A DNA stretch of 64,000 nt from Tetrahymena thermophila SB210 (taxonomy: Eukaryota; Ciliophora; Oligohymenophorea; Hymenostomatida; Tetrahymenidae). The notes below the pieces were generated by a model. It was not told the origin of the DNA. It was given only the letters and a program-made list of their open reading frames with translations, and searched no databases. Within the stretch, counting starts at the first letter, position 1. Every line of letters begins with the position of its first letter. The position numbers and the translations under genes were made by a program. The stretch lies in the NCBI RefSeq assembly GCF_000189635.1, contig NW_002476322.1:310001-374000 (forward strand), in the 5' to 3' direction. This document shows, piece by piece, positions 1-64,000 of this stretch.

Positions 1-522
1 AAAGGAGCTTATACACAGGATTCCAATTAGCCAATCGAAGAGAAACAATCATACAGTGATTCTGAAAGTAGCGAAGATAGTGATAGCTCTAAAAGTAAAT
101 CAAAATCCTCTGAAGATAAAAGCCATGCATCCAATTAATAAACAAAGTCTTCCTAAAAATAAAAACCTAAAATAGATAACATATAAGAAGAATTCCTTGA
201 TTCAAATTTATCTAATTCACAGTACAACAACCAAAAGAAAGATCTTGACCTATAAATATGCATGGAAAAGTAAAGTTCCAGATAAGATAATCAATTAGAA
301 TAGCCTAAACTAAAATCTTAAAACTAGTCAGGCTACGACTTGTCAAAAAGTTTTAAAAATAATTTAGCACAAATTTCATTAAATTAATCATTATTTGTCT
401 ATGATGTTGATTTAGAAAATCTTAACAATTCCTAATACAAACAAACAACAGAAGCAAATTTAAAAGAATAAGACTCTAACTAAAAAGATTTCTATGCTTT
501 GCCTGATTATCCGAATATTTGA
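1..522 (+). CDS. C-terminal end of an unknown Ser/Asn/Gln/Lys-rich protein (5' partial)
   Basis: Frame 1 is open from the first base to a TGA at 520-522, giving 173 residues if TAA and TAG are glutamine. The translation is low-complexity and polar: a Ser/Asp/Glu/Lys stretch at about residues 20-40, then Gln/Asn/Ser-rich sequence with no membrane segment and no recognised domain. It looks like the disordered tail of a larger protein whose start lies left of the window. The composition (many Q, N, S, K) matches the tails of other genes here, and codon use is clearly less AT-rich than the following intergenic DNA. No function can be assigned. Confidence 0.7.
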
Positions 523-680
523 AATTTATTTTTAAAAATTTATAATTCATTTGTATCAATTAACTATTATAATAAAAATTTAATTATTTATTTCAATAAA
601 TTAGAAATAGCTTTAATTTAGTTTCAAAAGTAATATTTTATTTAATGTAAATATTTATTTATATTTTATATCTCTAATTT

Positions 681-700
681 CTTACTTACTTACTTACTTA
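681..700. repeat. Tetranucleotide microsatellite (CTTA)5
   Basis: Five perfect CTTA units in AT-rich DNA between the first two genes. Nothing suggests a function. Confidence 0.8.
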
Positions 701-1247
701 TAATAAAAAAATCAATTAATTAAAATTGTAAAAATAAATATCTTTCAATAATTATACTTTACTATCAATTCATTAAATCAATTCTTAACTTTTTTAGGTT
801 CAAAATTTAAAACTAAGTTCATAATCATTAATAGAGATTATTTGTTATAAAAGATTTAAAATATTGTTTTTTTAAACTTTTTAACAATTTTTTATTGATT
901 TGTTTTAAAAATGATTTAGAAGTAAATTTAAATAAAAATATTTAACAATAAAGATTTTGTTGCTCTACTTCTTTCATGATTATTCTACTTTTTAAAATGT
1001 ATCTAATTTATTGATAGGAATAATGTATGGATGTAAATATGTTTATATAGCTAATAGCCATTCTAAAATTTAGTGATATTCTATCACTATTTTTGAACAA
1101 AATAAAAAATGGCTTAAATGAATAAATCTAATAATTTTTGATTTACTACATTAATCTAGTTTATATCTTATTCATGAATTAAATGATTATTTTTCTAATT
1201 TCATTTTTATTTTTTCTTTATTTTTATATAAGCAAATTTTTTTTTTG

Positions 1248-1939
1248 ATGAAGAAGATATTAAATAACAAAGATTTATTGAATCAGTTTATATCTGATAA
1301 AAATAACATTTCATAGAAATAGTTAGTTGTGTGATAAATATTAAATTTCTTAGAGCTCAATAACTAGATCAATTAAACTATTAAAATCATGTGATAATAG
1401 TCAAATTTCTGAATTATCAAGCTCTCAATAATAGTCAGAATAATCACACAATACATAAAAGAATAAACACAAATTGAAGAATAAAATGAGTAATAATTTA
1501 TCAAAACTAGTCAAAAGAAGATTTCTAATCCTCAAAAGAAAAATAAAACTGCCCAGATTAGAAATCTATAAAATATATATGGAATATATTAAAATAAAAA
1601 TTCAAAATAATTTTATTTAAATGAAAATTTTAAACAAATAGCAAAATGCTTATTGACTTTTTGGAAGCAAACTACATAAGTCTAGATAAATTCTTGCTTT
1701 AACAAAGTTATTGACAACATGGAAAAGATTTATTATAATATATATTATGAATAAATTGTAAATTTTTAACTTTGTATTTTATGACTTTATATTTCTTTTA
1801 CTCAGCTTACATTATTCATAAACCTATATTCAAAAGTTTATTTATTATTAAATTTACCTAATCTATTCACTTATAATAACAGAATATTAACAGCCGTGCT
1901 GCATCTATGAAAATTAAAGCATTTCTCTAAGTGTAATAG
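1248..1939 (+). CDS. Hypothetical small multi-exon gene, 3' end unresolved
   Basis: Three frames look coding in turn and join through GT...AG introns without a stop: exon 1248-1330, exon 1368-1390, exon 1435-1757, exon 1883-1939. The summed phases agree, and the model starts MKKILNNKDLLNQF. The third exon encodes a basic, Lys/Gln/Asn-rich segment followed by a more hydrophobic, Cys-containing helix-like segment (FWKQTTQVQINSCFNKVIDN). The first two introns (37 and 44 nt) are short for this genome, so exact boundaries are uncertain. Coding-like sequence resumes at about 2140-2350 and stays open to a TGA at 2527-2529, so the gene may extend that far. No family is recognised. A decayed gene is the alternative. 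Confidence 0.35.
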
Positions 1940-3008
1940 GTCACTTTATTTTATTTTTAGCTGGTTATTATAAATCATTCTATAATTATTTCTAATTTTG
2001 AACTATTTAATTAATTATTTTAAAATCTTATTTTTTTTGCTTTTCTCATTATTATTTTCTTTTTAGAAATTGTTTGTGTATGTATTCATTTTCTACAACA
2101 GAGATTAGCTTTAATTTTGTTTCTTTTTTATTTTAATAAATTAAAGGATATTTAGGAAGGATTTCATGTATAATTTAAAATAGATACTGTAGTTATGGAA
2201 GTTTAAATTTAAATTTGAAAATTACTTTTAATATTTTTTTCCGTTTTAATGGTCTTTCGTATGATCTATCTAAAAAATGTTTAAGTGAGTCGTTGGCCAA
2301 GGTTTTACTGTAATTGTAAAAGTATTTTTTCTAAATTTTATCTATTTATTATATTTTAATTCTAATTAATCTTTTTAATTGTCATATTAATATTAAATTA
2401 AAAATTTAAGGCTAAGTCCTTTATCTCTAAATACTTTTTTCTATATTGTAATTTATTCTTTAAGATTTATTATTTCTTTTATTTTTATTTTTTAAAGATT
2501 TTTTTGTTAAATTTTGCTTTAATAATTGATGGACTTTTTTATAAAAAAATTTAATTGAATTTTATATTAATTAATTAAAATTACTCGTTATAAAATAAAA
2601 ATTTATTTTATTAAATAAATAGCTTGTTTAATTTATTTTTTCCTAATCATCTATCTAGTTATTGCCTATCTTTTATTTAAAAATTGAAAAAAATACTTCA
2701 TATTTTAATTATTCTATTTAATTCTTATTAATTTATGATGTTTTTATTTTTTTTCTTTCTTGATCAACAGATCAATTTTTTTTATTTCCAATTAAATAGA
2801 TTCTTAATTTGAATATAGATTTTATGATTAAATTCATATAAAATAATAAATTTTAATAAAATAAAAAAAGATTTTATTTTTAATTAATTGAATTATTATC
2901 TAAATTTTTAAGGACCTTGTGGATTTAGATTTATAAATAAAAATCTAATCTAATTCTTAAAGGTTTAATTATTACTTTGCATTTTTTTATTGCAATAACA
3001 ATTATACT
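1940..3008. other. AT-rich stretch with weak coding signal at 2140-2529
   Basis: Mostly AT-rich and featureless. From about 2140 one plus-strand frame is open to a TGA at 2527-2529 and has coding-like composition near 2240-2320 (FNGLSYDLSKKCLSES). It may be a last exon of the preceding gene, but no convincing splice pair was found. 2530-3000 shows nothing. Confidence 0.4.
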
Positions 3009-4964
3009 ATGTATGAATTCGCTTTGAATAATTAAAGGTATTTTTTAAACCTATTTATTTTAGGAATTAATATTATTATCTACAATTAATTAAAATATAA
3101 TTAAAGCAATTTAAAATAGTAAAGCTAAAACGAATTTATAGGATTTTTATCAAGATACTCTTATTTAGAAGAAATAATATGTTGTAATACTAAAATGCAT
3201 TCTAAAAGCTGTAAGATTTTGTTTAATCTCACATAAATGGTGACACTAATCTTAATCTGTAATTAAGCGGCTTCGACATTTCTGAATAATATATTGATTT
3301 AATTAATTTATGCTTAAATTAATTCAAAGATGCTTAGAATATAAGATTATATTTTGATAACATTAAAATGAATGATCACAAGGCCACTTTACTATTCAAG
3401 AATTTATAAGAATTTAGGAATATAGAAATTTTAAAACTTAACTTTAGCTAAAATGATATCAAATAAAAAGTCTCAAATATGATATAATCATTTTTATAAA
3501 AGTGTTAAAATATTTCAAATTTAACTCTAATATTGGAAAAATGTGATATGGAATTTTAAAGCTTATCAGATAGATATAGCAAAAATTTTTAGAGAGCTTA
3601 ATAAGATTCAAAAGCTCCATCTTCAAGTTGGCAACAATGATCTGGGAGAGTAAGGGGCAAAGGCTTTAGGCAATACGCTGGGCTAATGTTAAAATATAGT
3701 TCACTTAAGTGTTACTTTAGAGGAAAATTAAGTTCAAGACGATGGAGCTTCAGCCTTTTTTGAAGAATTAAGTAATTGCTAAAATCTTACTTTTCTAGAA
3801 TTAGGGTTATACCACAACTATATTGGGGATGAAGGAGTATTTACTCTAAATAAATTATTAACAAAATGCACTCTTTTAGTAGAGTTAAGACTTATTTTAT
3901 CTAATAATTTAATTGGTGATTTAGGGGCTTCTGCAATAGGTGAAGGGTTAAAAAGCTGTCAAAACCTAAACATATTGAAATTATATCTTTAATAAAATAA
4001 AATCAGTGATGAAGGATCAATCGGTATTGGGAAAGGGTTAGGCAATTTATAAAATCTCACATATCTATTATTGTATTTAAACTAAAATTAAATTGGAGAT
4101 AAAGGAGCTGTAGCAATAGGTTAAGGTTTAAGTTCCTGCTAAAATATATTAGATTTAGAGCTTGAAATATTATAAAATGTTATAGAAGATGTTGGAGCAT
4201 CTGGTATCGGAGCAGGTTTGAGTAAATGTTCTAAGTTATAAAATTTGGTTTTACTTCTTAGTGAAAACAGAATTAGCTAATAAGGGGTTGTTGCTATTGG
4301 TTAGGGATTAAAATAATGCAAGGATTTAGTAAAGCTTAACTTATTGATGTACTTCCAACAATAGTAAGAAGGTATATCAAATATAGGAACTGGATTTAGT
4401 TGTTGTACAAAACTTACAGATTTAAACTTCAATTTTTCAGGAAACAAGTTTAAATAATAAGGATTAGCAGAGATAAATCTATGGTTAGTGAACTGCTAAA
4501 ATCTTACAAAATTAAATTTTTACTTATACTTAAATAATCTTGCAAACGAAGGAGCAATTTTAATTGCAAATGGGTTGAGCAAATGCCCTTAAATTACAAA
4601 TTTATGCTTATATTTATGGGGTAACTCTATTGGTGATTCAGGTGCTTAAGCTTTAAGCGATGCAATAGGTAAATGTGTAAATCTCTAAGATTTCAAATTT
4701 AATTTCATCTAAAATCATATTAGCGGTGAAGAAAATTTAAGAATGGGAAATACTTTAAGTTAATTACCTAAATTATTAACTTTGAGGTGCATCTTTTATG
4801 AAGATGAAAAATATTTGAAATGTAAATAGTTACTCAATTCTTAAAACATTAAAGTGTTAGAGCTAAATATCAGGCTTTGTTTTTCTTACTATAATTAACT
4901 ATCCCATTATAGACAAGCCTTAAAGATGAGAAGGCTAGTTGTATTAGACACCTTATTTGAGTGA
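3009..4964 (+). CDS. Leucine-rich-repeat (ribonuclease-inhibitor type) protein with one frame interruption
   Basis: From 3486 to the TGA at 4962-4964 one frame encodes about a dozen LRRs of roughly 28-30 residues with the RI-type pattern L-x-L-x-x-N-x-I-G-D-x-G-A-x-A-I-G-x-G-L (for example NLIGDLGASAIGEGLKSC). The family forms curved solenoids that bind proteins. Two to three further LRRs (ILKLNFSQNDIKQK) lie in the frame one base earlier, open from about 3179 to 3640. Joining them needs a one-base shift near 3578-3590, at a run of five A and five T. A 50-nt intron in that spot would delete most of a repeat and gives the wrong phase. It is either a sequencing or assembly indel or a recent pseudogene. 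The start is uncertain: ATG 3009 followed by an intron, or ATG 3179. Confidence 0.65.
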
Positions 4965-6166
4965 CTATTTTGCAATTTGTTAACTTTAGTTTTACTTATA
5001 GCTGTTCTTTGATTTGAAATATCACCACCTACCATGATATCATAATTTGTGATATTTCAAGTGATTATTATTTATTGATTATATTCATTTTTAAAGTTTA
5101 CTAAAATTAATAAAAATACATAAAGCTTTTTTCTAAATTTTAGAGTAAAAAAATTGTTTTTACAGTAAATAAGTTTGATTTGAAATTTTACAAAACAAAA
5201 ATTCTTAACTAAATAAGAAGGTTTTGCAGTTTGTGTATATTTGAGTGAAATATGAACTTAAACCTTCTTTTTGGTTTGATTTTTATTAATTTCAAAATTT
5301 TAATTAAAGTTTGTTTAATTATATTTTATGAATTAATTGTATTAAAAAATTTTATTCATAAAAATTAAAATACTCTGCTTGATTTTAAAGCAAAGGTATT
5401 TGTGATAAATTCTGATTTAAAATAGAAAAGAATAACATGTAGAGATTATCAAATAATTATTTTTTAAATAAAAAATTTAGAACTTTGAACAGTTAGTTAA
5501 GTATTAATAAGTTGATGAAGTATGAGTTTACTATTCTTTTTGTAAAAACAAATTTATTTTAAAATATTTTATTGACTGACAGTAATGAAAAAGATAAAAT
5601 AAATAGATCACTTTTACTAAATAGAATAAAATCAGTAACAGTCAGATTTCCTCCATATTTTATTAAAATCTATGTTTAATCTATTATTGTCATTTATTAT
5701 TAATTAATTATATCTGTAAAATTAAATAGTAAATATTTCATATACTTCAATACAGAAATTATTTTAGAATGTTTTGATTATTTTTCTATTCATTTTTTGA
5801 TCAAATTTTTTTGGCTTTTAATTAGAAAAAAGAAAATAGTATTACATATGTTAATAGTTTTATGCAAATTACTAAAATGATTAAATGTAAAGTATTTTTT
5901 TAGTATTTTGAATAGTAAAATTAAACAAATTAGTTTTTTTAAATTAATATTTTTTTGATAATTTATAATATTTATTTAATTTTTTTAATAAATATTTAAT
6001 TAATTGATTATTTAACAATTCATTTTGATATATTTTTGATTAAAAATGAAAATCTTACACAAATAAGCAATTTAATAAATTTATCTTTGGGGTACAATAG
6101 AATTTATTTATTTATACATATAAAAATGTACATTATATTAATCATTAATTTAAATCTCAAAGAGAA
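4965..6166. other. Intergenic AT-rich DNA
   Basis: About 1.2 kb between convergent genes. The only structure seen is the inverted repeat listed separately. No coding-like stretch was found on either strand. Confidence 0.6.
5014..5060. repeat. 12-bp perfect inverted repeat around a 10-bp palindrome
   Basis: Arms TTGAAATATCAC (5014-5025) and GTGATATTTCAA (5049-5060) are exact reverse complements. The spacer contains the palindrome ATGATATCAT (5034-5043). It lies 50 bp after the stop of the LRR gene, between convergent genes, so a transcript from either side could form a hairpin. It could be a 3'-end or terminator-like element or a transposon remnant. No flanking target-site duplication was recognised. 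Confidence 0.6.
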
Positions 6167-9100
6167 TCATTGCTAACCAAAAATGAAAACGAAATGATCT
6201 ATTAAAGCTTTTGCAGTATTTAAATATCCACTGTAAGGAATAACTTGAATAACGGCAGTAAAATTAGGCCTAACTATAAACTTAACCATGTATTCTATAC
6301 TTGGTATGTCTAATTCTACTGTACCTCTTAGCTTATAGTTTAACACATTTGTATTACTCTTATTATGATATATAAAATCATCAAGAGACATATTCTCGGA
6401 AAATTGAGGGAAGTATCTTTTGAAATAAATAGGAGTTCTGATTACTCTCTTATTGAGAGCAAATTGGTCACTTTTAATGATTTGGTCTCTTTTTTATCTC
6501 CATTTTTATCTGAAATATAGCATATTGTTCGAGGGTTCATAAAAATGAACATATCTTGGAAGCAAGTTGGGTACAAATATGGTAAAGTAAAATTCATTTC
6601 CATTTATAGTTCCTTGAACATTTGCGTTTATCAAGCTATAAGGAGTCTTTGTGTAACTCAACATCGAGTTTAATTTGTATTACTTCTTAGGTTCAATTAT
6701 ATCTGGAAATTTGTCATTTTTGATGTAGAGATGAGAAGCTATTGTATTATTTATAAAAATAAGAATTTTAATATTATTTTTTAATGTTAAATATTTTACT
6801 GTAATCTCCTTCGAATTCTATGTTGAAATTCTCCACATTATAGCTTGTCTAATATCATGAAAAAAATCATATTTAAACATTTAAAAAAAAATAGTAAATA
6901 AATTACCTTATTCCCGAAAAATAAGTCACATTTTATTAAATAACGAGAAGAGTTTTAATCAAAAATCCTTTCTGAAATTACACCTACTTAAAAATCTTGA
7001 GATTCAATAAGTGGACTCTTCACTTTTAAGTTAGCTATTTTAAATCTTCTAACTATTTACTAAGTAACATTATAATCTTGTAAGACTTAAAATGTCTCTT
7101 TATTGAAAGTATGAAGTGTGCCCCTAACTTCTTTTACATTAATTATGGTGTTTCTTAAAGGGAAGTCTCTAGCTGAAATGTCACTTTTGCCTATAATAAA
7201 AGTATTTAAATTGTTTAAATGGATTTTAAATGAATAAATTTTTTTTACTTAATTCTGAAAACTCAACAAAACTATCTCTGAAATCACCTCCTAATTTAAT
7301 TAAATTTATTTATGTTTAAATAAGTATTTTATTAAAAATTAGGCTAAAATTTACTTCTATTATCTTGGTTTTATTGCATGTTGTATGCATAACTATGACT
7401 TTTATCACCTGAGCCATCAAAATTATAAAATGTGTTCTGATTCTGATTTTAAGGAGAGGCTCTATTATTTTATTATTACTTTTTCATTGTTTAGTTTTAA
7501 TTCTAAAACCCTTGCTAGTTTTGGCTTTGTTGAGGGTCTCCGAACCCACCGAATCCAGTGAAATCTTAATTATTTGGTTATGCTGGAGGACGTTCTTTGA
7601 TTGTATCTTAGTTATCGAAAAATTAATTGTTTGTAAATTGAGGAGATTTATCTTAAGATTGTTTTCTGTTAGGTTCTTATTGCTAATTGTTATCCCAGAA
7701 TCCTCCAAATCCCTAATCAAAGTTATTTGCATCCTTATTCTAATGCTTTTCTTGGAAAGTACCAAATTCATTACCAAATCCTTAATCATGCTATCCAAAC
7801 TCATTGCCAAATCCTTAATCATTCTTTCCAAATTCATTACCAAACCCTTAGTTATTTTATTCAAATTCGTTGCCAAATCCTTAATTATTTTAACCAAAAT
7901 TTCCTCCAAATCCCTAGTCATTATTATTGCCAAAATCACCAAATCCACCATTATCAAAGTTATTTCCAAAACCTTAATCAAATCCTCCTTTATTAAACTA
8001 TTTGTCCAATTCATGTTGCTCTTAATCAAAGAAATTGTTATTTTTTTAGGATTATTTTTATTGATCTTTTGACTCTTCTTGTTATTTTTAAACTTGAGAC
8101 TACTATTCTTGCTAAATTTTTTGCAAGCGTGTTTATTCTTCTAATTCTTCTGCCTTTTTCTGCTCCTCAAAATTAAAATTTTAAAACCCACCGTCAAATC
8201 CAAATCCTCCAGCTTAATTTTATGCATTAAAGTCAAAGCCTCCTCCTCCTCCTTGATTTTATGCATTAAAATCAAATCCTTAGTTAAAATCTCCTCCCCA
8301 ATTATCAAATCCTCCACCTCCTCCGGTATTTGTTTCTTGAGGTTATTACTTTTGGCTTTGCTCAACTTACTTCACTTTCTCTGGCTACTTTTGAGATTCA
8401 GCTACTGATTAAGCTTAAGCTTAGGCAGAAGAAGGTTACCAAAATTTTTCTAATTTTTATTAAGCTAAAATAAAAAATAAAAATGTGATCTCATCTTAAA
8501 AAGTAAAATATCTAGTTTACCTACTTCTAATACTCTTTTTCTGAACGAAATATAAGCTTTTTTAGAATAATTATTTTGCTTTATTTTTTCAATTTCCTGA
8601 GTTAATTCATTAAAAAATTCAAGGAAAGCCCAGAGAGTCTCAAAATCTTTAGCATCCTCCATAGATTCTTATAACTTCTAAACATAAGAAACATAAATCA
8701 CCTAATCGTTCTCAATTTCTATGAAAGTAAAAATAAGTTTCTGTATAATTTTAATGAATATTTACTATCCTAAATTGCTGGAATAATGCTTGCATTTGAG
8801 TTAACCATATTGAGAAGAGGTTCAACATGGGATAAACAATCTGCAATTAATTTATCTGCTAATTTAATATTTAAATAATTAATTTTTGATATAAAAATAT
8901 TTATTATGCGAAACTAAGTTTCATTTTATTTAAAAACTATTAAAAATATTCTCTGTCCTATTATTTTATCAAAAAGTATTTAATTTTACAAGCTGAATCA
9001 CCAGCAGCCTATTTTTGAACTTTAGAAGAAGGTTATTAAGTTGCAGCTTGAGATTATTAGGTTTTTGATGATTTTTTCTTCTTAATTTCACCAAAATAAG

Positions 9101-9804
9101 AATTTTTATCTGGGAATTTAACACCACTTTATTACAAGTTCTAATAGATAATACTAAATTGTGTTTGCACTATATCTCCGCTATTTGTTTTAGAATTTTC
9201 CCATGTAGTTGCTAAAAATCTTACAAATTCGAGGCAATATTTTAGAAATTCCTTTCCTATTTCCTTTCCTTCATAATTTTTAATAAATGTTCAAAAATGT
9301 GTAAAATCAATAAAGTGATTACCTTCAGATTTAAACATACTTTCACCTCTATTATCATCTTATACTTCAGCTTTATACAAACAAATTTCATATAAAACGT
9401 TTAAAATATCATTGGATTTAAGCAATCTGGAAACAAAATTAGTATTAGTTTAATACTGTTCAAATTATGCTGACTAAGGATAAACCAATGTACCTAAGAG
9501 CTTTTATTTATTTAAAATTATATTTAAATTACTATTTATAAATAATAATACTCTTATTGTTAAAAGTTTAACAACTCCACTTTAACCGTCATCCACTAAG
9601 ACTTCCTAAACCACTTATAAAATTGGCGCATAAGTTTCTCTATAAATTTTAGATATAAATGAATGGTAGTTTAATAATGAGTTAATACTTTTTTTTATCT
9701 CCTAAAACACTTTGGCAAATCACTTCAATATTATTCCAATAATACTGCTCATCTTGAACAGTTTGCCTTATAAAATCTGGATTTATTACACCCTTATCTG
9801 ACAT
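6167..9804 (-). CDS. VHS-GAT-like membrane-trafficking adaptor with FG/NQ-rich linker and C-terminal appendage-like domain
   Basis: Eleven exons: 9689-9804, 9552-9639, 9323-9500, 8990-9268, 8766-8858, 8521-8718, 7355-8464, 7249-7290, 6907-7190, 6800-6848 and 6167-6738. They sum to 3009 nt, 1002 residues. Residues 1-190 are helical and end in YQNLQQSGVKFPDKN, resembling the end of VHS domains (GGA, TOM1, HRS). Residues about 220-320 are helical, like a GAT domain. Residues about 340-650 are a disordered linker rich in Gly, Phe, Asn, Gln and Asp with repeated NQGFGNEFG-type units and FDF motifs, the sort that bind clathrin adaptors. The last 300 residues look like an all-beta appendage or ear. 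Inferred role: cargo or coat adaptor at Golgi, endosome or plasma membrane. The family call is by eye. An ENTH/ANTH-type N-terminus is the main alternative. Confidence 0.6.
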
Positions 9805-10427
9805 TTAATTAATAGCTCAATATAAAATAAATACTACTTACTTATCTATTTATTATTTACTTATCAATAATGAATTTATTTTATAAGATTTCTCTACTTA
9901 ATTAATTTTATTTGTAATTTATTTATTTGATCTAATAATTCAAAAGAAAACAGTAAAAAATTACAAAAAATTAAAAAAATAAATCAATAAATGAATGAAT
10001 GAATCTTTTTATTTGCATATTTATATATGATATCTACACTCTAAAAACAAGCAAGATTTAATATTTGATACTTCTTTCGTTAGTTAATAGAAATTTAACG
10101 AAATAATTTCAAAAATAGATAGATAGTCTTTTATTCTAATTTGTAAAATAAAATACAGTCACATTTATTTATTTATATATTTATTTATATAAATAAATGT
10201 GAATGTAATTAAATTATATTAAAATAAATATTTTTTAATAAATAATGAAATTAAAATAAATTTTATTATTAATAAGTTAACAAATTTATTTAGTTGACTT
10301 TTAATTCGCTACAAATAAAATACAGTTATTCAAAATTAAATTTTTTTATTTTGGCTTTTTAATTCAGTTTACTATTTTACATAATGATGTTTTACTTTTG
10401 CTTAGAATAAAATATTTTCTATTAATA
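9805..10427. other. Intergenic AT-rich DNA with short repeats
   Basis: No gene seen. Contains a GAAT/TGAA microsatellite (about 9991-10004) and the inverted repeat listed next. This is the gap between the 3' end of the transposase gene and the start of the VHS-GAT gene. Confidence 0.6.
10159..10202. repeat. 14-bp inverted repeat downstream of the transposase gene
   Basis: Arms TCACATTTATTTAT (10159-10172) and ATAAATAAATGTGA (10189-10202) are perfect reverse complements with a 16-bp spacer. It sits about 230 bp past the transposase stop. It does not show the CCC...GGG ends and TTAA duplication expected of a piggyBac terminus, and no partner was found beyond the 5' end of the gene, so it is not called as a transposon end. 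Confidence 0.55.
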
Positions 10428-13400
10428 TCACTTATCTATAAGATTATAAACTTTTTTCATATGTTCTTTATGACAATTCACAGGGCATAAGGCAATCTTT
10501 TTATTACCGTAATTACATGATTCACAGGTAAAAAAAGTAGCTTGTTTGCAAAGTGAGCATAATCCGACTTAGTTTTACCTTTCTAGAAAATGAGCTATAA
10601 TTTCTTGTTGTACACCTTACTTTCTAACTTTATTTATATCGATTAGAGAGTAGATAATACCTCTATTATGGGATAAAGATTTAGTGAGTTGAGCTGTTGA
10701 TTCATTTAAACTTTGAATTAACTCTTCTACTATTTTAATTCTAAAGTCTTTATGTGTTAAGAGGCTCTTTTTTCCTTCATTTAATATCTTATAAATTATG
10801 TAAGCATTGCAAAGTGTTGTATCTAATAAACGATAAAAAACACATTTCCACCACTTTTAGGATCTTTTGTGTATTCTATAATTTTAGCATATTTAGTTTC
10901 TCTTGTCTACCGAGTGGGCATATTTATTGTAAATATCAACCTAATTAATATATTTTAGTATTTAAATGGTAATTTAAAACTTTATTATTTACCATTAAAG
11001 GAATAGTCTTAATTTAGCCTGTTTTTTTCATACTTTTCACAATTTTTCTATTATCTAAAAAGTTAGTAATCATTTTAACAAGCTTATCTTTATCTCTCCA
11101 AAGGAATATATGAATGTTATCCTTAGTTAAAGATTTTGTCTCTCCTTTGTTAAAATTTTAAATTTTCATCATTTTTTTTTATTCTTCAGTAAAATTCATT
11201 CTATCCGGCCTTTTTAAATAAATTATTTTATTTTTAAATTTTAAATTTGTCGTTAAATAAATATAAAATCAAAGTGAATTTATTTTTTTATTTCATTTTA
11301 AGTTAAAAATTTTAAGGAATTTTTAGTAATATTTTTAAAGAATAAATTCAATTTAAAAAATAATTAAAATAAATTTTAATTTTTCTTAATTTTTAATCAA
11401 AAGTAAATATTTCTCAGTAAAAATTAACTTAGTTAAATTGTAAGTTTTAATCATTAAAATAAAATTAAATGAAATTATCCAGTCTGTATTTTAAATATTT
11501 TTCTTTGTTTAAACTTCTTTTTTTCCTAAAAGATACTTTAATTTAATTATTTATTATGAATAAGATAAAAAATCAATTTTTGTTGTAAATAAAAAGTGTT
11601 TTTGAAAAAATTTTAGTTTAGTATTTAAAATTCATTTGACCTTTTGTTGTATTTTATTTTTTTTGAAAAAATAGAATTCAAAAAATTATTATATGCTAAA
11701 AAAATATTTATTTATTTGTTAATTTTAATTATTGAATTAAATTTATAATATAAAAATTAAATATTTTACCTAACAGTTCCTAGGACTCCGATATTTTGTT
11801 AGTTAAGATCATGTATTAAATTTAATGAATTATAATAATTATCCATGATTAAAATACTTCCAGAAAGTGGCTAATAGTCTTTGATCAACTCATTTACAAT
11901 GTCTTGAGTTTAAAGAGTTTAGGGTTGATAAATGTCTCTGATATTTTATTTTTCATGAGGTGAATGAATTATTAAGTTGAGAGTGTAACCACTGTAATCA
12001 CAAAATAAATACTCTTTAATTCCAAATTTAACAGGCTTTTAGGGACAATACACTTTAAATTTTGTTTTTCCTTTTTTTATGAAATTGTTTAGACTTTAAA
12101 ATTTAAGAATATATAAATTACCTTTAAATGGTATAATGCCCTCATCTATTGCAAGATAGTTTGAAGGAACATAAAATTATTAATAGTTTCGATTTAAAAT
12201 CGATTAAAACTATTTAAATTTTGTATGATCATCTACATGAACCATTCTACTTTAATTATCAGAAATATGCAAATATCTAGTCAGCAGTTAATAATTTTCT
12301 CTTCCTAAAATCCTGTTCAAACCTCCAGACAATAATGGGTCTGAACTAAAATAGTCACTAAAGCTGGGAAGTCTTTATATTCCCATTAGAATCTCACAAA
12401 TTATAAATCTTTTTATTTAGTCTTAACTAAAAAAGCAAATTTTTTATTTTTTTAGACTTTAACTGTCTAAATTGTATTAATTTAAATCAAAGCTTTGTTT
12501 AGAATATTTATTTGTCTCATCTGTAATTAATTTCCAAATTTCATCAGACCACAATTTTTGAAAAATTTAAACTGGAGTTGACTCTAAAGGTATATTTTTT
12601 ACCTATTTTTTAAGATAAAATTATTATTTAAATTTATATAAATCATTTAATGAATACTTAAGGTTTTCTATATGTGAGGTCGATATTTATGAGAGTTTCT
12701 TTTAAAAGTTTATTATCTGAGCATAGTTTAAAATTAACATCATTTAAATTAAGCTTTTTGGAAAAATTTCCTTTGTTTCTTTTTAAGTCTTATTTTTATT
12801 CTTCTTCTCCTGATTCTTCAATAGAAGAATTTAGATCTTAATTATTTTAAATGATTTAATCTTCATGCTAAGAAGTCTCAGATTCTGAATAAATTGAATT
12901 ATAGCTGCTTAATTAAGTGAATGAAACTAATTATTTATTTTATTTCTTTTATTATTAAGTATTAAAATTTTATTAATTTTCATGATTATCCTATGGAAGA
13001 GAATTATCATTTTCTTTTTGCCTTCTTGCTTGATTTGTTTCTGATTCATCAGAATAATATATCTCTTCATCATTATTTTGATTATTTTTTAAGCTATTCA
13101 CTAAAATTTTTTTCATCTTAGAAGTTTAATTTTGGCATATATTCTCTTAATTTTTACTTGATACTCTGAGTGATGACATTTCCTTTTATAAGAGATTTTA
13201 TCTTAAAAATTCCTCTTCGATTTAAGTCAATATGACTGAATTTTAATGGTTTTCTGTTGAAATTAAGTTTATCTCACTACTAACAATCTCTGAAATAAAT
13301 TAATCATTTTGAAACTTCTCATAAAATTTGAGTAAAAACTAATTAAATGCCTATTTATATGATTAAAATATTATGATTTATTTTAAATAAATTTTGTAAT

Positions 13401-14033
13401 GATTCTATTACTTTATTAAACTAGATTTAAACAAATTAAGAGTAATTTAAAATCAATAAAATTGATTATTTTTAATTTAATTTTAAAATATAATTTATTT
13501 TAATTAATTTTTAAAGTAATTTGATCAAATTTAAAATAATAGATTACCTCATATTATTCAAACTAGATAGATTTATTTCTGATTAAAAGAATTAGTTCAA
13601 TAATAATATTACTAGTATATCCTTTTATAAATGTATCCATAGTTTTGTATATTAAATTTTACACAATTTGAATATATTCTTAAAATTCTCTAATATCAAA
13701 TAGAGGTTAAGATAGAATTGAAATAATTTTTGACTATGGCATACTAAAATCAATTTATTAATATGCTTTTTTTGTTAAATCTTTATAATTCTATTTTTCG
13801 ATTGAGCCAAATATATCTTTTAAATCATTAAATAATTTATCATCTTTTTAACTTATTAAATTTTTCCAATAAATCTTTTAGTTAAAACTATCATGATACA
13901 ATTACTAATTAATGATTTTTAAATTAAATTATTCATTAATATTACTCAGAAGTTTTTAACTAGCTGATTTAAATGTTTGTTAATATTCTTTTGTAAATAA
14001 CTTTTTATTAATTTCTTCTTCATTCACATTCAT
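10428..14033 (-). CDS. piggyBac-family transposase, DDD triad intact (probably domesticated)
   Basis: Six exons (13548-14033, 12658-13350, 12122-12602, 11770-12070, 10993-11209, 10428-10940) sum to 2691 nt, 896 residues. The N-terminal 400 residues are Lys/Asn/Gln/Glu-rich with an acidic patch near residue 370. The DDE_Tnp_1_7 core starts near residue 400 (IFQKLWSDEIWKLITDETNK). Catalytic aspartates are visible as YLAIDEGIIPFKG (D546), ILIMDNYYNS (D630) and NKYAHSVDKRNQ (D738). Their spacing of 84 and 108 is close to the 78 and 101 of the insect enzyme. Residues about 854-886 form the cysteine-rich zinc ribbon (CSLC...CESC...CPVNCHKEH). Such enzymes cut DNA at TTAA-like sites. Ciliate relatives (Tpb1/Tpb2/Tpb6, PiggyMac) excise eliminated DNA. 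Five introns, no recognised terminal repeats and the Ku80 neighbour argue for a domesticated host gene. Which paralogue it is cannot be told. Confidence 0.88.
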
Positions 14034-14196
14034 TCCTCTTTAATTATAAAAATAAAATAAGTAAATTTTAAATTTATTTAAATTAAACTTAAAATTTTAA
14101 CATTTAAAAAAGAATATTCATTCAAGTTTTATTTAATTAATTATCACTCATATTTCTTCTTATTTCAAAATTAAGATTTTTATATTTAACTAATTA

Positions 14197-15903
14197 TCAA
14201 AGCATAAACTTATTAAACTAAATTTTAGTGTTATTAAAATTGAATAGAAAATTTAATAATAGATTATTTAATATCATATTCATGATTTATTGTTCAAAAT
14301 TAATTTCAAAATAATAAATTTTGTTAAAGCCAATTTAAATAAAAATTTTTAAATAATTTAAATTAATTAATAATGATAATAATAACCTCATCAATATTAG
14401 ATCATTAATTTTAGCAATGGTCTCATTTGGTTGTGATCCGATCTTAAATTAATTTTAGTTTTTTTCATCCTAATCTAAATCTAATTCGTCTATCAATTAG
14501 CTCATAAGTTTTTATTGTTCTGGAGTAGATCTTATTAGACTGTTAAAGGAATAATCTCTAATAGATTCTACAGTTGGCAATTCTATGATATAAAAATACT
14601 CACAGTTTTTTTTAAGATGTGGAATCAAAACTACTAGCTTTGGAATGCTGTTCTACCTTAGAACAAATCTAGCTACAAGATACCTTTATTCTTCAAAGCA
14701 TGCTTTTATTAAACTTGCAATTATATATCTAGATCGTTTTGAATCTTGCTTAGCAAATAAAATATCACAGCCAGACATAAATGATTATCTTGGTATCGAC
14801 GACTTTTAAACTGATCCAATTAACTTAATTTCCTTTAGTGTAAAGAGATTTATTTAATTCAAAAATAATTCACTCATTTTAACAAGTTAATTTCCTAAAT
14901 AATAAAAATTGTTTTAAACTACAATTAATTTACCAACAATATATATAATGTACCATATTTATAGTATTTAGATATGTCCTACACAGGATTTTCAAGTAAT
15001 ATATCATCTACCTAATAATATTATATTTATTATTCAACCATTTATCTTTAAGTACTTGGATTCCATTCTGTTATATTGGAATAGGTCTTCAAATTTAATA
15101 AATGCTTTTCCAATGTTTTAGTAAAAACTACTACATCAGCAGTTAATTCATTTCTGATTTAAAATGTGCCATTATATTTAGGTCTCTAGAGAATCTGCTT
15201 AGGTTTTATCCTGAGTGATATCTATAAAGCTTCTTCTGATGTTAGAAATTGAATATTTTTTTTCGAAATTTGGTTCTTCAATTTAATAAGAAATTCTATA
15301 TTTTAATTATCCTTCCAATCTGTTACTGAATCTTCTCTTAAATTTTTCATTATTTCTTCTCCTATAAGAGTTATTTTAATTTAGTCCTATTATTACAAAT
15401 AAAACTATTAAAATAATTTTCAAATGCAAAAATATTTATTTTCTTACTCTTTTAAGGTGCATAATGAATTCCTAAAGTTAAAACATTTTGCTTTAACCAA
15501 AGAAAAAGGATTCAGTTTCTCCCATAAAAAAAAATAATTTTTTATTCAATTGCTTGTATTTTGCAAAGGCAGTTAATTCATTTCTAGAATTATAAAGTAC
15601 TTCTATAAAACTTATTTTTTCCTAAACATCAACATTTTCAATGAATTCTTTCGCTTTATCCTGAAAATTTCTAATGTCCTTGAATAATACTTAGGTAAAA
15701 TTTGGTTCACTTGTTTTCTAACTAAAATGTTTTTCATATTAATCAGGAATAAATAAAATTTAATGTACTGATTATTACTAGTTAAACATTAAGTTTTTTA
15801 ATATTAAACTAACAGACTCTATGAATTAAGCTTTCATTCTTTAAGAAGCTTATTGATTTAACACAATTAAAATACAATCATTTTATATAAACTTCTTTTT
15901 CAT
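14197..15903 (-). CDS. KU80: Ku80-like DNA end-binding protein, short form
   Basis: Exons 15448-15903, 14934-15386 and 14197-14832 sum to 1545 nt, 514 residues. The start ATG leads into a von Willebrand A-type strand (NDCILIVLNQQ), as in Ku. The middle and end match the Ku beta-barrel: YKYGTLYILL, then a helical cassette (DILFAKQDSKRSRYIIASLI), then LPTVESIRDYSFNSL (about residues 388-402), which corresponds to the Ku80 segment before the arm. Ku70/Ku80 rings bind broken DNA ends and recruit non-homologous end joining. The protein is shorter than the usual 700 or so residues and lacks a recognisable C-terminal helical and DNA-PKcs-binding region. Residues after about 450 are AT-driven low complexity, so the true 3' end may use another intron from about 14387 and stop near 14148. 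The gene lies just upstream of the piggyBac transposase on the same strand. Confidence 0.8.
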
Positions 15904-16146
15904 TCTATTTAATATAAAATTTGTAATCTAAATGAAGAAAAAAATTTAAATATTTTTTTAATATTTATGATGTATTTTTAATACTTCTTTAGCTTGTTTT
16001 TAACAAAAATTTAAGTGTATCTTATTGAAATACCTATTAATACTTTTTTTGTTATTTCTTTTGATTTAAAACATAAAAAATTTGACTAAATTAAAAGTAA
16101 ATCTCTATTATCTAACAAATATAAATAGAATATTTAACATTATTAA

Positions 16147-19100
16147 TCAGCTCCTTAAATTTTATATTAAGAAGTTATGTATATAGGGATTGTTAACTAT
16201 AGAATAAATGTCTATTACAGATAAAAGCTGTTTGGTTTCATTGAGCTACCTTCCAAGAGAAATATAGAAGAAAATCCAACTTATAATCAAAATTACTCCA
16301 ACAACCAAAAATTGATAGACCATCAAAATAATAGATATTACTTTTATATAATCAAAATAACTAGTCATTTATTTGTCAATACCATCTGTCATAGCATCTA
16401 ATGTATCAGCTAATATATTAAACATTTAATTAAAGTCCATAGTTGAAAAAGATTATTCATATTATTAATATGCATTCTAAAAATCTGATATAGATTATAT
16501 CTAAGCCATTTCATAGTAATCATTTAATATTTAGATAGTTGTTTTTAAAATAAAGAAAGCTCCTTAATTCAAAATTCCATTATGAAGCTAGTCACATATT
16601 TATTGATTTAAATCAGTAAGTTATACAACATATGAAGATTAAACATAACTGCCACATAAGCTTTTTTCAAAGTAGCTAGGAATGAAATTATTATAAAAAT
16701 CTTGCTAAAACCTATTTTTTATTAAAGTTTGTTTTCACTTAATTATTTAAAAATATTTAACTTTAAAATAAAATAATTTTTAAAATAAATTATATTCACA
16801 ACAAAAACTGCATTTATTAATTAAAATAATTTCATCAAAATTTCAAAATTTTTTAAATGTTTTAAATTATTTTTTGTAAAAGATAATTTGCAGATAACCT
16901 AAAATTGTTTAAGGGATTACATTAATTAATTAATTTAATTTTTATTTAAGGGAGATTTTTAAGCATTAAAATTTATAAAAAATGAGAAATTTTTGTTAAC
17001 ACTTTAAAAAAATTATTTTTACTAAAAATTCAATATTTTAATTGAATCTGTATATAAAATATCATAAATTTTATTATGCCTTATTCATGTGACAACAAAA
17101 TTCATAAATTTGTTTTATCACTTAGGCACTATCTATTGGTTAAGCTTTTAAATGTAGTTAAATTTTATTTTTCAGCATATTGTTGAAAAATAATTAATAG
17201 TAAATGAGTAAAATTTATAATAATTAACAAATTTACATGTTTTATAAGGAGATTTAATTAAATAAAGATTAAATTTGTAGCTGCGTTTATCCAATATTTG
17301 AGGTTGAGTTTTAAAGTTTTGTCATATAATAGGTTATATTATATTATTTCTATAATTCTGGATGAATCTTTAAATAGAAAGAGTAATAGGCACTGCTTAC
17401 TGATTCTAGAATATTCATACGAAGCTATGATAATTCGACTTTTTAAAAAAGATATTTTATTATTCAAAAATTGAAAATTAATAAAATATACGCTTAAGCT
17501 AAAGTGTTAAACTGTCTTAATCTATAAATCTGAAAGATATTTATTAATTTGCTATAGGATAAGGTAATGTGAAGAGAATTATTACTATACTTAAGAAAAC
17601 AAGGACTAATGATATTTTTGGTAAGGGAGTTGATGAACTTAGTGTTTATTTTTTTTATGTCTCTTTACTATTTAGCAACTACCTTTAAACATTTTATTTT
17701 TAACTTGCGGCCTAATTAGAGCTAATATCAAATAAGTAGAAAGTGGTGAATTTGGTATCTTGCATGCACTAATCTAGACGCTATATACTGAATGTTCCAA
17801 ACAGCATTAAAATCTCCTGTCTTTTGGTTTATATGTATGCATAAAGAGGTAAGACAATTGATACACATAAAGGACATATAATTAAAATCAAAACCATTAG
17901 CTTTGTAACTAAATCACGATTTACAGTTATTGAATCTAGCTGATCCTGTTCTGATTAATTAAATAAATTTAGTAGCTCTACTTACAATCTGTCTTGATTT
18001 GATAATGCAATATAAGTAGATCTTGGATTACCTGACCCATAAACAAAGCGAAAAAAGTATTAGAAGGTTAAAATGCAACCATAAAATACATTAGTAGCAT
18101 AATTATATGTTTTGTAATTATTTAAATCATTGCTGTTAACTCCAACAAGACTGCTATCCGTTCCATAAAGAGAAGATAAATTAGCAATATATTAGCCATC
18201 GATCAGATAAAATACTAATTGGTTTGTTGGCTATGGGATACTTAAAGAAATTAGCATAGACAGCTATTAAGTGAATGTGTTATTATACACTTACTTTATA
18301 TTAGATAATTCTTGTTAAACTTAAATATCAGTTAAGGTGAAGAAATTGTTTTAAAGCAGAAATTGAAAACTCTTTCCATAAACTATATATGCCATATTAG
18401 AAACATACCTTGTAGGCACATCAGATATATTACAATCTGATTCAAAGTCTTAAAATGTAGTTATTATTTGATAATACTAAAAGAGTGTAACAAATATAAT
18501 TACTGATATACTCAGGAAACCAAAAATATTAATGATTTTCATTGCATTTAGATCTTTTGTGCTAAAAATTATGTGATTAACTTGCTTTTTTTAAGAAGAT
18601 ATGTTAGACAATTTTGAGTGAGTAGAAGAAGATTCAACTGCATCTTAGATATTTATGTATTATTTTTTTTTTGTTTTCGTATCTTCAATATCCTTGCTTT
18701 ATGATTATCCTGAAAATTCTTTAGAAGGGTCATTACTTCCAGGATTTAAGGTAGAAAACTGTTAAATGAAATTAGGCTGTGTATTTGAACTGACTTTACT
18801 GCGTAGACTTTTCAACTGTGACATTTAGTTTAATTTAGAACTAAAAAATTTCGAGCTCTTTTAGTTTTAAATTTATTTATTGTCATATATAAAATTATTA
18901 TTAACATTTGTTATATTTAAGTTGCTTATATTCATTAAGCTACTTTAACTTGGATTTTAAAATATATTTTAATCTAATTAAGGTCCTAATAGCCCATATT
19001 GTTATGGAATAATTCCTTAGCTGTTACTAGGAGTTAGTATTTAGCTTTGAGAAAGATAATTATTCAGCTAATTATCTTAATAAAAAGTTGTAGCTACAGC

Positions 19101-22100
19101 TGCTTGAGGGCTCATTACTTAGGAATCAATATTATTTTATTTACTATTATCACCTGCTAGATACTGCATAGAATTATCATAATTTAATGAATAATATTGA
19201 TTGTTTTAGTATATGTTATGATTTTGATTTGCAGCCTCACCAAATACAGCATGCTGTACTTTGGAGTTCAAAGGTGTATTTTGAAAATTTATATCATCCA
19301 TATTAAATTATGGAATAACGTTTTGCTAGCTTGGACTTAGAAGCTCTTATCCTTTTTGGTTACTCGCTTAATGAAAACTTAATGACTGAGAAGGAGAATA
19401 AGGAAAATTGATTTAATTTTTCACTGGAGAAATAGTTTCAGTGGCTTCTATCTTTTTCACTTAATTTTCTGACTGTTTTTGTGATGTTTAAGCTTAATCT
19501 AAATTTTTTAGTTTAATTTGACCATCTTACTTTTTTCGAGGACTTTCTTACAAATCTATCTAACTACTCACAAAACTCAAATCTTCTGATTACTGCTTCG
19601 CTAACTTAACTTGTCTACCTTGAAAAATTGAAATGTGATTTTATTTCTAATCTTCATTAAGCTATTAAGATATTTTTAATAAAAAATAAATATTTTAATT
19701 TAATGCAGTGGGTATAAAAAAAATTTTTTTTTTTTAATTGAACAAAATAAATTGCTTTGTATTAGTATATTTTGGTAAATAAAAAATTGAAATTTTTCTT
19801 TATACCCTCTTATTTCTTAATATATTTCAAGGTTATTTTAATTATTTTCTTATTATATTATTTAATTTCAAACATAAAGTTTTAGTAACATAAAATTTAA
19901 AATCAATAAAATATAGATTGAGGAATTAGAAAAAAAATTGATTACTTCACTTTTATAATTTGGCTTTTTGACATATTCTTAGGTATTGAATTTATACTTA
20001 GCTATGTTTGCAAGTTAGCTTAATCTAGGCTACTTTTCTTTTGATTGGCTGTTGACATTTCCTCTATGTGCTTTTTCTGGTTCTCTATTGTTGAAAAATT
20101 TATCTAACTATTCATAATTAATATTATCTGGGTTGTCATGCAATTTAGCTTATTCAGCTTTTTACTCTTGCTAATTGGAAAAAGTAAACCTTTTATTGTC
20201 TAATGTAGATTCTTCTTTTTCATACTCAAATTCATTAATTACTTCAGGAAGTTGGCTATATCCATAAGATATATAGTATTTATATATTTCATTATTTGAG
20301 TATTTGCCTTTTTTTGGACTCATATAACTACTTCTTTATAAATTTTTTAAACTTAATTTATTTTCATTAACTTTTAAGTCCGAAATGTTAATTTCACCAT
20401 TTTAAATCAGTTATTAGAAAAAGTAAAATTTTTCTAAATGTTAAATAATTTTATTTTAAACTTATTACGTAAAAAATTATTTATTTGTTAGCATATTTAT
20501 TTAATCATCAAACACATTCAGCAAAAAGCCTGAGTTATTAAAGGCATTTACTTCTTATATTTTAGTTATTTCTAAGTAACGAATAGGCTGATTGTTTTAT
20601 CCTATCCTGTCTTCACAAATTTGAACATACATAGTAAAGAATTAAAAATTACTTTCAATGTATTAAGGACTGTCATCATCAGAAATAGATTCACCTTTTT
20701 GAACAATCATTAAAAAATCCATTTCTTCTACATTTTTAGTTAAAGTTCTTGAGTATAAGCTGCTTAATCTTTCTTTTTCTTTCTAAATTTTTTTTTATTT
20801 GTGCTTTTTATCACTGCTTATAGATGCTTAAGATCCATTTACATCTTTTTTTTTTTTATCTAATTCTTTCATCATATTTTATGCTCTTCTTCTTTAACTT
20901 GTAATACTGCGGTTAGAGTTTAAGTACCTACTTGATTAAAGCAAGCTATTTGAGGATTTAGCGCTCTTGCTTCTTCCTGTGTTAGATGACCTCATCGAGT
21001 GGTTTTAGAAAATTTTTCTGAGAAAGGGGAAAAAGCCTCTTAAGTAAATAGAATGAATACTTTTAAATCTGTAAAAGAGTAGACTATGAAGGGCAAATGT
21101 CATGGATATTACTTTTAAATTGCTTTCATCGTATATTAGGTATTCTTTAGATAAATAATTATAATACTATTGTTGATATTCATTGACTAATTAGTTTTTA
21201 TCTAAAACTTATAGATATGCTGACAGTCCAAAATCACCTTGAAAATTATTTATTCTAATGCTTATCTCTAAAGGTATAATATATCCTTTTTGACTTAAAC
21301 CAAAAGCAAGAGGGACATTTCCTTTTTCATTTTACATATTATCGCTGAAGAAATCCTTGATCAGTTTAGCATGAGGCTTTTAGTAAGGATAAGGCATTAA
21401 CTTCTCTATAGAAGCATTTATAATCTCAACAGGTTTGTAATTAAAAATTCTTTCAAAAGTTTATGTAATTTTCTTTATTAAAAATCCTTTATTTGACTTG
21501 CCTACACTAGCAAAAACAACACATGAATCACTTTTATCAAGCTTAGCTAAATAGTTTCTTTAGACTGAGTTTATTTATTACTGCTTTTTAAATTTGTTTA
21601 GGTTGATGTCTTTATCTGTAAAAGAAAGATTTTCTAAATAACAAATGTAAAGAGAATGAAGTTTGCTATTTTTATCATTTAGTTATACTAAATGGGATAT
21701 TGTTTTGATAATTTAGCTGCGCCTAAATTGAACATCTTCTAGCATTTTTCTAAGCTCGTCAAGTATAATGTGTCTCTATCGCATAACACTTAGGATAAGA
21801 AGTTTCTTTTCTATCGTTTCGTCTATCCAAAACTGCAATAAGTTGATAAGACTGTCATAGCTCAAGGCTTCTTAAAGCTCAGTATGGAATATACTCTCTT
21901 TTCCATACTCTTTTATATGCATATTTTTCTTTTCGTATGACTCGGAAAACAAAGATTTGACTATTTGTTAATGCTTGATTGACATTTTTTTCTTATTCTG
22001 AAAGAATTTTAATTCAAATAGTTTTTCATTATTTAAAATTTCTAAAATATATACAAGATGTATAACATCAATCTCTGTAAATTCTTGTTTATCTTTAGTA

Positions 22101-23719
22101 TTTTGAATTACTCTATGAAAATACGATTACAGATTCTCCTCCATGACTTTATCATCTCCATACACCTATGCTTTTTCAATATAAATTTTACCATGTATCT
22201 ATTTTTCATTTAATGCATATTGTTATGCAAGAATTTCTTGCTTTGCTTCATTATAAGCATCCAGCTAGTTTTATGCCATTTCATCTTGATCGTAATTACT
22301 TTCATTACCAGATTAATTTTAAGATCTCCCAAGCTTTTTTGTCTTACCTCTCTCACCAATATTTTATCCAGCTTATAGTTTTTTTAACTCATTCAGTTCA
22401 TAGTCTATTTCTCTAAATAATTTTACTTAAAATGTGCGAAGTAAATTTGCTTTGAAAATATCTCTTTTGATTTATGCATCACTCTTATGAACATGAGGGA
22501 TAATTAAATTAAATAGGAAATTTTATTGATTACTAAGAAAAACTCTCTCTGGATATATGATCATTCTAATTATTTAATCAATATGTTTACTATTATTATC
22601 TTCTTATGATAAAGTAGTACTATTCATTAACCTCTCTAATTCATTTTCTATCATAGTTAACTATTAATTAATTATTATCCTTGTAATTTTAAGTGAAATA
22701 GGAACTGATAGAGCTAGTAAAACAAAAAATAAGCTGGGACCTTAGTCAATATTTGATCTTAAGCTGATGCACGAAATATAAAGCATTAAGATAAAAATTT
22801 TAATCCACATAATTATTCCTTCCATATGCTTTGAGAAGTATGGTCTTTTATATATTATAAAAGCAAGCTCTAAAAATACATATAGTATTATCATCCATAA
22901 ACCAAAAATTCCTTTTTCTAAAGCATAAATTGATAACAAGAGACACTATAATAGATATAGTATCTTATCAGACCATATATACCTTTTAGAAAGGAAATCT
23001 TTACTTGAAATTAAGTAATTATAATCTGAATCCTTAATTATTAATCCTTTTTATAATTCATATATAATATGTATTTCATAAAATTAAAAACAAATAATTG
23101 CAGATGATATAAAAGTATAAAATAATTTTTCTAATAATTTACCATTTAGAATAGCTAATACCAAAGCAGGGATAGATATAGCATTTCTTAGAATGCACGA
23201 TATATAAATTGCAGGAATAATAATAATATATTCATATGTTTGAAAAATAAAAGAGAAAATAATCTCATGGTAAATATCTTATTTCACCTATATCTCTCCT
23301 GTATTTATATTTGCCCCTTCTAGATGACTAAGCTTCATATTATTAATAGAATTTGCTGCAAACTATAAGAATTTAATGAATATATAAATCATCAGAACAG
23401 AATTTATACTTAGAACTGTTACTTATAAGTAAATTAAACTGCCTTAAATTCTATCTAAATAAGCTTCTGCATCAAGGAAAGTATAAAATTCGAATCCTGA
23501 TCCAGAGCTATTAATGTCTTATAGTGAAGAATTATTAAAAAGCATCATTAGTATATAGCATGCTTTTATTAAGTTGAGTAAAATGCAAAGCTTGTAAGAT
23601 CGCTAGTAGGATGACTAAAGGTCATGTAGCTTTTCAATATAAAAATTATACAATAACCTTAAAAGTCTATTGTCTATTAAGTAGATATTTAATTTTTATA
23701 GCTTCTAATTTTGTTTCAT
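16147..23719 (-). CDS. Large PAS-domain multi-pass membrane protein
   Basis: Five exons (19946-23719, 17683-19661, 17492-17637, 17237-17438, 16147-16711) sum to 6666 nt, 2221 residues. Exon 1 alone holds 1258 codons. Residues about 30-420 carry several hydrophobic segments. Residues about 430-730 are a charged, coiled-coil-like linker. Residues about 735-860 look like a PAS fold (FERIFNYKPVEIINASIEKL). After a long disordered Ser/Gln/Asn region come four more membrane segments near the C-terminus (IINIFGFLSISVIIFVTLF, LVTKLMVLILIICPLCVSIV and two others) flanking an extracytoplasmic loop. The architecture matches the large PAS or tiny-macrocysts-like family known in Tetrahymena, with suspected sensor roles; no ligand can be proposed. 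The 284-nt first intron hides the join: either half alone looks like a separate gene. Confidence 0.75.
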
Positions 23720-24622
23720 TTTTTTGTCTAATGTATTATTGATTCTACCTACGTACCTACCTTTCTAATAAACTATTTAATAATTTCTAAATTAATGCTG
23801 TTAATTTTTGTTTTGGAAATTATTTATTTGTTAATTTAATAAATTAAATTTTTCTTTTTCTTCAAATTAATTATAGTATTATTCATTACAATTGAATGAA
23901 TGAGTAAAAAAAGTTTTCCAATTATTATAAAAAATAAGAATGAATCCATTTAATCCATTTTTTTTATTTTTCTAAATTAATTTGTTGTATGTAAATGTGA
24001 TATTCAAATATTTATAACAAATTATTTAAAAAACATTTAAATAGTTAATCTAACAAAAAGCTATTTTCTGATTTTTCATTTAATCTTAATTAATAATTTT
24101 TATCATGATTTTTAAGTTATCATAGAAAACCTCTAAAATTAGATTAAGATAGATAGATGTTAAAAATTTTATTTTTATTATTTTCTTATAAACAAATTAA
24201 GAGTGAAAATAATTATTGAGATCTTAATGAATGAATATAAAATATGAATGCAAATGAATGCATATAAATTTATGATTTAATCTATGAATAAATTGATGTA
24301 GGTATGAATAGATGTATAAATACTTATTGAATAAGAAATATTTAAAAAATTGTTTAAAATAAACCTAAATTGCGATAGTAAATGTTAAATAAAATAAATT
24401 GAATTAAGTCTGACAATTAAGAAAAGAAACAAATGATTTTAATGAATAATATTTTTGTATGTGTAATGGGCATTATAAAAATATAAATTTAATTTAATTT
24501 GTTGATGAATTACATTTTTTCTAAATTTAAATTAGTTGTTGATTAATAAAGGTAGGTCTAGTGTTTTTAAGTTATTTAGTTTGTTTGTTTGGTAGTTAGT
24601 TATTTTATTCATGCTATTCAAA
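23720..24622. other. Intergenic AT-rich DNA
   Basis: Upstream region of the PAS gene and downstream of the CAF-1 gene. Short degenerate GAAT, GATA and GTAC-type repeats occur (for example near 23745-23765 and 24226-24320). No coding-like stretch was seen. Confidence 0.55.
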
Positions 24623-27600
24623 TCAAGATTTTTTATTAAATTGAAGAGTTAATTAAAGCATTTTTTATTTTTTTTAGCTTGTATTGCTATTCTCATTAAT
24701 GCTATTTGAATTCTTTCGTGATGGTTATTCATTTTGTTGGCTATTTTAAATTTGATTTTGAGAGTTTTCTTCAGCTGTTATAACACTAGGTGGCTTTAAA
24801 TCCTCTTTTTTCCTTTAAAGTTAAATAACTTTTTTTTCTACTTTTGATTACTATATTTTTTCTTCTTCTTATTTCTTGCTAGCAGCAGCTGCTGCTTCTT
24901 CAATCATTCTTTCCTTTTACTTCTTTTCTGCGATTTCAAGCTCCTATTTTTCTTCTTCATCATCTGATTTTAGTACTGATTTAATAGGAGTAATATTCAT
25001 ATTCTTTTTAAGAGGTGCAGCTGATGAAAAAATATTTAATCCGACTATTGGTTTGATTTATTATTAAACCCCACCGTTTTATTAATTATTATTTAAATTA
25101 TTCAAATTCAAAGCAGAATTTTATTATTAATTGGTAATTTTCTCATCCTTTTTGCTTTGTCTTGTGCTTTTATATTCCTCCTAACGCTATTTTTTAAGTT
25201 CCTCCATCTCATTTTCTTCAAATTCTAGTGACTCTATTATTGCTTAATGGACACACCATCTTTTAATAGCTTCACCGTCTTGCTTATCATCTTTTTAAAT
25301 TATTTCTTTAAATTTCTTTTCTAAACGATTTTTTGAAACATCTTTCATTATATCGATCTTCGATATTTGTTCAAGGAGTGCCTTCTTAGGTTAGTAAGAT
25401 CCATGAGCTGCTCTTATAAATTATTTCAATCTTTCATTAGTCCAAACAATGACTGCAGTTGGTTGGGCTTATCCATCTGAGGTATTTGTCTTTTTTTTCA
25501 AACAGAGAGGAAAATTTTCTTATTCATCGTATTTTTTTATTTTATAATTTATCAAAAAGTTTTAGACATCACCTGCTTTGTCTTTTTCTTGAAAGATAAA
25601 TCCCTGCTTATTAGCATTTTCAACGAAGTTATAATTTTAGAAAGTGAGCTTTTTTTAATCAAAGATATCTTCTTTATCACTATCAAATCCTTCATCAGAT
25701 AAATACCCATCTGGTACAACAAACTATTTGGCAGAATCATCATCATCTTGGTCTTCTTCGTCTATATCATCTTCTTCGTTTTCAATGTTTTCAGCGTTTA
25801 ATTCTTGCTCTTCATCTTCACTATCCAAATCATACTATATTAAGTCCTCGTCTTTAGACAAGAAATTACGTGGATTAATGATTTTGCTCTATTAATCAAA
25901 ATACACATTTCTGTATTAGCGCACAAAATCATGGATAAGAACTAAAATCTTTCTCCTACCAAATTTATCTGCTTTATTTAATCCTTTTACCTCTGTTTGA
26001 CTATTGTTTTAATTTTATTTTTTTTTTTAAATCAAATTCCACTACTTTTTGCATTCTTATTTAATAATTTAGAATACTTCCTAGTTTTTAGTAGTATCCT
26101 TAATTAAGTCTGTAGTTTAGAGATGACTTGGACGAGGGTCTGCTCCTCCTATTCTTCGTAATAAACTTTTAACAGGTTTAGCAGGTTATTATTGGTCAGT
26201 TTTAATTTCCATTTAATTAATTTCAGTATTTTTTTCTGATAAATCATTGATATTATTTAAATTATCTTTAGTTTAAGTTTATTGTAAAGAATTAAAATTA
26301 TTTGAATTAATATCATTATTGTTTTGATTAGCCACATTTGCGTTATTATTAATATTCTTTTTAGCAAAGAAGCTGAGTAAATTCTTTTAATTATTATCTT
26401 TTTAGGTATTAGATGCTGATTATTACTATTATTGGTTCCCACTTTTTTTAGATTCGTTTTAATTTTTTTTTGAACTAATTTATTTTGATTATTCTTGTGT
26501 TATTGAATTATTATTAACAGAGGATTCACAAATACTTTATTTTTGTGTATCTTCGTTTTATTCAATTTGCTAATCACTACCTTCAGCTGCTTTTTTATTA
26601 GACTTTTTAGCGGTCTTCTTCTTTGGCTTAGCTTCTTGCTGTATTAATTAACTGTTTTCCTATTAATTAGTTTCGTTTTGCATCTCCCCAACATCAATTG
26701 GAGTTACTTTTCCACTATCAATCTTCATTTTTTTCAAATTATCTTCTATACTTTTATCTACTTAATTTTATTTTTATGAATTACTCTTTCCATTAATTTT
26801 AGTCTAAACTTTCATTTTAGGAGGATTCATCACTGTCTTTTGATAAGCACTGAACGCCTCATCTTCTCCTTTACCTTTTTCTATAGCTTTGATGAGTTTT
26901 TCTAGTCCTCTAAGCAATGCTTGGTGCTAGCGACGCTTTTTTCTAATATAGTCTAACTCTTCAATCTTTGTATTATTAGACAGACACTAAATTTCTTTTA
27001 CTTCCCAAATTTCATGCAATCCTATTTTTAAAGCACTTACTTGCTAATCGCTTAAATTTCCTTCATTCTATTATTTTAATAGCAGAGTTTATATATCTTT
27101 CGTGAGCTTCAATCCATAATTCTTTTTTTCAGCCCATTCGCCAATTATGTCACGATAAAAGTCAAAATCCTTTTGGGATATATCAGAAATTTAAGCCAAG
27201 CATTATTTAGTGTATTCTTGTAAAACCGTACAGAGTTTTATTAAATCGAAATCATTGCAATTTTTACCTTCTACAATCCACAGGCAGCTTTCTTTGATAA
27301 GTTTCCTTTACAAATCAGCTATTTACTCAGTGCTAGATTGATCGTTGATTGCTGAAAAGTAATCCTATATTTTTTACGATAAAATTTCTTATGGCATAGC
27401 AAACATGATTTATTCAGATAAATCAATTCCTTGGATTAACAGTTTATTTAATTCTTAAATAAAACCATTTTTTTTGCTCTGCCAGTATTATTCACTTATG
27501 TTAGATTAGCCATTTTATTAGTTATTCAAGACTTTTGCTTGCTCTATATTTTCTTAAACGTTTTGGCTATTTACTTCTACTGCACTTTACTAAACATTAT

Positions 27601-27712
27601 TTTGAGATTAATTTAACGTTTAAGCAGGACTGTCGCCTTAACACTCAATATTCATCTATCTAGAATTGCTAGCACTACTTAAAATCTATTATCTTTCTTC
27701 CTCCATAATCAT
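24623..27712 (-). CDS. CHAF1A: Chromatin assembly factor 1 large subunit (p150/Cac1)
   Basis: A single open frame of 1029 residues. CAF-1 deposits H3-H4 behind the replication fork and is tethered by PCNA. A textbook PIP box, QKNLLSFFAKK, begins at Q442 (Q-x-x-L-x-x-F-F). The conserved core follows: RRKILVLIHDFVRQYRNVYF, then INPRNFLSKDEDLIQYDLDS, an acidic stretch (EDEQELNAENIENEEDD), and VPDGYLSDEG at residues 666-675, all diagnostic of the p150 acidic/WD-like region. The N-terminal 330 residues are largely helical with Gln-rich linkers; a Lys-rich patch (about 385-400) precedes the PIP box. The C-terminus is Lys/Glu/Gln-rich and ends in a second PIP-like peptide (QKMLQLTLQF). The start is the first of two in-frame ATGs two codons apart. 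No intron is needed. Confidence 0.88.
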
Positions 27713-29305
27713 TAAATGTATGTGAATTTAAAGCTTGAGCTGATTAATAAAATTAAATTATTTTTTTTAATATGCTTTAGTACTAAAAATATAATGATTG
27801 ATTGGCTCTATCTTTTACTTTCGCTAACAAAGAAAGAAAATAACAATTCAAAAAGTTTATTTGCTTTAATTACTAATTAATTTCACAAAAATCCAATTTA
27901 ATCCTCTTTCGCGCTGATTTTTCTCCGCTAAAGTGTTAAAATTCAATTTTAAAAATTATTTATTATGTCCTTTTATATCATTAAATTTAAATTATAATTA
28001 TTAAATTTAAATCTTAAATAATAATTGAATTAAATATTTTCATGAAAAAATATTTATTTTTTATTTTTAATAATAAATATTTCTTTAAAAAGATTTTTTA
28101 ATATATAAACTTAGCTTAAAACTTCGAATTAAAATTATTAAATTCAAAATAATTTAAATTTAATTAAAAACTTAAAAATTCCCCCTTTAATATTTATAAT
28201 CAATATTACATTTTAAATACTTTAAACTCTCTGTTATTTACATTACATTTAAATAAAAAATATTTAATGCAAAAAATATTGTTTTTGAAATTGTATAATA
28301 TTTACAGATAAATTTTTAGAGATAAATTTATAACAACTTACATTACATAGACATATTTTTTTAAAGTATAAACTAAAAAAATATAAAAATGATTTAGATC
28401 ATAATTTATTTAATATAGCAGAGCGATATTAAAATCTAAAATATCTGTTTTAATTAACTTTAAGATTATTAAATAAATTAAAAAAGTAAATTAATAATTT
28501 ATTTTAAATTCATTTTTATATTCAAAAATATCACAACCTGAAACAAATAACTTTATTGACTAAAAAAAAAATACTTTAATTGTTTTGAATTCTAATAAAA
28601 ATAAATGAATGAATAAATTAACTTTTTTATATTTTCAGCATACATTAAAAATAAACTAAAATAATCTAAAGAATCATCAAATATATTAATAGTGATATTA
28701 GTATGATTAATTAATTTAAAAAATAATCTAATAAATAAAATAGAAAATTTTATCGGTTAATGTATAAATCAAAGTCTTTAAATTAAAAGGTTTCACTTGA
28801 AAAATAAAAAATTCAGCGAAATAAAATTTAAAGAAATTTTTAATAAGAAAATACTAATTCAAAAAAATAAAATTAATTATTTGCTAAATACTAGAAGAGA
28901 CTGATTAAAGAAGAAAAAAAAAATTGTAATTTTTCTAGCTTGTTATATAGTTAATTTATATCAGAGTTAAAAATTGAGTTTTTTAAAGAAGTAAAAAATG
29001 TAAGTTGAGATGAATGAATATAAAAATTAATAATCAAATTGCTGAATTTTCATATGGAATTATATCTATCTATCTATTTTTTTATGGTAATATTTTATTA
29101 TTATTTGTTAATTAAGTTATTAAAACTGAATACTATATTTGATGTTAACTTATTTTGATACTTAGAGTTCTTGCACTTAAGAAAATAATCAATATAATTA
29201 AAACTCTTCTTTTATCATTATTATTAAATTGGCTTATTTATTAATTGGAGTTTAGATAAATTTTCATTTACAATTATCAATACTTCTAATTTATACTAAA
29301 CATAT
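27713..29305. other. Divergent intergenic region, AT-rich
   Basis: About 1.6 kb between the divergent CAF-1 and channel genes; it must hold both promoters. The base composition is extreme in AT, with poly-A/T tracts and a short TATC microsatellite (about 29062-29077). No coding-like sequence or conserved motif could be picked out. Confidence 0.55.
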
Positions 29306-32300
29306 ATGAAGGGCATTAAGAAAAATTAAGTGATGCCTAGAGCCCCTAGCTTAAGTAAGCTGAAAAGGTCAAGCGCCACTCATGATTTAGCTCCAGTATC
29401 AAGGAATTTAGAAGATGAAGAAATTTCATCAAATGAAGAAGAAGGATTAGTGAGAAATAATAAATCATTAATTAGTTAAAGGGAGGAAAAGCAAAATCAA
29501 ACATAAAAAAAAGTAGAATTTGAAGAAGATTTAAATAAAATAAATGAGAATTGCAATGAAAGTGAAAAATTAATATTAGGTGAGACCAAGAGTATTGGAG
29601 GATCATTGTTGATTTTTGATAAAATAAGTTAAAAAAGTAGAAATATAAAGATTTAAAGGTCTATCAGTAAAATGCATAATAGTCATATCGAAGAAGCCTA
29701 TTAAGATTCAAGAAGTTTAGATAATCATGCAGCATCTAGCAGCTTTAACATAGAGTAGAAAAAGGCTTTATTGTTATAGCAAAATAGTGCGGCTGTATCT
29801 GAAAATCTTTTATCTTCAAAAGACAATGATAATAATAATAACAATAATAATCATGCAGTATCTATGTCACTTTTATCAGCATAGAATTTGAATCCCCTAT
29901 TATCGCCTGTAGGAATAAAAAGCAGTACAAATGTATTAAATAATAATTAGCAAAAATCACATTTTGCTTCTCTCTTCAATGCACATAAGTCTAATATTAG
30001 TAAATCTGGAACTATAATACCTTTTGGAACAAAAGACACTAACAACCTTATTCGGAGTTCAAATACTAAAGATGGTTTAGTAAAGTTTATGAGTACTATG
30101 CAATCTTAACCCTCTATTTTGAAGAAGAAAAAAACACTTAGTGAAAAATCACAAGGCGGATGGAATGTATTAGGAAAAGTGTTGATTATTTTACGATTTA
30201 TGAAATAACTCAAACGATCTTCTATTTACTACAATTTTCATAATCTGAAGTTAATGCATTACTAAATGATAGGTGATAAAGCGAATATCGATAAAGATGA
30301 AAAAGATAGACTTAGAAACAATACAATTTTGAATAAATGCTAGAAGTTTATTATACCAGTGATGAAGAAATTTTCTTCAGCAATAAAGGTTTATTAGCCT
30401 GATAATATTTGGCTGCTTGTATTTTATGATGTGATTATTTTGGGGTTAACTATTTTAACTGCATTTTTTGAATTGATAATTAGCAGTTTTAATGGCTTTT
30501 AAGGGTATGAAATAGTGACGCCTGGCTACTAAATTTTACGCAATGTATGTGGAGCACTTTATTTAATAGAAATTTTGATTCGTATGAATACAGCTATTTA
30601 TAAAGAAGGAATTATAATATTTAGTAGAGAATCGATATTTAAAAATTATAGCCGAATTTAATATTTTTGGATAGATTTAATTATTTTAATAAGCATTTTA
30701 ATCATCTTCAACAATTACATACTATCTTTAATATTTTTTGTTTTGAGATGTATTAAGATAAGTCGCTTATCATAGGATTTAAATGATCATTTTAGAATTT
30801 GGTATCGTTTTCCCACTGGTTGGACCTTGACAAAGCTATTTTTTATGATTATAGCGTTAGCCCATTTCTGGGGTTGCTAATTTCATTACATTGGTCGTTT
30901 GGAATACGAATCTGGAATGAATAGCTGGATGATAAAACAACAATTAATTGATGATTATTGGTGGATTAAATACATAAATTCTTTTTATTTTACAACTATT
31001 TCAATTGTTACAATTGGATATGGTGATATAGCGCCAGTAACAACTATTGAGAAACTATACTGTACATCAGTAGCAGTTCTTGGTTCTTGCTTCTTTAGTT
31101 ATATTGTTAATACAATTGGTTCTATATTCTAAGAAATTTCTAACAAGGAAGCAGCTATAAAGTAGTAAAAGAACAATATCTCAGATTATATGGCTAAAAG
31201 AAACATCAACTAAAAGCTGCAACTTAAAGTTATTAAGTATTTAGATTACACTCATTCAAGACAAGCAGATGGACCTCTTAAAGGATAAATGATATTAAAT
31301 ACAATAGCTAAAAATCTTAGAGAAGAAGTTTAACTTGAGTATTTTGGAAATATTTTATAAAACACTCGAATTTTTAAAAACAATTTCTCATAAGATTGTT
31401 TAAGAGCATTATCTTTGAAACTCAAAGAAATCATGTATGGTCCAGGAGAAGTTATATTTCACAAAGGAGAGCTTGACTATAAAATATTTTTTATACAAAC
31501 TGGAGAAGTATCCCTCTTTTTAGAAAAAGATGGTGGTGAAATCTTTGAAATGGCAAAGTTATCAGTAAGTTTGTTTGATATTTCGAAATAAATCTTTCAC
31601 TTTATTTAAGATTAAAATTTTCAAATCTAATTTATTTTTCAAGTTAAAGCAATTTTTTAATTTTTGAAAAAAAAAACTGTTCATTAGTTAGATATAAATG
31701 TTTTAATTTATTTTAATGAAATTAAGATTTTTGATTTTGTTTTAAATAAATTTAAAAATAATTCTTATTAAAGAAAGGATAGTATTTTGGTCAGTTTGGG
31801 TTTTTTGGATGCAAACCTAGAGAAATAGCTGTTAAATGTCGTGATATTACGCATTTAGTTTATTTAGAGAATGAGGACTTTATTTCTGTTATAAAAAATT
31901 ATTAAGAAGATTATGTAAACATAATTTAGCATTATTGAAAATTCTTTTTTTAATTAGTCAAGCAGATCTAATAGGATTTTATTAATTCAAACAAAAGGAA
32001 AAATATTATATGATGAAAGATGAGATCAACTTCAAAGACAAAAAGCTAAGTACGAAATGTAGTTCTTGTGGATCTTATGATCATACTATAGTTGATTGCA
32101 GTTTGGTCACTCCTCATTTTAATAGATTTAGAATTATGATTAAATATATTTATCCTGTAATTTAGAATAGATAGGCTCTTATTAGAGAAAGAAATAAGTT
32201 TAACTCACTTTAAAAAAATTATGTAATTAAATAAATTAGAGTTTTAATTTTATATTAATGATTTAATTTATAGAATGTTAGAGATGATTTAAAGAAAGTG

Positions 32301-35300
32301 AGGAATAACTTGGCTCTAAAATTTTTATAATCTGAAGAAATAGACGAAGTTAGTGATGAAAATGAGTTCAGTGAAGAATATGATTAAATAAAATAAAATC
32401 AGTAAATGGATGATAAAGAGTATTTTTTAAAGTAAAAAATGCAATTTAGGTATGTCGATGGCGAAATAGTCAATTATGAAAGTGAGAATACCCATAATTG
32501 CATGACAGATGATAATTAATCTCTCGTTACTGACTAGCAAAACCAGTTTGGTAGCCAACAAACACTATAACTAAGAGAAAGTGGCATTAGCTAAAATGAT
32601 TCAGTTCCTGAAATAGTTGTTCAAAGAAAAGAATAAAAACAATTAAGTATCATCAAGAATAACTATAATCCATACCTAAGATAGAATAGTGTTGTTTAAA
32701 AGCAAAGTCTATTTAGAATGGAATCACTTGCTGCCTTATCTTCTGATATTAATAGAGATGATGCTGCCGATGTACTTTCCAAAGGATAGGGATCTACTTC
32801 CCAATTGCCGCATACTATTGCTGGAGGATAATATGGTTAAAATTATAATTAAGATCAACAAAATAATTTTGATACCAATACAGAGAGGTCTTAGAATTTT
32901 TATACATAAGGGCCATACGAAAACACAAGTAATGTGAACAGTGTTAATATAAATGCAACTCCTCGATAAGCTGGTGGAAGTAGTGCTATAGGTAGTGGCT
33001 ATTTGACCTAATAAAATATTGCTGCTGCTACGAACACAGTAGAGAGTACTCCTTAAAAATAATCTTTTGACTAAAGTCTGGATGAAAATAAGAATTAATC
33101 AACCGCTGCATAAGCTAATTAGCACTCAAGTGAACAAAAAAAGCTAACACACTAATAGCTTTAACAAGTTAAAGAAAAACTCTAAATGCTTAATGAGAAG
33201 TAAAAGAAAAATTAAAAAAAATCAATTCCTAGGACAAGAAAAAAATAGGTCAGCATCTAAATTTAAGGAAAGATTTTAGATAAAGAAAAATCCTCAAGCG
33301 AAAGTTATCTTGAAGAAGAAGAAGATGATGATGATGGTGATGTTGAGCAAAATGTAGTAAAGACAAAACCTTTTATACATGAAAATTTTCCAAACAAAGA
33401 TTTAATTGAAGAAAAGCTAGAAATAAATGAGCAGTCTTCAGAAAATATTCAAGAAATAAAAAATAGTATTTAAAATATTAAAATTAGCTAGTTTTCGAGC
33501 AGCCCATAAAATCACAAAGACAGCCATCTTCACCATAAAAATTCTAATTTCAATTAAGATGGTCAACTTAATTAAAACAATATCGAAGACACAATATAAC
33601 AGTAGCAATCTTAATCATCTATTCAAGAAAAGATAAATAAAAAATTAGTAAGTTATTAATAAGGAGAGAGAATACTTGAGAGAAAAAGTGAATAGAGCAT
33701 GTATGATGTGGAAGCATCTTCTTTAACCTTAGTTAACCACTAATTTTTGTAAAACCAGAAAAGCAACAACACAGTAAATTAATCTTAAAATCCATAGTCT
33801 AACCCCAGCAATACTAATATTTTAGAAGAATAAAAGTAGAGCTTGAAAATAGATATCAATTCTTTACAATAATACGAAAGCAGCTCTTCCCCAAGCTTTT
33901 AGCATAAACAATACAGAAATTCTAACTTTTTTGGCTTTAACAAGTAAAATACAGGAAGTGAATAGCACAGCTAGGAATTAGAAGCTGTAAATTACTCTCC
34001 TTAACCTAAAATCAGCTTGGATTCACCTTAAAACGTGGAAAATAAAGTTTAAACTCAAGAAGATAATTTTAAACTTAGCAATTCTTATCATACCAATACA
34101 GAAAAGTCTGAAATAGATATTAAAAATTCACCTGTTAAAACTCCAACTCATAGAAGGATAACGATTTAAGCAGAAAAGATATTTGGAAACAATATCCCTT
34201 TTGATACTCAAGAAAGTAATTAGGATGATTTAGGTACTTGCAGCCAAAACAAAAGAAATACTGATGAAAATGAGAACTAAGATATTTTGTTAGAAAACTA
34301 TTAATTTGATAAAACAGATAAATTGAAATAGTAGCAGGGAAGTTTTAAAAGTAAAAATAACTTCTTAAATATTGGTTTAGGAGAATTAGCTACTGTTTAA
34401 GAAATACTTACAAAAAATTCGCAGGATGATGAAAATACATCACCAGGTTAAAATAATGAAGATATGAGAAGATTTTCTTCAAGAAGTGATTAATTAAAGA
34501 ATAATTCTCCTTTGCTAATTTAAATGAAAAAATCAATATCTTAAAATCCAGAAAAAGAAGAAATTAAAAATCATTTAAATTAGAAAGACTATTTATTAAA
34601 TAGAAATAATTTATAATTAATAAATGAGAATAGCATTGAGTAATCTCAGATTACGCCTAAGAAGGCAAATACGGTAATTATCAATAATAACTAAGCCGCT
34701 AAAAATGATAATGTTTAAAGTTCTTACTCTTCTCCAATTAATAAAAATAATTAGCAAAACCCATTAATAAGCAACTTTATCTAAAAAGAAGGATAATAAA
34801 TGAATAAAATTATGAGATAAAACTCTCTTTCTTTCATACCAGGCAATTTTAACACAAACGACATGAGAAAATTAATTGCATATAATAGAGCTAACTCAAA
34901 ATAGTATTTCTAGATGCAAGATGATTAGGTTTAAGGTGCAGCATTGTATGGAATTAACAATTATGGATAAGCGCCAATGAATCACATAAATAAATAAATT
35001 TAACCTCTATAAGCTATCAAGAATAGAAAGATGAGCTCAGTTTAAAGTCAAAATCAGCTAAATAGCCCCTCACATTAGGTTAGTTCAACTAAGAAAAATG
35101 CAGCCTACCCTCCTGTTGCTGATAGTTTTTCTTAGTAGGTAATGTATCACTAGAAATATATTTAAAATAAATAACTTCTGAAATCTAGGAATAGCATTTA
35201 AGTTAACTAATCGTTTGTCAATAATCAACCCTTATATGATAACAATCCTAACACCACTAACGGTGGCTATAACACACCTAAAAAAAAATAATCAGGAATA

Positions 35301-35792
35301 GGTACAAGATTTGGAAAGGGATAATAATTTAGTAGTTCTACTTATGGGTAAGTAAATAGTGCAAGTAACTCTAATCATACATCTTTTGCACACAATAGCA
35401 ATAACTATAATCGTGCTAGAATGACTTCATGGGCAAGCGTTAACAACAACAACTACAATAATAATAATATGAACAATGGCCAACCTAAACCTGACAGCTA
35501 GACTAATTTTCCAGAAGATTAATATGATGAAGAGATGGTTGAATATGAAAGTGTTTCAAATGCTGACTTCTTTATTTATGACTTTGATTCTATGAAAGAA
35601 TACAAAAAGTATTATCCTTAACACAATTATAAAAGAGTTCTCACAGATTGTCTACGCTCAAGAAAGCCATTTATTTCTAATAAATCTATTCATAACAACC
35701 CTTTCATCCAAAAATTAATGAGTAAAAAGAAAAAAATTCCCAGACGTTTACCAAGTTTGATGAAGTAATATGATAAAGATTAAAAAGATTGA
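29306..35792 (+). CDS. Cyclic-nucleotide-binding K+ channel with CCHC knuckle and giant polar tail
   Basis: Exons 29306-31564, 31774-31914, 31998-32222 and 32274-35792 sum to 6144 nt, 2047 residues. The N-terminal 300 residues are disordered. Membrane segments start near residue 370 (LLVFYDVIILGLTILTAFF). The pore carries the potassium filter TIGYGD at 569-574, followed by S6 and a C-linker. The cyclic-nucleotide-binding roll spans about 700-800 (PGEVIFHKGELDYKIFFIQTG, then KGQYFGQFGFFG). Its C-helix EKYYMMKDEIN opens exon 3, which gives the splice choice for the second intron. A CCHC zinc knuckle (CSSC-GSYD-H-TIVD-C, 821-834) follows directly. The remaining 1200 residues are Gln/Asn/Ser-rich with no domain. 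It belongs to the HCN/CNG/EAG-like channels common in ciliates, probably in the cell or ciliary membrane. Gating by cAMP or cGMP is inferred only. Confidence 0.85.
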
Positions 35793-36323
35793 TTGATTAT
35801 TGATACATTAAAATATTGAAAATTAAAAATCAAAGCAAAAAAACATTAAAATAAATAAATAAAAATATTTATGAAACAAATTTAAATACTAAAAATTAAA
35901 ATATAATTTAATTTAATTTCCAGTCTTGTATATACAAAAATTATTTCAAACTAATTAATTATTAACTTTAAAAATAATTTAAAATTTTTAAATAGTTTCA
36001 ATACAAATGTTAGATTAAAATGGGGGTTTAGAAAATTTTATATTACTTTAATTTAGAAAAATGTTTACTCAAAAATAAATAAGAAAACAATCATTAATAA
36101 ATTTTTATATAAACTCAATTTAAAATAAAATTAAATATTTTAATAATTTGAACATTTTGTTAAAAGTAAGACAAAAGTATAAACAAACTATAAAAACTAA
36201 TATAAAACTATTTGTTTTTAGTATTTATTTTATATTAAAAATAATATTTAAATTAGAACAATTAATTAGCCATTAGAATTTAAGGTAATATAAATGTAAT
36301 TATCATAAGGCTACACAATTTTT
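35793..36323. other. Intergenic AT-rich DNA between convergent genes
   Basis: About 530 nt separating the channel stop and the methyltransferase stop. Very AT-rich; nothing recognised. Confidence 0.55.
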
Positions 36324-37157
36324 TCACTATTAGATACTATTTTTATTTTCAGAAATTCTTTTTAATGCATACATTTTAACATCAAATAACTCATCAGGAA
36401 ATTCAGGTTATTTCTTTTCTAGAATAATATCTAAATTTGCTTTACTGAATAGCTGTTTGTACATAGAATCAGATCTAGTAATAGAATAATCTTAAGAGTC
36501 AAGAATAAACCCTTCTTCACTGATATTTTCTTTTACAATAATAAATCCATCTTAGCTTAGTGAGTTTGAGCATTTTTATAAAAATCTGACATAATCATCA
36601 TCTTTTATTTAATTTGAAACCCATTAAATCCAAATACAATCATACTGCTTTTAAAATTAAAATTCTTATAAACCCATTTAATAAAAATCTTCAACGTTTG
36701 GATACTATTTCAGCTAATTCTTAGCTTCAAAAATGTATTTATCACATTATTCTAGCAGATCAACTTTTTAAAATACATTCATAAGTAATTCTTTAGTAAC
36801 TCTCCCAATTCCAGCTCCACAGTCTAGCGCTCTGTTGAAATTTTAACTCAATTAAGGAAATTTCTCTTAAAGCTATTATAAGAAATATCTACTAAATTTA
36901 ATATCTAAATCATTCAAATGTCCATAGCCTCCCATCACTCCATCGTAATTACTTTCGCAAGTTTACCAATACTAGTTACCTTTGCTATACCATTCCTTCT
37001 AAAATTCATCATCACCATCCCATAAATTCTTTAATTATTCTTCTTAATTCTAATGTTTCTATTAAGTTTTAGCGTAATTACTAAACTAAGGGTAAGAAAT
37101 TAAAAAAGGTAAGGAGTATAAAATTGGTTTTCTTTTAAATAAATTTTTAAGAATCAT
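36324..37157 (-). CDS. NTMT1: N-terminal Xaa-Pro-Lys protein methyltransferase (NTMT1/NRMT family)
   Basis: Intronless, 277 residues. The enzyme transfers methyl groups from AdoMet to the alpha-amino group of proteins beginning X-Pro-Lys. Family signatures are in order: WYSKGNQYW (about 56-64), VMGGYGHLNDLDIKFSR (74-90), the AdoMet-binding motif ALDCGAGIGRVTKELL (110-125), CIWIQWVSNQI in the substrate pocket (about residue 170), and IIVKENISEEGFILD. The family normally has about 220-240 residues. Here about 50 extra residues precede the core, starting MILKNLFKRKPILYSLPFLI, basic and hydrophobic like a mitochondrial presequence. There is no other ATG before the core that keeps all the conserved sequence, so the extension is probably real. 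A second isoform or an unrecognised intron is possible. Confidence 0.88.
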
Positions 37158-37788
37158 AACTAAAAACTAAAAGTGAAATTTTATAAATAATTTAAAAATT
37201 ATTTGAATGGACAAGATATTTTTTATATTGATATAATAATTTTAATAATTTTATACTTTTTTTGTTAATTTAATTAATTTTCAATGAATTAATTCAATTT
37301 CTTAATTTAAATTTAATAAATCACTTTTTTTGAATCTTTGAAATAATATATAATATTTTTTCATTTTAACTTAGTCTTTTACGTAAAAAAACATAATATA
37401 AAATTTTTTAATTAGTTTTTAAATTTATAATTTTATACTAGATAGATTAAGCTAAGGTTGATTGATGCAAAATTACAGCAAGTAATATAATTTTAAGAAA
37501 TTATATTAAGGCATTTAACATATATTTTGGTGGATTTGATGAAATAATTTAATTTTAAATTTAACCTATTATTTATTTGAAAGTAATTAAATTTATTAAC
37601 AATTTTATTAGTTATTTAGTAGTTATTTATTTATTTTATTATTAATAGTTATTATTTAGTTTTTAAATTAATTTAATTTACATGTTATTGAGTAGCGTTG
37701 TTAAAATTATTTATTTATTTATATTGTTTTAGTTAAATTTGTTTGAAATTTAAGTTATTATTTATTTTTTTATTAATAATTCACAGAT
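37158..37788. other. Intergenic AT-rich DNA
   Basis: About 630 nt between two minus-strand genes, the upstream region of the methyltransferase. T-rich and A-rich tracts only. Confidence 0.55.
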
Positions 37789-40700
37789 TCATTAATGAGA
37801 TTAAGAATTTTTTTATTCTTATTAAGAGATATTATTGTTTATGTTTGATATACTTGATAATTAATCAGAGTTTCGTAATGTTTAAGCAATAGAGAGACTG
37901 CTGTTGTGATTATTTTGTTATTTTAATAATATTTTTAAAATTAAGTCTTCTTCATTTGGATCTCCTAAATCCTCTTTTTCATTTGAGTAATTAGCAACTA
38001 TATTTGTATTTGAGTTAGATCTAGGTATTTTTTCAAAAGCTATTTCAGACTTATTATCTTGTTGTAAATTGCTACAAAAATTAGAGCCTAGTTCGGATTT
38101 ATTATTTTGTATTGATAGAGATATATATGAGGAAGAAGATGAACTTAGCCTTTGCTAGTTATTTTCGCTATTGAACATAAAATATTATGATTATTCATCA
38201 CTTTTTTGTATATTTGGACTGTTTAATTGGGAATTTGAATTTTTGCTAAAAAATGACTTTTGCATTCTTTGGCTTTTTTGCATAATCGTGTTTGCAATAG
38301 TGATTTACCAATTTCCATTTTTTTAGGCTATTTCTTCATCTCCAGAAATCAAATTTAAAAATATAACATCTTCGTTTGCTTTTAATAGGCTGATTTCTTG
38401 ATGATCATCTTTATGAATACCTTCCAATCTATCTTAAATTGATGTTTGGGATGATATGTTATTTTATTCATTAACCTATGATTTATGAGATTTATTGCTT
38501 TTATTTGATAAAACTTTTTTTTCTGACCCTATATTTAATTTGGTAGTAGTTGATCTTTTTATTAGTGGTGAAGTATCTTCTAAATCCCCATAGGATTCTT
38601 TATCTTAGTTTTCTATATTCATGTTATGCACTTTAGTTTTTATTTCTTAAAAAAAATTTTTATAATTGAAAAATAAATCATTTAATTACTTTTATTGAGA
38701 ATTTTTTCTTCTGAGCTTTACTAGCTGAATATGTTTTTCTTGCTGAACATAGACTTAACGTTATTGTGAGGTTCATCACTCATTAATTGATTGCTACCCA
38801 ACTATAATTCTTCTTCAATTTTTTGATTTGCTAAATTACTCAAGTCCATGATTTTGATTTCTTTCATCTATTAATAAAATGTACTTTTCTTTTTTACTTA
38901 CTTACGTCCAAGAAATTATGTCCTTTGTTAAACTTTTTCATCTTCAGAACTGATTTCTGATTGAAAGCATCCTATATTTGCCTTTTCTAAATTTTTTAAT
39001 GATAACTTCTCATCGCTTAAACACTCTCTGCTCTTTTATAAGCTCTAGCTATCATCGCTATTATCCAAATTATCTCTCACTTGTTTTATTAGTTTTGAGT
39101 TTACTTAATTTTTTTTTTAATAACTTAAGCTGTCAACACTTTTTACAAGATCGTTTTTATATATTGAGCTTTTGTTAGATTTTATTTAGCCATTTATTTA
39201 AAGAAAATTTAAATCAAAAGAATGTCTTGATTCTCTACTTCTCTATATTTCTTTCATATTAAGGAAAGATATCAAATTACTTTTCTTTTTATTAATTTCA
39301 TCACTAAATAGGGATAATTTCTAATGGGCTTGACTTTGAGGACAAGATTTTACTTAGCTAGCTGCTTGTGTTTAAACTTACTTAATTTTAGGATCCACTT
39401 AAGTGTCATATGAAAATTTCCTAATTTTATCTCTAACCAAGTACCCAAAATATTATTTGTTAACTTCTATGCAGGGAGAATCATTAAAACTCCTTTTGCG
39501 AAGATTTGGAGATCGATAAATAGTATTTTCTGCTTTACTTGTCTAATAAGGGCTTTCTTTAAGAACTCTTGGAGATGATATTTCATCAATAGAATTCTTT
39601 TTATAATTTTCTTAAATTATTTTAGGAGTTTGATTGCTTTTGTTTGGTGAAGAGCACGCAGAGTTTTTGCTACTTTCAAGGTTTTAATAGGAAAAATTGA
39701 TCATACTGCTAAAAAATTCTCTTTTCTATTGAATAGCTGCTGCTGCTTCTAAATTAAATAAATTATGAATACTTGGTTACTTTACAGAATCTTAAAGTAA
39801 TTCTTTAAAACATTCTTCTTATCTCTGCATTTACTTTAGTTCTTCCTCTTCATCTTCTGCTTTTTAATTCCAATCAAAAAGTTTCTTTTCTTTTTTATTT
39901 AAAAATGAAAACCCTACTTCATTAATCTTTATCGAGTGTTTTTGAGTAAGAACTTAGCTTTAATCTTCAAAAGTAATTTGATCTAAATCTTTCAACAAAT
40001 ATGTATGAAACTCTTTAGGTTTGAATTTCCATCCATAATTTTTTTCTGAGTTCCCATTTGATGAAGATCTACTCTTTTAGGAATCAGCTGATGAAACACT
40101 ACTGTTACTGCTATTTAAGCTGTCCAATTCATCCTCATTACTATATTCATCGACATTGGTATTCCAGTTTCTATTTTTTTTCCTTCCTCTTTTTTCATTG
40201 TTATTTTAGATATTTTCATCATTACTTAGTTTTATTTAATCTAACATTTCTAAACTCTTTAATTAATTATCTGGTTTTTTCATTGGTGAACTAAGAAATA
40301 TCTTCTTCATATTTGGTGTTGCAGGAGCATTTTAAATTGCTCTAGTCGGGGTTGATAAAACAGGAGTCTTTGGAGTACGTATTCCTAAAGACTGTGAGCT
40401 TAACAAACTGCTACTGCTTCCAAGTTTGGGAGTATGATTTTTACTTTTTAGCATAGGTGAATCAAGTTATAACTTCTAAAGTACTTATTGCTATTGTTCT
40501 TTCTTTGATTAAAGAGAACTTACTGATTCTCCTCGTTCTTCCTCATCCACTTAGTTTGGTTTCTTTTAGTTTATTTTAATTAAAAAATAATAAAATCATT
40601 ATAATCTTAAACAATTAATTGTTTTTGAAAACAATTTTAAATGTTCAAATTAGTATTAAATGATTGAAAAATAATTTAATTTACTTATTTAGGAGTTCCT

Positions 40701-43700
40701 ACTTAAAGCGTTATAGTTTTTTTGATAGGACTATTCAAACGCTAAAAGACATCTTAATTTTTTGAAGAATTACCAGTATTGTTTTATTTTTCTGATTCCT
40801 TTTTACCTTCAATAAGCTATTTTCTTCTGTTGAGAAGTGATTATTTAGCATTACAATTCAATTAAAATTTTTATTTGCTAGGTTATTCTTCCTCTCCTAA
40901 TTTTCCTTTCAATATTTTCTACTGTACTTAGACCATTTTATTTAAGTCTGCCCATTTATTTTCTTAATAAATTTAAATTTAAAATAAATTTTACTCAAAA
41001 TTTTTAAAAATTACAATCCTCTATCCAACATTCATAGTGACTGTTTTATTCAATACATTTAACAACACTTTCTGCTAGTTTCTTCAAGTGCCCAATATAT
41101 GATTTTTGTATTACTTTTGTTACATGAGTTACAGGGTTAGTAATTCTCCTAGTAGTGACTTCTGAATTTGAAATAATATAATTCACTAGTTTAACTCTTT
41201 TGATAATCTTTTTAATTATAATTGTCACTTTAAATCCAAAAAAAATAAATAATATTTACATAAAATATCCAAGAAGGGTTATCATTTTGTTAAGCAACTT
41301 CAATAATAGTTTCAAACAAATGTAAGACATTTAAATGAAGTTGATTGTTCCACTCATACTAAAAAAATAAGACCTTTTTTTAAGAAATAAAATTAAAACA
41401 AATTAAGAATAAAAATCCATATAAATAAATAAATAATTTTGTAAATTATTAATTAATCACTCTAAAAATTTTTACAATTATAATTTATAGTATCTCTTAG
41501 TCAAATATTTCCTAAACAACTTCCTTTATTTTAAATGAGAAAGCAAGTTCTATTAATTTAATTAGCTTTAGTCTATGAGCTTAAAACATTGCAATTTTTT
41601 CACCAAACTGCCCATCAAATGAATCAATTTTTTTTTACTTTTAGAATAATAAAATTGTTTATGTTTCAAATAAAATTATTTTTATTTTAATTATTAATTC
41701 GTAATCTTAAGCTTACTTGTGCTAAATTCAATTCTCTTTTTATTGAGATAATGGATTCTTTGAAATACTTCTCCACGATTTTATTTCCTTTAATTGTTTC
41801 TAATTTTTGATTAATAATTAGGGCTATTCATAAAAATTGTAATTAAATACCAAATTCTATGCGAAATTAAATGTCCTCATTCTAGAGAAAAGCGAGAAGA
41901 TGCTAAGCAACATCACTATTGAAGCTAATTTCATCTATATTCTATAAAAATGAATTTTCTTAAAGAAAACATTCAGTTTTTAATCATTTATTTACATTGC
42001 TTGAAAGTGACTAAAATACTTTTTATGAATGGTAATTTAATATATAAAAACCTAAATCCTCGCCTCTATTGATATCTTAAAAATGGTCAAGGATTTCACA
42101 AATTATCATGCTACTATTTTTCATCTTCCAAAATAAAATATCTTACTCTAAATTCTATTCTTAGCAGATGCTTTCAGATTTCTGCTTCTATTTTTCATCT
42201 ATATTTTATGACTCAGGCAAAGCAGAAGAAGCATCTGCATTAGTACTAATATTATTGCCAGAATTTTTTATTATTTATTAGTTTTAAAAATTATTTTATA
42301 AATTATCAAAAATCCCTTCAATCAATTCGCATTTTTTTTGAAAATGAAATTAAATTCTAATTTCTTCTTCATCTTACTTCTTTTCTTAAAGAAGATCTTT
42401 AGGCAGAGCACTTTGACTCGGTGCATCTACCTCAAATAACTATTTAGGTTAATTTATAATAAGTAAAATTAAATCCATTATTGTTTGGTCGTCTACCATA
42501 CAAACTAGTCGATCACAGAACGAAGGAATTTTCTCAAATATGTAATATTCCATCTATATTTATAAAGAAAAAAATATAACTTTTAGAAATTTAAAACTAA
42601 AATGTGTACTTCTTTCATGTTTCTGTTGAAGAAATTAAGGAAGACTTAGTAGAAGTAGGAAATAGAAATAGAGTTTGAAGTTGTTTTAAAATCAAATAAC
42701 AGACTCAAGAAATACAAAAGGAAATCAACTTAATGTTTTTCTTCATCATCCCCATCACACAATAGTTACAAATTGCTTTGTTGAGATGATGATAAATTTA
42801 ATGTTTATAAGTATTATTGAGATTTTTAATAATTTCGCTTCTAAATGTTTGGTTCTACTGACACATCTTCTAAAAAGCTTGATTATTTAATATACTTATT
42901 TCCTTATTCACTGAAAGAATTTAAAATAGGAGAAGGATAAGAATTGTCACTCTCATTAGCAGATGTTGCATGTACCAGCAGTTAATCTTTATATGAATAC
43001 AAATTATAAAAGGTTTCTGCCCCTTTATTTTTTGCAACTTTATCTTTTGGTGGGAAAAACATGTAGGAGATTTCCTTTTAATCAGAGCTAATAACATCGG
43101 CTGCATGGTGAGACAACCTTTTTTTAAATTAATTTTTTGTTTATTTTGGCACTTTTAACTTTATTGGCTAGATTTTTTTAAATAAGATGTTTATTTTGTA
43201 AAATGAAATGAGCTTTTTTAACGATAATTGCTATGCTTGACTTAAATTAGTAATTAATGATTACAAGAAATAGTTAACATATTCTGATTGACAAGTTTTA
43301 TTAGCTGAATTTCGTTCATCCTTAGACTAATCTTCTACCTTTATAAAGTCTATGATTTCCTTCATATGAGCACATATTCTAATTAAAATAAAATAGAAAA
43401 GATAATTAAATAAAATATTTTATCCTATTTAAATTGTTTGTGAATTTGTAATTAGTTAATATATATTCCTCATAATCTTCGGCAAAAGCATTAATGAGTT
43501 TAAAACTAAAAACATCAATTCAGAATCACTTAAAATATGAAAAGTTGCTATACTTCTCAATTAGCGAATTGTTAGATTATTCTAATGTTTAAACAAAATC
43601 TGCATGTGTGAATATTTCCAATATTGTGACATTTGGCCTTAAAAGCAAACTAAGTAAAGAGTCGTTTGGTAAAATCGAATTAAAAGATATTGTATTTTGA

Positions 43701-43885
43701 GGAGAAATTTTTATGTTTAAGCTCATAATCTTTTCATCTGATTGCTAGTTAGATACTTAACTATGTAGTAGAGTTTCTACTTAGACTAGGCTTTAATTAT
43801 ATTGGAGCTTTTGTATCACCTTATTTTCTTTTTGCTGAATTTAGTCTTCTAATTTTTCATCTTTAAAATTAGAATTTTGCTGCAT
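37789..43885 (-). CDS. SAPS-domain regulatory subunit of PP6-type phosphatase
   Basis: Twelve exons give 5220 nt, 1739 residues. Boundaries used: 43554-43885, 42610-43378, 41996-42553, 41851-41941, 41717-41799, 41476-41637, 41260-41358, 41015-41207, 40685-40962, 38906-40562, 38690-38830 and 37789-38645. SAPS proteins (yeast Sap155/185/190/4, animal PP6R1-3) are helical-repeat scaffolds binding the Sit4/PP6 catalytic subunit. Signatures: RPNVTILEIFTHADFVQTLE near residue 80, FEKIPSFCDRLVCMVDDQTI after residue 367, FQAHRLKLIKLIELAF, YEWNNQLHLNVLHLFETI, and SYIGHLKKLAESVVKCIE, equal to the GYMGHL motif near the SAPS end. A 500-residue insert rich in Ser and Gln splits the early repeats. The last 950 residues are disordered with many Ser-Pro and Thr-Pro sites. 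Introns are mostly 49-116 nt, and several contain in-frame stops, which fixed the splicing. Confidence 0.78.
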
Positions 43886-44922
43886 GCTATCTAATTATTT
43901 ACTTAAACCTACCTACCTCTTTATTAAAAAACAATTAAAGGTTATTTAACTTTTTTTAATTATTTTACTATAACAAAACTATTAATGTTAATTTGATTAA
44001 ATTGATTGATTATTAGTTAATTAATTAATAATTCATTTTTATATATCTTGTTTGCATGATAGTCATATATATTTCTTCTCTTCCTTTAAATATTTTATTT
44101 GACTATTATCATTCATTCATCAATTAATTAGCTATCTATTATGATTATGTTGTTGTATATTTATTGCTACTTAAAGAATTATAATGACAATCATCTAATT
44201 TAATTTTTAGCAAACTTAAATAAAAATATTATTTATTCCCTTAAAAAACTCTCTTTTCTTATTCTTTACTTTAGATTAAAATTTATTCAATCTACCTACT
44301 CAAATCCATTTATTTTTTCTGACAAAATAAAAAGAAGAATGTATTTTTTAAAAATTAGAAATTAGATATTTATTTCTCATCTTAATTGGATTTATTTAGT
44401 GATATCTTTCAAAAATAATAAATATTAGCAATTATTTTATTTTCATCAAAATATTTATATTTATTTTTACAATGTTGAGTAATTTATTTTTCTAATTCAT
44501 TAAATTTTATTGTTTTAATTGTAAAGTTTTTTTTGTTTTAACATTTTAATTTATTAAAAATAAAATAATAAATGCATTATTATTGTAATTTTAAAATAAA
44601 ATAAACAAATTCATGAATTATATTATTAAATGTATTATTATTGTTAAAAACCTAAGAGTAGTTTATTAAATCTATTTTTTTATCATTTTACATTATAATC
44701 AAATCTTTTAAATTTTATCTTTTGAAGTCAAGAATTTTCTAAATTATTAATAATTCTTTTAAAAATGCTATTTATTTCTGATTATGATTATTTACCATAA
44801 GTAAAATATTTATTATATGGTTAAGCTTTCCTTTTTTAAATTATATGTTTTGATTGAAAACAAATTTATCATTCATAAATACTAAAACAAGTAAGATATT
44901 CTTAATTAATATAATTATTATT
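43886..44922. other. AT-rich intergenic DNA
   Basis: About 1 kb upstream of the SAPS gene. No coding-like sequence or clear repeat was noticed. Confidence 0.5.
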
Positions 44923-45585
44923 TCACAACTTAAGCTAAAATGAGTTTTATAGATAATTATAAAACTAACAAAAGATCAAAAAAAACATTTCAGTTTTTTG
45001 GTTATTTGAATTCTTTTTATCTTTTATGGTGGAGGGTTAATTTAAAAAGCTCTACTAATAAAAAATGTTGGTCCTTTAATTTTTTGAAAAAATTAGAATA
45101 AAAACTAATTAATTGAAATTTAAATTAAAAACCTACTATTGTGTAAATGAAATTTAACTAATAAAAATTTATTGCATTTTGTTATTCATGGTAATACTAT
45201 TTGATATAAATTTTTACTCAAATAACAATTAAACAAAAATAAAAGAATTACCTAATTGACATTTATATAATACTTATTTTTATTTAACTTTATAATTTTT
45301 AATTTTTCCTAGAAATTAATATTATTTTTATGCCAATTTTTAGCCAATATAAATATTAATTTTATGTAAACAGAGAATACTTACTTTTGAATATTTTTTG
45401 TTTGTTTTGTATTTTAATTAGTAATTGAAGTCTTTAATAGGTTGAAATTATTATTGTTAAATGCTAAGAAATCACTATCTATCTTTAGTTCAATTGAATT
45501 ATCTTTATATCAAATAAAATTAATTAATTACCTCTTTGCTTGAAGACACTATTCACTTACCAAAATATTTGAAAATTTTAAGCAT
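44923..45585 (-). CDS. Hypothetical small four-exon gene
   Basis: Exons 45561-45585, 45385-45502, 45252-45308 and 44923-45196 join with consistent phases to 474 nt, 157 residues, ending in TGA. The second exon has clear coding composition (DNSIELKIDSDFLAFNNNNF). Later exons are Gln/Asn/Lys-rich, with a hydrophobic stretch (QLVFILIF) and a tail with TIKDKKNSNNQKTE. Introns are 54-76 nt and begin GTAAG or GTAAT. No family is recognised. The phase agreement and the contrast with flanking DNA support a gene, but the fourth exon is AT-rich and may be mis-bounded. Confidence 0.42.
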
Positions 45586-46083
45586 CTATAAATTATATTT
45601 AAATGAGAAAATTCTTTTTTATTGAAATATCAAAAATTAATACAAAATGACAATTTTTATTTTTGATTTGAAATAAGAAACAAATTAATAGTAAATTATT
45701 ATAACTAATAAGTTTTTTTTTTGATATTTCATCTTGGATTTAAATGTTAAATTTCATAATTTCTTTTTTATTAATTAATTTTAAACTCTTATAAGTTTAA
45801 TGAACCAATAATTAATTGTAATTCTTAAAGATAGACAAATACTAAAGGTTTCTATAATAAAATAAAATTTTATACATATAAATAGTTATTTAAATTTAAT
45901 TATTGATGTTATTACTTAAAAAATTACTACTTTTCATTCTGATAAATAGTATCTTTTTTATGATGATTAATAAAAAAAAGTAAATATAAATTAGTAAATT
46001 TTGTACAAATTGTAAATTTTTTATTAAAATGAGCAAATTTGTGAAATCTATACAATAAATTAAAAATTATCCTTAAGTTCAAG

Positions 46084-46584
46084 ATGAATTCATATAAAAT
46101 GAGCAAGAATTATAATAGAAGTTTTTTTGGACAAACATAAATTTAAAAGGAAGTTATTTTTTTATTGGTTTTTACTTATTTGTATGTTTACAGCTTTTTA
46201 TTGAAAAGTTAAAAAATGATTGACGTCAATAAAGATTATATACTGAATTGCTTTTATCAAATAATTTCATTTGTGCTTATTATTTGGTGGGGATTTTAAA
46301 AGCAAAAATTGCAATCACAATAAAAATATGAATTGAGTAATTGGTTTCTAAAGTTAATCAAATCTTAATAAAATAAAATTCTACACTCCCTCCATAAATA
46401 TTTTGTAAAAGAAATTATTAAATCAATAATTATATTTAAATCAAATTATGGATAGTATTGTTTACAACAGTTTACACTTATTACATTTGTTCAAATATAT
46501 AAATTGAATTTCGTATTTATTCTGAAAAATTTTTAATTATTTTCTATTCATCCATATTCCTCATCTAGTATAATCAAGAGATGA
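46084..46584 (+). CDS. Hypothetical small membrane protein
   Basis: An uninterrupted frame of 166 residues from ATG to TGA. Two hydrophobic segments are visible near the N-terminal half (IFLLVFTYLYVYSFLL and QIISFVLIIWWGF), then a Lys/Gln/Asn-rich remainder. With TGA the only stop, an open frame this long in AT-rich DNA is not by itself proof. Residue variety (W, D, C, H) favours a gene. It lies 138 nt before the large cysteine-rich protein on the same strand. No family is recognised. Confidence 0.4.
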
Positions 46585-46721
46585 ATACAAACAAATATTT
46601 ATTAATATTTAGCAAAAATAATTTGTATTTCCTTCAGAAATATAAAATTTCTAATTTAATTTGCTATAAAAGAAATTTTTTCAAAAAATAATCTAAAATT
46701 GAAGAGAAAAAGAAAATAATA

Positions 46722-49700
46722 ATGACAGAAACTTGTTAATCAGCCAAGTTTTTTTATTTTTTAACAATTCTAAATTTAATTCTTACTGTAACAGCAGATC
46801 CAGACATATTACCCATTTAAGTAGATGGGAATGTCTATTAGATTTAAGAATAATCTGCAATAGTTTATAAAAAGCTCCCTGAAGATAAATGGAGATATAG
46901 CACTTATGACTTGTCTGGATCTATAACATAAACATATATCTTGAATGGGTTTTAAGATTTAGCTTAGTCTTTGTATTTCATTGAATAAAATAATTTTCTC
47001 AACTTCTATACATAAAACAATCTAAATTTCTAAATTATAGATTTAACTAAACTTACTAGCTAGAAACCTGATTATTTATAGATAAATTCTGTTATTTTGA
47101 ACAGTTAATGCACATAAGTTAATATGATCAGAAAATATGGGTCATACTACTTTTATATTTGTTCAAATCCCAAGATTTTTTTTTACGAATAATCAATAGC
47201 TTAATTATAAGCATCAAAAGCAAGTTAATCTTACAGCTAATTAGACATGACCTAAGATTATATTATGCTATATCCTTATGTCCTATGTTACAAAGGAAAT
47301 ATATTTACAAAGTTTGTTTCTTTGCCTTATACAATTTATAAATTGATTGATCTAAATTATGATTTATTTCTTCTTGACTACTCAACATTTTGCATAGCTA
47401 ATTTAGCAGTTGATACTTAGACATTTTCATGCAAATACAGTTATTTTGTTGGTTCTGATAAAACAAATTTGATATTAACAAAAGTTTTTGAGTCCAACAG
47501 AAAATAGCTAATTTTTACTAGGATTCTTGATAAAAAAAGTAGTTTATATATTAAATATGAAGTATTTGATGTTACAAACTTACAAATGATAAATAGGGGT
47601 TTTAGTAGTTTTGAAGATAATACAAATTCGTAGACTATAATATAATATTAAAATATAATGTATCCAAGCAAAGGATATGTTTGGAATATAGCTTACGCTC
47701 CGTAAACCAATTCAGTAATAGGTTATGAAAAAACCGTCACTTAAAACCATGAATACTTACTAGTTAACGAACCCTTTTACAATTTAAATTTCTAGCAAGG
47801 TTATACAATATTTTTGAATAAAGATAAATCAGCAAATTATCTCCTAGATATCCGAGATGCAATGAACTTTAATTGCGTATCAGGTTAACATATTCAATTA
47901 GATTTTACATGTAGTAACTCTAATTGCCCTTCCTTTTCATATCTTGATAATTCTAAAAATAAATGCTATTGTGACTCAAATGCTGTTTATTCACCTTAAG
48001 CAAACTCTTGTACTTGCTCTTATGGGTTTACTCAATCCGCTGATAGCAAATCATGCATTTGCTAAACTGGCTATTATGTAAGTTAAGGGTAGTGCTTAAA
48101 ATGCAATGCTGGTTGCTTGACTTGTAACGGTCCTTTATCAACTAATTGTTTAACATGTTAAACTGGTAAATATCTTTTTTAAGATAATTCTTGCTTAACT
48201 TGTGATTAATCTGGATAAATTCAATAAGGATCATAATGTATTTGTAAAAGTAACTATTATTAAAATGGTAATTAATGCTCTTAATGCAGTTCTAGCTGCA
48301 AAACATGTAATGGTCCTAATTTAAATAATTGTCTAACCTGTATTGATGGATTATATCTGCATCCAGATAATTCATGCTAGTCATGTGATACAAACGGATA
48401 TTTTATACAAGGTTAAAAATGTGTTCTATGTAGTGCAAATTGTTAAACCTGTGATGGATCTTCATATAATAATTGCTTAACTTGCAAAACAGGTCTTTAT
48501 TTATTTGAAAATAAATCATGCAATAATTGTGACACTAATAATCGATATTTCATAGACGGTATTAATTGTAAATAGTGTAATTCTCAATGTTAAAGCTGTA
48601 AAGGAAATCAACCAACTGATTGCCTTACATGCCCCTCAGGTAAATACATGTTTGCAGATAACTCTTGTAATAAATGTGACACCTTAAATAAGTTCTATAT
48701 AGATGGGCTTAAGTGCTTGTAATGTAATCCTCAATGCTATAATTGCCAAGGACCTCTACCTACTAATTGCCTTACATGCCCTGCAGGCAAATATTTATTT
48801 ATTGATAAATCCTGCTCAAATTGTGATACTCTAAATGGATTTTTTATCAAAGATAATTTATGCATAAAATGCCATCCTTAATGTTCAAATTGTTTAGGAT
48901 CCCTTCATACAAATTGCACATCTTGTCCTAAAGATAAATATTTATTTCCAGATAATTCTTGCTAATTTTGTAATATATTAAATGGATACTTTATAAGTGG
49001 TATAAAATGCTTAAAATGTAATGCTTAATGCTCAAATTGCTAAGGACCACTAGAGACTGATTGTCTAACATGCCCGAAAGGTAAATACTTGTTTGCAGAT
49101 AACTCTTGCTAAAATTGCAATACAAAAAATGGATTCTTTATAAGTGGAATGAAGTGTTTAAAATGTAATGCTCTATGCTAAAGTTGCAAAGGCCCTCTAC
49201 CTACCGACTGTTTAACTTGTCCTTTAGGGAAATATTTACAATCAGATCGATCTTGCTAAGATTGCGATACCTTTAATGGATACTTTATAGATGGTATGAA
49301 GTGCATTAAATGCTTTGGTAAATGCTCAAGTTGTTCAGGACCTCTACCTAATGATTGCCTAACATGCCCAGTTGGGAAATTTTTATTACCAGATTATTCT
49401 TGTTAATATTGTAATACTTAAGATGGTTTCTTTATTAGAAATACTAAATGTATTCCTTGCAATCCTGGGTGTAAAACATGCAAAGGCCCTTTGATCACTG
49501 ACTGCTTAACTTGTCCTGATTAGAAGTATTTATTTACAGATAACACTTGCCGTACTTGCTTAACAAGTAAAGGTTATTTTAAAAAAAATATATAGTGCCT
49601 TCCTTGTGATAAAGCTTGCTAAACTTGCTTTGGAGAAAATAAGAATCAATGTTTAAGCTGCAATGAAAACTCTTAACTGTTTTAAAATCTTTGTGAGTAA

Positions 49701-51011
49701 TAATACGATACTTATCATTCAAATTACTTCAATGATTAGAAGATAAAATAGACCTCATAACAATTTCAAACAGGAATATAAGTTTCATTTGCAAGCACTA
49801 TAATTTCAAGCATACTTTTGACTACGATATCATCATCAAGCTTTAGCTTAGTTGCTAATGGTCTTAATTCTTAAAAAGTTAGTTTTCATATCCTTATCGA
49901 TACAAAATTACCTGCTTAAATATATAAAGTGCTTATTCAATTTAAATCTTAATTCCCATCAATGCAATATAAATACCTAAATGCTTATGAAAGCATATTG
50001 GATCAAAGTGATACTTAATTTTAAGATTCTAGATACAAACTTGTCAACCTTTCATTTAACATTTTATAGTCATGTGGACATACCTTATTCATTTTTGCAA
50101 TCTGTTTATTTGTCTATATTATATTTTATTTTCTTGTAGAAAAATTAAATGACCAAAATAAAATACAGTAAAATTCAAGGGCTATCTACGAAAGACTAAT
50201 CAGCAACATTATTATCTAATTCTTTTAACTGGTAATTACTATGTTTGTAGTAGGTATTAATCAATAAATAAAATCTTTTTTTCTAGTAAGTGAGTCTATT
50301 GGATTAATATTAACAAAAGTCCTATTGGTAATCCTACTCGCCTCTCTTTCTATATTTTTGTTTTAATAGTAAATTTAGATGTTAAACAAATTTAAGAGGA
50401 AAGATTATGATAAACTTAGCTTTGATAAGATAAATAGAGAAAAATTATTAAATGGTGCTATTTTTGATTGTAAGATAAGAAGAAATGTTTATTTTATTTC
50501 ATTCTTCTTCGAATATATATTATTTCCAACAGTTATTATTTAACTGAGCTCTTAGTGGTTAAGTGCTTGGGTAATATCTATAACAATTACTTCTATAGAA
50601 TTAATCATATTTATTTATTATAGGCCCTTTATATCAGTGTTAACGAACATATATTCCATATTAAACAGTTTTATATGGTTAGCACTCTACATATAATACT
50701 CAATTATAAACTTCTATATCTAAAAGAATGAGTTTAGCAGTAGCTTTATAAATAATTTAGATACAATTTGCTAATCGTTTCTAATCACTTTATTTATAGT
50801 TATTGCATTGTAACCTTTATATATATTAATAAACCTGATCCTCGAAATTATAACTATTATTTAATAAATGAGAAAAATGAAATAGGATAAAAATGATATA
50901 GATAATTATTACATAAAAGAATCTTCCTAAATAGAATTAACTCAAAAAAACATGATAAGATTTAAATATAAAAAATATAAATATAATTAAAAAAAATAAA
51001 GCATGTTATGA
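46722..51011 (+). CDS. Large secreted-and-anchored cysteine-rich repeat surface protein
   Basis: A single open frame of 1429 residues. Residues 1-28 look like a signal peptide (FFYFLTILNLILTVTA). Residues 30-390 have no recognised fold. Residues about 395-1000 hold about a dozen furin/GFR-like repeats of roughly 45-50 residues with pattern C-x2-C-x3-C-x2-C-x-G-P-x6-C-L-T-C-x2-G-K-Y-L-F-x-D-N-S-C. After a spacer come about seven hydrophobic segments (from CGHTLFIFAICLFVYIIFYF on) and a basic tail. Ciliates have many such proteins at the cell surface; ligand and role are unknown. Repeats are closely similar to one another, so unequal exchange is likely. The 3' two thirds are duplicated at 56.2-58.6 kb. 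Confidence 0.82.
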
Positions 51012-51190
51012 TTAATTTAAAAAATTTCTTAATTATATTGAAATTTAATTTTCAAAAAAGTAATCTTAATAAAGATTAGTAACAAAAATATAATAAAAAT
51101 ATTTAATTTAGTAATAAAAATAAACTAAAATTAAATAAATTTATATTGTCATCTTAACAAATTCATTAATAAATAGTTTTTAATATTTTC
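48090..51190 (+). repeat. Source copy of a roughly 3-kb segmental duplication
   Basis: From about 48090 (the TGCTTAAAATGC region) through the stop at 51011 and on to about 51190 the sequence matches 56205-58630 at high identity by eye, including non-coding 3' flank. Relative to this copy, the other lacks about 390 nt near 48195-48580 and about 280 nt near 48780-49060, both whole cysteine-repeat units. Direction of copying is inferred from this copy having the intact 5' gene. Confidence 0.75.
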
Positions 51191-51671
51191 AAAAATTAAT
51201 TTATATTTTTCTTATGATTATCAAAATATACAACAAATACGAATTTTTTTATTTAAAAAATGAATTTTTGTTGAAAAATATTTTTTTATTAAATTTTCTG
51301 ATTTTAAGTGAGCCTATCAAAAAAGAAATTTTTTATTTTCAGTTAAAAAAAATTAATTCAAGATTAAATGTTTGATATAAAAATATAGATTTCTTCATTA
51401 AAAAGCAAATTAAATCTTAAATTAAACAATTTTTTATTTTTTTTCTTCCATCAGATTCTAAACTGCTTAAAGACATATTTTTTATTTATTTCTTTTAAAT
51501 TTTCTTTATTTATAAAACAATATTTATTGTTCTACTAATTATATTTTTCTTATCCACAAAATTATTATGCAAGAATAGCTCTAATTATTTTTTGATGAAA
51601 TTATATTAATTTACAAAAATTCCTCGAATTATAAAAAATTTAAAATGTTTTATTGATATTCATAAAATTAT
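51191..51671. other. AT-rich intergenic DNA
   Basis: About 480 nt past the duplicated 3' flank of the cysteine-rich gene. No feature recognised. Confidence 0.5.
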
Positions 51672-52163
51672 TCACACATGAAATACTAGTAAAATATTTC
51701 TTTAGAATATCAGTAGTTAGCATATATTAAAAAGCTTCATATAAACTAAGAAATTAAATAATTTATAAATTAAACTCTTAATGCCAGTCAAACAACCATA
51801 CTTAGTTAAATTCAAACTTGCTTTAATTTCCTTTTAGACAATATAAAAGTAAGAAGTTTTTAACTGTAAAATATTTTTTAAAACTAAAAAAAATGAATTT
51901 TTTATTAAATAAACTACAAATTAAGCAAATTACCTTATATTAATTAGTTTAAAATTTATATTAATATATAATTTACCCTTAAAAATTATTGATTATATAA
52001 GATAGCACTTACAAGCAATAATTGTTAAAATTCTTAATATTACTTAAGTACACTTCTATCAATTAATATAAATTATTTTTCTAACATTTTATCAAAATAA
52101 AATTACCTATTGGTAAAAGGAGTTGGAAATGATAATTGTTATATCCAAATCTATTTCAATCAT
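51672..52163 (-). CDS. Hypothetical small intron-containing gene with a 12-nt exon
   Basis: Exon 52107-52163 opens MIEIDLDITIIISNSF. A 51-nt intron then leads to a 12-nt exon 52044-52055 (Lys-Cys-Thr-Gln), and the last exon 51672-51863 encodes EIKASLNLTKYGCLTGIKSL plus a hydrophobic end, stopping at TGA. All are phase 0. Two GTAA donors between 51920 and 52030 suggest further very small exons that could not be placed. No family is recognised, and the start may lie further upstream. It resembles the microexon gene at the right end in intron style. Confidence 0.38.
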
Positions 52164-52501
52164 AATTTTGACTAAAACACATTTTAAATTTTTTTTTTTT
52201 GATAGAAAATAAAAAATAAGAAAAAAATGGTAAATTAAATATATTTCTTTTTTTATAGATAATATAAACTTGAATAGCCTTAGCATTTACTGATTAAATA
52301 ATAGATTTGGTAATAAATAAATTAAGGTTTGTGGCTGTTGTATTATTTTAAACATTTTTTATAATAATTAATTTTGAAAAAGTGTGTATTAGAAATAATC
52401 AAAATTACAGAATATAGATCCTATTATTAATATCTATACATTACAGATCATAATTGTACTTTTCTCATAATCTATTGATAATATTAACTTCTTTGCAATT
52501 C

Positions 52502-53313
52502 ATGAAAATTTAAGAAGCAGGTAATTAATCATATAATTGTAAATTAGATAAATATGAAATTAAATTATCAATAGACATTAATTATTAAAAGTAATTAACT
52601 ATATTCCCTCTTATCTCATAATTTGCAATTCACATAAATTAAAGAGGTTCTGAGGAATTTAATAACTCTGATTTAAATTTAGACTAATAATAGTCAGAAT
52701 AATTGAGGTTTTCTATTAACTAAATTAGTTTATTTAGTCAAAATTTTAAATTTATTTGTGGATATAATTAAATCGAACCAATTAAAAGATAATTTATTTA
52801 ATTAAAGTAAAGGGAATATTTTGTATTATTTAAATTTATATTAAATAAGATTCCATCTAAAATAGAAAAATCTTAATAAATATTTCAATATTACTTTATT
52901 GTGTCAAATTGTTTAAATTCATATTTTAATAATTTAACATTCAATTCATAAAATTTAGCTTATTTTATTAATATTTTATATTAAATAAATCAAATTGATT
53001 TTAGATGTTTAGCTATTAAAATGATATTAAATTATATTTTTTATTTTAATAAATGATTTTTATTTGCTTTACTATGAATTTTATATTTTTTTAGAGGCTT
53101 GCTAAAAACAATGTAAAGATTAAATAGGCTTTAATTGATTTATTAGGAATAGACTTTTAACAACAAAAAATTAATTTTTTAATACGAATAATACGAAATC
53201 AGCTTAAAACATCAAAGTTTATTTATACATTTTTTTATAATTCAGTGGTTAATATTTTGTGTATATTTATCGACTATTTTTATAAAGATACTTTTTTTAT
53301 TAATACAAATTGA
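52502..53313 (+). CDS. Hypothetical gene, probably two exons
   Basis: From ATG 52502 a frame runs about 185 codons with coding-like residue use (NQSYNCKLDKYEIKLSID, RGSEEFNNSDLNLDQQQSEQ). It then meets AT-rich DNA, and a second coding-like block (RLAKNNVKIKQALIDLLGID) runs from about 53093 to TGA at 53311-53313. A TTTTTTTAG acceptor precedes the second block, but no good donor in the right phase was found, so the join is unproven. The frame is also open upstream of 52502 to about 52270, leaving the start uncertain. No family is recognised; a decaying gene is possible. Confidence 0.33.
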
Positions 53314-53422
53314 TAATTTACATTTTATTTGTGTTAATAGAAATAGAACAAAAGTTCGAATAAAAAGGATAATTAATTTAATTTTCTGAAATTACTTTAG
53401 ATTTAAGAATTACTTAGACAAA

Positions 53423-56160
53423 ATGAAAATTCAACTTTAAATTCTACTAATCATCTTTTTTTTCCTGCGGGATATTTATTCTGGTAATTTATTTTGTAAA
53501 AATTATACTAAAATTAGCATTTTATATAGATGGTTTATTAATAAGTGATGAATTTCAGTTAGAAATGACTGCATCCTCTATCTAAGGATGGCCTAGTCTC
53601 ACAATTAAATGTACATCATTAGATTATGTTAACAGAAACAAATAGTTGATGTATGGTATTATTGATAAAATGAATAACTAAAACATTCAAAAGACTTACA
53701 CCATTACTTAACCACATTCGAGTTTGTCTGTAAGAGTAAATATCTACACAATAAGGAATTTTGCAGCTAGTGATAACATCTAAGTGTTTATGGATGGAAC
53801 TATGTAGGGTTAATATCAAAAAGCAGCCAATTAAAATCTTGGAAAAATACTTTGCCTAACAAAATATGATTACCTTTATTAATTTTATAAAAATATTACT
53901 CATTCAGCAAATACATTTACCTTAGCATTTTAATCATCTATTTCTACTTATGCATCAACAGGAGGATTTGCATTAAGTGAGCTATATATTGAAATAGATA
54001 CTTGTTATCCTGGATGCTAAACTTGCTCTGGACCTGCAAATGTACATTTTAATATAAAATAATTAAATTCTAATATAGATCTAATTTCATTTAAATATTA
54101 ATAAACATATGCAGCATTTATAAAATATAAAATATAATTTAATTAAAATTTTAAACCATAAATTATTTTATTTAATTTTAAGGGTTAAATAAAATTAAAC
54201 AAAATTTTTTTTTTATAAAAAATACCTAAAAAAATCAAATTACAAAAAAAAATTAGGAATATCTTTCATGCTGAATGAGCTTAATATTTCTTTTCTTAAA
54301 AATAAAAGCTCAAAAAATATTATTAATTTGAAAATAAAAATTTTTTTAGTATAAGGAATTAACTAATATATTTATTTTCCTAGTAATTGATTGTATTTTA
54401 TAATATTTCTTTCTAATTGCTATCCTTTAACTTTAAATTTTTACTCTTTGAGAAATGTGGCAAAATCATGCTAAAATTATATATAACTTATTGATAACAT
54501 AAATAAAATAAATTACTATTAAATTCAACTTTATAATTTTTATAATACAGAATTAATGTCTCACATGTATAACAGGAGCTGTTGCTAATAATGGTTAATG
54601 TTAATGTACAACAGGTTTTGCTTACTAAACATCTTGTGTACCTACCTGTCCTTCTGGATCAAGAGGAGAACCTACTTTATTAATATGTGTTTAAGATTAT
54701 TGTGATGCATCTGTTTGTGCTACGTGTGACAATACAACAAAATCATGCACTTCTTGCAAATCTGGTTTTTATTTACTATATAATTAATGCGTAGCTACCT
54801 GCCCTACTTATACTATTAAATAAGGAAATGTTTGCTAAGATATACTGCCATCAAGTAATTTTTAAAAAAAATTATCCAAAAAATTAACTATTCTTATTTT
54901 AGATGGGATGTATCTACTTAAAGCTCTATTTTAAACTTTTGTTTCTGAAAGTGAAATCGCTGCTGGTGGACTAACAGTTACTGGTTTAGAAGGAAACGGA
55001 TACGGTACAGTAACAAGTTCTGGAGCTTATACATCTGTCTGTAATGGAGTTTATTATATTGGTGGCTATATGTTAGCTGCAAGTAATGCATCATTTAAAA
55101 GAACTTTTACTTAACTGTAAAAATAAAATTTTATTTATATTAATAATGATATTTTTAATTTTTAATTTAAACATTTTTAGGCCTCCTCATTCTTAAATAA
55201 GAGTTGGTTTTACATTCGTAGCTATAGATAATTGGGATAAAGAATACATTTACATTAATTATGATGGTTAATAGGCTTCCAATTTCATGGTAAATGAAGC
55301 CATTACTATAGATAAATTGTGCGGATTAGAAAAATTTATGGATTTGGTTTTTTATGTAGACAAAACTGCAATACATACAAGTCCTACTCTTAATTTAGAA
55401 ATAAAGGCCACACTTTCTTTAAATTCATCATAAAAATCTTATGGTCTGAGAAATTTATTTGTAATTTTAATCCAAGTAAAAATCAAAATTATTATTATTA
55501 AATGCCAATAAAAACTCATTTTTATTTCAAACTAAAGTGTAGTTAATGGTGTATATCGTGCAATCCAACAGCATGCTTGTAATGTGATATCACACACTAT
55601 TTATACAAAGGATCTTGTTATGTAACTTGTCCAACAACTACATACATAGATTAAAATAGAGAATGTCATGATTGTGATGCTTCTTGTGCTACTTGTGGTG
55701 GCCCAAGTAAATTTCTTTAGTTTTTATATTGAAATCGATAAATAAACAAATTAATTAATTATTAGATAATACTGATTGTATTACTTGCCCACCTGGAAAA
55801 TTACTATATAATAATGGTGGTTGGACCTGTGTAAGTAATTGTCCTGCTACAAATTATTACAGTGATGGTACTAAATGTTAAAAATGTGATTCAAGTTGCT
55901 TGACTTGTTTTGGAGGTAAATTTGTTTTAATTATTTTGCAAAATTAAACATATTTTTTATTAAATAACATTAAAAGGATCTAATAATAATTGTCAAACAT
56001 GTAATGCTGGAGTTTTTTTGTATTAGAATTAGTGCTTAGCAAGTTGCCCTTCTAATACTTTTGTTAGTGGAAGTACTAAGATTAAATTATTATTGAATTT
56101 GTACATAAAAATATTTTTATTTTATTAGCCCAATGTATTAACTGCCAGATTAATTTTTCT
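53423..56160 (+). CDS. Secreted cysteine-rich protein, multi-exon, 3' end unresolved
   Basis: The start MKIQLQILLIIFFFLRDIYS is a signal peptide. The first intron is 53484-53529, the second 54042-54550, and about five more follow, each beginning GTAA or GTAC and ending in a run of T then AG. The first 200 residues look like a beta-sandwich lectin-like domain ending in CYPGCQTCSGPAN. The middle has cysteine clusters (CDASVCATCDNTTKSC), then a second beta-rich domain (GGLTVTGLEGNGYGTVTSS), then further C-x2-C repeats (CDASCATCGGPS, CQTCNAGVFLYQNQC). Likely a cell-surface or secreted protein. Past about 56090 the frame remains open but reads like non-coding AT-rich DNA, with a leftover CINCQ, before it runs into the duplicated segment. 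Confidence 0.65.
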
Positions 56161-56203
56161 TATTTAATACTAAACAATATTTTTTTTAATAGACCCTTAG
56201 ACT

Positions 56204-58459
56204 ATGATTTGCAAGCAGTGCTTAAAATGCGATGCTGGTTGCTTGACTTGTAAAGGTCCTTTATCAACTAATTGTTTAGCTTGTTAAACTGGTAAATATC
56301 TTTTTTAAGATAATTCTTGTTAGACGTGCAATCCTAAATGTTAAAGTTGTAAAGGAAATCAACCAACTGATTGCCTCACATGCCCCTCAGGTAAATATAT
56401 GTTCGCAGATAACTCTTGTAATAACTGTGACACCTTAAATAGGTTCTATATAGATGGGCTTAAGTGCTTGTAATGTAATCCTCAATGCTATAATTGCCAA
56501 GGACCTCTACCTACTAATTGCCTAACATACCCGAAAGGTGAATACTTGTTTGCAGATAACTCTTGCTAAAATTGCAATACAAAAAATGGATTCTTTATAA
56601 GTGGAATGAAATGTTTAAAATGTAATGCTCTATGCTAAAGTTGCAAAGGCCCTCTACCTACCGACTGTTTAACTTGTCCTTTAGGGAAATATTTACAATC
56701 AGATCGATCTTGCTAAGATTGCGATACCTTTAATGGATACTTTATAGATGGTATAAAATGCAATAAATGCTTTGGTAAATGCTCAAGTTGTTCAGGACCT
56801 CTACCTAATGATTGCCTAACATGCCCAGTTGGGAAATTTTTATTACCAGATTATTCTTGTTAATATTGTAATACTTAAGATGGTTTCTTTATTAGAAATA
56901 CTAAATGCATTCCTTGCAATCCTGGATGCAAAACATGTAAAGGCTCTTTGATCACTGACTGCTTAACTTGTCCTGATTAGAAATATTTATTTACAGATAA
57001 CACTTGCCGTACTTGCTTAACAAGTAAAGGTTATTTTAAAAAAAATATATAATGCCTACCTTGTGATCAAACTTGCTAAACATGCTTTGGAGAAAATAAG
57101 AATCAATGCTTAAGTTGCACTGAAAACTCTTAACTCTTTTAAAGCTTTTGCGAGTAATAATATGATACTTATCATTCAAATTACTTCAGTAATTAGAAGA
57201 TTGAATAGACCTAATAATATTTTCAAACAGGAGGTTAAATTTCTTTTGCAAGCTCTATAACTTCAAGCATAATTCTATCTATGATATCATCATCAAGCTT
57301 TAGTTTAGTTGCTACCGGCTTAAATTCTTAAAAAGTTAGCTATCATATCCTTATAAATACAAAATTACCTGCTTAAATATCTAAAGTGTTTATTGAATTT
57401 AAATCTTCATTTCCATCCATGTAATATAAATACCTAAATGCTTATGAAAGCATATTGGATCAAAGTGACACTTAATTTTAAGATTCTAGATATAAACTTG
57501 TCAACCTTTCATTTAACATATTATAATCATGTGGACATACCTTATTCGTTTTTGGAATCTGTTTATTTGTCTTTATTTCATTTTATTTGCTTGTAGAAAA
57601 GTTAAATGACCAAAATACAATCCAGTAAAAATCAAAGATCGTCTATCAAAGATTAATCAGCAACATTATTATCTAATTCTGTTAACTGGTAATTACTATG
57701 CTTGTAGTAGGTATTAATCAATAAATAAAATCTTTTTTTCTTATTAGTGAGTCTATTGGATTATTATTATAAAAAGTCATTTTGGTAATCTTACTGGCTT
57801 ATCTCTCTATAATTTTGTTTTCTTAGTAAATTTAGGTGTTAAATAAAATTAAAAAGAAAGATTATGATAATCTTAGTTTTGATGAGATAAATAGAGAAAA
57901 ATTATTAAATGGTGCTATTTTTGATTGTAAGATAAGAAGAAATGTTTATTATGTTTGTTTCTTCTTGGAAAATATATTATTTCCAACGGTAATTATTTAA
58001 CTGAGCTCTTTTTGGTTAATTGCTTTGATATTATCTATAACAATTACATCTATAGAATTAATCATTTTCATTTATTATAGGCCCTTTCTATCAATGTTAA
58101 CTAACCTATATTCTATAATAAATAGTTTTGTTTGGTTAGTATTCTATATATAATATTTAATTATAAACTTTTATATCTAAAAGAATGAATTTAGCAGTAG
58201 CTTTGTAGATAATTTAGATACAGTTTGCTAATCATTTCTAATCACTATATTTATAGTTATTGGATTGCAACCTTTATATTTATTAATAGCTCTGATTCAA
58301 TAAATTATTACAAATATTTAATAAATGAGAAAAGCAAAATAGGATAAATGTGATATAGATAATTATTTCATAAAAAAATCTTCTTAAATAGAATTAACGC
58401 ATTAAAACATGATAAGATTTAAATATGAAAAGTATAAAAAAAAATAAAGAATGTTTTGA
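56204..58459 (+). CDS. Contracted duplicate of the cysteine-rich surface protein tail
   Basis: A TGA-free frame matches the C-terminal part of the 46722-51011 gene: about seven cysteine repeats, the spacer, all the hydrophobic segments and the basic tail, with matching 3' flank. It begins abruptly at MICKQCLKCDAGCLTC with no signal peptide. The frame is open upstream to about 55950, so it could be the 3' part of the preceding signal-peptide gene. One repeat has Tyr where the paralogue has Cys (CLTYPKGEY), and many differences are silent or conservative. The lack of stops across 750 codons suggests function or a recent origin. Whether it is transcribed as a fusion or is a truncated duplicate is undecided. 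Confidence 0.6.
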
Positions 58460-58630
58460 TTGATCTATCTAAAAAATTTCTTAATTATATTGAAATTTAA
58501 TTTTCTAAAAGTTATATTATTAAATATTGGTAATAAAAATATTTAATTTTTAATAAAAACAAACTAAAATTATATAAATTTATATTGTAAACTTAACAAA
58601 TTAATTAATAAATAGTTTTTAATTTTTCCA
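56205..58630 (+). repeat. Second copy of the segmental duplication
   Basis: Homologous to 48090-51190 including about 170 nt of 3' non-coding sequence, in direct orientation about 7.7 kb away. It accounts for most of the 348-nt gap before the next gene. Confidence 0.75.
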
Positions 58631-58807
58631 AAATTTAATTTAATTAATTAGTAAAAATTAAACTTATTTCTTGTAAATTGAATACCTACTTATAACAATT
58701 TTTATTGCATTTATAAATAATGATATACATTTTTTGTACAATAATATTTATAATTTTATTTGTTTATCAAGTGAAACAATTTAATTTTTTGATTTTCAAG
58801 ATAGAAA

Positions 58808-60651
58808 TCAATCATCCCATGTTGATGCCTTTTTATTACCGTCATCAAATCCTAATGCTTATTTTAACTTTTCTTTCTTCTTTTATTCTTTCTTCTAGAC
58901 ATGAGAATATTACTTGATATGTGATTGCTTTTTAATAGCTGCTGAGTTGAATTCAATTTTTTGAATAGCTGTCTTCTTTTTATGTTATCCTTCTTGACCT
59001 TCTTTTTTGTCCTATTTTATATATTTGATTTAAAATATTTTCTATTAAATATATTTTCTTACATTTTTAAAGTTCTTTTTCTCTTGATTTTTTTATGCTT
59101 TTTGTATTTATTTTTGGAGATTTTCAAGATCGTCTAGCTCGTTTTCGTCATTTTCTTCATCTTCATTTTTAAATGATTAGTTGCTATTCTTTCTTATTTT
59201 TTCTTAGTGCTTTTCTTAGATTTTGGCTTCTTTTTTGCTTAATTGCTCATGTTTAAATAGAGGTTTTTGAGGTTCATCTTCATTATCTTATTTGAAATAC
59301 TTTTAAGATATTTTTTTGAGTTCTTCTTATTCATCAATTTAAGAATTCTTTTTCATGTATCCTTTAGAGTCATTTGTATTCTTTTTAAAGTCCTTCTTAA
59401 AGTCCTTTTTATATTCTTTACCATCATTTCCTTTTTATTTTTTAACAGTTTCATCAGCTCCCTACTTTTATTCAGGTTCTGGAAGCCCAAGTTGCTATCT
59501 CTTTTCATGTCTCTTTTCAAATTTCTTTTTAATTTTTTCTTCCTTAGTTAAATGACCTCTTTTTTCTACTTGAGTAACCTTTTCTACCAATTTTTTATTG
59601 TTAAATATTTCGAGAGATGGAACTATTTCATGGATTTCTTCAGGAGTAATATTTTCTAAGATAGGATTACTCAATAAACTAAAGTTAGACAAACATTTTA
59701 ATTATTGCAAACCTTCTAAGTTTCTTTTTAATTCAAAAAATATTATCAATAGTTTAATTTATAATGAATATTTATTTATTTACTCTTATTTCGAAATAAG
59801 ATTCTTTCCAAGATCAAGAATACGAAGCTTGCTGTTGTTTTAAAACGCATTTTCAGGGATTTCTTTGATTTGATTTTCATTTAATTTAACTTCCTTAAGT
59901 TGTTAAAGCTTTTCGAATCCTTCAATTGCCTTTTTATGAAAATGTATGTGAATATTTTAACACTTTTATAAAAAACTAATCTACCTTAATCTAATTATGA
60001 GAAAGATTAACTTTTTCTAATTAAGGATGAATAAGATTTTCTATTTTTTTAATCTTGTTATTTGATAGAACTATTTATTAGTTTTAAAAAAATATGTTTT
60101 ATTTGTGAACTTTCATATAATTTAAAGCAAATAAATTACTTAAAGTATTCAAATTAGCCAATTTAGATATTCCTGTAATAGAAGTAATTTCGTTATTATT
60201 TAAAATCAATGCCTTTAAATTTACAAGCTTATCTAATCCTTCGATTTGTTTGATCTTTTATTTACATTTTGATAATAATTTTTTATATTGTGATAAAAAT
60301 TAAATTTCTACTTAATTGTAACCAAGATTTAAAACGACCAATTATTATACTGAGACAAATTCAGGCATTTTAGTAATTGAGTTCTTGCTAAAATTGACAT
60401 TTGTCATTTCTTTAAGCTTTGCTAAAGACTTATTTATGTTAAATAATTTTTTAATCATCGCAATTATTAATAAATAAATTTATTTTTACTGAAATGTCAT
60501 CAATTTAGTTATCACTGCAATCTATTCTTTAAACCTTGCTAAAAGCACTGAAATCAAACATACTTATTTTTTGACCCTTAAAGACTACGTCAGTTATTTG
60601 AGCCTTATTAGAAATTTTTGAAGCTTCTTCAATTGTGCTAACTTTTTTCAT
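58808..60651 (-). CDS. SDS22-like leucine-rich-repeat protein with Lys/Glu-rich tail
   Basis: Exons 60490-60651, 60312-60416, 60140-60254, 59985-60070, 59784-59929, 59063-59723 and 58808-59011 sum to 1479 nt, 492 residues. Residues about 40-230 carry seven or eight 21-23-residue LRRs of SDS22 type (KQIEGLDKLVNLKALILNNN), capped by a domain with NPILENITPEEIHEIVPSLE. The remaining 260 residues are highly charged (KKDFKKDFKKNTNDSK, NEDEENDENELDDLE) and end in GFDDGNKKASTWDD. The layout suggests a nuclear or nucleolar scaffold, but no specific orthologue is recognised. Splice choices were set by in-frame TGAs inside the introns. An in-frame upstream ATG at 60735 would add a hydrophobic run and is less likely. 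Confidence 0.72.
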
Positions 60652-60892
60652 TTTGAAAACAAATAAATCTAAGTAACAAAGAAAAACAAATAAAATAATA
60701 AGATATTTTTGATATTTAATTAAATAAATTATCAAATAAATCGTATTTCTTATTGTTTTTAATCGATAGATCTAATTAGATTTATTTTTAACTCTTTAAC
60801 AAGTCACAAAGTAAAGTAGATATAGCAAACTTAAATAAGACAATCATAAAAAATATTAAAAAAAAGAATTCATTATAAATTAAAAACTATTC
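60652..60892. other. Short intergenic gap
   Basis: AT-rich DNA between the stop of the microexon gene and the start of the LRR gene; nothing recognised. Confidence 0.5.
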
Positions 60893-63800
60893 TCACCAAC
60901 CATTCAAGGGAACTAATAAATTGATTAAATACTGTCTTTTTTAAAGCTAAATGAAAAGCTATTTAAAAAATTCTTAAAAATAAGATAAAATCCATTTCTA
61001 ATAAAATAAAAAGAAAAAATATTTTATAAAGTGAAACAATTAAATTAAGAATAAAGAAATTATTATAGTAGTTAGATAGTTAGTTACTAAATATATAAAT
61101 ATATAATTTACAATAAATATTATATTAAAATATTTATTAAATTTTTATTTAATTTAATTTATAAACATATAATTTATTAGTTTTAAATAAAATTTTAAAT
61201 AAATTAAAATAAAAGTTAAAATACAATTACCTACTTCAAAATATTTCTAAAAGTATTAAATTCATTATCTTCATAAATGAGCCATTTTTCTCTTGAATCC
61301 TCATTAATCTGTTAATTCAGTCTATTTTATTTAACATATTGTGTAAAATTAAAAAATAAAATTCAATATATTTCCAATTTAAATTTGGACAATCAAACTT
61401 AAATTTATTGATTTTTTAAAATAATTTAATATGAATATTTAATTGTCAGAAAATAAAATAAAAAATTTTTTTTATATTCTTTCATTTCTTTCAAAAGACC
61501 ATTTATTTTTAAATAAATAAATAAATTATTTTAGTTTTAATTAATTTATAATAGCTAAAAAAATATTTTCTGTTATTTAAAAGGTATAATTTTTAATTAA
61601 TTTAAGGCTAAAAAAGAGTGCCTACCTAACATTATATTTAATTTTGAGGAAGGTTTAAATTTTATAGAAATTCATTTCAAAATTTTAAAGTGAATAGGCT
61701 GTAGAATTTAATTTAATAACGATAATAATAAAAATATAAATAAATATTTATATTCATTTTTAATAACTTTATTTATTTATAAAATTTATCTTAATTTAAT
61801 TTTTAAAAAAATTCTTATCATAAATATCAATTTCATTGTTTTGTAAGATATTGAAGTATTAATAGTTATTATTATATTTTATATTTTCATTTTTTGGCTA
61901 TTAAATAAAAATATTAACTTATTTATTTTTAACCAAATAGCTTTTTACATAACTGTTAAAAAAAGTATTTTTACTGATTAAAATTGATAAAAAAAGGAAT
62001 TACATTAATTTATTTATTCTGAGATTGTTCCCTTAATATCTTTCTATATTTGACCATGATTTCATAACAGCTAAAACACTATTTGAAATATTTAAAATTA
62101 AACTTTGTCATTAATTAATTTTTTTACATTCTATTTTAAATATCAGATTATCATTGATAAAAATACTTTTACACTTAAATGATTTACTCCTTCCTAATTT
62201 TAATTGAAATATTAAATTTAATGCTAAAATAAAATTATTTAAGTACTCCAAACTTTATGTCAAAACGTGATCATAAAAATATAAATAATGAATTCTTCAA
62301 AGTAATTTACTGTCTATTTTATTAAAAACCTTAATATAATAATTTTTTAAATGAAAATATTTACCGGATGCTATTCAATTCAAAAAGAAAATATCTTTTA
62401 AATTTGTATATTTTTATGAACTAATTTTACAAACTAATTATTATAAAATACATTAGACAATTACTTTTATAACAATTAATTTTACTTTCTATGTGGAATT
62501 GTTAATTTTAAAAAAGTTAACAATAAGGTAAATAGCTAGATAGTGAAAACAAAAATACCTTTCCATGCTTATTAAAATAACCAATATTTAATATTTTGTG
62601 TAGCTATAATAAAAATGATAATACTTCATCTTCCTAAATAAAAGATTTAAAAAATATGTAAATTATTTAATTAATATTTAAAATAAATTTACATGCTAAA
62701 ATCAATTGAAAAATTCTTTAAAAACTAATTATTATGAACAAAATTTACTCCCTAAATAATTTAATTAAAAATTTAAAATATTTAATAATATCAAATAACT
62801 AACAACTTACTCCCTGTTTTATAATTATTTTATCATTTAGAATCCATATAATTAATATAAGAAATATTACTGCGCACTATTATTTTAATTTTAAAATAGA
62901 TTAGATATAAATTAAACTCAAATACATGTTTACTTTCTTTTTCCAAATAAGTGATTTAATTTATTGAAATATTAAACAATAATTTACTTCCTACAATTTA
63001 AATAAATATTTCAGCATTATTCAAACATTTTTATGATAATAAATTAAAATTTTACTAACTATTTTTTATAAATGTCATCTTAATAGATTAAATTTGTAAT
63101 TAATTTACATTATCCCACTAATTTTTATAAAATATTTATTTAATCTTAAATTAATTAAATATTTAATTTTACGTTGTTCCACTTTAGATGTAAATAAAAA
63201 AAATATTTTTTTGTAAAATTTGTAATTATTTTACTATGCCCTTTTTCTATTTAAATAACAATTTAGGTTGTATTAATTTTATTTATAAAATTTACCAAAC
63301 ATCTTAAATTAGCTTCATCCACAGCATTTTGCTTTATTTTCTATTTAAATTATTTTATTTTTTAATAATAAAGTACTTATTAAATTATCTACTTAAAGCT
63401 CTTCAAAAGCCTTGGAGTCCATGCTAATATTCTATAAAAAAAATGAATCTTAAACATTTTAATAATATAAGCAATTTACTGCAAGCTAGGTTTTAGTAAA
63501 TGATATTTTTCTTTTCAGTTGGGTAGGTGTTTTTTGACTCAAATTTATAGATGGTAAATTTTCATTTTGATCTTGTATTTATATCTTTTTTTCTGGTTTT
63601 GTTGGTAGTCTATAACCTTCTTCTTTATTGCTAAGAATTTTCATTTTAAAATAAATTTTTATATAATTTTTTTAATCAATTTATTTAGGTACTTCTATGA
63701 AAATCCTCTAAGAGTATTTAATTTCAAATTTTATTCAGGCGAATTTGATAATTGCTCTTAATCATTCTTCTTTTGCGATTGGCTGTATGTTTTACTTCCT

Positions 63801-64000
63801 CTTCTATTCTAAAGAAGATTTTCCTTATGAGGGTATCTGTGACTTTGTGAGAGTGGATTATCTTGAAATTAAGATTAGTTGTAATTTGTTTAGGAAGGTT
63901 GATAGTTTTTTACTACAAAGGGATTTAGGTATGAAGTATGGTATCTAGAAGATTTAGGTGTGTTACCACTTAAATTTTTAGTGGATTGATAAACTGAACC
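60893..64000 (-). CDS. Microexon-rich gene of unknown function (5' partial)
   Basis: Runs in from the right edge. Long exons: 63693-64000, 63480-63630, 63393-63431, 63296-63340, 62559-62633, 62004-62078, 61231-61308 and 60893-60997 (stop TGA 60893-60895). Between them at least 16 microexons carry 1-4 codons each, listed in the next entry. The model gives 318 residues. The visible N-terminal 140 are disordered (TPKSSRYHTSYLNPFVV; KEEGYRLPTKPEKKIQIQDQ). The middle reads WNNWDNLEKCAGGH, then EDEVLSFLLQLHKILNIGYF, HPTFGEGNCFSCYEIMVKYR, and the end is helical (KWILSYFQEFFKQLFIQLQK). Phases agree throughout. Introns are 45-115 nt apart from two longer ones (233 and 695 nt), and the 695-nt one may hide more exons. 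No family is recognised. Confidence 0.6.
62128..63246 (-). other. Array of 16 microexons of 3-12 nt
   Basis: On the minus strand, acceptor-microexon-donor triplets recur every 55-115 nt or so. Nine exons are one codon: 63056-63058, 62988-62990, 62934-62936, 62811-62813, 62749-62751, 62693-62695, 62486-62488, 62311-62313 and 62128-62130. Four are two codons: 62871-62876, 62365-62370, 62247-62252 and 62188-62193. Two are three codons: 63173-63181 and 63109-63117. One is four: 63235-63246. Each has AG before and GTAA, or once GTAC, after. Every length is a multiple of three, and several (GGA twice, TGCGCA, CATCCG) are GC-rich islands in about 85-90% AT DNA. One 75-nt exon (62559-62633) interrupts the array. 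Confidence 0.6.

Follow-up and report, generated by a model that had tools for sequence, protein, structure and literature searches.

Here we identify, on the minus strand of a 64,000-nt stretch of DNA (the whole of the sequence analysed, hereafter the window), a chain of 19 predicted exons between positions 63246 and 62128, each of which is only 3, 6, 9 or 12 nt long. Ten of these micro-exons comprise 3 nt, four 6 nt, four 9 nt and one 12 nt, and together they spread 34 consecutive codons over a segment that is cut by 20 introns. The array lies far beyond chance at the shuffle and control levels tested. The explanation that we favour, at a probability of roughly 0.7, is that it belongs to a protein-coding ciliate gene in which intron definition leads to constitutive joining of the micro-exons. 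If transcribed as predicted, the gene would represent an extreme new form of micro-exon gene architecture, in a lineage without a described case among the literature matches listed.

Results

Long open reading frames appear in the AT-rich window under a code with TAA and TAG for glutamine and TGA as the stop codon, from which we infer that the DNA is that of a Tetrahymena-like ciliate. All splice statistics were drawn from the 64,000-nt window itself. A two-strand gene parser was trained on the genes located below position 60,700; internal exons had to span at least 8 codons, with a lower minimum of 17 nt for terminal exons. The signals that it learned were a GTAA-type donor and TAG or AAG acceptors, with 47-64 nt as the commonest intron class (31/68 introns); the donor and acceptor tables include 15 pseudo-counts from a prior consensus. 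Alongside this phase-aware parser a frame-blind chain model was used, the splice-site model of which was trained outside the array region. It permits introns of 40-120 nt with pieces of 1-15 nt between them, and is blind to frame and coding character. The micro-exon posteriors in Table 1 are conditional on the two array ends and on exon and intron lengths of 1-15 nt and 40-120 nt, respectively; they are given at two settings, pE 0 and pE 2.

The array is 1,217 nt long and its 20 GT-AG introns measure 49-70 nt, with successive micro-exons starting 54-79 nt apart. An initial annotation of this DNA had proposed at least sixteen exons of 3-12 nt, nine of them single codons, at intervals of 55-115 nt. 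Our analysis bears out the array and raises the exon count to 19; the single-codon exons and the regular spacing are there as described, but the number of such exons is ten and the range of distances for the 19 is the one given above. The parse places each of the 20 array introns between two codons, in line with the phase 0 first assigned to them; elsewhere in the window, 30/68 introns are in phase 0. If introns are independent, an all-phase-0 array has a probability of (30/68)^20 = 7.8e-8. The array also connects coding exons as had been claimed, running in phase from the 39- and 45-nt exons into the 75-nt exon (Table 1). Its removal as a single intron keeps the frame open as well, and each of the 19 micro-exons can be skipped in frame, which is not true of the 4-nt exon downstream.

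The segment 62633-62559, previously taken as one middle exon, is better parsed as two 9-nt exons, GAAGATGAA and CATGGAAAG, that lie around a 57-nt intron (62624-62568). This preferred reading was returned at two of three phase-aware penalties and at one of six fixed-end settings, and also by the free-end chain; a single 75-nt exon, which is open in phase, is a possible alternative. At pE 0 the posterior is below 0.65 for 4/19 micro-exons (62936-62934, 62695-62693, 62488-62486 and 62370-62365), and the acceptor of micro-exon 6 (-14.6) is the weakest among the 20 array acceptors. When the exon at 62078-62004 is scored alone, the second frame is slightly better (+3.6 vs +1.1).

Table 1. Predicted exons in and around the micro-exon array. 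Posteriors are given as pE 0/pE 2.
Feature	Positions	Strand	Length (nt)	Sequence or product	Support and remarks
Upstream coding-like exon	63693..64000	-	308		Cut by window edge; parser exon at 3/3 penalties
Coding exon	63480..63630	-	151		Frame score +10.5 vs -10.6 and -31.6; 165 nt if start is ATG 63644
Coding exon	63393..63431	-	39	NISMDSKAFEELQ	Phase-aware parse; donor at 63392
Coding exon	63296..63340	-	45	KIKQNAVDEANLRCL	Phase-aware parse; array begins at its donor
Micro-exon 1	63235..63246	-	12	KKGI	Posterior 0.91/0.97
Micro-exon 2	63173..63181	-	9	WNN	Posterior 0.98/1.00
Micro-exon 3	63109..63117	-	9	WDN	Posterior 0.89/0.98
Micro-exon 4	63056..63058	-	3	TTA, L	Posterior 0.92/0.99
Micro-exon 5	62988..62990	-	3	GAA, E	Posterior 0.88/0.95
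Micro-exon 6	62934..62936	-	3	AAA, K	Posterior 0.37/0.73; used at 0/3 phase-aware penalties
Micro-exon 7	62871..62876	-	6	TGCGCA, CA	Posterior 0.98/0.99
Micro-exon 8	62811..62813	-	3	GGA, G	Posterior 0.77/0.80
Micro-exon 9	62749..62751	-	3	GGA, G	Posterior 0.88/0.93
Micro-exon 10	62693..62695	-	3	CAT, H	Posterior 0.37/0.78; used at 0/3 phase-aware penalties
Micro-exon 11	62625..62633	-	9	GAAGATGAA, EDE	Posterior 0.94/0.94; alternatively first part of 75-nt exon 62633-62559
Micro-exon 12	62559..62567	-	9	CATGGAAAG, HGK	Posterior 0.78/0.96
Micro-exon 13	62486..62488	-	3	AAA, K	Posterior 0.61/0.76
Micro-exon 14	62431..62433	-	3	TTT, F	Posterior 0.90/0.92
Micro-exon 15	62365..62370	-	6	CATCCG, HP	Posterior 0.26/0.69; GC 67%
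Micro-exon 16	62311..62313	-	3	ACA, T	Posterior 0.99/1.00
Micro-exon 17	62247..62252	-	6	TTTGGA, FG	Posterior 0.72/0.94
Micro-exon 18	62188..62193	-	6	GAAGGA, EG	Posterior 0.68/0.73
Micro-exon 19	62128..62130	-	3	AAT, N	Posterior 0.93/0.99
Coding exon	62004..62078	-	75	CFSCYEIMVKYRKILREQSQNKQIN	Phase 0; array ends at its acceptor; 2/3 penalties
Micro-exon 20	61949..61952	-	4	TTAT	Alternative 19-nt exon 61952-61934, equal downstream phase
Last coding exon	61887..61897	-		CC AAA AAA TGA	Stop 61889-61887; 12/12 3'-end runs

Although the frame-blind chain has no access to the reading frame, the pieces that it selects are multiples of three. With free ends it comprised 16 exons at pE 0 and 19 at pE 2, its loosest setting, and across three settings 16/16, 18/18 and 19/19 exons were divisible by three, for which the random-length expectation is 3^-16 = 2.3e-8 at 16 exons and 3^-19 = 8.6e-10 at 19. 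With fixed ends, the loosest of six settings gave 16/16 and the stricter ones, in which one 14-nt piece was included, gave 9/10 (three settings), 12/13 and 13/14. In shuffles run alongside the free-end chain (1,000 per setting) the share was 0.31-0.35. Multiples of three hold 96-97% of the posterior mass. The score of the 16-exon chain at pE 0 is 23.0, as against 16.2 for the best of 14,000 Markov shuffles (order 1-3) and 4.1 for the opposite strand. Elsewhere in the window, 164 control segments reached a top score of 7.2 at pE 0, and 16/47 of their pieces were divisible by three.

The same periodicity is seen in a model-free count of the pattern AG-Nk-GTA[AGT] across the 1,217-nt array, which yields 10 occurrences at k=3, four at k=6, four at k=9 and two at k=12, with 0-2 at each other k within 0-15. 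For k=1-15 this places 20/27 occurrences at multiples of three (binomial 1.8e-5). On the remaining minus strand the pattern occurs 0.6-1.3 times per 1,217 nt for each k, and the 10 AG-NNN-GTA[AGT] sites of the array compare with 0.9 expected from that strand.

When the array was shuffled and submitted to the phase-aware parse, the real score was reached in 0/200 cases at each of two settings, and shuffled arrays gave at most 7 micro-exons vs 16-17 in the real array. The number recovered depends on the intron penalty. At the strictest penalty the exons of 15 nt or less numbered just 8 here and the parser closed the gene at 62297, so that the second half of the array was lost, and 16-17 of the 19 micro-exons were regained only with cheaper introns. 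At a penalty of -3 the parser also placed 20 exons of 21 nt or less elsewhere in the window, 7 of which are divisible by three; at the strict penalty, exons of 15 nt or less made up 0/78 of those elsewhere.

Joined together, the micro-exons form a stop-free stretch of 102 nt that reads KKGIWNNWDNLEKCAGGHEDEHGKKFHPTFGEGN. Its GC content is 37%, compared with 14% in the introns between, and 0/20,000 random same-size picks from the region matched this value. The coding score of the joined frame is +21.1, vs +11.8 and -21.2 in the other two. These features bear on recursive splicing, in which a ~1.2-kb intron would be taken out stepwise, ~56 nt at a time, and the 3-12 nt pieces lost along with it. 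Such a process would account for AG..GTA sites at a regular 54-79 nt and for a frame that stays open when the array is absent. It does not, however, require multiples of three, yet these make up 19/19 pieces at the loosest setting and 16/16 at pE 0. The pieces also have a raised GC content and an in-frame coding score, and we consider recursive splicing very unlikely. Tandem duplication was examined as an origin of the array and rejected, the maximum intron-intron similarity of 26.5 being equal to that of shuffles (means 13.0 vs 11.6), and the repeats reported by TRF (12 rows) were all short and AT-rich, with periods of 7-20.

The predicted product combines a polar N-terminal part with a Cys/His-rich segment, KKGIWNNWDNLEKCAGGHEDEHGKKFHPTFGEGNCFSCYEIM, that could bind a metal ion. 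Homology queries used the predicted protein in both versions, i.e. with the 75-nt exon and with the two 9-nt exons. No match reached the curated cut-off in Pfam, and a PDB search gave no significant match (best E 0.11, 0.27 and 1.5). In viral and prokaryote contigs, collections not meant for ciliates, 6 and 20 stretches fitted peptide patterns, none of which was confirmed, and plasmids, likewise a collection not meant for ciliates, gave no relative up to E 0.1. A search of Rfam returned no structured-RNA match up to E=1. That the Pfam, PDB, viral and prokaryote searches gave no relative would suit decayed or never-transcribed DNA, be it a pseudogene or a chance AG/GTAA pattern in AT-rich sequence. 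Against this, chance is excluded at the level of the shuffles and controls, and the array has retained intact splice sites and an intact frame, which decay would not have kept; the prospect of such an origin is accordingly slight.

Ciliates eliminate short germline segments, and this precedent admits a reading of the spacers as internal eliminated sequences of germline DNA, lost in macronuclear development, rather than as introns. TA or longer pointer repeats are expected at the boundaries of such sequences. Here a shared sequence of 2 bp occurs at only 1/20 junctions and 0-1 bp at the other 19/20, so that boundary direct repeats such as TA are not a feature of the array, and the spacers start with GTA and end with AG like the window's introns. 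The chromosome-breakage motif does not exceed chance, with 3 matches at up to 3 mismatches vs 5.2 expected. We regard this reading as exceedingly unlikely.

The signals of the array match those of the window's other introns, as expected of GT-AG spliceosomal introns. Whereas the GT and AG ends themselves are imposed by the construction of the chain, the splice-site scores do not differ between the array and the 68 other introns of the window (Mann-Whitney p=0.41). Of the latter, 54% are 45-75 nt long and 10% are 100-135 nt long, close to the size that an array intron would have after one micro-exon was skipped.

Discussion

Single-codon exons are usually deemed rare exceptions because they leave almost no exon for the splicing machinery to recognise. 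Exon size would be no obstacle, however, if splice sites were paired across each short intron, that is by intron definition. According to this model, twenty introns of ~56 nt would be removed independently of exon size, and the default mRNA would probably hold all or nearly all of the micro-exons. The initial annotation had likewise put forward intron definition, and as the likely mechanism it is supported by the short introns and by the ordinary character of their splice sites.

In the accessible text of an RNA-seq study of T. thermophila, 1,474 alternative splicing events are reported, of which 832 are intron retention and 139 are cassette-exon events, and intron definition is inferred for this organism from the excess of retention over cassette events (PMC3274533). 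Together with the ordinary splice sites of the array, the intron definition proposed for T. thermophila leads us to favour constitutive inclusion, with skipping as its main rival. The same study accepted a junction only with 8 bp or more on either side of it (PMC3274533) and would therefore tend to miss such small exons; its accessible text mentions "microexon" a single time, where it denotes a mapping option (PMC3274533).

As the main rival, regulated or stochastic skipping would make this a combinatorial micro-exon gene that yields peptides differing by single residues, in the manner of the schistosome micro-exon genes (MEGs). All 19 exons are symmetric and in phase 0, so that any subset could be skipped in frame, and an array uniformly in phase 0 is improbable by chance (7.8e-8 if introns are independent). 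Nevertheless, the array splice sites score as do those of other introns, only 10% of the 68 have the length expected after skipping, and cassette events make up a minor share of alternative splicing in T. thermophila as far as the accessible text reports them (139/1,474; PMC3274533). Furthermore, the many W, C, H and G residues of the peptide point to a folded segment, one that would tolerate deletions poorly. We therefore hold combinatorial skipping to be unlikely. Peptide variation of this kind had been suggested when the array was first noticed; the premise that the exons can be skipped in frame holds for all 19, whereas the variation itself is unsupported by the cassette counts and the splice sites, which do not refute it. 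Were it nonetheless to occur, a free-living unicellular eukaryote would possess an independently evolved micro-exon gene beyond those of the flukes, with 19 consecutive symmetric exons, each of one to four codons, that could yield up to 2^19 peptides from a single locus and a variable Cys/His-rich segment, a prospect that we rate as rather improbable.

The occurrence of phase 0 at 20/20 array introns compared with 30/68 elsewhere argues against the insertion of introns in random phase. Uniform phase 0 could reflect selection for exons that can be skipped or the recruitment of micro-exons within an ancestral phase-0 intron.

Constitutive joining of the micro-exons, our preferred reading, would still leave the gene with an architecture that resembles known systems. 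The accessible text on schistosome and tapeworm MEGs describes consecutive micro-exons that are divisible by three and can be as small as one codon, and that trouble gene finders and read aligners (PMC7653826, PMC10399815). A structural rule given there for tapeworms asks for at least seven exons, at least half of them micro-exons of less than 70 nt and divisible by three, in a run of at least four (PMC7653826). By this rule 21/26 exons of the predicted gene qualify, namely the 19 micro-exons and the 39- and 45-nt exons, or 21/25 if the gene starts at the ATG at 63644, and the consecutive run is 19 at pE 2 and 16 at pE 0. The comparison to schistosome micro-exon genes made at the outset is apt as regards architecture: runs of micro-exons that are divisible by three and include single codons. 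In contrast to MEG exons, the sizes of which are given as 3-36 bp (PMC10399815, in the text accessible), none of the 19 array exons exceeds 12 nt and ten consist of a single codon. The gene is also that of a ciliate, and the libraries searched yielded no relative of the protein. A run of 19 exons that are all 12 nt or less is not described for MEGs in the accessible portions of these two papers (PMC7653826, PMC10399815).

Many tiny internal exons in uniform phase are also a property of the bicycle genes and megacycle of aphids, a family of putative effectors in which, by the portion of the source available, nearly all of these exons are in phase 2 (PMC9168663). The present case differs in that all 20 array introns are in phase 0 and one gene is seen rather than a gene family. 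Ultra-short exons that are spliced in have been reported as a 1-nt exon of Arabidopsis APC11, a 3-bp exon of Drosophila homothorax and plant exons of 15 nt or less (PMC4674806, PMC7392893, PMC8831610); as presented in the accessible text, those are single or two adjacent, whereas the array has nineteen in a run. No ciliate micro-exon array was found in the open-access literature among the matches listed; the initial annotation likewise knew of no described ciliate gene with such a run.

If the prediction is true, ten single-codon exons among nineteen would put pure intron definition to a stringent test in nature. The gene would serve questions of the minimum size of an exon, of how frequently exons are lost and of how twenty splicing events are ordered within 1.2 kb, and a host that is Tetrahymena or a close relative would be experimentally tractable. 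Arrays of this kind are easily missed under an 8-bp junction rule such as that stated in PMC3274533, and similar genes may thus be lacking from ciliate annotations.

Gene limits and neighbouring loci

At the 5' side, the parser enters the gene from beyond the window edge at 3/3 penalties, the cost of entry at the edge being below that of a start codon. No intron of the 25 scored has weaker sites than the one that joins the 63693-64000 exon onward (donor -7.8, acceptor -14.8). Inside this predicted first intron is an in-frame ATG (63644-63642, minus strand) that overlaps the TGA of the upstream frame as ATGA. The gene may enter from past the window edge via the weak intron or start at this ATG. 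The 63693-64000 exon may be part of the micro-exon gene or of a separate gene, and a separate transcript could begin at the ATG.

At the 3' side, the best parse passes from 62078-62004 through the 4-nt exon at 61952-61949 to the stop at 61889-61887, with two 51-nt introns. This decode, in which the upstream exons and the array were supplied as joined, tests the 3' end only. The 4-nt exon was best at 4/4 penalties when one-codon exons were permitted, and when exons had to contain at least 4 or at least 8 codons the parser read through to 61949 with the stop unchanged. The most likely end of the gene is at 61887. An extension to 60893 had been proposed originally, but the best parse stops before it and, of five stretches tested beyond 61887, 4/5 were below zero as coding in all frames, the fifth (61321-61235) being mildly positive.

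The region 61235-61321 (minus strand, LNQQINEDSREKWLIYEDNEFNTFRNIL), which lies between the micro-exon gene and a leucine-rich repeat (LRR) gene, is isolated and coding-like with a score of +3.3, and may represent a missed exon, a pseudogene or a small gene of its own. The LRR gene itself (58808-60651, minus strand; Pfam LRR_4, E 6e-28) lies downstream of the micro-exon gene and has 6 predicted exons, and LRR proteins are among the best 60 of 129 matches in PDB. Fusion of the two genes, which the parser produced at looser intron penalties, was rejected on account of the early stop. On the plus strand, the adjacent predicted genes at 46722-50731 and 53565-58459 encode cysteine-rich repeat proteins with hydrophobic C-terminal parts. 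The two share long stretches that are near-identical by eye, which suggests tandem duplication or gene conversion.
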